Source: Bacteroidales bacterium (GTDB lineage Bacteria; Bacteroidota; Bacteroidia; Bacteroidales; UBA1715). From it: a stretch of DNA of 34,822 bases. Shown one piece after another: positions 1-34,822 of this stretch; positions within the stretch are counted from its first letter, which is position 1; the number at the start of each line of letters is the position of its first letter. A program made the translations under genes and the position numbers. The notes beneath the pieces were generated by a model. That model had not been told where the DNA came from and did not search any database. It saw only the letters and a program-made list of their open reading frames with translations. The stretch spans positions 1 through 34,822 of the forward strand of contig JAQICB010000093.1 in assembly GCA_027858745.1 (NCBI GenBank), written 5' to 3'.

Positions 1-45
1 TAAGATGTGCTATTTATTCTCATAAAGGGCATTTCAAGCTTATTT

Positions 46-58
46 ATAACCTGAGTTC
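46..58. repeat. 13-base direct repeat, copy 1
   Basis: ATAACCTGAGTTC is found here and again, identical and in the same orientation, at 11440-11452. Both copies lie in non-coding DNA near the 3' end of a leftward gene (korB here, the GH9 gene there). A second GAGTTCA follows at 68-74, 15 bases after the one in this copy. The rest of 1-167 holds no gene or other feature that I recognise. The match may mark a short dispersed element or may be chance. Confidence 0.35.
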
Positions 59-167
59 AAATTTTTCGAGTTCAGATTAATAAATAAAGCTGTTTATCAA
101 GGTAAATTATTGAATAATATTGAGTTATTGTGAAATGATTTAACGCAGAAAATAAAAAAATGTGCAT

Positions 168-201
168 AAAAAAAGCCGGAAATTAATTTCCGGCTTTTTT
201 T
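168..201 (-). terminator. Bidirectional intrinsic terminator after korB
   Basis: The 34 bases form a perfect palindrome: seven A, then GCCGGAAAT with its mirror image, then seven T. The core 174-195 is fully self-complementary, with the stem centred at 184/185. The A and T flanks give a U-tract on either strand, so it can stop transcription leaving korB, whose stop is 26 bases away, and any rightward transcript entering from the left edge. Confidence 0.9.
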
Positions 202-226
202 ATTATCACTATATCAATTACACCAT

Positions 227-1243
227 TTATTTAATTTCATACACATCACCACTCATAAACAATTCTTCCATAGAGTGAATAGTAGCTTTTTCAGAAATTT
301 CTTGTTCTTGTTGCACCAACAAATCGGTATATGTTTCAACATCAACATCACGAATCACCCCCATTGCTACCGGAAATTCGGGAGTTTGCATATTTATTAG
401 TCCCATATGAATCATCGGATTCGGGTTTTTAGCATCGTGTACAAGAATATCATCTTCGGTAATACCATTTTCGCCGATTGTTGCGACTTCAAGATTTATT
501 CCGTTCAGAATTATTCCCTTATCTTTATTTTTACCAAAAATCATCGGTTTACCATGCTCCAAAAATAGTTGACGATTTTCCTTTTCATTTCTATCCCCAA
601 TATAATCATGAGCACCATTGTTGAAAATCACACAATTTTGCAAGACTTCCACAACAGACGTTCCTCTATGTTTCGCAGCAAGCACAAACAAATCTTTAAT
701 TAAAGGAATATTATTATCTATTGCCCGTGCAAAAAATTGTCCATGAGCACCAACAACGAGTTCTCCGGGATTAAATGGTTGTTCAATAGTACCATAGGGA
801 GATGTTTTGGTCACCTGTCCTTTCAGTGACGTTGGCGAATACTGTCCTTTTGTTAAACCATAAATTTGATTATTAAAAAGGATAATATTGATATCAATAT
901 TTCGTCGTACTGCATGAATAAAATGATTACCGCCAATTGCCATACAATCGCCATCACCGGTAATTTGCCACACCTGTAAATCAGGGTTTGCAGATTTCAA
1001 TCCCGAAGCAATTGCTGATGCACGCCCATGAATTGTATGCATTCCATACGTTTCCATATAATATGGTAACCGCGACGAACAGCCAATACCGGAAACAACC
1101 GCAACATTTTCTTTTGCTACTCCCGTTTCGGGTATTGCACGTTGCAAAGCATTGAGCAGAGCATGATCGCCACAACCTGCACACCATTTTACACTAACAC
1201 TGCTTTTTAATTCTTTTGCTGTATATGATTCCACTGTATTCAT
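227..1243 (-). CDS. korB: 2-oxoacid:ferredoxin oxidoreductase, beta subunit (KorB)
   Basis: This is the thiamine-diphosphate-binding subunit of a 2-oxoacid (probably 2-oxoglutarate) ferredoxin oxidoreductase, which interconverts the 2-oxoacid plus CoA with acyl-CoA, CO2 and reduced ferredoxin in the cytoplasm. At 338 residues it has the normal KorB length. Seen: the cysteine motif CAGCGDH at 21-27 and C55 in GIGCSSR, both expected to hold the iron-sulfur cluster; the TPP/Mg motif GDGDCMAIGGNH at 96-107; and NNQIYGLTKGQ from 124. There is no fused ferredoxin domain. It starts 9 bases after korA ends, so the two form an operon, and it is followed by a palindromic terminator. Substrate is inferred: the two-subunit arrangement favours 2-oxoglutarate, but a related 2-oxoacid cannot be ruled out. 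Confidence 0.93.
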   Translation of the reverse strand: MNTVESYTAKELKSSVSVKWCAGCGDHALLNALQRAIPETGVAKENVAVVSGIGCSSRLPYYMETYGMHTIHGRASAIASGLKSANPDLQVWQITGDGDCMAIGGNHFIHAVRRNIDINIILFNNQIYGLTKGQYSPTSLKGQVTKTSPYGTIEQPFNPGELVVGAHGQFFARAIDNNIPLIKDLFVLAAKHRGTSVVEVLQNCVIFNNGAHDYIGDRNEKENRQLFLEHGKPMIFGKNKDKGIILNGINLEVATIGENGITEDDILVHDAKNPNPMIHMGLINMQTPEFPVAMGVIRDVDVETYTDLLVQQEQEISEKATIHSMEELFMSGDVYEIK

Positions 1244-1252
1244 TTTTTTCTG

Positions 1253-3091
1253 TTATAAATATTGTTCACACGTTTCTTTAATTTCTTCTACAGTAAAAGG
1301 CAAACCTTGAACTTTATTATACTGCTCATAATCAAACTCTTGCATCTTAATACGTAAAAAGTCAGCAAATTGACCTTTATTAAGTTCACACACAAGTATT
1401 GTTTTGAACTTTGAAAAAAGATCTGCCGTATTTTCGGGAAGCGGATTAATATAATTGAAATGAGCCAAACTCACTTTTTTTCCACCTTCAATTAATTCAT
1501 CTACCGCAGAAACCAAATAACCATATGTTCCACCCCAGCCAACAACCAACACATCACCTGAATCATCACCCACAAGTTGTAAATCGGGAACGGAAGATAC
1601 TGCCCGCTCAACTTTTTCCTGACGGAGATCAACCATTTTCTGGTGATTTTCAGGCAGGTGTGAAGCCTGACCGGTTACATAATCTTTTTCGAGACTACCA
1701 ATACGGTGCATTAATTCGGGAGTACCCGGAATAACCCAATTTCTTGCTAAAGACTCATCAGTACGTTCGAATGCTGTATTTTCAGAAGTTTTTTTCGTAA
1801 TCTGACGATGTGTTATTGAAGGTAAATCATCCATTTTTACAATTTTCCACGGAGAAGAACCATTTGCCGAGAAACCATCAGTTAATAAAATAACCGGTGT
1901 CATAAGCTCAAGAGCCATTTTTACAGCTTTAAATGCATAATCAAAGCAATTAGCCGGCGTACTCGCAGCTAGAACAATACACGGAGCTTCGCCATTTCTG
2001 CCGTATAAAGCCTGCATTAAATCGGACTGTTCTGTTTTGGTTGGCAATCCGGTAGATGGTCCACCACGTTGCACATTAACAATAACAAGAGGCAATTCCA
2101 TCATCACGGCAAGACCGATAGCTTCACCTTTCAGAGCTAACCCCGGTCCCGAAGTTGTTGTTACCGCCATACTTCCCGCATACGAAGCACCAATTGCGGT
2201 ACAAATACCGGCAATCTCATCTTCAGCTTGAAAAGTACGTACTTTTAAATTTTTATATTGCGATAATTCATGTAAAATTTCAGATGCCGGTGTAATAGGA
2301 TATGAGCCCAAAAACAATGGTAAACCAGATTTTTCTGCTCCGGCCATAAGTCCCCAGGCAGTAGCAGCATTTCCGTTCATATTTCGATACAAGCCCTTTT
2401 CAATATTAGCAGGAGAAATATGTATTGAACCTAATGCATGCGTATTTTCGGCAAAAATATAACCTTCGCGTAAAACGCGTTTGTTAGCTTCAATAACTTG
2501 AGGGTATTTTGCAAATTTTTTCTCAAAAAAAGCATTCGTAAAATCTAAAGGACGATGAAAAATACAATACGTAATACCTAAGGCAAACATATTCTTACAT
2601 CGTAGTACACTTTTATTATCAAGTCCCGAATCCTCAAGAACAGCCTGTGTTTGACTGGTTATAGGTGCCTGGATAACATTATATGAAGCTAACGAACCAT
2701 CTTCCAATGGATTCAATTCATATTCGGCTTTAGCGAGATTTTTCTCTGAGAAAGTATCTGCATCAACAATAACTGTTGCTCCTTGTTTTGCCCACTTCAA
2801 ATTTGCCTTTAATGCGGCAGGATTCATAGCAACCAACACATCGGCATAGTCACCGGGGGTGTTTATTTTCTTTTTCCCGAAATGAACCTGAAAACCCGAA
2901 ACACCGGAAACGGTTCCTTGCGGAGCACGAATTTCTGATGGATAATCAGGAAACGTAGAAATATCATTTCCGATTAAAGCGGAAGTTTCCGAAAACAATG
3001 TTCCAACCAACTGCATACCGTCACCTGAATCTCCCGTAAATCTGATTGTAATATTATCGATGTCGTGTTCGCTTAACTGTATCTTACTCAT
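1253..3091 (-). CDS. korA: 2-oxoacid:ferredoxin oxidoreductase, alpha subunit with fused gamma domain (KorA)
   Basis: Partner of KorB. The 612-residue protein carries an N-terminal gamma domain (about 1-190, with FTGDSGDGMQLVG near residue 18) fused to the alpha pyrimidine-binding domain (from about 240, with GSYPITPASEIL). The stretch AEDEIAGI...TTTSGPGLALKGE and the segment VQRGGPSTGLPTKTEQSDL are classic for the family. The length fits KorA-type gamma-alpha fusions. ATG at 3091 is the only sensible start. The gene has a good -33/-7 promoter at 3168-3200 and leads into korB. In anaerobic Bacteroidales the complex can supply 2-oxoglutarate reductively as well as oxidise it; the direction here cannot be read from sequence. 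Confidence 0.93.
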   Translation of the reverse strand: MSKIQLSEHDIDNITIRFTGDSGDGMQLVGTLFSETSALIGNDISTFPDYPSEIRAPQGTVSGVSGFQVHFGKKKINTPGDYADVLVAMNPAALKANLKWAKQGATVIVDADTFSEKNLAKAEYELNPLEDGSLASYNVIQAPITSQTQAVLEDSGLDNKSVLRCKNMFALGITYCIFHRPLDFTNAFFEKKFAKYPQVIEANKRVLREGYIFAENTHALGSIHISPANIEKGLYRNMNGNAATAWGLMAGAEKSGLPLFLGSYPITPASEILHELSQYKNLKVRTFQAEDEIAGICTAIGASYAGSMAVTTTSGPGLALKGEAIGLAVMMELPLVIVNVQRGGPSTGLPTKTEQSDLMQALYGRNGEAPCIVLAASTPANCFDYAFKAVKMALELMTPVILLTDGFSANGSSPWKIVKMDDLPSITHRQITKKTSENTAFERTDESLARNWVIPGTPELMHRIGSLEKDYVTGQASHLPENHQKMVDLRQEKVERAVSSVPDLQLVGDDSGDVLVVGWGGTYGYLVSAVDELIEGGKKVSLAHFNYINPLPENTADLFSKFKTILVCELNKGQFADFLRIKMQEFDYEQYNKVQGLPFTVEEIKETCEQYL

Positions 3092-3167
3092 TAGCCTATC
3101 GTATTAAAAAAAAATTAAACTTGAAATAATAAAATGAAAGATTTAGAATCCTCACTTTTTGAGCTTA

Positions 3168-3200
3168 CAAAAGTACGATTTTTCTTAGTTATGGCTCAAA
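3168..3200 (-). promoter_or_regulatory. Bacteroidota-type promoter of korA
   Basis: Read on the minus strand there is TTTG (plus 3197-3200), a 21-base spacer, then TACTTTTG (plus 3168-3175). This fits the TTTG...TAnnTTTG consensus of the Bacteroidota primary sigma factor. Transcription would start near 3160, leaving an untranslated leader of roughly 70 bases before korA. Confidence 0.6.
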
Positions 3201-3300
3201 GATTTTAAAACAAGCAATTATCTATTCTTGTGAAATAAAACATAAAAAAACATGAGCTACGCAATGCTTTTCCGCACACAAAGATATCTAAAAAGTAAAA

Positions 3301-4098
3301 TTAATGAGGTGCAACAAACAAGGTTCCAATATCTTCTCCCTCAAGAATAGGAAAAAGAATTTCCGGTTTATCGGCATTTGCAATAATAGTATCTATTCCA
3401 TAGGAATGACAAATAGAAACTGCTAAAATTTTGGTTGACATTCCGCCGGTTCCAAAACTCGAACCGCTCTGTCCTGCCGAATTCATAATTGACTCATCGA
3501 CACTTTTTACGACCGAAACACGTTGCGCATTCTTATTTTTTCGCGGATCTTCATCAAAAAAACCGTCAATATCAGATAGCATAACCAATAAATCGGCTTT
3601 ACAAATACCGGCAACCATTGCAGAAAGACGGTCGTTATCGCCTATTTCTATCTCGTCGGTGGCAACAGTATCATTTTCATTTACAATAGGGACAGCTCCT
3701 ATTTCAAATAATTTTTCAAAAGTATTTTCCGCATTTTGTCGTTTTTCATCATCTTTTATTACATCGTAGGTAATAAGAATTTGCCCGACATAAATAGAGT
3801 GAACATCAAAAAATTTTCGATATATTTTTGCCAAAACAGCTTGACCAACCGCAGCAGCAGCCTGTTTTCCGGGAATGGTGTCGGGACGTTTTTTCTTCCC
3901 CAATTTACTCACCCCCACAGCTATAGATCCGGACGAAACCAATACAATTTCTTTTCCTTGTTGCTTGAGTTGAGCAATAACTTTACACATGTGTTCGATA
4001 CGAGAAAAATTTAAACGTCCATTAGGAAATGTTAATGATGATGTTCCTATTTTAATTACAATACGTTTTTTTTCTCGGAGATTATCTCTATAATTCAT
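3301..4098 (-). CDS. proB: Glutamate 5-kinase without PUA domain (ProB)
   Basis: ATP-dependent phosphorylation of L-glutamate to glutamyl 5-phosphate, first step of proline synthesis, cytoplasmic. Seen: an amino-acid-kinase fold with VIKIGTSSLT at 14-23, the VSSGSIAVG loop near 54-62, NENDTVATDEIEIGDNDRLSA (about 140-160), and the phosphate-binding GTGGMSTKI near 218. At 265 residues it lacks the C-terminal PUA domain of the E. coli enzyme (367 residues), a common form in this phylum. proA is not next to it. A -7 element lies 17 bases upstream at 4115-4122, so it is probably transcribed alone, back-to-back with the lipoprotein gene. Confidence 0.92.
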   Translation of the reverse strand: MNYRDNLREKKRIVIKIGTSSLTFPNGRLNFSRIEHMCKVIAQLKQQGKEIVLVSSGSIAVGVSKLGKKKRPDTIPGKQAAAAVGQAVLAKIYRKFFDVHSIYVGQILITYDVIKDDEKRQNAENTFEKLFEIGAVPIVNENDTVATDEIEIGDNDRLSAMVAGICKADLLVMLSDIDGFFDEDPRKNKNAQRVSVVKSVDESIMNSAGQSGSSFGTGGMSTKILAVSICHSYGIDTIIANADKPEILFPILEGEDIGTLFVAPH

Positions 4099-4114
4099 GT
4101 ATACTAATTTTTAA

Positions 4115-4122
4115 CAAAAATA
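4115..4122 (-). promoter_or_regulatory. -7 element upstream of proB
   Basis: TATTTTTG on the minus strand fits TAnnTTTG and lies 17 bases before the proB start. No TTTG -33 element is visible at the right distance, so the assignment rests on one box. Confidence 0.4.
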
Positions 4123-4185
4123 CTTTTTTTATATACGCTACATTCATTTTATAGCATAAAAAACGTAAATTTATTACAAAAAAAA

Positions 4186-4193
4186 TATCTTTG
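4186..4193 (+). promoter_or_regulatory. -7 element upstream of the lipoprotein gene
   Basis: TATCTTTG fits TAnnTTTG and would give a leader of about 70 bases before the ATG at 4272. No clear -33 TTTG precedes it. Confidence 0.4.
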
Positions 4194-4271
4194 TATTTAA
4201 AATAGTTTTAAATTATTAAAATTTTCGGCATCACTTTTGTTTTTGAGGCTCAGAAAAAAAACCTTATTATT

Positions 4272-5423
4272 ATGAAAAATATTTTCCTCTTTGTTATCAG
4301 CGTTTCAATTCTCAGTCTTGGTTTATACAATTGCACCGGCAAAAAACAACTCGAAAAAGGTTATTACTCTGCCGCGGTCTACAAATCGGTAGATAAACTT
4401 CGCAAACGACCGCAAAACAAGAAAGCTCGAAAAGTTCTCAAACAGGCATACCCTCTTGCTATTTCGTATATTAAAGAACAAATTGAAATTGCAAAAAAAA
4501 GTAATGATTCGTTCAAATGGAATACGATTGTTAACTATATGGAGTCTGCAAATACCTTAGCAGACGATATTTCACGTTGCCCAGCTGCACGTAAAATTAT
4601 CCCCTCACCGCTTCGATACGACAATGAGTTGCCGCAAGCAAAAGAAAAAGCAGCTGAAGAATGTTATATTGTCGGAAAAAAAGAATTAGCAAAAAACACT
4701 CGTGAACATGCCCGCGAAGCATATTTTCTATTCAAAAAAGCAGATAATTTAATCGGCGGATACAAAGATACCGAAAAACTCTTACCTGAATCAAAAGATC
4801 TTGCAACTCTCATTGTTGTTCTCGAACAAATTCCGGTCGGAGCCGGTCGTTTGGAAATAAGTGCTGCATTTTTTCAAAACAATGTGCAAGCATTCATCAA
4901 CGATTTGTTTGAAAGAAAAGAATTTGTAGTCTTGTATTTACCTCAAGAAGCGAATAAACTAAAAATTAAACCCAACCACATTATTCGCATTCAATTTGAT
5001 GATTTTGTTGTGGGAAACACCATTATTAAAGAAAAAACACAAACTTTCACCAGTAAAGACAGCGTTTCCGTTGGCACACACACCAAGTCAGACGGCACAA
5101 AAGAAACAGTTTACAACAGAGTTTCGGCAGATTTTACTCAATACACAAAAACCCTTATTTCGAAAGGCTTGGTTGATATTCGAATTATTGAATTCCACAG
5201 CAAAAAAGTACTTATGCAAGACAAAATGCCGGGAGAATTTATTTGGGAAACAACATGGGGAAGATATAATGGTGATGAACGAGCATTGTCTTCATATCAA
5301 ATAAAACTTACCAAACAACGGGAAGTGCGCCCTCCTGACCCTCAAGATTTATTTGTAGAATTCACCAAACCTATTTACGATCAGATTTCAAGTAGACTCT
5401 CGTCTTTCTACTCTCGATACTAA
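4272..5423 (+). CDS. Lipoprotein of unknown function with helical repeat-like N-terminal half
   Basis: I do not recognise a named family. The 383-residue product begins with a short basic and hydrophobic signal (MKNIFLFVISVSILSLGLYN) ending at C21. This is a plausible lipobox (LYNC) though not a textbook one, so it is probably a lipidated envelope protein. Residues 25-175 are Lys/Glu/Ala-rich and look like TPR-type helical pairs. Residues 185-345 look beta-rich. The C-terminus is basic and aromatic (FYSRY). It is divergent from proB and its TAA overlaps the stop codon of the convergent cvpA gene. It could be an assembly or scaffold lipoprotein, but that is only a guess from shape. Confidence 0.75.
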   Translation: MKNIFLFVISVSILSLGLYNCTGKKQLEKGYYSAAVYKSVDKLRKRPQNKKARKVLKQAYPLAISYIKEQIEIAKKSNDSFKWNTIVNYMESANTLADDISRCPAARKIIPSPLRYDNELPQAKEKAAEECYIVGKKELAKNTREHAREAYFLFKKADNLIGGYKDTEKLLPESKDLATLIVVLEQIPVGAGRLEISAAFFQNNVQAFINDLFERKEFVVLYLPQEANKLKIKPNHIIRIQFDDFVVGNTIIKEKTQTFTSKDSVSVGTHTKSDGTKETVYNRVSADFTQYTKTLISKGLVDIRIIEFHSKKVLMQDKMPGEFIWETTWGRYNGDERALSSYQIKLTKQREVRPPDPQDLFVEFTKPIYDQISSRLSSFYSRY

Positions 5424-5431
5424 TTTGAGAG
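5410..5431. terminator. Weak shared hairpin over two overlapping gene ends
   Basis: ACTCTC (5410-5415) pairs with GAGAGT (5426-5431) around a 10-base loop that contains both stop codons. It is followed by ATTTCTTTT on the plus strand. The stem is short and the T-tract poor, but nothing else separates two convergent genes here. Confidence 0.25.
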
Positions 5432-5950
5432 TATTTCTTTTGAAGATGGTATATGAATATCGGGAAGGGTAATGTTACCTTCTAATAACATTTCCGCGAA
5501 CTCAGTCATTGGTTTAAAAAACAATGATTCGTCTAATACAGCAATTGGTTCGGCATAATATTTTATTGTCATTGTTTCAATAAGAAAAAATAAAAATGCA
5601 AGAATTATCAAATATTTTCCTGCACCAAACACCACTCCCAACAATTTATTGAGCCACTCTAATGAAATAGCTTTAAACAGATTATGCAATAATTTTGTTA
5701 TAAAAAAAGAAATTATAACCACAATTAAAAAAATACAGGCAAAAGCTATTATTTCTTTATATTGTACCGAAACGGAAAAATATTCTTGAATAATATCTCC
5801 TCCTTGTTCAGAAAATCTAACGGCTGTCCATATTCCCAAAATCAAAGCGGCAACAGTACCACCTTCGGAAATAAAGCCATTTTTAAATCCTTTAAACGCT
5901 CCCCATAAAAAGGGAATAAGAACTATTATATCTATTATATTTATGTTCAT
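5420..5950 (-). CDS. cvpA: CvpA family inner-membrane protein
   Basis: Small integral membrane protein of the CvpA/colicin V production family; its biochemical role is still unsettled. Seen: the typical N-terminus NIIDIIVLIPFLWGAFKGFKNGFI with the conserved D and the G-x3-GF-x2-G pattern, four predicted membrane segments across 176 residues, and an acidic tail. The ATG follows directly after the stop codon of the permease gene with no gap (TAA then ATG), so the two are co-transcribed and perhaps translationally coupled. Its TAG overlaps the TAA of the convergent lipoprotein gene by two bases. Confidence 0.87.
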   Translation of the reverse strand: MNINIIDIIVLIPFLWGAFKGFKNGFISEGGTVAALILGIWTAVRFSEQGGDIIQEYFSVSVQYKEIIAFACIFLIVVIISFFITKLLHNLFKAISLEWLNKLLGVVFGAGKYLIILAFLFFLIETMTIKYYAEPIAVLDESLFFKPMTEFAEMLLEGNITLPDIHIPSSKEILSN

Positions 5951-7165
5951 TTATATATATTTTTTAGACATAAATGTAACCGGATAATATGCCGCAAAAA
6001 AGCCGATGGTAAGTACCATAGCAAGAACAGACAAGACATCCTGAAACTGAACCTGAACCGGATATGCATCGGTCACAAAACTACCACCTGCATTTGCCAG
6101 ACCAATAACACCATATTCTTGCTGAATAAATGAAACAGCTAAACCGATACTAATACCTATAAATGCCCCCACAATAGATATAATCCAGCCTTCGAATACA
6201 AATATTCGTTGAATCAATGAACGAGGAGCTCCCATGCTTTTAAATATTTGAATATCTTTATATTTCTCAATCATAAGCATCGTAATTGCCCCAACAATAC
6301 TAAACGAGGCTATAACCAAAATAAAGGACACTATTAAAAATGTAATTAACTTTTCGGTTTGAGTAATTTTATTTAGAAATGCATGTTGTTGCTCTCTGTT
6401 TTGGACGACAAAATCATCTCCGATAATATCTTGAATTTCTGACATCACCGCATCTTCATTAGCATCGGGAGATAATCGCAACTCGATACTTGAGACTTCT
6501 GATTCGGAATACGACAACAGGTCTCGCACAAATGATAATGGGGCAAGAACATAACTGTGGTCAATATCTTGTTGTACCGCAAAAATTGCCTTTGGATAAG
6601 CATGTTTACGATTAAACTCATCTGTAGGATTGATGCTAAACGAAGATTCGCGTTTGGGTGCATAAATATGCAAAGCATCACGAAAATGTAAGCCAATTGA
6701 TAAATCATATACTATGCCTTGCCCTACGGCAACGTAGTTTACCACATCATTAAAAATATCAAACTCCCCTTCTACTATAACCGAATCGATATCGGATGTT
6801 TGCGTATAGTGTTTGGGGACGCCTTTAATTTTTCCAACTAATTGTTTCTCACTATACGAAATTAACACATCGGCTTCCAAAACTTCGGAATACGAAGCAA
6901 CCGAAGGTATCTGTTCGACTCGAACCCAAGCAGAATCGGGAATAAAGACATCTCCGTTTGCCTGAGAAATTTTAAGTTGCGGGTCAAATAAATTGAATAA
7001 TGACGAAACAAAAAGAGCCAAGCCATTGAATACAGACATTGCGACAATGAGAGCCATACTTACTACCGCAACAAGAACAACAGAAACTGCAGTAATGTAA
7101 TTAATAGCATTTTTACTTTTTTTACTGAATAAATACCTACGTGCTATATATAATGGTATGTGCAT
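5951..7165 (-). CDS. FtsX-like ABC permease, LolC/LolE type
   Basis: Membrane subunit of a LolCDE-like transporter that releases lipoproteins from the inner membrane or does related envelope work. Seen: the hallmark start YIARRYLFSKKSKNAINYIT, a first membrane helix at about 22-45, a large periplasmic domain (about 60-260) and a three-helix FtsX domain at the end with SMGAPRSLIQRIFVFEGW. The frame is open back to a TTG at 7189 inside the methyltransferase gene, but the ATG at 7165 puts the start just before IPLYIARRYLF and leaves a 4-base gap, so I use it (404 residues). The ATPase partner is not in the window. It sits between the methyltransferase and cvpA in one operon. Confidence 0.88.
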   Translation of the reverse strand: MHIPLYIARRYLFSKKSKNAINYITAVSVVLVAVVSMALIVAMSVFNGLALFVSSLFNLFDPQLKISQANGDVFIPDSAWVRVEQIPSVASYSEVLEADVLISYSEKQLVGKIKGVPKHYTQTSDIDSVIVEGEFDIFNDVVNYVAVGQGIVYDLSIGLHFRDALHIYAPKRESSFSINPTDEFNRKHAYPKAIFAVQQDIDHSYVLAPLSFVRDLLSYSESEVSSIELRLSPDANEDAVMSEIQDIIGDDFVVQNREQQHAFLNKITQTEKLITFLIVSFILVIASFSIVGAITMLMIEKYKDIQIFKSMGAPRSLIQRIFVFEGWIISIVGAFIGISIGLAVSFIQQEYGVIGLANAGGSFVTDAYPVQVQFQDVLSVLAMVLTIGFFAAYYPVTFMSKKYI

Positions 7166-7169
7166 AAAA

Positions 7170-7979
7170 TTATTTATATGCTTTAACAATTAGACCCGTT
7201 CCACTTGAGTGAACAGAATGAAGATCTATAAAATTCAATATCACACAAAGAGGCATCACACATATATAATACAAAGGCAAAAGTATATACATAAGAGCAG
7301 AGAAATTAACCAGTAAAATGGGATATTTCATTGATAATTTCCATGAAATTTTTCCCGGTGAACCATATGAATAAGCCACATCAACTTGTGAAAATCCGGC
7401 AGTATATAATTTCTCAGTAATTTCACTCACAGCATATCCGTCTCGCACATGTTCTCCCACAAAAGATTCATCATCGTCTTCGTGAACATCAGAGCCTCCT
7501 TGGTCCGAAGGGGTAGAAATCAACAAAAAACCACCTTTTTTAAGTGACGCATTAAAATTCTCAAAAACAGTACGGTCTTCCAAAATGTGTTCCATGACAT
7601 CCACACACAAAATCATATCAGCAGGTTTAGAGGAAACAAATTTCGTCAAATCATTTTTCACATACCGAACCGTATCTTTCTTTCCAATTTTTGCAAAAAA
7701 ATTATTACACTCAGTAACTTGTTCTTCTTTTACATCAACACCAATAATGTTCCATGATGTAAATTTTTTGCTCATAAAGTACACATACTGCCCAAATCCT
7801 GCACCGGCATCAATTACATGCGAATTTTTAGGAGCTTGTTGTGCCCATTTTTTTAAGTGCCTTTTGATATGCCAGGTTCGCAACAACAGAATATCCAACA
7901 AAACATAAAACAATTTACGTAACAGAGGATGAGCGTTAAAAATTGAACCTAATTTTTGTTTTATCGGATCGTACTTCAT
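7170..7979 (-). CDS. Class I SAM-dependent methyltransferase with hydrophobic C-terminal hairpin
   Basis: Seven-beta-strand methyltransferase of unknown substrate. Seen: motif I VIDAGAGFGQY at 55-65, the acidic end of strand 2 (GVDVKEEQ, D82), and motif IV LCVDVMEH (124-131) with the downstream ILEDRTVFENFNASLKKGG typical of the UbiE/ubiquinone-type fold. Residues about 220-255 are strongly hydrophobic and could be a membrane-embedded pair or a re-entrant segment, suggesting a lipid or membrane-linked acceptor. It lies between rbfA and the permease with only 4 bases to the latter. Substrate unknown. Confidence 0.85.
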   Translation of the reverse strand: MKYDPIKQKLGSIFNAHPLLRKLFYVLLDILLLRTWHIKRHLKKWAQQAPKNSHVIDAGAGFGQYVYFMSKKFTSWNIIGVDVKEEQVTECNNFFAKIGKKDTVRYVKNDLTKFVSSKPADMILCVDVMEHILEDRTVFENFNASLKKGGFLLISTPSDQGGSDVHEDDDESFVGEHVRDGYAVSEITEKLYTAGFSQVDVAYSYGSPGKISWKLSMKYPILLVNFSALMYILLPLYYICVMPLCVILNFIDLHSVHSSGTGLIVKAYK

Positions 7980-8096
7980 ATGTTAATTTAAATTAATTTT
8001 GTAAGATAAAAACTCCCACCACATCAGTGAGATTTGTAAAACATCCATCAAATAATCTCAGTTGTATTAGCATTTTCATCTGAACCTAGTATATAA

Positions 8097-8438
8097 TTAG
8101 CGTAATAAATCTTCTATTCGTTTTTCATAATCCAATGAATCATCAACAAAAAAGGCTAATTCGGGAATTATACGTAATTGTTTTGCCACTCGTTGTGCGA
8201 GGAGAGCACGTATTTTTTTCACACGAGATTGTACCAATTCGAAAACAGCTTCAGTCGAATCGGTTCCGGGAGCAAAAATACTCACATAAACTTTTGCAAA
8301 TGACAAATCGGGAGAAACCCGTACAACTGTCACAGACACCAAGGCACCATTGAATAAATTTTTAGATTCCTTTTGAAAAATATCACTTAAATCTCGTTGA
8401 ATTAAACGAGCCACTTTATTTTGTCGAGTTGATGTCAT
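8097..8438 (-). CDS. rbfA: 30S ribosome-binding factor A (RbfA)
   Basis: Late 30S maturation and cold-adaptation factor that binds near the 5' end helix of 16S rRNA. The 113-residue length is normal for the family. Seen: TRQNKVARLIQRDLSDIFQKE at the N-terminus and the KH-like core LVSVTVVRVSPDLSFAKVYVSIFAP, then LRIIPELAFFVDDSLDYEKRIEDLL, a close match to the family ending. It leads a leftward block. 117 bases separate it from the methyltransferase, so an internal start there is possible but no clear box was seen. A -7 element lies 23 bases upstream of its ATG. Confidence 0.94.
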   Translation of the reverse strand: MTSTRQNKVARLIQRDLSDIFQKESKNLFNGALVSVTVVRVSPDLSFAKVYVSIFAPGTDSTEAVFELVQSRVKKIRALLAQRVAKQLRIIPELAFFVDDSLDYEKRIEDLLR

Positions 8439-8460
8439 AGTTTTTCTGTATTAATGTGAA

Positions 8461-8468
8461 CAAAAATA
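8461..8468 (-). promoter_or_regulatory. -7 element upstream of rbfA
   Basis: TATTTTTG on the minus strand, fitting TAnnTTTG, 22 bases before the rbfA start in the short divergent space shared with pyrF. No matching -33 box is visible. Confidence 0.4.
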
Positions 8469-8525
8469 CAAAGATTTTACGAAGCAGTTTGATTGATAAT
8501 AACTATTTTTACAAAAAAAACAAAT

Positions 8526-9359
8526 ATGAACAAACAAGAGCTGATAGAAAACATACAAAAAAAACAAAGTTTCCTCTGTGTTGGTCTCGACAGTGAGCGT
8601 TCGAAACTTCCCCAACACCTATTAAATGAGGCAGACCCTGTATTTGCATTCAATAAAGCAATTATAGATGCAACCGCACAATATACCGTTGCATACAAAC
8701 CAAATATAGCCTTTTACGAATCGAACGGAATAGCGGGATGGCAGAGTTTAGAAAAGACGGTATCGTACTTACGTTCCGAATATCCTGACATTTTTCTCAT
8801 TGCTGATGCAAAACGCGGCGATATTGGAAACACCTCAAAAATGTATGCACAAACCTTTTTTGAGCAGATGAATTTCGACTCGGTAACCGTTGCACCATAT
8901 ATGGGATACGATTCCGTTCAACCATTTTTAACCTACATCAACAAATGGGTAATTTTGCTTGCACTAACCTCAAATCAGGGAGCTTTTGATTTTCAATTCA
9001 TTACCTCACAAGACGGCAAACCACTGTATCAAGAAGTATTGGAAACTTCATCGAAATGGGGAAACAATTCGAATATGATGTACGTTGTAGGTGCAACCAA
9101 AGCTGAAATGCTCCACTCAATTCGCACAATTATTCCTGAACATTTTCTCCTTGTTCCGGGCGTTGGCAGTCAGGGAGGCAGCTTACAAGACGTTGCACAG
9201 TATGGCATGACCAAAGACTGCGGACTACTGGTTAATTCGTCGCGAGGAATTATTTTTGCCGACTCAGAGGCAACATTTGCCGAAACAGCCGGCATAAAAG
9301 CTCAGGAATTACAAAAAGAAATGGCAGAATTATTACAAAAATATAATTGTTTTTTATAA
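8526..9359 (+). CDS. pyrF: Orotidine 5'-phosphate decarboxylase, type 2 (PyrF)
   Basis: Converts OMP to UMP, the last step of de novo UMP synthesis. Seen: [13 protein letters not shown] at 17-29, and the catalytic strand [15 protein letters not shown] at 90-104, holding the D-x-K-x-x-D triad (D94, K96, D99). Also seen are [10 protein letters not shown], the phosphate-binding [10 protein letters not shown], and [12 protein letters not shown] near the C-terminus. The 277-residue length and the PGVG...NSSRGI pattern match the longer type 2 family. The frame stays open upstream to a TTG at 8493, but ATG at 8526 gives the family-like start [11 protein letters not shown]. It is divergent from rbfA, with pgi 79 bases downstream. 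Confidence 0.94.
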
Positions 9360-9390
9360 GCCAAAAAAATCCATAATTCGAGAAAAAAAC

Positions 9391-9398
9391 TAATTTTG
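9391..9398 (+). promoter_or_regulatory. -7 element upstream of pgi
   Basis: TAATTTTG fits TAnnTTTG and lies 40 bases before the pgi start, in the 79-base gap after pyrF. No -33 TTTG was found, so pgi may also be read from upstream. Confidence 0.4.
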
Positions 9399-9438
9399 CA
9401 ACAATTTAACATTTTACTATTAATTAAATACATACTAT

Positions 9439-11088
9439 ATGTTACCAAAAATTAATCCTACTTTCACACAAAGCTGGAAAGAATTACAAAGCTATTTTAC
9501 TGAATTTCAACAAACGCAAATGAAAGAATTATTTGAAAATGATTCAGAACGTTTTTCAACATATTCTCTCTCATTTGAAGATATTTTAGTTGATTTTTCA
9601 AAAAATATAGTAGACGAAAAAGTATTTTCTTTGCTTATTGAACTTGCACAAGAATGTCAGCTTTCGGAAGCAATACAAGCAGAATTTTCTGGAGAAAAAA
9701 TTAATAAAACAGAAGATCGCTCGGTTTTGCACATTGCACTCCGGAATCGTTCGAACACGCCTATTTTATCTGAGGGAAAAGACGTTATGCCCGACGTAAA
9801 CCGTGTATTGGCACAAATGAAACAATTCTCCGAAGAAATTATTTCGGGATCATGGAAAGGATATAGCGGAAAGGCAATTACCGACATTGTAAACATAGGT
9901 ATTGGCGGCTCCGATTTAGGTCCGCTTATGGTAACAGAAGCTCTCAAACCATACAAAAAAGAACATATAAACGCTCACTTTGTATCAAATGTAGACGGTA
10001 CACACATTGCGGAAACACTCAAAGGTCTAAACCCGGAAACCACCTTGTTTATAGTTGCGTCAAAAACATTTACAACGCAAGAAACAATGGCAAATGCAGA
10101 ATCGGCAAAAGCATGGTTCTTAGAAAAAGCACAGGACGAAAATGCGGTGAAAAATCATTTTGTGGCACTCTCCACAAACGCACAAGCTGTTTCAGACTTT
10201 GGCATCGACACCAAAAATATGTTCGAATTTTGGGACTGGGTAGGCGGTCGATATTCACTATGGTCAGCTATAGGACTTTCAATTGCATGCACAATCGGAT
10301 TTGAAAATTACGAAGCATTATTAGACGGTGCTCATGCAATGGACAATCATTTTTCAAAAACGCCATTTGAGAAAAACATTCCGGTTATTTTAGCACTTAT
10401 CGGCATATGGTACAATAACTTTTACGAAGCAGAAACCGAAACAATTTTACCATACGACCAATATATGCATCGATTTGCGGCATACTTCCAACAAGGAAAT
10501 ATGGAAAGTAACGGAAAATATGTTGACCGCAACGGTAAAAAAGTAAACTACCAAACTGGTCCAATTATATGGGGAGAACCCGGAACAAACGGACAACATG
10601 CCTTTTATCAACTTATTCACCAAGGAACCAAAATAATTCCCTGCGATTTCATAGCTCCGGCACAAAGTCATAACCCATTGAGTGATCATCATCAAAAACT
10701 ATTATCGAACTTCTTTGCACAAACAGAAGCATTGATGATGGGAAAAACAGACAAACAGGTAGGTGAAGAACTCAAACAAGCCGGAAAATCTGAAGAAGAA
10801 ATTGATGAATTGTTACCATTTATGGTCTTTGAAGGAAACAGACCAACAAATTCTATTTTGGTAAAACAAATTACGCCACGTGCACTTGGTTCGCTTATCG
10901 CAATGTACGAACACAAAATATTTGTACAAGGCATTATTTGGAACATTTTCAGCTTCGACCAATGGGGAGTACAATTAGGCAAACAATTAGCAAATGCCAT
11001 TTTGCCCGAACTTTCTGGAAACGAAAAAGTTGCCTCGCACGACTGTTCGACAAATGGTCTGATAAATGCATACAAAAAAATGAGATAA
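9439..11088 (+). CDS. pgi: Glucose-6-phosphate isomerase (Pgi)
   Basis: Interconverts glucose 6-phosphate and fructose 6-phosphate in glycolysis and gluconeogenesis. The 549-residue protein has the full SIS-type fold with [12 protein letters not shown] at 151-162, the SKTFTTQET loop at 208-216, QGNMESNGK with catalytic E356, [10 protein letters not shown] with H387, and the C-terminal signature [13 protein letters not shown] holding K515. The length and all the active-site blocks match the large (E. coli-like) form rather than the short Bacillus form. A strong terminator follows 27 bases after the stop. The neighbours pyrF and GH9 are not obviously linked in function. Confidence 0.96.
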
Positions 11089-11115
11089 GACACTATTTCT
11101 CATTTCAATACATAT

Positions 11116-11148
11116 AAAAAGGGAACATAAACATGTTCCCTTTTTTTT
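11116..11148 (+). terminator. Intrinsic terminator after pgi
   Basis: AAAAAGGGAACA (11116-11127) pairs perfectly with TGTTCCCTTTTT (11134-11145) across a six-base loop, followed by three more T. The A-run on the left also makes it usable from the other strand. Confidence 0.9.
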
Positions 11149-11497
11149 GTAAAACGATTATCTCTTCGTTTATTCTGTGTTTCATTTAATAAAAGAAACC
11201 TACTTAACACGCACAAATATTACCCTCTATCTGCATAACTTTCTATTTCTAAAATTCAAGAAAATAACTGTTTTTATGAATGTTTCATATTCAAAAATAG
11301 AAAAAGAAATTCATATATCATATTTTCATATAAAAATATAATTTCCAGGTAAATAATATTTTATAATCACGAAAGAATATGATAATTATATAAGCGCACT
11401 GGGGGGCAAATGACATCGACTAAAGATACTTTGCTATTAATAACCTGAGTTCTTTATGGTTATTTATGCTTCGTTTTTTTATCCATAAAAAGCACTA
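11149..11497. other. Gene-free spacer between pgi and the GH9 gene
   Basis: About 350 AT-rich bases with no convincing open frame. It holds a run of six G at about 11401-11406, unusual in this composition, and copy 2 of the 13-base repeat at 11440-11452. A loose inverted pair TTTATGG (11453-11459) and CCATAAA lies close to the GH9 stop but has no following T-tract, so I do not call a terminator. Nothing else recognised. Confidence 0.6.
11440..11452. repeat. 13-base direct repeat, copy 2
   Basis: Identical to 46-58 (ATAACCTGAGTTC) and in the same orientation, 46 bases past the GH9 stop codon in the sense of that gene. Confidence 0.35.
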
Positions 11498-14400
11498 TTA
11501 CCGCAAAAGATAATATCCTCTACCAGGCACCATTTCTGATAAACTTGGTAAAGTCGATTCTGGTTCCCAAAAGCCTTCAAAGTTTTTAATCACCGTACAA
11601 TTTGAAGAATTAAAATAGGTATCAAATGAACTTGTGTTTTTAAACGGGCACCCTATAAGCAACCAGCCGTTTTCTTGAGGAACAGTAAACGATTCTTCCA
11701 TAGCTGTTCCGGTTATTGACATAATCTCTAAACTATTCATATAAACCAAATACCCCTTACCTGGTTCTATTGTAGACACACTATTAAATTGTTGCTCCTG
11801 TCCATTTTTCCAAAATCCTGAAGAGCTCTTTACCACCCTAACATCAAGTGTAGCGAATAATGATTCAATGCTATTATCTTGAGCTAATATATAGGTAGAA
11901 ATCAAATTCCATCCTGCTTGCAGCTCTATTTCCTGCGTTTGCTCTCCGGTACAAGAAGGATTATTTGAATCAATAACCGCCTCGACTGGTGTACGAGCAC
12001 AGGAAGACCCGGCTGAAAACTGCCAATCATAGAATAAGCCATACCAATCACTTTGCCAATCTTCGTTGTAGGTAAATGAAATATACTCGGCATATTCGTA
12101 AGGAAAAACTGCACCTGATGCTTCAAACACGAGAGCTCCTGTTGTTCCGACAGCATCTATTACGTAATCACCTGATAAAAGATTAAAATTAAGCGGAATA
12201 GTCTGCTTGCCGGCATCAAGACCGGTAACTGTAGCTGTATGCACAACGGTTCCACCTTGTGACAAATTTATAGTAACATCTGTTCCGTCAGCAGACACAT
12301 ACACGGCAATACTTTCAAGTGTTAAAGCTTGCGAAACCGTAACATTATTTATTTTATCTGTACCTCCTAAATCAGCAGCACCCAACCCCCATGCATCACC
12401 TGTACCCTGTTCTGGTTTACCGAGATCACCTAAAAAACCTGTTGTTTGAGTAGCATAAAACATACTTGTTTCGGTTATAGAAGGATTATAGGTTGTTCCA
12501 CTTTCAAGTTCCACGCCGCCAACAGATTGATCATACCAAGAATATAAATCACTGCCAACTACCTGCAAAGTTGCTGTTCCCGGTTCACAAATAGTATCAC
12601 CGATAACCTCAAGCAGATTAGTCGTAATAATAACAGCATCGGTAGCATTTGCACAATGTTGCGCAGAAACAATAACGGAATATTCACCTGCTGTTTTGAC
12701 CACAATTTCACGACTTGTTTCCAGTGTACTCCACTCATATGTAATACCCGGCACGGTACTATTTTGAGCATCAAGAATAAATTCGGTTTCCGTACATAAC
12801 ACCTTATCTTCACCCAAATCAACATTCAAAGCAGCATCAATTGAAATTTGGTCAGAACTTACACAGCCTGCACTGTCAACATCAACAGAATACAAACCAC
12901 CTTCAATTACAGTAATTGAAGGGTTCGTTTCACTTGATAAAACAACCCCATCTTTATACCAGATAAATGTTTTTGCATCCGAATTAAGCCCGGATTCTAT
13001 CGTCACATCATCATATCCACAGATAGTTTCAGAGGATGCAGACAAATCAGGCACAGCACATCCCTCTTGCATTAGCGGACTAATAGCATGTAAATAACCA
13101 TATAAAGCTTGTTTGCCGCGCATTGTTTGTTGCGGCGTAAATTCATTTGCTGCATAAACATACCGAGTATTATAATACATTTCCGCATACGGCCAATTAT
13201 CAACAATCGGATAATTTTTTTCGGTCATCCACGTTGGATTTCCCATTACCATAGTCCCTCCCCAATCAAAAATATTCATATACGGCGTATGTCCCGGATG
13301 CACACCCGGTGTTCCATCGTCCCAGCCGGAAGTGTAAGCATTGGGTACCGAACGAATATCAGCCAATTCAGTCGTTGCTGTCGTCATTTGAATCATATTC
13401 AAGGGGTTTCTTCCAAGCGACCAATCAGCTTCAAGAACAAGCGCATTTTCAAACAAGTCCTTATCAGCAGTATTTTCGGTAACCGCATGTGCTAATATGC
13501 TACGTTGAATTACCATTTCGGTAAAAAACCAAATTTGAGAATTATCGCAGGCACGACGAGACGGTCGTGTAGTAGAATAATTAGCTTCATTTTGTTTAGC
13601 CTCAGCAATTATTGATGCTTTCATATTAGTAAACAATGTCGGATAATTAATTGTTTGCTTCGAAAACAAATAAGCCGCAGAAGCATATAACTGATTACGG
13701 GAATTACTCAGAACAGTCGACGAAGGAGATGTGCACAGACTTAAGGCATTCAAATCGTCTTCATACACAGTATTTCCGGTAATATTATACAAAAATGCGG
13801 CAGCAGTTGCTTTAAAATCAGCTCCGGTCATATTTCCCGAACCAATATTTTGTGAATTCGTCAGCATCTGATCGGACAAGGATGAGGCATAAGTATATGC
13901 TGCAATGGCACTATCACGATACGCTTCAAACAAAGATGTATGTCCCGATATTTGAAAAGAATGTGACAACATTGCTGAATTTGTAGCATTCGCCCACGCA
14001 GCAACAGCAGTGTTACCACCTTGATATAATACATTTGAACCGTTCGGGTTATTGAGTCCGTGACTGTATCCTTTTCCATCACGTAAACGAAGCCAAAAAT
14101 CGACTTCATTTCGTGCTTCATCTAATACATCGGGTATACCATTTCCACTTTCGGCAATATCTAAATCATCTTCTGAAAGCAGACCATCACTTAAAATATA
14201 CGGTAAAAGCATATCATAAATAATAGCCACATGCCCGAGATGACGATCCCAATCGAGTGCGTCACTATGACCACCGTAGGCATTAGGATTTTCGCGTCCA
14301 GTAGAATACTGAGCCCACTCATCCTTACAATCCCACTTATCGCCACCACACATTCCATCCCATTCAGGATGATAAGGGTGCATTGTTGTGATATATACTT

Positions 14401-15391
14401 TACAGTCCGTTGGAGACACATCAGGTATCCACAAAGGGCGACGAGGTATTGGACTCACTCCGGTTCCATCTTCACCAATACGCATATAAAAAAATCCTTG
14501 AGTACTTACCTTAAATGGTATTGCGTATGCTTGCGGAGAAATTTCAAACTCCTGACTACATCCAACCCCTTCAACAACAAGACGATATGTTCCCGGAGTA
14601 TTAAAACCGGTAAAATCGGCATTCCAGACACTTCCGCGAATCATTTCATGATTGTGCGAAAACTCCGGAGTCTCCGATTGCCAAAAAGACAAAGAGCCAA
14701 CCTCCTGAGATGTCTGAGCAGCAATATCATATACAAAAACCTTATTTCCTTCGAATGAAGAATAATCGCGAGTACCACCGTCTCCCATCCACATATATAC
14801 ATCAGCAGATTTTATACTTTCTGAAGATGAGTATCCGGCAAGATTAATATGTATTGATTCGGAAACAGTTGACGTCACATTATAGGTAAAAGAAACCTCT
14901 GTAACATCCGAATTAAGAGTATTTTGAATAGAGACCGTGTAGGTTGTACCCGACACTAAAGAATTTGGTAATTGTAAAAACACCGTATGTTCGTACGCCC
15001 AGTCATAATCATAATCATTGGTGGAAGTATTCCAATTTTCCTGAGACATACCTGTAAGCTTCGATTTACGATGAACAGCTATCGGTTGTTGTCCTCCGCT
15101 GCCATAATTCGCATCATCGGACGAAGAAACAGACCAGTTAGAAAGAGTTGGCACTGCAGATGTGTTTAGCGGACTACCAAACATAATCAATTCATTATCA
15201 CCAGCCGAAACTGAATGATCAAAAGCACCATTTCCGAGACCATCATCAACAAAAGTAACTTCACCATCTTGAAAATAGATCATAATATAATCTTTATCAA
15301 GAGCTGATATAGAAACGAGTTTAGACGCCCACAAAAAATAGGAATTAAAGCATAAACTTGTGAATACAAGTAAAAATGTTACAAAACGCAT
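11498..15391 (-). CDS. Secreted multidomain glycoside hydrolase family 9 (cellulase-like) protein
   Basis: Predicted secreted endo-acting beta-glucanase, 1297 residues. Domain order as read: signal peptide 1-22 (cut near WAS-K); a beta-rich N-terminal region to about 175; an Ig-like cellulase N-terminal domain at about 178-285; and the GH9 (alpha/alpha)6 catalytic domain at about 290-775. GGHSDALDWDRH at 373-384 supplies the paired aspartates D377 and D380, GRNPLNM at 660-666 matches the GH9 GxNP block, HPGH lies at 698-701, and E750 in AANEFTPQQT is the likely acid. Ig/PKD-like modules follow (about 778-985), then a beta-sandwich-like region (about 985-1140). Two tandem modules starting GWNLIS and GWLLIG end the protein at 1159-1297. 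No classical T9SS type A tail is seen. No SusCD genes are adjacent. Substrate preference is inferred from family only. Confidence 0.88.
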   Translation of the reverse strand: MRFVTFLLVFTSLCFNSYFLWASKLVSISALDKDYIMIYFQDGEVTFVDDGLGNGAFDHSVSAGDNELIMFGSPLNTSAVPTLSNWSVSSSDDANYGSGGQQPIAVHRKSKLTGMSQENWNTSTNDYDYDWAYEHTVFLQLPNSLVSGTTYTVSIQNTLNSDVTEVSFTYNVTSTVSESIHINLAGYSSSESIKSADVYMWMGDGGTRDYSSFEGNKVFVYDIAAQTSQEVGSLSFWQSETPEFSHNHEMIRGSVWNADFTGFNTPGTYRLVVEGVGCSQEFEISPQAYAIPFKVSTQGFFYMRIGEDGTGVSPIPRRPLWIPDVSPTDCKVYITTMHPYHPEWDGMCGGDKWDCKDEWAQYSTGRENPNAYGGHSDALDWDRHLGHVAIIYDMLLPYILSDGLLSEDDLDIAESGNGIPDVLDEARNEVDFWLRLRDGKGYSHGLNNPNGSNVLYQGGNTAVAAWANATNSAMLSHSFQISGHTSLFEAYRDSAIAAYTYASSLSDQMLTNSQNIGSGNMTGADFKATAAAFLYNITGNTVYEDDLNALSLCTSPSSTVLSNSRNQLYASAAYLFSKQTINYPTLFTNMKASIIAEAKQNEANYSTTRPSRRACDNSQIWFFTEMVIQRSILAHAVTENTADKDLFENALVLEADWSLGRNPLNMIQMTTATTELADIRSVPNAYTSGWDDGTPGVHPGHTPYMNIFDWGGTMVMGNPTWMTEKNYPIVDNWPYAEMYYNTRYVYAANEFTPQQTMRGKQALYGYLHAISPLMQEGCAVPDLSASSETICGYDDVTIESGLNSDAKTFIWYKDGVVLSSETNPSITVIEGGLYSVDVDSAGCVSSDQISIDAALNVDLGEDKVLCTETEFILDAQNSTVPGITYEWSTLETSREIVVKTAGEYSVIVSAQHCANATDAVIITTNLLEVIGDTICEPGTATLQVVGSDLYSWYDQSVGGVELESGTTYNPSITETSMFYATQTTGFLGDLGKPEQGTGDAWGLGAADLGGTDKINNVTVSQALTLESIAVYVSADGTDVTINLSQGGTVVHTATVTGLDAGKQTIPLNFNLLSGDYVIDAVGTTGALVFEASGAVFPYEYAEYISFTYNEDWQSDWYGLFYDWQFSAGSSCARTPVEAVIDSNNPSCTGEQTQEIELQAGWNLISTYILAQDNSIESLFATLDVRVVKSSSGFWKNGQEQQFNSVSTIEPGKGYLVYMNSLEIMSITGTAMEESFTVPQENGWLLIGCPFKNTSSFDTYFNSSNCTVIKNFEGFWEPESTLPSLSEMVPGRGYYLLR

Positions 15392-15474
15392 ATTAGGAAG
15401 ATTTTTTATTATTACTATCTCTCTTACTCTAAAATATATAATCCTCCCAATAATAGATAAACAAGAACCTCCAA

Positions 15475-15855
15475 CTACTCCTCTATCTCTATCATTTTGA
15501 ATGGTATACGAATAATTGACTGATAATCTTCTCCTGCTTCCAACATATCTTCATCATCCTCCTCGTAATACCAATTAATCTCAATCTCTTTTCCGTTTTT
15601 AGAAATTCCTTCCAACTTTTTGAACACATCAAGAATACACTTCGAAGAACTTGTATTAAAATATTCTAATTGTATCTGAACCGTTGTTTTATCTTGGGGA
15701 CTGTTAGTGTACTCTTCAAGCCAATCAATCATTGGTTTATAAAACTCGATTGAATTTTCAGGAATAGAACGACCTTTTATTTCAATTAATCCGGTTTGAT
15801 AGTCAAAATTCACTTCCGGAGTTTTAGGCGAACCGTCAATTTTTATACTTTCCAT
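15475..15855 (-). CDS. SiaC-family (DUF1987) regulatory phosphoprotein
   Basis: Small cytoplasmic switch protein of the SiaABCD type. In Pseudomonas aeruginosa, SiaC is phosphorylated by SiaB, dephosphorylated by SiaA, and in free form activates a diguanylate cyclase. The 126-residue product shows the family core: IKGRSIPENSIEFYKPMIDW, then LEYFNTSSSKCILDVFKKLE, then INWYYEEDDEDMLEAGEDY. The Thr in YFNTSSSK is residue 68, the same number as the Pseudomonas phosphosite. It follows the SiaB-SiaC fusion gene by 67 bases, with a -7 box in the gap, and precedes the GH9 gene by 83 bases. Its output partner here is unknown; no diguanylate cyclase is in the window. Confidence 0.88.
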   Translation of the reverse strand: MESIKIDGSPKTPEVNFDYQTGLIEIKGRSIPENSIEFYKPMIDWLEEYTNSPQDKTTVQIQLEYFNTSSSKCILDVFKKLEGISKNGKEIEINWYYEEDDEDMLEAGEDYQSIIRIPFKMIEIEE

Positions 15856-15882
15856 TACTTTACTTTTTCAATTATACTGTTA

Positions 15883-15890
15883 CAAAAATA
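15883..15890 (-). promoter_or_regulatory. -7 element upstream of the siaC-like gene
   Basis: TATTTTTG on the minus strand, fitting TAnnTTTG, 27 bases before the ATG and inside the 67-base gap after the kinase gene. It could give the small phosphoprotein extra expression relative to the kinase. No -33 box seen. Confidence 0.35.
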
Positions 15891-15922
15891 TATTTATCCG
15901 ATTAAAAAAAAAAATGAAATCA

Positions 15923-16798
15923 CTATTTTTCAAGTAAAACAAATTTTTTCTTCACTATTCTACTTATTTCTTGTGCATCATCCATAGCTAATTCATCATC
16001 TGAATCACAGGTCCATTCAATTTTCAAAGAAGGGGCAGAGTGTTGAATAACAACACGAATAAATCGCACCAAATTCTTTAAGGAAGATGAATTATAATAA
16101 TCCAAATCAACATGCAAAACCGGACGTTCCATTGCCGCAAAATCAGATTCATTTTCCGCAATCCAATTACAAATATCAATATAAAAACCGTCTGCATCCT
16201 CAGGACGAGACTGACCGTACATTACTATATTTTCATGTTTAAAATCAAATTGAATTAAGGGCGTGTGTTCAGTTTCCGAAATTCTATACAGTTTCATACT
16301 CTTCAAAGACAATTTTAATACAAGAGTAAATATAGTAGTTTTTTTTGACTTCTGTTCAAAATTATATTCAAAAGGACAATTTGTTTTTCTTTTTAGGATA
16401 AGCAAACCAAGACCGGCACCACCCTTTTTTGTTTTTTTCTCTGTTTTAATTGTTGTGAAATAATGTGATTTAAGCTCTTCATCAGACAAATAATTTATAA
16501 ATCTCAAGTAGGTCTGAATCTTTTGGGCAGATTTAGTTGAAACCGGATTGCTTGCCACAAATCGAATTTCATCACGACAATAGAAAATTTCAAAAAATAC
16601 AGGAAAATCAGATAAGACCTTTTGCGAATGCTTGTACATATTATCAAAACATTCAGCCGAAATCATATACAGACCTCGTCGTAACTGAGAAGGAAAATGC
16701 ATGGTGTCTATAATATTTGAAATTGAGGATAATGCCTCATTAACAGAATCATAGTCAATAACATCACTCGAAAACGAATATATTTTTTTTTCTTCCAT
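15923..16798 (-). CDS. SiaB-like GHKL kinase fused to a C-terminal SiaC-like domain
   Basis: The first 165 or so residues match the SiaB/DUF6272 kinase family. The N-box SAECFDNMYKHS has E49, N53 and H57, then comes FVASNPV (80-86), and the glycine lid KKGGAGLGLLILKRK runs from about 124. Residues 176-291 align along their length with the neighbouring SiaC protein: G-Q-S-R-P-E against G-R-S-I-P-E, CNWIAEN against IDWLEEY, LDYYNSSSLK against LEYFNTSSSK, and IEWTCDSDDEL against INWYYEEDDED. Ser237 occupies the place of the phosphorylated Thr. I infer a kinase carrying a copy of its substrate domain. It begins 3 bases after the AI-2E family gene, so they share an operon. Confidence 0.82.
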   Translation of the reverse strand: MEEKKIYSFSSDVIDYDSVNEALSSISNIIDTMHFPSQLRRGLYMISAECFDNMYKHSQKVLSDFPVFFEIFYCRDEIRFVASNPVSTKSAQKIQTYLRFINYLSDEELKSHYFTTIKTEKKTKKGGAGLGLLILKRKTNCPFEYNFEQKSKKTTIFTLVLKLSLKSMKLYRISETEHTPLIQFDFKHENIVMYGQSRPEDADGFYIDICNWIAENESDFAAMERPVLHVDLDYYNSSSLKNLVRFIRVVIQHSAPSLKIEWTCDSDDELAMDDAQEISRIVKKKFVLLEK

Positions 16799-16801
16799 AC
16801 T

Positions 16802-17845
16802 TTACGACATCAATTTTGCCAAACGCTGAGTTTTGATAAAATGATCTAATATTATTTTCACAATAACTGTTATCGGCACAGCTAAAATCATACCGGCAAC
16901 ATTCCACAAATAGCCCCAGAGTAACAACATTACAAGAATAGTAACCGTATTAATCGAAAACGTTTTTCCCATAAAAATAGGCTCTACAACACTTCCGAGT
17001 AATAATTGTAATGAAATTAATGATAATGAAAATAACAATAGAGATGTCCCCGGATCTAACTGTCCCATTGCAAAAATAGATAAGGCAATTGTAACAACAA
17101 TAGAACCAAGCATTTGAATAAAATTCATACCAAATGCAAGCAGTCCCCAAAACACGGGAAATTTCACATCAAAAAGAACACACATTAAACCAAACGTAAA
17201 ACCGGTAGCAACACTCACAATAAATTTAACCACAATAAACTTTACTATACTTTTTTCCATTACCACAAAGACTCTCATCGAAGGAATACGTTTTTTAAAT
17301 ATCGCATTTTCCATAAGTTTTTGCACATTTATAGAGCCTGCCAATAAAAGGAGCAAAAAGAAAATAGCCATCAACAACATTGTAATACTAGAATTTGCAT
17401 AATTTATGAATTTACCTAAATGTTTTTGCATTGCATCCACAATAGTTTCACTATGAATAAACACATCAAAATTTGTCTGTTCAGGTATTTGGTCGATAGC
17501 CATAAAATCCATAACAGGAATTAAGACTTGATTGAGATTATCTTCGAACTTTATCCAAAAACTACGATCAACGGAAAGAATTTCCTGAATACTGATTCGC
17601 AAAAGAATAAAGAGGCAGAAAACCAATGAAAAAATAATACCCGACACAATAATCATAGACAACCATCGTGGCACATTTTTTTTTGATAATTGACGCAAAA
17701 AAGGCAAAAACATCAACCCAACCAACAAGGCACCAAATAGAGGTACAAAAATAAACGCCAAAATTTTAAGTAAATATAATACCAACGGTACTACAATACA
17801 CAATAGCAATTTATTTGTCGTTCCAAGAGAATTAAAATTATCCAT
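16802..17845 (-). CDS. AI-2E family (PF01594) membrane transporter
   Basis: Polytopic inner-membrane protein of 347 residues. Two N-terminal hydrophobic stretches (about 12-40 and 58-84) precede a soluble loop (about 88-150) and then five or six further helices. Seen: the family-like segment FWGLLAFGMNFIQMLGSIVVTIALSIF and the ending WNVAGMILAVPITVIVKIILDHF. Members include exporters of small molecules and Na+/H+ antiporters, so the autoinducer name should not be taken as function. It lies 31 bases after the S46 peptidase gene and 3 bases before the Sia-type kinase gene. The tight link to the kinase suggests joint expression. Confidence 0.88.
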   Translation of the reverse strand: MDNFNSLGTTNKLLLCIVVPLVLYLLKILAFIFVPLFGALLVGLMFLPFLRQLSKKNVPRWLSMIIVSGIIFSLVFCLFILLRISIQEILSVDRSFWIKFEDNLNQVLIPVMDFMAIDQIPEQTNFDVFIHSETIVDAMQKHLGKFINYANSSITMLLMAIFFLLLLLAGSINVQKLMENAIFKKRIPSMRVFVVMEKSIVKFIVVKFIVSVATGFTFGLMCVLFDVKFPVFWGLLAFGMNFIQMLGSIVVTIALSIFAMGQLDPGTSLLLFSLSLISLQLLLGSVVEPIFMGKTFSINTVTILVMLLLWGYLWNVAGMILAVPITVIVKIILDHFIKTQRLAKLMS

Positions 17846-17876
17846 ACCGTACTTTAGGATTTAAATATACACATTT

Positions 17877-20024
17877 TTATTCAACAAGCATTAATTCTTG
17901 CAAAATATAATCAGACTGTCCGTATTTTTCAATACAAAAAAGAATATATCTTACATCAACCATAATATTTCTACATATTTTTGAATCAAAATATAAGTCA
18001 CTCATAGTTCCATGATAATTTCTATCGAAATTTAATCCGATCATATGACCATGGGCATTAAAAACCGGACTTCCGGAACTTCCACCCGAAGTTTGATTAT
18101 CGGCAATAAAATTTACCTGCAAGCTATCATTCGAATAGCTTCCATAATCCTTCTGTTGAATATACGAAAATAAAAGTGTGTCTGCAGCATATACTTGTGG
18201 GTCAGAATTGTTTTTAGATATTACCCCCTCAGCTGTTGTATAGAAATCATACGACGATGAATCTGCCGTATAGCCACGAATGCCTCCAAAACTTACACGC
18301 AAAGTGCTATTCGCATCGGGACTCAGGGGTATTCCTTGAGCATCTGCATATAACATATTTAGTTTTACATATTCTTTTTGATAAAAATTAAACGAGACAA
18401 GTGCATACACATATTCTTGATACAGAGAATCGAGAATATACGAATACATGGTTTGTACAAATTGCATTCCTCTATCATTCTGAAATAAGGCAAGACAATC
18501 CTGGATATCGCAAGACTCACACTTCGATAAAATTTTATCATACTGTGCGGTATTAAACAAAAAACTTTGACGGCTTAGACGAGAAAAATATTTTTTTCGT
18601 TTTTTGTTTGTCATATTTCGATATTCTTCAGGAAGCATATCCAAATAAGCATGAGTAAACAGATAATTAATACCATTAAGAAATGATTCTTTTTCAACCT
18701 GCACATTCACTTTTTTAGCATACGCATCATACAAAGATTGTATACGAGACAAGCAGACAGAATCGCAGGGTGAGCCGGTATCATCAATTACGGAAAGTAT
18801 TTTTTGACCTGTTCGAAAGAAATCCATTCGCACAAAACTTTCGAAATAACTAATCAAATCAATATACGATTTATAAAACCGGCTAGCAGATTGATTATAT
18901 GTAAACAAAACAGAATCATATTTTTCATACAAAGAATCCTGACTTTTCAACCACGAAAACAATTCTTGCTCATACTGTTTTTTGTGTTCAATTACCTGAG
19001 CATTTTTAATTCCGAACTGTTCGCCTTGCCACTTTTCGTAATAATTCAGTAAACGATAATATTTTGTATAATACTGCAAATGCTCACTCTCTCCACGCTT
19101 CATATATTGAGCAATCGGTTTCAAACGTTGCTCACGTAAAGCTATTTGGAGCGGATTCAGACTATCGTATATAATACTGATTTCGTGCGCAGTAGAGAAA
19201 TTATTTGTTTCTGCCGGATATCCCATTACCATAGTAAAATCGCCTTCAGCAACTCCGGCCGTGGATAAGGAAATACTCTTTTGGGGAATATATGGTATAT
19301 TTGAAGCCGAATACTGTGCCGGATTATTGAGCGTATCGACATACATTCTTAGTAAGGCAAAATCAGCAGTATGTCGCGGCCACTTCCAATTATCTTTATC
19401 TGCACCAAACGAAGCTATATCGGCAGGCATAAAACCAACAAGCCGAACATCACGATAGACATGCGATGAAAACAAAAAATACTGATTGCCACTCCAAAAA
19501 GGTTCAATAGAATATTCTAATGTGGAATCCTGAGATTCATATACCGCTATTAAAGAATCGATAGTAGAATCTACTCGTACAGCATACATAAATTCGGAAA
19601 GCTCATCAGAAACAGAAGATAAAACAATATCGGTAACATCTTCAATAGTGGACAATACGGAAACTGTAAGCCCCTGAGCAGGAATCTCATCTCCTCTCCC
19701 CTGAGCCCATAAACCATTATTAATATAGTTTTGAGAGAGAGAACTTGCATGTTGCACAAAATACTCCACACAGTGGTAATTGGTGATAACTAAACCTTCT
19801 TCCGAAATTATACCCCCACTACAACCATTTCCGATTTTCACGACAGCATCTTTTAAGGATGGATTTTCGGCATCATAAATATCTTGAGGAGACATTTTGC
19901 AACCCTGTTGCTCCATAGATGGAAAAATAGAATGTTCAAGTAAAAATGGCATCCACAAACCTTCATGTGCAATTACGGAGAATTGCACACACAAAGCTGC
20001 ACACAAAATTAATACTCTATACAT
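17877..20024 (-). CDS. S46 family dipeptidyl-peptidase, DPP11-like (Asp/Glu-directed)
   Basis: Exported serine peptidase that removes dipeptides from the N-terminus of peptides. Numbering from ATG 20024 gives 715 residues: signal peptide 1-19 (cut before HEGLWMP), catalytic H84 in ITNYHCVE, D221 in TADFALLRMY, and nucleophile S650 in GGSSGSPVFN. R668 in GLNFDRN lies exactly 18 residues after the nucleophile, as Arg673 does to Ser655 in Porphyromonas DPP11; DPP7 has Gly there. This favours cleavage after Asp or Glu at P1. The frame extends one codon to a TTG at 20027, which I ignore. The start overlaps the maf stop by 8 bases, so it is translated from the same mRNA. Confidence 0.9.
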   Translation of the reverse strand: MYRVLILCAALCVQFSVIAHEGLWMPFLLEHSIFPSMEQQGCKMSPQDIYDAENPSLKDAVVKIGNGCSGGIISEEGLVITNYHCVEYFVQHASSLSQNYINNGLWAQGRGDEIPAQGLTVSVLSTIEDVTDIVLSSVSDELSEFMYAVRVDSTIDSLIAVYESQDSTLEYSIEPFWSGNQYFLFSSHVYRDVRLVGFMPADIASFGADKDNWKWPRHTADFALLRMYVDTLNNPAQYSASNIPYIPQKSISLSTAGVAEGDFTMVMGYPAETNNFSTAHEISIIYDSLNPLQIALREQRLKPIAQYMKRGESEHLQYYTKYYRLLNYYEKWQGEQFGIKNAQVIEHKKQYEQELFSWLKSQDSLYEKYDSVLFTYNQSASRFYKSYIDLISYFESFVRMDFFRTGQKILSVIDDTGSPCDSVCLSRIQSLYDAYAKKVNVQVEKESFLNGINYLFTHAYLDMLPEEYRNMTNKKRKKYFSRLSRQSFLFNTAQYDKILSKCESCDIQDCLALFQNDRGMQFVQTMYSYILDSLYQEYVYALVSFNFYQKEYVKLNMLYADAQGIPLSPDANSTLRVSFGGIRGYTADSSSYDFYTTAEGVISKNNSDPQVYAADTLLFSYIQQKDYGSYSNDSLQVNFIADNQTSGGSSGSPVFNAHGHMIGLNFDRNYHGTMSDLYFDSKICRNIMVDVRYILFCIEKYGQSDYILQELMLVE

Positions 20025-20610
20025 CAAAATTCATTATTTGTCGATACAACGCCTGCACCGGCAGTCCCATAATATTATAATACGAACCAAATATTGATTC
20101 AACACCCACAAATCCTATCCATTCCTGTACCCCATACGCCCCCGCTTTATCGAAAGGTTTATATTCTTCTATATAATATTGCACTTCCTCGTCAGACAAA
20201 TCAGTCATACACACATTACTGTACGAGACAAAAGATTTGTGTTTTTGTTGCGTACCAAAACAAACACCGGTAAGTACTTTATGCGTTTTTCCCGATAATT
20301 TCCGCAACATGTTCCAGGCATCTTCAATACCCGAAGGTTTATGCAAAATCTCATTATCAAGAATAACCACGGTATCGGCAGTTATTAGAAAGGTATTCTC
20401 ATCAATATCTTCTGCAATTGAAAGGAACTTTTTTTCAGCTAAAAATTGAGGAACATCTTCAACATGCATATCATTCGAAAATGATTCGTCAACATCTTTG
20501 GAGCAAACTTCAAATTCAATTCCCAAATCACGTAATAATTGAGTTCTGCGGGGCGATTTCGACCCCAACACAACAGAAAACGATGCTAATTTATGTTGCA
20601 ATGGATTCAT
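20017..20610 (-). CDS. maf: Maf-like nucleoside triphosphate pyrophosphatase (YhdE type)
   Basis: House-cleaning enzyme that hydrolyses non-canonical or excess nucleoside triphosphates to monophosphates. Seen: the phosphate-binding loop GSKSPRRTQLL at 16-26, the ITADTVVIL strand with the catalytic Asp, KPSGIEDAWNMLRKLSGKTHKVLTGV, and AGAYGVQEWIG. The Gln in the AYGVQ block is typical of the dTTP/UTP-specific YhdE branch rather than the m7GTP-specific YceF branch. Length 197 is normal. It overlaps the UbiA gene by 4 bases upstream and the S46 gene by 8 bases downstream. Confidence 0.92.
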   Translation of the reverse strand: MNPLQHKLASFSVVLGSKSPRRTQLLRDLGIEFEVCSKDVDESFSNDMHVEDVPQFLAEKKFLSIAEDIDENTFLITADTVVILDNEILHKPSGIEDAWNMLRKLSGKTHKVLTGVCFGTQQKHKSFVSYSNVCMTDLSDEEVQYYIEEYKPFDKAGAYGVQEWIGFVGVESIFGSYYNIMGLPVQALYRQIMNFDV

Positions 20611-21566
20611 AGAAGAAAAAAGTTAAAAAACGGAATATACAACATTCCCATAATCATAATAATCTTGAGCATAGTACTTACAATACCATATTCTCTTGAT
20701 GACTGTGCACGAATAAACAATATTCCTGACACCAGAAGCGGTAATACAATAGCAGAAAATATATATAAACCGGAATACCAACCGCGTAAATACACAAAAT
20801 AAACTATAATAAGAGCCCCGACTGAAATAACATATACTGCAGAAATTATAACTTTTGCAACCGGAATTCCCAAACTAATTGGTATAGTATTACGTCCATA
20901 TGCTTTGTCTCCCAGCAAATCCTCGACATCTTTGATCATTTCGCGAAGCAGAGATAATAAAAATGCAAAAAATGCATACCCCAAACTCCAAAAAAGCATA
21001 CGCTCAAAACTCAAATACATCGAACTCAATACACGGTGATAGATAGCATCAAGAGGTATTAACTCATAAATTGCAACAATAATGGGAACCATTGCTACAA
21101 GAAGAGCCACAACAATATTTCCCACAAAGGGTTGTTTACTAAATGTTGTTGAATACAGCCACAAGAGAGTTATAATAAGCACAAAAATTGCGGTAAAATT
21201 TATATAGCCAATAGAATACGAAACAATACCTCCCAAAATAATTCCGACGATATTAAATACCCAATGCAATGCAATAGCAACACGACGAGAAATATGTTTA
21301 CCAATAACAACCTTATCGGGTTTATTTATCATATCGGCATTTACATCGAAATAATCATTAATAATGTATCCTGATGCACAAATCAAAACTGTAGCTAACA
21401 CAAGGAAAACAAATTGTAGAAACGGCAATTGCAATTCGAGACCGATACCTACTGCTGAATATTTATGCCGAAGCAAAGGTTCAAACAAAGCATATCTTAT
21501 AATAAATTGTGTCGCAATTATCATAAGAAGATTTTTGTACCGAATAAGCCTCAAAAAATGCATCAT
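20607..21566 (-). CDS. UbiA family prenyltransferase
   Basis: Integral membrane prenyltransferase with about eight or nine helices, 319 residues. Both aspartate-rich motifs are present: INDYFDVNADMINKPDK around 69-85 (N70, D71, D74, D78) and IKDVEDLLGDKAYGRNT around 211-227 (D213, D216, D220). In Bacteroidota such proteins are often annotated as geranylgeranylglycerol-phosphate geranylgeranyltransferase, but the acceptor could also be a quinone or another aromatic or polyol head. Two ATGs are in tandem at the start; I give the outer one. It is 17 bases after the KdsC-like gene and overlaps maf by 4 bases. Confidence 0.85.
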   Translation of the reverse strand: MMHFLRLIRYKNLLMIIATQFIIRYALFEPLLRHKYSAVGIGLELQLPFLQFVFLVLATVLICASGYIINDYFDVNADMINKPDKVVIGKHISRRVAIALHWVFNIVGIILGGIVSYSIGYINFTAIFVLIITLLWLYSTTFSKQPFVGNIVVALLVAMVPIIVAIYELIPLDAIYHRVLSSMYLSFERMLFWSLGYAFFAFLLSLLREMIKDVEDLLGDKAYGRNTIPISLGIPVAKVIISAVYVISVGALIIVYFVYLRGWYSGLYIFSAIVLPLLVSGILFIRAQSSREYGIVSTMLKIIMIMGMLYIPFFNFFLL

Positions 21567-21583
21567 AATTGGTTAAATTTAAG

Positions 21584-22105
21584 TTACCATACAAAAGCCT
21601 CTTTATGCATCCAATTTCCGTGCACCTTCAGTAATTGTTCTACCACATCACGAACACAGCCATCACCTCCGGCAAAAGGAGAAACATACTGACATATTTC
21701 TTTAATTTCATGAGCAGCATCTGCCGGGCATACAGCTAACCGCACTTTATTCATCACAACAAAATCGGGTAAATCATCCCCCATATACAATATATCATCA
21801 AACGAAAGATTATGTTTCGTCATAAACGTCTCCAAATCCTTCATTTTATTTGATGAAGCAACATACACATCCTCAATACTTAAATCATTGAATCTCTGTC
21901 GTATTGAAGGACATTTACCACCGGTGATAACACCAATGTAATATCCTTTTTTGTGTGCATAATGAATAGAATATCCATCTTTCACATTCATAGAACGTGT
22001 TTGATAGCCATCACCCGAAACATAAATTCTGCCATTGGTAAAAACACCATCAACATCAAACACCATTGCTTTAATATGTTGTAATTCATCTTTAAAAAAA
22101 GCCAT
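21584..22105 (-). CDS. KdsC-like HAD phosphatase
   Basis: Small cap-less (C0) HAD phosphatase resembling 3-deoxy-D-manno-octulosonate 8-phosphate phosphatase of lipopolysaccharide core synthesis. Seen: the motif I pair D17 and D19 in VFDVDGVFTNGRI, SMNVKDGYSIHYA with the family's V-x-D-G, motif II VITGGKC, the lysine in SSNKMKDLE, and motif III MGDDLPDFVVM. At 173 residues it has the usual KdsC size. kdsA, kdsB and kdsD are not nearby, so the substrate is inferred. It starts 2 bases after the DUF2520 gene stop. Confidence 0.87.
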   Translation of the reverse strand: MAFFKDELQHIKAMVFDVDGVFTNGRIYVSGDGYQTRSMNVKDGYSIHYAHKKGYYIGVITGGKCPSIRQRFNDLSIEDVYVASSNKMKDLETFMTKHNLSFDDILYMGDDLPDFVVMNKVRLAVCPADAAHEIKEICQYVSPFAGGDGCVRDVVEQLLKVHGNWMHKEAFVW

Positions 22106-22107
22106 AT

Positions 22108-22896
22108 TTACTCTTTATTTTCGTGCATATGAATAATATTATCGCTCATTTCCCGATATATTTTTTGAATATCAGGATAATCTTGTAAAGCATCTATATG
22201 TTTATCAATAACTTGTTGATCATTCCGAACTGCCGGACCCGTTTGAGAAGCATATGGGGAATATTTCATCATTTTGTCAAATGTTTCTTTCACCAACGGT
22301 TTAAAAACATCAAATTTCATTTTTTGCTCTTTCAGCAACATTTCCGAAATGGCACACATATGATTGGTGAAATTACACGCAAACACGGCACATAAATGAA
22401 TCATGGCACGTTCGTGTGAATTTTTCGTACTCACATGAGGACTGATTTTTTTCAAAAAATTATATAAAGCAGCTTCATTTTCCGGCGTATTTGCCTCAAT
22501 AAAAAAAGGAATTTCATGATAATTAACCTTTTTAAATTTCGAAAATGTTTGCATAGGATATACAACACCATAATTTTCGGCATTATCATAAAACACCTCA
22601 ATACCAACACTTCCAGAGGTGTGAATCACCAATTTATCGCCCACATTAAGTTGTCGTACAACCTGTTGGATAGATGCATCATTCACACATACAAAATAAA
22701 TATCGGCATTTTTAGAAATATCTGCTATATCGGTAGTAAATGAACATTCCATTTGAGATGCGAGCTCAACGGCTGATTTCATAGATTTACTCACAATCTG
22801 AGAAATATGCACACCTTTCTTGCGTAAAGCAGTTGCCATATGAGTCCCTACATTTCCTGCCCCGATGATAACTGCTTTCATTGAATCAAAATTCAT
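22108..22896 (-). CDS. Rossmann-fold DUF2520 protein (putative NAD(P)-dependent oxidoreductase)
   Basis: Resembles pyrroline-5-carboxylate reductase and F420-dependent oxidoreductase-like proteins with a C-terminal DUF2520 domain. Seen: the dinucleotide-binding AVIIGAGNVGTHMATALRKKG (G12, G14, G17), VIHTSGSVGIEVF, the conserved YGVVYPMQTFSK, and a helical C-terminal domain with HLCAVFACNFTNHM and DQQVIDKH. Length 262 is typical. No substrate is established for this family. It heads a leftward run with the KdsC-like gene, UbiA, maf and the S46 gene. A TACATTTG -7 element is 26 bases upstream. Confidence 0.85.
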   Translation of the reverse strand: MNFDSMKAVIIGAGNVGTHMATALRKKGVHISQIVSKSMKSAVELASQMECSFTTDIADISKNADIYFVCVNDASIQQVVRQLNVGDKLVIHTSGSVGIEVFYDNAENYGVVYPMQTFSKFKKVNYHEIPFFIEANTPENEAALYNFLKKISPHVSTKNSHERAMIHLCAVFACNFTNHMCAISEMLLKEQKMKFDVFKPLVKETFDKMMKYSPYASQTGPAVRNDQQVIDKHIDALQDYPDIQKIYREMSDNIIHMHENKE

Positions 22897-22922
22897 ATAT
22901 CTCGTTTTTTTAATGTCTTGTA

Positions 22923-22930
22923 CAAATGTA
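22923..22930 (-). promoter_or_regulatory. -7 element upstream of the DUF2520-led operon
   Basis: TACATTTG on the minus strand, fitting TAnnTTTG, 26 bases before the DUF2520 ATG. No good -33 box is seen. Confidence 0.4.
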
Positions 22931-22985
22931 AGAAAATAATTTTAGAAATACATTTTAACCAGGGTTCGATACGAAAAAAAATAAA

Positions 22986-23636
22986 TTACAGTATCGCCAA
23001 ATCCAAGTACGATATTTCATACACACCATTCACGCACATATCGGCCTCAGACAATATAGCAGGATTACCAATTCCCACACAATACATACCGGCACTTTTT
23101 GCTGCCTGCACACCACTCTGAGCGTCTTCAAACACTATGCAATTCTGAGGCTGAACAGCCATTTTTTCAGCTCCTTTCAAAAACACTTCCGGGTGTGGTT
23201 TCGGTTGGGAAATTTGTGTACCGTCAACAAGCACATCAAAAAAAGTGGTGAGTTCTAATTTTTCGAGTAAGAACGGTGCATTTTTACTTGCAGAACCAAC
23301 GGCCGTTTTAATGCCATGCTTTCGCAATTCTTCGAGTAAAGAAACAACTCCGGGAAGCACATCATTCCGACTTATTGTTGATATATATTTAAGATATTTC
23401 GTGTTTTTTTTATCAGACAAATGTTGTTTTTCATCTGCCGAAACATCAATACCACCATGTTGGAGTATTAAATCAATACATACCGCACGACTCACGCCCT
23501 TTAATTGTTCATTAAAAACTTCGTCAATAGTAAATCCTAGCGACTCCGCTAATTCCTTCCATGCCAAAAAATGATATTTTTCGGTACTTACCAGCACCCC
23601 ATCCATATCAAAAATACACGCTTGTAAATTATTCAT
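22986..23636 (-). CDS. pgmB: HAD hydrolase, beta-phosphoglucomutase-like
   Basis: Likely interconverts beta-glucose 1-phosphate and glucose 6-phosphate. Seen: the nucleophile pair D10 and D12 in CIFDMDGVLVSTEKYHF, the cap-domain LKGVSRAVCIDLIL (a beta-PGM hallmark, close to LKGVSR in characterised enzymes), GSASKNAPFLL, KPHPEVFLKGAEKM, and IVFEDAQSGVQAAKSAGM. Length 216 is normal. No maltose or trehalose phosphorylase, usual partner in maltose use, is adjacent. It is a single gene with 89 and 135 bases of empty flank; no clear promoter box was found. Confidence 0.83.
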   Translation of the reverse strand: MNNLQACIFDMDGVLVSTEKYHFLAWKELAESLGFTIDEVFNEQLKGVSRAVCIDLILQHGGIDVSADEKQHLSDKKNTKYLKYISTISRNDVLPGVVSLLEELRKHGIKTAVGSASKNAPFLLEKLELTTFFDVLVDGTQISQPKPHPEVFLKGAEKMAVQPQNCIVFEDAQSGVQAAKSAGMYCVGIGNPAILSEADMCVNGVYEISYLDLAIL

Positions 23637-23771
23637 CTGTTTATATTATTATTATTTTTAAGTTCATAAGTTTACTTTCCATGATTTTAAGCTACTTTGA
23701 TGATATATTCAACTTCATAATAATTTTAAAAAGTGTGTATTGCAAATAAGCAGTTCATGGTTTGGTTTATA

Positions 23772-24476
23772 TTATTCCCCATTCATTCTTTTATAAAAAG
23801 TATACCCAACCCCTTTTATGGTATGGATATACGAATTGTCAAATTTTTCTCGTAATTTGCGTATATGCACATCAATAGTTCTGTCACCCACAATAATTTC
23901 GGTACCCCATACCGAATTATAAATTTCTTCTCGAGAAAAAACCTTATCGGGTTTTGAGGCTAAAAGTACTAATAGTTTAAATTCTTTATTTGGCACATAC
24001 ATTTCATTATTCCGAAAGAAAACTTGATACTTCACCAAATTAATTTTCAAATCATCAAATTCAATACATTCATTTTCGGCACTTTGATTTTGATAACTAT
24101 ACCGCTTCAACAAAGAGTTTATACGAGTAACCAACACCTTGGGTCGAATTGGCTTGGTAATATAGTCATCGGCACCGGCCTGAAAACCGGCAATTTCTGA
24201 AAAATCTTCACCACGAGCTGTGAGAAATACAATTATTGTTTTTTGCAATTGGGGAATAGCTCGCATTGCTTCACATGCCTGAATACCATCCATATGTGGC
24301 ATCATCACATCAAGAATCACTAAATCCGGCAGTTTTTTTTGTGCTTTAATTATAGCTTCTCTCCCGTCATGAGCAACAAAAACAGTATGTCCGGCTTTGT
24401 TTAAATTATACTGTAAAATTTCGATGATATCATCATCATCATCAACAATCAAAATTTTGCTCCCCTGTTCACTCAT
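23772..24476 (-). CDS. PhoB/OmpR-type response regulator
   Basis: DNA-binding output of the two-component pair with the kinase directly upstream. Seen: the acidic pocket VDDDDD (11-16), phospho-acceptor D56 in LVILDVMMPHMDG, the switch Thr in FLTARGE, the lysine in ITKPIRPKVL, and a winged-helix domain. The latter has NKEFKLLVLLASKPDKVFSREEI and DRTIDVHIRKLREKF, and ends in IKGVGYTFY. The frame runs up to a TTG at 24500, but ATG at 24476 gives MSEQGSKILIVDD, a 234-residue protein, and a 4-base gap to the kinase gene. Confidence 0.92.
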   Translation of the reverse strand: MSEQGSKILIVDDDDDIIEILQYNLNKAGHTVFVAHDGREAIIKAQKKLPDLVILDVMMPHMDGIQACEAMRAIPQLQKTIIVFLTARGEDFSEIAGFQAGADDYITKPIRPKVLVTRINSLLKRYSYQNQSAENECIEFDDLKINLVKYQVFFRNNEMYVPNKEFKLLVLLASKPDKVFSREEIYNSVWGTEIIVGDRTIDVHIRKLREKFDNSYIHTIKGVGYTFYKRMNGE

Positions 24477-24480
24477 CGTA

Positions 24481-25536
24481 TTAATTATTAGATTTCTCAA
24501 GCGTAAAGGTAAAGGAAGATCCTTTATTTACAGTACTTTTCACATGAATTGTTTGCTCGTGAGCTTCAATTATATGTTTTACGATAGACAATCCAAGTCC
24601 GGTTCCCCCTTGTTCTCGCGAACGACTTTTGTCTACCCGATAAAATCGTTCAAATATCCTATTCAAATCATTATTTTGAATACCAATACCGGTGTCAGCA
24701 ACTTCCACAAGAAGTAATTTATCCATATCATAAAAACGGATATACACCTCACCACCTTCCAGTTTATTATATTTTATTGCATTTACAATAAGGTTCGACA
24801 ATACCATGTGAATATATTTCCTGTCAGCAAGTACAAACAATGGTTTATCGTGAATTGCATCCAACACCAATTTAACATTTCGGGATTGGGCTAACAATTC
24901 CTGTGCTTCAAATATTTCTTTTACCAGTAGAATAACATCAAAATGTGCTTTTTCCGGCACAAGCTCACCGGATTCCAAACGGGTAATAGCATCAAGATCA
25001 CGAACAATTACCGCCATTCGTTGAATAGCGGTGTCGGCTCGTTCCAAATATTTAATGTTTATTGCAGGGTCGTCAATTCCACCATCCAACAATGTGGAAA
25101 TATAGCCTTGTACGCTAAATATTGGTGTTTTCAATTCATGAGACACATTACCAATATATTCTTTTCGGTATTGTTCCAAGCGCTGCAATTCCTCAATACG
25201 AAATGCATTCTGCTTCACCCATTCCATCACATCTTTCTCCGTTGTTGCTAAAATATTAAAATCGTCTTCAACAACAAGTTTTGCCTTCTTAAGAGGATTT
25301 TGTTGTGAACTGTGAATAATTTTATAAATAGGTTTTACTTTTTGAATAATATAGGTGCGGAGTGTGTAAAATAAAATTACATATAATATCACAAACAAAG
25401 ATAAACCCGCAAGCACAATATATGTCACCTCAAAATTCGAAACGAAAAACATGCCTATAAGAATTGCAATACACACAAGTGTGGCAGAAACGCCGGAAAT
25501 AACCAAAGCAATATATTTATGAGACAATGTTTGCAT
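24481..25536 (-). CDS. PhoR-like membrane sensor histidine kinase
   Basis: Sensor partner of the downstream regulator, 351 residues. Two membrane helices (about 8-33 and 38-60) are separated by only a few residues, so there is almost no external sensor domain. A helical linker (about 62-125) follows, then a HisKA domain with the phospho-acceptor H133 in IGNVSHELKTPIF. The ATPase domain has the N-box NLIVNAIKYNK, DTGIGI, and GGTGLGLSIVKHI. The absence of PAS and periplasmic domains suggests signal input through the membrane or partner proteins. Phosphate sensing is only inferred from similarity to Bacteroidota PhoR; no pst or phoU gene is in the window. Confidence 0.9.
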   Translation of the reverse strand: MQTLSHKYIALVISGVSATLVCIAILIGMFFVSNFEVTYIVLAGLSLFVILYVILFYTLRTYIIQKVKPIYKIIHSSQQNPLKKAKLVVEDDFNILATTEKDVMEWVKQNAFRIEELQRLEQYRKEYIGNVSHELKTPIFSVQGYISTLLDGGIDDPAINIKYLERADTAIQRMAVIVRDLDAITRLESGELVPEKAHFDVILLVKEIFEAQELLAQSRNVKLVLDAIHDKPLFVLADRKYIHMVLSNLIVNAIKYNKLEGGEVYIRFYDMDKLLLVEVADTGIGIQNNDLNRIFERFYRVDKSRSREQGGTGLGLSIVKHIIEAHEQTIHVKSTVNKGSSFTFTLEKSNN

Positions 25537-25561
25537 ATTCTTTATATATTAAATATCGTAT

Positions 25562-25569
25562 CAAAAATA
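25562..25569 (-). promoter_or_regulatory. -7 element upstream of the histidine kinase gene
   Basis: TATTTTTG on the minus strand, fitting TAnnTTTG, 25 bases before the kinase ATG and downstream of the ablB terminator. No -33 TTTG at the usual distance. Confidence 0.4.
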
Positions 25570-25610
25570 CAATTTTTTACTCAGTAACCCACCTTTGTGC
25601 TATTTTTTCA

Positions 25611-25648
25611 AAAAAAAAAGACATCCTAAAAAATTAAGATGTCTTTTT
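25611..25648 (-). terminator. Intrinsic terminator after ablAB
   Basis: AAAAAGACATC (25615-25625) pairs perfectly with GATGTCTTTTT (25638-25648) around a 12-base loop. The run of A at 25611-25619 gives a long U-tract on the minus strand, 23 bases past the ablB stop. It separates ablAB from the kinase operon. Confidence 0.85.
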
Positions 25649-25671
25649 GTATATGTTTTTTTTACAAAACC

Positions 25672-26514
25672 TTACACTTTCAGTTCCTTATACAATACAT
25701 TCATACTTTCGATAGAGCCACCAATATGAGTATTATTTATCAGTGTTCCTGAATAAGTATATGCGTGCCGCAAAAAGGTAATTGTAATTGCCGGTGCTTG
25801 CAAGCGTGCAATGGTAAATACAGTTGGTATATTCAATAACTTCATATGCTCCTCCATATGAGACAATAACACCACAGCCAATTTTTGACCTCGGTACTCA
25901 GGAAGGGTTGCAAAATCAGTCATTTCGGCATTGAGGCCTTTATAATCGACCTCTGCGGACGAAACAGCAACTAATTTATTGTCTTCGAAAATACCAAAAT
26001 ACACCACACCATCATCCATTGTTTCGCAAATATAATTTGGGTCGAATATGGGAAACGGATATGAATCAAACACCTGTTTATAAACCTCCGATATTTGTTC
26101 AGCATGTTCTTTTTCAAGAATATGAACCTCACGTGGCGGAACAGAAGATACATTAAATCCCTGCACAGCACCTTTTTTCAAAATATCCGTTAACTGTACA
26201 AGATACTCCTCGGGAACCGTAGTCTTTCGTTTAACATCACTATATTTTGCACAAAAGAATGCAGTATCCACCCCATTATAAAAGCGTGGCACCTCAGCTT
26301 CAACATCAAAACCTCTTGCTATAAGGGTTGGTGCAGCCCACGAAGGAACTTTACAAAAAAGTTTTGTGTATCCATGTTGTTGAGTTAAAGAATCGCAATA
26401 ATCAAGTATTCCGGGAAAATCATCGTGATGAATTTTCATGAGATATACTCTATTATTCTCTTTTCCGTGCTGAATAACACTCCCCGAACCAAATTTCTCA
26501 ATAATATCACTCAT
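25672..26514 (-). CDS. ablB: Beta-lysine N6-acetyltransferase (AblB)
   Basis: GNAT-fold enzyme that acetylates L-beta-lysine to N-epsilon-acetyl-beta-lysine, a compatible solute. The 280-residue protein has an N-terminal half with YCDSLTQQHGYTKLFCKVPSWAAPTLIARGFDVEAEVPRFY-type sequence typical of AblB. The C-terminal GNAT core has VDYKGLNAEMTDFATLPEYRGQKLAVVLLSHME, including the acetyl-CoA pyrophosphate loop around Y-R-G-Q-K-L-A. It lies 2 bases after ablA, and this pairing is the strongest evidence for the assignment. An intrinsic terminator follows. Confidence 0.88.
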   Translation of the reverse strand: MSDIIEKFGSGSVIQHGKENNRVYLMKIHHDDFPGILDYCDSLTQQHGYTKLFCKVPSWAAPTLIARGFDVEAEVPRFYNGVDTAFFCAKYSDVKRKTTVPEEYLVQLTDILKKGAVQGFNVSSVPPREVHILEKEHAEQISEVYKQVFDSYPFPIFDPNYICETMDDGVVYFGIFEDNKLVAVSSAEVDYKGLNAEMTDFATLPEYRGQKLAVVLLSHMEEHMKLLNIPTVFTIARLQAPAITITFLRHAYTYSGTLINNTHIGGSIESMNVLYKELKV

Positions 26515-26516
26515 AA

Positions 26517-27848
26517 TTATGCTCCTTTTTCCTCATCCTCTTCTTCATTCCTTCGTAAAAGTCGCTCATTATCTTCCGGAACAAGCGAAATATTATCGTA
26601 CGAATCAGAAAGTAATTTTTCAATTCCTATAGAATCAGACTCATCAGCTTCACGCAAGTCTAATTCCAAATCACAATTATTGCAGTTTCTATCACACATA
26701 CGTCGTTCGTAACTATCCGGTTCTTTATACGTTGTTATAACACCTTCATAATTTCTGAGTACCACTTTGTTTGTTGACCATGAAATAATATAATTCGGCA
26801 TTACCGGTATTTTACCACCACCACCAGGAGCATCAATTACATATGTCGGACGAGCAAATCCACTCGTATGTCCTATTAAACTTTCCATAATCTCAATACC
26901 TTTACCAATAGGTGTTCTAAAATGAGCTAAACCTTCAGATAAATCACATTGATATAAATAATATGGACGAATTCTATTTTTAACTAATTTATGAACTAAT
27001 GATTTCATAATTCTCGGACAATCATTTACATCAGCAAGAAGTACCGATTGATTCCCCAAAGGAAACCCTGCATCAGCCAACATTGTAATAGCCTCGGAAG
27101 CTGAAGCCGATAATTCACGCGGATGATTAAAATGCGTATTTATCCACAAAGGTTGATATTTTTTCAAAATAGCTATCAAATCATCAGTAATTCGGTACGG
27201 TAATACAACAGGCACACGCGTTCCTATACGAATTACTTCAACATGAGGAATTGCTTGTATTTCAGACAACAACCAGTCTATCATACTATCCGGCAACATA
27301 AACGGATCTCCACCAGATAACAACACATCGCGAACTTGCGGAGTATTTTTAATATATTCTATACCTTTTCTCAACTGATCTTTTGATGGCACATAATCAA
27401 CATCACCAACTTTACGTTTTCGAGTACAGTGACGACAATACATTGCACAAATGTTGCTTACATGAAATAGAACTCTGTCGGGATATCGATGCGTTATTCC
27501 CTCTACCGGACTATCTTGGTCTTCAGATAATGGATCTGATAATTCCGAAGCATCTGTTTGTAACTCATGCACACTTCCAAATGCTTGTTTAAATACCGGA
27601 TCGTTCCTGTAATTTTTTTTGTTAATTAAAGAAAGATAATACGGTGTAATAGAAAGCGGAAACTTAGAAAAAGTTTCTTCTAAGCCATGCTTCTCCTCCT
27701 CATCGAATTTGATGCCCGTTAAATTTTCAAATTGTTCTACTGTTCGCACTAAATGCTTCAACTGCCACTTCCAGTCTTTCCAAGAAGAAATTTCTGACCC
27801 CTTATCCAACTTTTGTGCAATTTTTTCTTGATTACTTGTATAAATCAT
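26517..27848 (-). CDS. ablA: Lysine 2,3-aminomutase (AblA/KamA)
   Basis: Radical SAM, PLP-dependent enzyme converting L-lysine to L-beta-lysine. Seen: the cluster motif C134-x3-C138-x2-C141 in [24 protein letters not shown], the PLP lysine K346 in [10 protein letters not shown], and substrate-binding Asp candidates D302 (LYQCDLSEG) and D339 (YVIDAPG). C277 and a C-terminal cysteine cluster C385/C389/C392 are candidate zinc ligands. At 443 residues it is full length. The adjacent ablB points to osmolyte synthesis rather than lysine fermentation, since kamD, kamE, kdd and kce are absent. It has the best promoter in the window, at 27873-27903. Confidence 0.92.
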
Positions 27849-27872
27849 ACTTTATATTTTTTTAATAAAGTA

Positions 27873-27903
27873 CAAAAATACGACAAGTATATTTTGCATC
27901 AAA
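27873..27903 (-). promoter_or_regulatory. Consensus Bacteroidota promoter of ablAB
   Basis: On the minus strand: TTTG (plus 27900-27903), exactly 19 bases, then TATTTTTG (plus 27873-27880). Both boxes and the spacing match the TTTG-N19-TAnnTTTG consensus. The leader to ablA would be under 25 bases. Confidence 0.7.
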
Positions 27904-27970
27904 AAAAACAAAGAGTTTATTTCAAAAAAAAAGCATTTCAAAATACCTCAAAATACAATAAAACAAATGG

Positions 27971-29305
27971 TTACAACAACATACTTGCTAGCTCAGCCAA
28001 TTCGCTTCGTTCTCCTTTTATTAAATTAATATGGGTAAATAATTTTTGTCCTTTCATTTTCGTACTCAAATGCGAGAGACCGTTCGAAAAAGCATCGAGA
28101 TACGGAGAATCTATTTGTTGAATATCTCCGGTAAAAATGATTTTTGTGCCCTCACCTGCACGAGTAATAATAGTTTTCACCTCATGTGGCGTAAGATTTT
28201 GTGCTTCATCTATAATAAAAAATACTTTGGGTAGCGAACGACCACGTATATATGCTAAGGGCGAAATTTCGAGAGCTCCCGATTTTTGAAGTTCATCAAT
28301 TAAATTTACCTGTTCGCCATTACTATGCAAATTTTGTTTAATCACGTTCAAATTATCAAACAGCGGAAGCATATACGGACGAATTTTATCTTTTTCGGCT
28401 CCGGGCAAAAACCCTAAATCTTTATTAGCAAGAGCAACAATAGGTCGAGCAAGTAAAATTTGCTCATACATTTCGTGCTGCTCAAGTGCCGCTGCAAGTG
28501 CAACCAAAGTTTTACCTGTTCCGGCACGACCGGTAATAGCTACCAGTTTAATATCTGGATTTGTAAGTGCATGAAAAGCGAAAGTTTGCTCAGCATTTCG
28601 TGGTTCAATCCCAAAAATCTGACGTTTCACCACACGAGTTATAACTTTTTCATACGGATTGTAATAACAAATAACACTCGACTTATCACTTTTTAATATA
28701 AAATAATCGTGACTTTTCGGATGTGGAATTCCTACCTCTTCGGGAGTCAGAGAAATAGAACCTTTTTTACTGTATAATTTAGATACAAGAGCACTGTCAA
28801 CATTTTCAACAACAGGTATTCCCTCCTCTATTCTATTTAAATCCTGTAGTTTATCATTTTCATAATCCTCCGAAACAACGCCAATTGATTTTGCTTTCAT
28901 GCGCAAATTAATATCCTTGGTAACAAGAATTACGTTTCGGTCTATAAATTTTTCTTGTGTTACATATGCAGTAGCCAAAATGCGGTGATCGGGAATTTGC
29001 TCACGAAATGCATTTTGAACAATCGAAGGATATTCGCCATGCGTATGAACATATAATTTTCCGCGATGCTCACCTAAATCAACCCCGTCAGAAAAAAGTT
29101 TATCACCTGCCAGCTTGTCCAATTCGCGAGTAAACTGACGAGCTGACCAATTTAATTCATCATGTCCTTTTTTAAATTTATCTAACTCTTCCAAAACTGT
29201 AATTGGAATCACAATATCATTTTCCTCAAAAGAATAAATTGCTCTGTGATCATGCAAAATAACATTTGTGTCTAAAACAAACACTTTCTTTTTCTTACTA
29301 ATCAT
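27971..29305 (-). CDS. PhoH-like protein: PIN nuclease domain plus PhoH ATPase
   Basis: Cytoplasmic PIN-PhoH (YlaK-type) protein of 444 residues, a family of RNA-acting helicase/ribonucleases. The PIN domain (about 7-145) has D12 in FVLDTNVILHD, E39/E40 and D42 in ITVLEELDKF, and D131 in VTKDINLRMKAK. The PhoH domain (about 230-444) has the Walker A GRAGTGKT at 259-266, LARPIV, Walker B FFIIDEAQN (D366, E367), and FTGDIQQID. It is a single gene with 122 bases to ablA and 143 bases to the divergent ychF. A poor TACTTTTA box about 20 bases upstream is the only promoter hint. Confidence 0.93.
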   Translation of the reverse strand: MISKKKKVFVLDTNVILHDHRAIYSFEENDIVIPITVLEELDKFKKGHDELNWSARQFTRELDKLAGDKLFSDGVDLGEHRGKLYVHTHGEYPSIVQNAFREQIPDHRILATAYVTQEKFIDRNVILVTKDINLRMKAKSIGVVSEDYENDKLQDLNRIEEGIPVVENVDSALVSKLYSKKGSISLTPEEVGIPHPKSHDYFILKSDKSSVICYYNPYEKVITRVVKRQIFGIEPRNAEQTFAFHALTNPDIKLVAITGRAGTGKTLVALAAALEQHEMYEQILLARPIVALANKDLGFLPGAEKDKIRPYMLPLFDNLNVIKQNLHSNGEQVNLIDELQKSGALEISPLAYIRGRSLPKVFFIIDEAQNLTPHEVKTIITRAGEGTKIIFTGDIQQIDSPYLDAFSNGLSHLSTKMKGQKLFTHINLIKGERSELAELASMLL

Positions 29306-29426
29306 ACCTCATTTTTTTTAAAACATAAAAGTACAATCTTTTTACAAAAAACCATAGAATATATGCGGAAAAATAAATTGTGCATAAAGAATTACAAATC
29401 ATATATAGTTTTTTTATAAAAACTAC

Positions 29427-29434
29427 TATTTTTG
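29427..29434 (+). promoter_or_regulatory. -7 element upstream of ychF
   Basis: TATTTTTG fits TAnnTTTG and lies only 14 bases before the ychF ATG at 29449, implying a very short leader. No -33 TTTG seen. Confidence 0.4.
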
Positions 29435-29448
29435 AAAAAAAAATAATT

Positions 29449-30546
29449 ATGGCATTAAAGTGTGGAATAGTAGGATTACCCAACGTTGGAAAATCAACCT
29501 TATTTAATTGTATAACAAATGCAAAAGCTCAAGCTGCAAACTTTCCGTTTTGTACAATAGAACCGAATGTTGGTATCATAACCGTACCCGACCAAAGACT
29601 ACTTGAATTACAAAAATTAGTGCAACCCGAAAAAGTTGTGCCGACTACGGTCGAAATTGTAGACATTGCCGGTTTAGTAAAAGGTGCAAGTCGCGGCGAA
29701 GGACTTGGTAATAAATTTTTAGCGAACATTCGTGAAACAGATGCTATTATTCATATTTTGCGTTGCTTTGAAGATGACAATATTACTCACGTAGACGGCT
29801 CCATAAATCCCGTACGTGATAAAAGCACAATAGACACCGAACTGCAATTCAAAGACTTAGAAACTGTTGAAGCTCGCATTACTAAAGTAAAAAAGCAAGC
29901 ACAAACCGGAAACGACAAAGACGCAAAAATGCTATACGATATCTTATCGCGTATACAAACGCATCTCGAACAAGGCGAATCTGTCCGCAGTTTATCATTA
30001 GATGAAAATGAATTAGCAGTTATCTACGACCTCCACTTACTCACACTCAAACCGGTACTATACGTCTGCAATGTTGACGAAGGCAGCATAAACGGAAATG
30101 CTCACACCAAAGCAGTTGAAGAAGCGGTACAACAAGAAGGTGCAGAAGTATTATTTTTAGCAACAGCTATTGAAGCAGAAATAGGTGAATTGGAAGATCC
30201 GGAAGAACGAAAACTCTTTCTCGAAGATATTGGACTGTCAGAACCCGGATTACATAAATTAATACAAAAGGCATATGCCTTATTAAATCTCGAAACATAC
30301 TTCACAGCCGGCGTAAAAGAAGTAAGAGCGTGGACATTCCACAAAGGATTTAAAGCTCCACAAGCAGCCGGAGTTATCCACACAGATTTCGAAAAAGGCT
30401 TTATAAAAGCAGAAGTAATTAAATACGAAGACTTTCTGAAATACGGCTCAGAACAAGCAGTTAAAGAAGCCGGAAAAATGGCAATGGAAGGAAAAGAATA
30501 TATTGTTCTAGACGGCGACATCATGCACTTCAAATTCAATGTATAA
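29449..30546 (+). CDS. ychF: Redox-regulated ATPase YchF (Obg-like OLA1 family)
   Basis: Ribosome-associated P-loop ATPase of the Obg-related family. Seen: the Walker A GLPNVGKS at 9-16, the switch and G3 region VEIVDIAGLVKGASRGEGLGNKFL, RCFEDDNITHVDG, a coiled-coil insert, and a C-terminal TGS domain (TFHKGFKAPQAAGVIHTDFEKGFIKAEV). Length 365 is standard. The frame is open back to a GTG at 29380, but the ATG at 29449 gives the near-universal start MALKCGIVGLPNVGKS. The TRIC-family gene starts 9 bases after its stop, so they form an operon. Confidence 0.96.
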   Translation: MALKCGIVGLPNVGKSTLFNCITNAKAQAANFPFCTIEPNVGIITVPDQRLLELQKLVQPEKVVPTTVEIVDIAGLVKGASRGEGLGNKFLANIRETDAIIHILRCFEDDNITHVDGSINPVRDKSTIDTELQFKDLETVEARITKVKKQAQTGNDKDAKMLYDILSRIQTHLEQGESVRSLSLDENELAVIYDLHLLTLKPVLYVCNVDEGSINGNAHTKAVEEAVQQEGAEVLFLATAIEAEIGELEDPEERKLFLEDIGLSEPGLHKLIQKAYALLNLETYFTAGVKEVRAWTFHKGFKAPQAAGVIHTDFEKGFIKAEVIKYEDFLKYGSEQAVKEAGKMAMEGKEYIVLDGDIMHFKFNV

Positions 30547-30555
30547 TATACCAAT

Positions 30556-31164
30556 ATGACCGAAGAATTAATCCAATTATTTGACTACACCGGAACATTT
30601 GCATTTACCGTAAGTGGTGCATTAGCTGCCGCAGAAAAGAAATTCGATTTGTTTGGTGGTCTTTTTTTAGGATTTGTTACGGCAATCGGAGGAGGTACGT
30701 TTCGCGACATGATGTTGGGCAACACTCCTGTAGCTTGGCTTCACGATCTCACTTTTTTTTACATTATAATAATTGCAGTCATTTTAACATTCCTGTTCAG
30801 ACCTACCATTATTCGGTTTCCAAAAGCATTATTTTTCTTCGATACAATTGGTATTAGTGTTTTCACAATTATTGGCATACAAAAAGGAATGCAAGCCGAA
30901 ATACACATTCCGGTGGCTATTATGATGGGGATAACAACCGCTGTTGTCGGAGGAATTATTCGAGATGTTTTATGTAACGAAATACCATTAATTTTTCATA
31001 AAGAAATATACGCAACCGCTTGTTTGGTGGGAGGTATAACCTACACAATGCTCTTATTATCACAAGTGCCGGAATCTATAACAGTTCTACTTGCAGCATT
31101 GATTATTTTCACTATTCGTACATTGAGTGTGCGATATAACTGGACACTCCCAAAATTTAAATAA
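30556..31164 (+). CDS. Trimeric intracellular cation (TRIC) family channel, YadS/YicG-like
   Basis: Membrane protein of 202 residues with six or seven helices and two internal repeats, each with a glycine-rich turn. GGGTFRDMMLGNTPVAWL is in the first and GGIIRDVLCNEIPLIFHKEIYA in the second. Prokaryotic TRIC channels conduct K+ and Na+; some relatives have been linked to glycine uptake, so the exact substrate is open. It directly follows ychF. An inverted pair TAATATTG/CAATATTA brackets the 43 bases after its stop but is too loosely spaced to call a terminator. Confidence 0.9.
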   Translation: MTEELIQLFDYTGTFAFTVSGALAAAEKKFDLFGGLFLGFVTAIGGGTFRDMMLGNTPVAWLHDLTFFYIIIIAVILTFLFRPTIIRFPKALFFFDTIGISVFTIIGIQKGMQAEIHIPVAIMMGITTAVVGGIIRDVLCNEIPLIFHKEIYATACLVGGITYTMLLLSQVPESITVLLAALIIFTIRTLSVRYNWTLPKFK

Positions 31165-31259
31165 TATTGGTCTCTCAAGTCCAATTTTACGAATGGAGTT
31201 GCATACCTCATACAATATTATTTTTATAAGCAGTCTTGCACTATAACACTTTTCACCCT

Positions 31260-31280
31260 TCGTGCCCCCCCCCCGCACGA
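31260..31280. repeat. C10 homopolymer inside an inverted repeat
   Basis: Ten consecutive C flanked by six-base perfect inverted arms. Such a run is very rare by chance at this base composition, and is expected to vary in length by slippage. Confidence 0.7.
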
Positions 31281-31512
31281 TGCCAGATTTCTACTATTTT
31301 TTAGTTGAAGTGGGAAAGTAATCCAAACCGGTAATGTTTCAAATTTTTCATTTTTTTTTGTGTAAAATGAATACTCGTAAAAATTTATTGAAAAAATAAA
31401 AAAGCCAACATACACGACGAAGGCGAAATGATTAACTTCGATGAGCTGAAGGTTCACTCACGAACATATAGCAATGACTGATAGTCCATTGTGCTAATAG
31501 TGATTTTTTTTA

Positions 31513-31544
31513 ATTGGTAATCTGTAAAAAAATCTATATTTTTG
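31513..31544 (+). promoter_or_regulatory. Promoter of the yihY-M28 operon
   Basis: ATTG (31513-31516, one mismatch to TTTG), 20 bases, then TATTTTTG (31537-31544), 17 bases before the yihY ATG. Confidence 0.5.
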
Positions 31545-31561
31545 TACTAAATACTATTCTC

Positions 31562-32884
31562 ATGAAAACAATAAAACTGCAAAAGATTATTCAACAATCG
31601 AAACACTTTGTACAAGAAGATTTATGGAAATCAAATCTCGCACAAAAATCGAAGCTATTCTCTCTATCTATTGCGTTTTTACGAATTGTGGTCATTGCTA
31701 TTCGCGGTTTTATTCAAGATAAATGTACGCAAAAAGCATCGGCATTAACATATTACACCTTAATGGCAATTGTTCCGATTGTTGCAATGGCATTTGGTAT
31801 TGCAAAAGGTTTTGGGTTCGACAGCTATTTAGAACGCTATTTACAAGATATGCTTGCCGACAAACAAGAAATTTATGAGTGGGTTATTTCTTTCAGCGAA
31901 TCTATGCTTGCAAAAACACAGGGTGGAATTATTGCCGGTATTGGTTTTATTGTGTTGGTGTGGTTTATCATTAAAGTTTTGGGTAATATTGAAAAATCTT
32001 TTAACCAAATATGGTATATTAATAAACAACGCGGTTTTACAAGAAAAATTAGTGATTACATGACCATCATGATTTTTGCTCCAATATTGTTTATCATCTC
32101 CATTAGTGCGACAAATACAGTAACCGATTATATGCAGAACATTGCACAACAATCAGAAGTTATCTCAAGCATGTACGTATTTATTTCTTTGGGCCTGAAT
32201 CTTATTCCTTACAGTCTTATTTGGTTTTCATTTACCTTTCTCTACATTGTTATGCCAAATACAAAAGTAAACTTCTCCTCTGCTCTTCTTGGGGGAATAA
32301 TTGCCGGAATAATTTTTCAAATCGTTCAATATTTTTACATAAAGTTTCAAATTGGTGTATCAACATACAATGCCATTTATGGAAGTTTTGCAGCCCTCCC
32401 TTTATTTTTAATTTGGTTGCAATTGAGCTGGACAATTGTACTTCTCGGTGCAGAAATTGCCTATGCAGCTCAAAATGTGAAAAATTACGAACATGATTAT
32501 GATATTGGAAATTTAAGTATTTCTTTTCGTGAAAAAATATGTATTGTTGCCCTTCATACTATTGTAAAAAAATTCAAACAAGGCTACACACCTCCTACCT
32601 CACAAGAAATATGTAATGAACTTGAATTACCTCACAGAATTATAAAACAAGGAATTGTTCAATTACTTGATGCCAATCTTATTCACGAAGTAAAAACCGA
32701 TAATGAAAAGATGTTTGCATACAGTCCCGCTATTCCTATTGATGTTCTTGATATAGAAATAAGCCTGCAACATTTACGTAATGCAGGAACAACCGAACTT
32801 CCAACTTCCGATAAGCTTTCTAAAATATCTCTTTTATATGAAAATTTTGACACTCACAAAAAAACAAAGATTCAAGATATTTAA
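31562..32884 (+). CDS. YihY/virulence factor BrkB family membrane protein with C-terminal winged-helix-like domain
   Basis: Integral membrane protein of unknown function; the old ribonuclease BN label for this family is wrong. Numbered from ATG 31562 it has 440 residues. A cytoplasmic start is followed by RGFIQDKCTQKASALTYYTLMAIVPIVAMAFGIAKGFG, the family's diagnostic first helix, and then five more helices ending near AQNVKNYEHDYD. The last 110 or so residues (from ISFREKICIVALHTIVKKF) look like a winged-helix domain with TSQEICNELELPHRIIKQGIVQLLDANLI. The frame opens upstream to a TTG at 31514 that falls before the promoter, so it is rejected. Its end overlaps the M28 gene by 47 bases. Confidence 0.9.
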   Translation: MKTIKLQKIIQQSKHFVQEDLWKSNLAQKSKLFSLSIAFLRIVVIAIRGFIQDKCTQKASALTYYTLMAIVPIVAMAFGIAKGFGFDSYLERYLQDMLADKQEIYEWVISFSESMLAKTQGGIIAGIGFIVLVWFIIKVLGNIEKSFNQIWYINKQRGFTRKISDYMTIMIFAPILFIISISATNTVTDYMQNIAQQSEVISSMYVFISLGLNLIPYSLIWFSFTFLYIVMPNTKVNFSSALLGGIIAGIIFQIVQYFYIKFQIGVSTYNAIYGSFAALPLFLIWLQLSWTIVLLGAEIAYAAQNVKNYEHDYDIGNLSISFREKICIVALHTIVKKFKQGYTPPTSQEICNELELPHRIIKQGIVQLLDANLIHEVKTDNEKMFAYSPAIPIDVLDIEISLQHLRNAGTTELPTSDKLSKISLLYENFDTHKKTKIQDI

Positions 32885-34154
32885 CTATCTGCTTGGTATA
32901 TGTTTAATCACATGCCTCTGTTTTCAGCCTGTTTTTTCTCAAACAACAGAAAACGCACGCAGACATATTACCAATTTAGCCGGAGAAAACATGTTTGGCA
33001 GAGGATATGTATTCGATGGATTATCTCGTGCCGAATCATATATTGACTCATGTTTTTCTGCGTACAATCTTGCTCAATTTTCTTCGCTCAAAGGCTACAA
33101 ACAAAAAGTTTCTTACAGTGCAAATACATTCCCGGGAGAAATGCAGGTTATCTGCAATGATAGTATATTAACACCGGGAATTGACTTTATGATTGAACCT
33201 CATTCTCCGGAACTATCAGGGTCATTTGAATGTGTGGTTATAACAAAAGCGGATATATTTCTCGGAAAAAAAATTCCAAATCTCGATAATAAAGTGCTTG
33301 TTATTGACGACCGAAATCCGATGGAAATAGAGAAAAAAGAATTAGATAAAATTAATCAATCGCTCCTATACACTTCTGTTACCAAAACAAAAATTGCGGC
33401 AATTGTTGAACTTACAGACAAAAAGCTCAGTTGGAATTGTGCCGATTTTACCGGAAACTGTCCGTATATTAAAATTAACAGTGTAAGACTACCGGAAACA
33501 ATAGAAACAATAGAATTTAACATTGAACAAAAATTTGTTAAGAAATATAAATCCAATAACTTATGCGGATATATAGAGGGGACCGAAAAACCCGATTCGC
33601 TGCTTGTTTTCACCGCTCATTACGATCATTTGGGAATGATGGGTATGGCTACAGCTTTTCCGGGAGCAAACGACAATGCGAGCGGTGTGGCAATGCTTTT
33701 GGAATTAATAGACTATTACACCCAAAACCCTCCGCCATACACTCTGGTTTTTATTGCATTTACGGGAGAAGAAATGGGATTGCTCGGTTCTCAACATTTT
33801 GTTGACAAGCCTCCATTTGAATTGTCTGCAATTCGCTTTCTCATCAATTTTGATTTGGCCGGAACAGGCGGCGAAGGAATTCAAATTGTGAACAGCACTG
33901 TTTTCACACAAGAAGTACAACTATTAGATTCTCTCAACACAGCCCACTCACTCCTACCACAAATAAAAAAGCGAGGAGAATCCTGCAATAGCGACCATTG
34001 TCCTTTTTATCAGAAAAACGTTCCCTCGTACTTTATATACACACTTGGTGGCATAGACGCATACCACGATGTTTACGACCGTCCGGAAACATTGCCATTA
34101 ACGGCTTTTGGGGAATATGCACAGCTCATTCAATTATTTGTCTCGCATTTATAA
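32838..34154 (+). CDS. Secreted M28 family zinc aminopeptidase
   Basis: Exported co-catalytic zinc peptidase of 438 residues, cleaving peptides outside the cytoplasm. Seen: signal peptide about 1-34 (basic start, LLGICLITCLCF core, cut after PVFS or so). The zinc ligands fall in order: H261 in TAHYDHLG, bridging D279 in GANDNASG, catalytic E311 and ligand E312 in FTGEEMGLLG, D339 in NFDLAGTGG, and H410 in AYHDVYDRPE. Start choice: ATG 32838 gives a proper signal peptide; the open frame reaches further upstream to 32781 inside yihY, but that adds a non-signal extension. It is translated from the yihY mRNA with a 47-base overlap. Substrate range unknown. Confidence 0.9.
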   Translation: MKILTLTKKQRFKIFNYLLGICLITCLCFQPVFSQTTENARRHITNLAGENMFGRGYVFDGLSRAESYIDSCFSAYNLAQFSSLKGYKQKVSYSANTFPGEMQVICNDSILTPGIDFMIEPHSPELSGSFECVVITKADIFLGKKIPNLDNKVLVIDDRNPMEIEKKELDKINQSLLYTSVTKTKIAAIVELTDKKLSWNCADFTGNCPYIKINSVRLPETIETIEFNIEQKFVKKYKSNNLCGYIEGTEKPDSLLVFTAHYDHLGMMGMATAFPGANDNASGVAMLLELIDYYTQNPPPYTLVFIAFTGEEMGLLGSQHFVDKPPFELSAIRFLINFDLAGTGGEGIQIVNSTVFTQEVQLLDSLNTAHSLLPQIKKRGESCNSDHCPFYQKNVPSYFIYTLGGIDAYHDVYDRPETLPLTAFGEYAQLIQLFVSHL

Positions 34155-34280
34155 TGAACTGTAATATTGCATGTATCAATACCATGTAAATTGATATACA
34201 CGCAATTGAATATGACGTGAATCATAAAAAGAGGTGTGTATTTAAATTCGAAAATTAAGTAGTTTAATGCCTGCTTCCTA

Positions 34281-34288
34281 TACTTTTG
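34281..34288 (+). promoter_or_regulatory. -7 element upstream of the peroxiredoxin gene
   Basis: TACTTTTG fits TAnnTTTG and lies 37 bases before the ATG at 34326. No TTTG at the -33 position. Confidence 0.4.
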
Positions 34289-34325
34289 TATATGAATGTA
34301 AACTTATAAAAACCAATTATTTATT

Positions 34326-34712
34326 ATGAATTCATTAGTTGTTGGACAGGCAGCTCCTGATTTTGTCGGCATTACTCAGAAGAAAGAAAAAATATCTCTT
34401 TCCGATTTTATCGGAAAAAAGATTATTCTCTATTTCTATCCAAAAGATAATACCCCGGGATGTACCACAGAAGCAAAAAATTTAAATGATAATTTTGAAA
34501 AACTTTCCGAAAAAGGATTTGTAATAATTGGTGGAAGCCCTGACAATACAGATTCTCATTGCAAGTTTATCGAGAAACATAATCTCAAATTCAATTTAAT
34601 TGCAGATACAGAAAAGGAAATTATTCAATTGTACGGTGCCTGGGGGGAGAAAAAAATGTACGGACGTTCGTATGAAGGTGTTTTACGAACAACATTTGTA
34701 ATTGAGGCTTAA
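34326..34712 (+). CDS. bcp: Bcp/PrxQ-type thioredoxin-dependent peroxiredoxin, C-terminally short
   Basis: Thiol peroxidase reducing hydroperoxides. Seen: APDFVGITQKKEKISLSDFIGKKIILYFYPKDNTPGCTTEAKNL with peroxidatic C46 in the TPGCT motif, GGSPDNTDSHCKFIEKHNLKFNLIADTEKEI, and the late GVLRTTFVIE strand. The position five residues after C46, a Cys in E. coli Bcp, is Asn here (or a Lys at 51), so that resolving cysteine is missing; C80 in SHCKF is the only other Cys. The protein stops right after TTFVIEA at 128 residues, about 20-25 short of the usual 148-155, losing the last helix. Two stop codons in a row (TAA TAG) end it. Confidence 0.85.
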   Translation: MNSLVVGQAAPDFVGITQKKEKISLSDFIGKKIILYFYPKDNTPGCTTEAKNLNDNFEKLSEKGFVIIGGSPDNTDSHCKFIEKHNLKFNLIADTEKEIIQLYGAWGEKKMYGRSYEGVLRTTFVIEA

Positions 34713-34822
34713 TAGACAAAAAGTAGGCTAATAATCTCCATAACACTTATTATCATTAGCTTTGGAGCAAATAAAAGCTTATGAATAAAAAAAGTGTATA
34801 AATTGTAACGGAATAAATACAA

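Follow-up and report, generated by a model that had tools for sequence, protein, structure and literature searches.

A SiaB-family kinase fused to a Ser-type SiaC domain beside a free Thr-type SiaC in one family of Bacteroidales

The closest described relatives of the locus presented here are the SiaABCD system of Pseudomonas aeruginosa and the mycobacterial protein Rv1364c. In the former, SiaB and SiaC form a 2:2 complex from which SiaC is let go once phosphorylated (PMC7647112), and unphosphorylated SiaC contacts SiaD via helices α2, which bears Thr68, and α3 (PMC8457831). Rv1364c of Mycobacterium tuberculosis, a member of the Rsb/sigma-factor family, unites a sensor, a PP2C phosphatase, an RsbW-type kinase and an antagonist in one chain, and PMC7693655 reports that the fused kinase autophosphorylates its own antagonist domain.

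The stretch of DNA analysed (the window, 34,822 nucleotides) is one whole contig (C115) of a Bacteroidales genome that is 98.35% complete and comprises 169 contigs. It encodes a locus that shares with SiaABCD (PDB 6kko) both folds, both Pfam families and the acceptor position of SiaC. Unlike in SiaABCD, however, the kinase and a SiaC are joined in one chain, the fused domain carries Ser as acceptor, a second, free SiaC is present, no SpoIIE-type phosphatase adjoins and no GGDEF match is found genome-wide. With Rv1364c the fusion shares the covalent linkage of a GHKL kinase to its antagonist substrate and a similar kinase fold, but it shows neither sensor nor phosphatase, and the likeness is one of principle only. 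The features of the locus, all on the minus strand, are the following.

15475..15855, minus strand: free SiaC, 126 amino acids, Thr-type (A-type clade)
15652..15654, minus strand: Thr68 of the free SiaC
15923..16798, minus strand: SiaB-like kinase/SiaC fusion, 291 amino acids (open reading frame, Pfam, AlphaFold2 model, fold match)
15926..16297, minus strand: fused SiaC domain, residues 168-291 (PF09345; SiaC fold)
16088..16090, minus strand: Ser237, equivalent to SiaC Thr68; Ser in all 11 family fusions
16295..16300, minus strand: joint Ser167-Met168 (ATG), read as a relict SiaC start codon
16301..16798, minus strand: GHKL-type kinase domain, residues 1-166 (DUF6272; SiaB fold)
16406..16423, minus strand: Gly-rich ATP-lid box GGAGLG, residues 126-131
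16547..16549, minus strand: Asn84, invariant in 11 fusions
16640..16654, minus strand: N-box E49-C-F-D-N53; E49 and N53 invariant in 11 fusions, Asp52 marking Ser-type kinases
17877..20027, minus strand: S46 peptidase gene, a synteny mark common to Ser-type kinase and SiaC loci, for which no mechanistic role is claimed

Residues 36-157 of the fusion match DUF6272 (PF19788) with E 2.8e-19 and 69.5 bits against a cut-off of 26.6, and residues 173-289 match SiaC PF09345 (E 4.9e-19, 68.6 bits, cut-off 24.5); no phosphatase or sensor domain is among the Pfam matches across the 291 residues. The free 126-residue neighbour is a SiaC by Pfam as well (E 1.7e-47). Under the NCBI rule both proteins are relatives and not equivalogs of SiaB and SiaC, because their NCBIfam scores fall below the cut-offs: the fusion reaches 63.8 bits with the SiaB-family model (cut-off 85 bits), and both proteins stay under the 150-bit cut-off of the SiaC equivalog model. 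An AlphaFold2 model of the fusion, built from 90 alignment rows, has a mean pLDDT of 93.3, with weaker blocks at residues 121-130 (pLDDT 71) and 161-170 (79, the joint); its pTM of 0.72 leaves the relative orientation of the domains open. The kinase half (model residues 1-163) matches SiaB 6kko_A with Z 20.2 and an rmsd of 2.3 over 154 aligned residues and also resembles the Rv1364c kinase 3ke6_B (Z 11.3), and the SiaC half (168-291) matches SiaC in 6k4f, 6kkp and 7e6g with Z 16.6. The initial annotation, a reading of the letters without database searches, had proposed that a kinase and a SiaC-like domain form one protein next to a free SiaC. Pfam, BLASTP and fold comparison bear this out, including the SiaC-like character of the C-terminal region, and both reading frames lie at the positions it gave.

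In a BLASTP alignment of the fusion and the free SiaC (24% identity, 125 columns, E 4e-14), YYNSSS of the fusion falls under YFNTSS of the free protein, as checked at the codons. Ser237 is thus the equivalent of Thr68, and the pair of acceptors read from the sequence at the outset is upheld. Ser is an ordinary acceptor, being found at this position in 55 of 171 free SiaC rows, which represent collected loci and not a random sample. Whereas residue 238 varies across the fusions (Ser, Val, Ile), Ser237 is invariant, and so is the surrounding motif N-S-x-S-L-K-N-x-x-R in all 11.

Besides Ser237, the kinase residues E49, N53, N84, G126 and G131 are invariant across the 11 family fusions, and at the level of sequence the motifs of the window's kinase are intact. 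We take the segment E49-N53 to be the N-box, Asn84 to lie where other GHKL kinases carry the G1 box, and the GGAGLG lid to be the G2 box. The predicted catalytic residue of SiaB is Glu61 (PMC7647112), and E49 would fall at this position given an offset of about 12 residues in the NCBIfam alignment. Kinase activity is likely in the window's genus. It appears uncertain in the genus here called g3, since position 52 is Gly or Ser in its seven fusions and the lid (GSPRIG, GSPHIG in two, GSPQIG, GTAGIG, GGAGIG in two) is altered in five of them.

The fusion is real, old and maintained. An assembly artefact is ruled out by one open frame in 11 genomes. Fusion and adjoining free SiaC occur together in 11 of the 14 genomes searched from the window's family, its own included, and in three genera (four genomes in g1 and g2, seven in g3); a fourth genus, g4, is without the fusion, which was not found in the three g4 genomes searched, one of them 79% complete. 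Relative to the window's proteins, the free SiaCs of the family are 59-83% identical and the fusions 26-49%. The pair is kept together in all 11 fusion genomes despite at least four kinds of upstream neighbour: an AI-2E transporter gene in the window and G001, Arg-tRNA synthetase in G002, glycosyltransferase 9 in G010, and TsaD in G013, with homologs there in five other g3 genomes. Since the upstream gene changes between genomes, the idea of an operon shared specifically with the AI-2E transporter was rejected. The g4 relatives carry a tandem kinase, and two of the three (L210 in G004, L213 in G007) have a SiaC classed by its motif, NTSSSK, as A-like. No kinase was found in the 3-3.5 kb stretches that carry these SiaCs. 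Because the two relatives have such a SiaC while the fusion is absent, an NTSSSK-type SiaC can evidently do without the fusion.

The fused SiaC is under purifying selection, with dN/dS of about 0.005, 0.02, 0.15 and 0.2 in four of the five pairs, those with computable dS. The dN values of the five genome pairs (Nei-Gojobori; dS at least 0.5 in all and saturated in 3 of 15 values; G000 is the window's own genome) are as follows.

G011/G013: kinase 0.106, fused SiaC 0.007, free SiaC 0.007
G006/G008: kinase 0.241, fused SiaC 0.030, free SiaC 0.035
G002/G005: kinase 0.158, fused SiaC 0.184, free SiaC 0.027
G012/G013: kinase 0.355, fused SiaC 0.144, free SiaC 0.073
G000/G001: kinase 0.564, fused SiaC 0.331, free SiaC 0.130

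The fused SiaC changes more slowly than the kinase in four of the five pairs, with G002/G005 as the exception; dN is lower for the free SiaC than for the fused domain in three pairs and about equal in the other two.

Beyond the family, wider searches do not show the fusion to be the standard form in Bacteroidota, a finding that would have refuted the initial annotation. In a search of 393 genomes drawn from the order and one of 395 drawn from the phylum, at most six candidates were scored per genome for most genomes. Among the order-wide matches listed, only G059 and G334 have a stop-free single-kinase/SiaC arrangement outside the family; the G059 match reaches position 247 of 292 in a fused frame that is partly unreadable, and G334 is open through both domains with no ATG, GTG or TTG start ahead of the kinase. 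Among the phylum-wide candidates, at most six scored per genome, only the window's own genome gave a match uninterrupted by stops across both domains. Patterns derived from the fused SiaC, run against 84,980 species genomes, hit 66 loci, of which 10 were fused kinase-SiaC frames, all from the window's family. Two neighbouring genes are the usual form among the collected loci: of 119 single-kinase rows, 104 have their SiaC as a separate gene no more than 200 bases away, 12 are fusions (the 11 of the family and G059) and 3 have none, in a collection that is not random, many regions having been picked from the order-wide search that favours kinase and SiaC in one frame. Among the papers listed from the open-access PMC literature (subscription papers being mostly outside it), titles and abstract beginnings name no SiaB-SiaC fusion, and no paper matched DUF6272.

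Several other arrangements were encountered. Single proteins of 499-553 residues with two kinases and a C-terminal SiaC (L150-L163, L166-L168) occur in several Bacteroidales families, 17 distinct ones in 20 regions picked for that; their second kinase has an altered lid, and the acceptor is Thr in 16 of 17. These proteins resemble the fusion in that SiaC is C-terminal to SiaB-like domains, but differ in their two kinase domains, in the prevailing Thr acceptor and in that their kinases and SiaCs sit on other branches. L115:3563-4408 encodes a protein with two SiaC-like domains, the first very divergent. Arrays of kinase, SiaC and SiaC genes are present at L070-L073 and L089, and L083 holds three consecutive SiaC genes with no kinase found. 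L076, on a contig titled Bifidobacterium breve, has a kinase and two SiaCs; this kinase groups with a Cyclobacteriaceae row (83), and the contig is probably mis-binned.

The origin of the fusion can be approached through two kinase lineages, which were defined by motif after the first tree. In A-type kinases the N-box ends QN..HH, the lid is mostly GGGGLG and the partner SiaC has Thr; in B-type, or Ser-type, kinases Asp or Glu precedes the N-box Asn and the partner SiaC has Ser. The 104 adjoining separate pairs, a count that leaves out the three SiaC-less rows and tandem kinases, divide into 76 Gln/Thr, 9 Gln/Ser (8 outside Bacteroidota and L094), 19 Asp-or-Glu/Ser and 0 Asp-or-Glu/Thr. The link between position 52 and the acceptor does not establish a specificity code: the position changes once on either tree, and one independent pair falls on starred branches. 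The covariation score of the link ranks 29 of 20,375. With one change per tree, position 52 marks a lineage and offers no independent evidence of contact.

In the kinase tree the fusion kinases group with 19 of the 20 Ser-type rows at 95/96, under a fusion label that took in the 17 first kinases of the kinase-kinase-SiaC proteins; a repeat without these joins them to all 20 Ser-type rows at 92/78, below the tool's star. Placement of the fusion kinase among Thr-type (A) kinases is rejected (p-AU 0.0068). On the SiaC side, the fused rows form one clade (100/100) inside a 99/96 set with five Ser-type rows, and their union with all twenty Ser-type SiaCs reaches 72/81 only. Both kinase trees and the 100/100 SiaC tree were computed with every second A-type and other Q-type row. 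The free SiaCs of the family sit in the order-wide Thr-type (A-type) clade at 100/99. The initial annotation had called the fused domain a copy of its neighbour. This is not supported: the fused SiaCs go with the Ser-type and the free ones with the Thr-type clade, and a recent copy, modelled as fused and free SiaCs of the family in one clade, is rejected (p-AU 0.035). The fused domain probably did not arise by copying of the adjoining gene; a single SiaC clade of fused, free and A-type proteins is not rejected (p-AU 0.186).

A Met codon stands at the joint in 4 of 11 fusions, namely in 4 of 4 from g1 and g2 and in 0 of 7 from g3. In the available flanks an S46 gene accompanies 9 of 20 Ser-type loci, none of 40 A-type loci and none of 48 others; because flank length varies (mostly about 1.5 to 4 kb), its absence counts for less where the flank is short. 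It lies one gene away from the fusion in the window and in G001 (2 of 11 fusions) and was not seen in the available flank of the other nine. Ser-type clusters of kinase and SiaC, with or without a further SiaC, resemble the fusion locus in lineage, in the Ser acceptor and, in several of them, in the nearby S46 gene, but they consist of separate genes, and where there is a third gene (L070-L073, L089) it is a Ser-type SiaC, in contrast to the Thr-type SiaC of the window. Trees, joint and synteny support an origin of the fusion from a Ser-type kinase and SiaC gene pair and not by copying of the neighbour; the stop between the B-type kinase and SiaC genes would have been lost, running the two together upstream of an A-type SiaC.

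S46 dipeptidyl-peptidase-family genes were seen near Ser-type modules in the window, at L070-L073, L089, L096, L097, L101 and L103, and further at L107, L125, L133, L186 and L187. Several of these loci also hold genes that by eye resemble RNase H, MarC and RNase HII. A link of the Ser-type SiaC switch to peptide use is possible.

The window contig has neither a SpoIIE nor a GGDEF match, just as had been noted from the sequence. A genome-wide search for a phosphatase and for GGDEF proteins, advised in the initial annotation, returned nine SpoIIE-type phosphatase matches, all on other contigs. For GGDEF there was no match, even with E allowed up to 0.1 and at a genome completeness of 98.35%; the identical GGDEF search was positive in 9 of 14 control genomes. 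As no GGDEF match was found in the genome, c-di-GMP made by a GGDEF protein is unlikely as the output, and a GGDEF cyclase is, on this search, an unlikely effector; the early suggestion of an output other than c-di-GMP gains from this. Four free SiaCs accompany the fused one in the genome. A second module (L042:6294-7792, contig C49 of G000) encodes a tandem-kinase protein of 371 residues, followed after 2 bases by a Thr-type SiaC. The genome's three DUF6272 matches are the fusion and this tandem pair, which falls in the two tandem-kinase clades, and no A-type kinase is among them. L034:3582-5893 (contig C33 of G000) has in a row a 130-residue protein without Pfam match, a STAS protein and a response-regulator/SpoIIE phosphatase, and looks like a classical partner-switch cluster. 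The genes next to the other SiaCs of this genome, which encode polyprenyl synthetase, patatin, Cys-tRNA synthetase and a DUF5686 protein, point to no effector.

By analogy with mycobacterial Rv1364c, the fusion most likely works as a switch that contains both its kinase and its substrate, and the free SiaC may be a second client. We put a probability of roughly 0.5 on the reading that a SiaB-family kinase, tethered to its cognate Ser-type SiaC, phosphorylates itself, is reset by a phosphatase and perhaps gates the free SiaC. The kinase would phosphorylate Ser237 either in cis or in the partner chain of a dimer; the unphosphorylated SiaC domain would hold the kinase and phospho-SiaC would let go, as in SiaB/SiaC; and one of the nine SpoIIE-type phosphatases would reset phospho-Ser237. 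In view of the precedents of Pseudomonas SiaB/SiaC and Rv1364c, self-phosphorylation of Ser237 with release of SiaC is the simplest reading. More tentatively, phosphorylation of Ser237 might free the kinase to act on the free Thr-type SiaC, and since the freed kinase would then serve a free SiaC for which the genome yielded no kinase of the same lineage, the tether may set a threshold between two SiaC outputs. A fuller scenario, which we hold only tentatively, is that the locus is a composite of two parallel SiaBC modules, in which a Ser-type kinase, fused to its SiaC, took over a Thr-type SiaC whose kinase had been lost. The tethered SiaC would be a gate on which ATP is spent, at Ser237 and with subsequent dephosphorylation, before the free SiaC is silenced, giving two ordered substrates and a c-di-GMP-independent output.

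An alternative is that the two neighbours are not coupled, the tandem kinase on C49 serving the free SiaC and the fusion being a separate switch. Trees that place fused and free SiaCs in different lineages fit this, and so do the g4 relatives, which without the fusion possess the tandem kinase and, in two of the three genomes, an NTSSSK-type SiaC. It is unlikely, however, as the pair is conserved in all 11 fusion genomes although the gene upstream is of at least four kinds. The same pairing in 11 of 11 would suit a tethered SiaC that is a built-in inhibitor or pseudo-substrate without turnover, displaced by the free Thr-type SiaC as the sole real client; the fused domain has Ser where the neighbour has Thr, and SiaB binds unphosphorylated SiaC tightly (PMC7647112). 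Yet Ser serves as an ordinary acceptor in 55 of 171 free SiaC rows, the kinase belongs to the Ser-type lineage and Ser237 is invariant though residue 238 varies, all of which renders this inhibitor rather unlikely. Adjacency in all 11 genomes and the 2:2 complex of SiaB and SiaC (PMC7647112) could also point to a scaffold, in which the fused SiaC would bind either the free SiaC or a phosphatase and deliver the free protein to the kinase; Pseudomonas SiaC alone, however, is monomeric by SEC-MALS (PMC8457831), and we regard a scaffold as very improbable.

It is also conceivable that the fused SiaC is the output itself, binding an effector as SiaC binds SiaD, with the kinase tuning it and perhaps losing activity in g3. 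Its low dN in G011/G013 (0.007, where the kinase has 0.106) and in G006/G008 (0.030, where the kinase has 0.241), the altered lid in five of seven g3 kinases and the invariance of N-S-x-S-L-K-N-x-x-R in the 11 fusions would fit such a role. The pair G002/G005 shows the opposite (fused SiaC 0.184, kinase 0.158), though, and E49, N53, N84, G126 and G131 are kept in all 11, so this role appears improbable.

The P. aeruginosa papers cited here treat SiaBC as a c-di-GMP switch. The present genome has members of the same kinase and substrate families and yields no GGDEF match. In Bacteroidales, Ser-type and Thr-type modules exist in parallel, and some are covalently fused. As a natural construct that holds kinase and substrate at a 1:1 ratio, the fusion lends itself to work on the phosphorylation of STAS-like proteins by GHKL kinases, and its genome poses the question of what role SiaC has where SiaD is absent.
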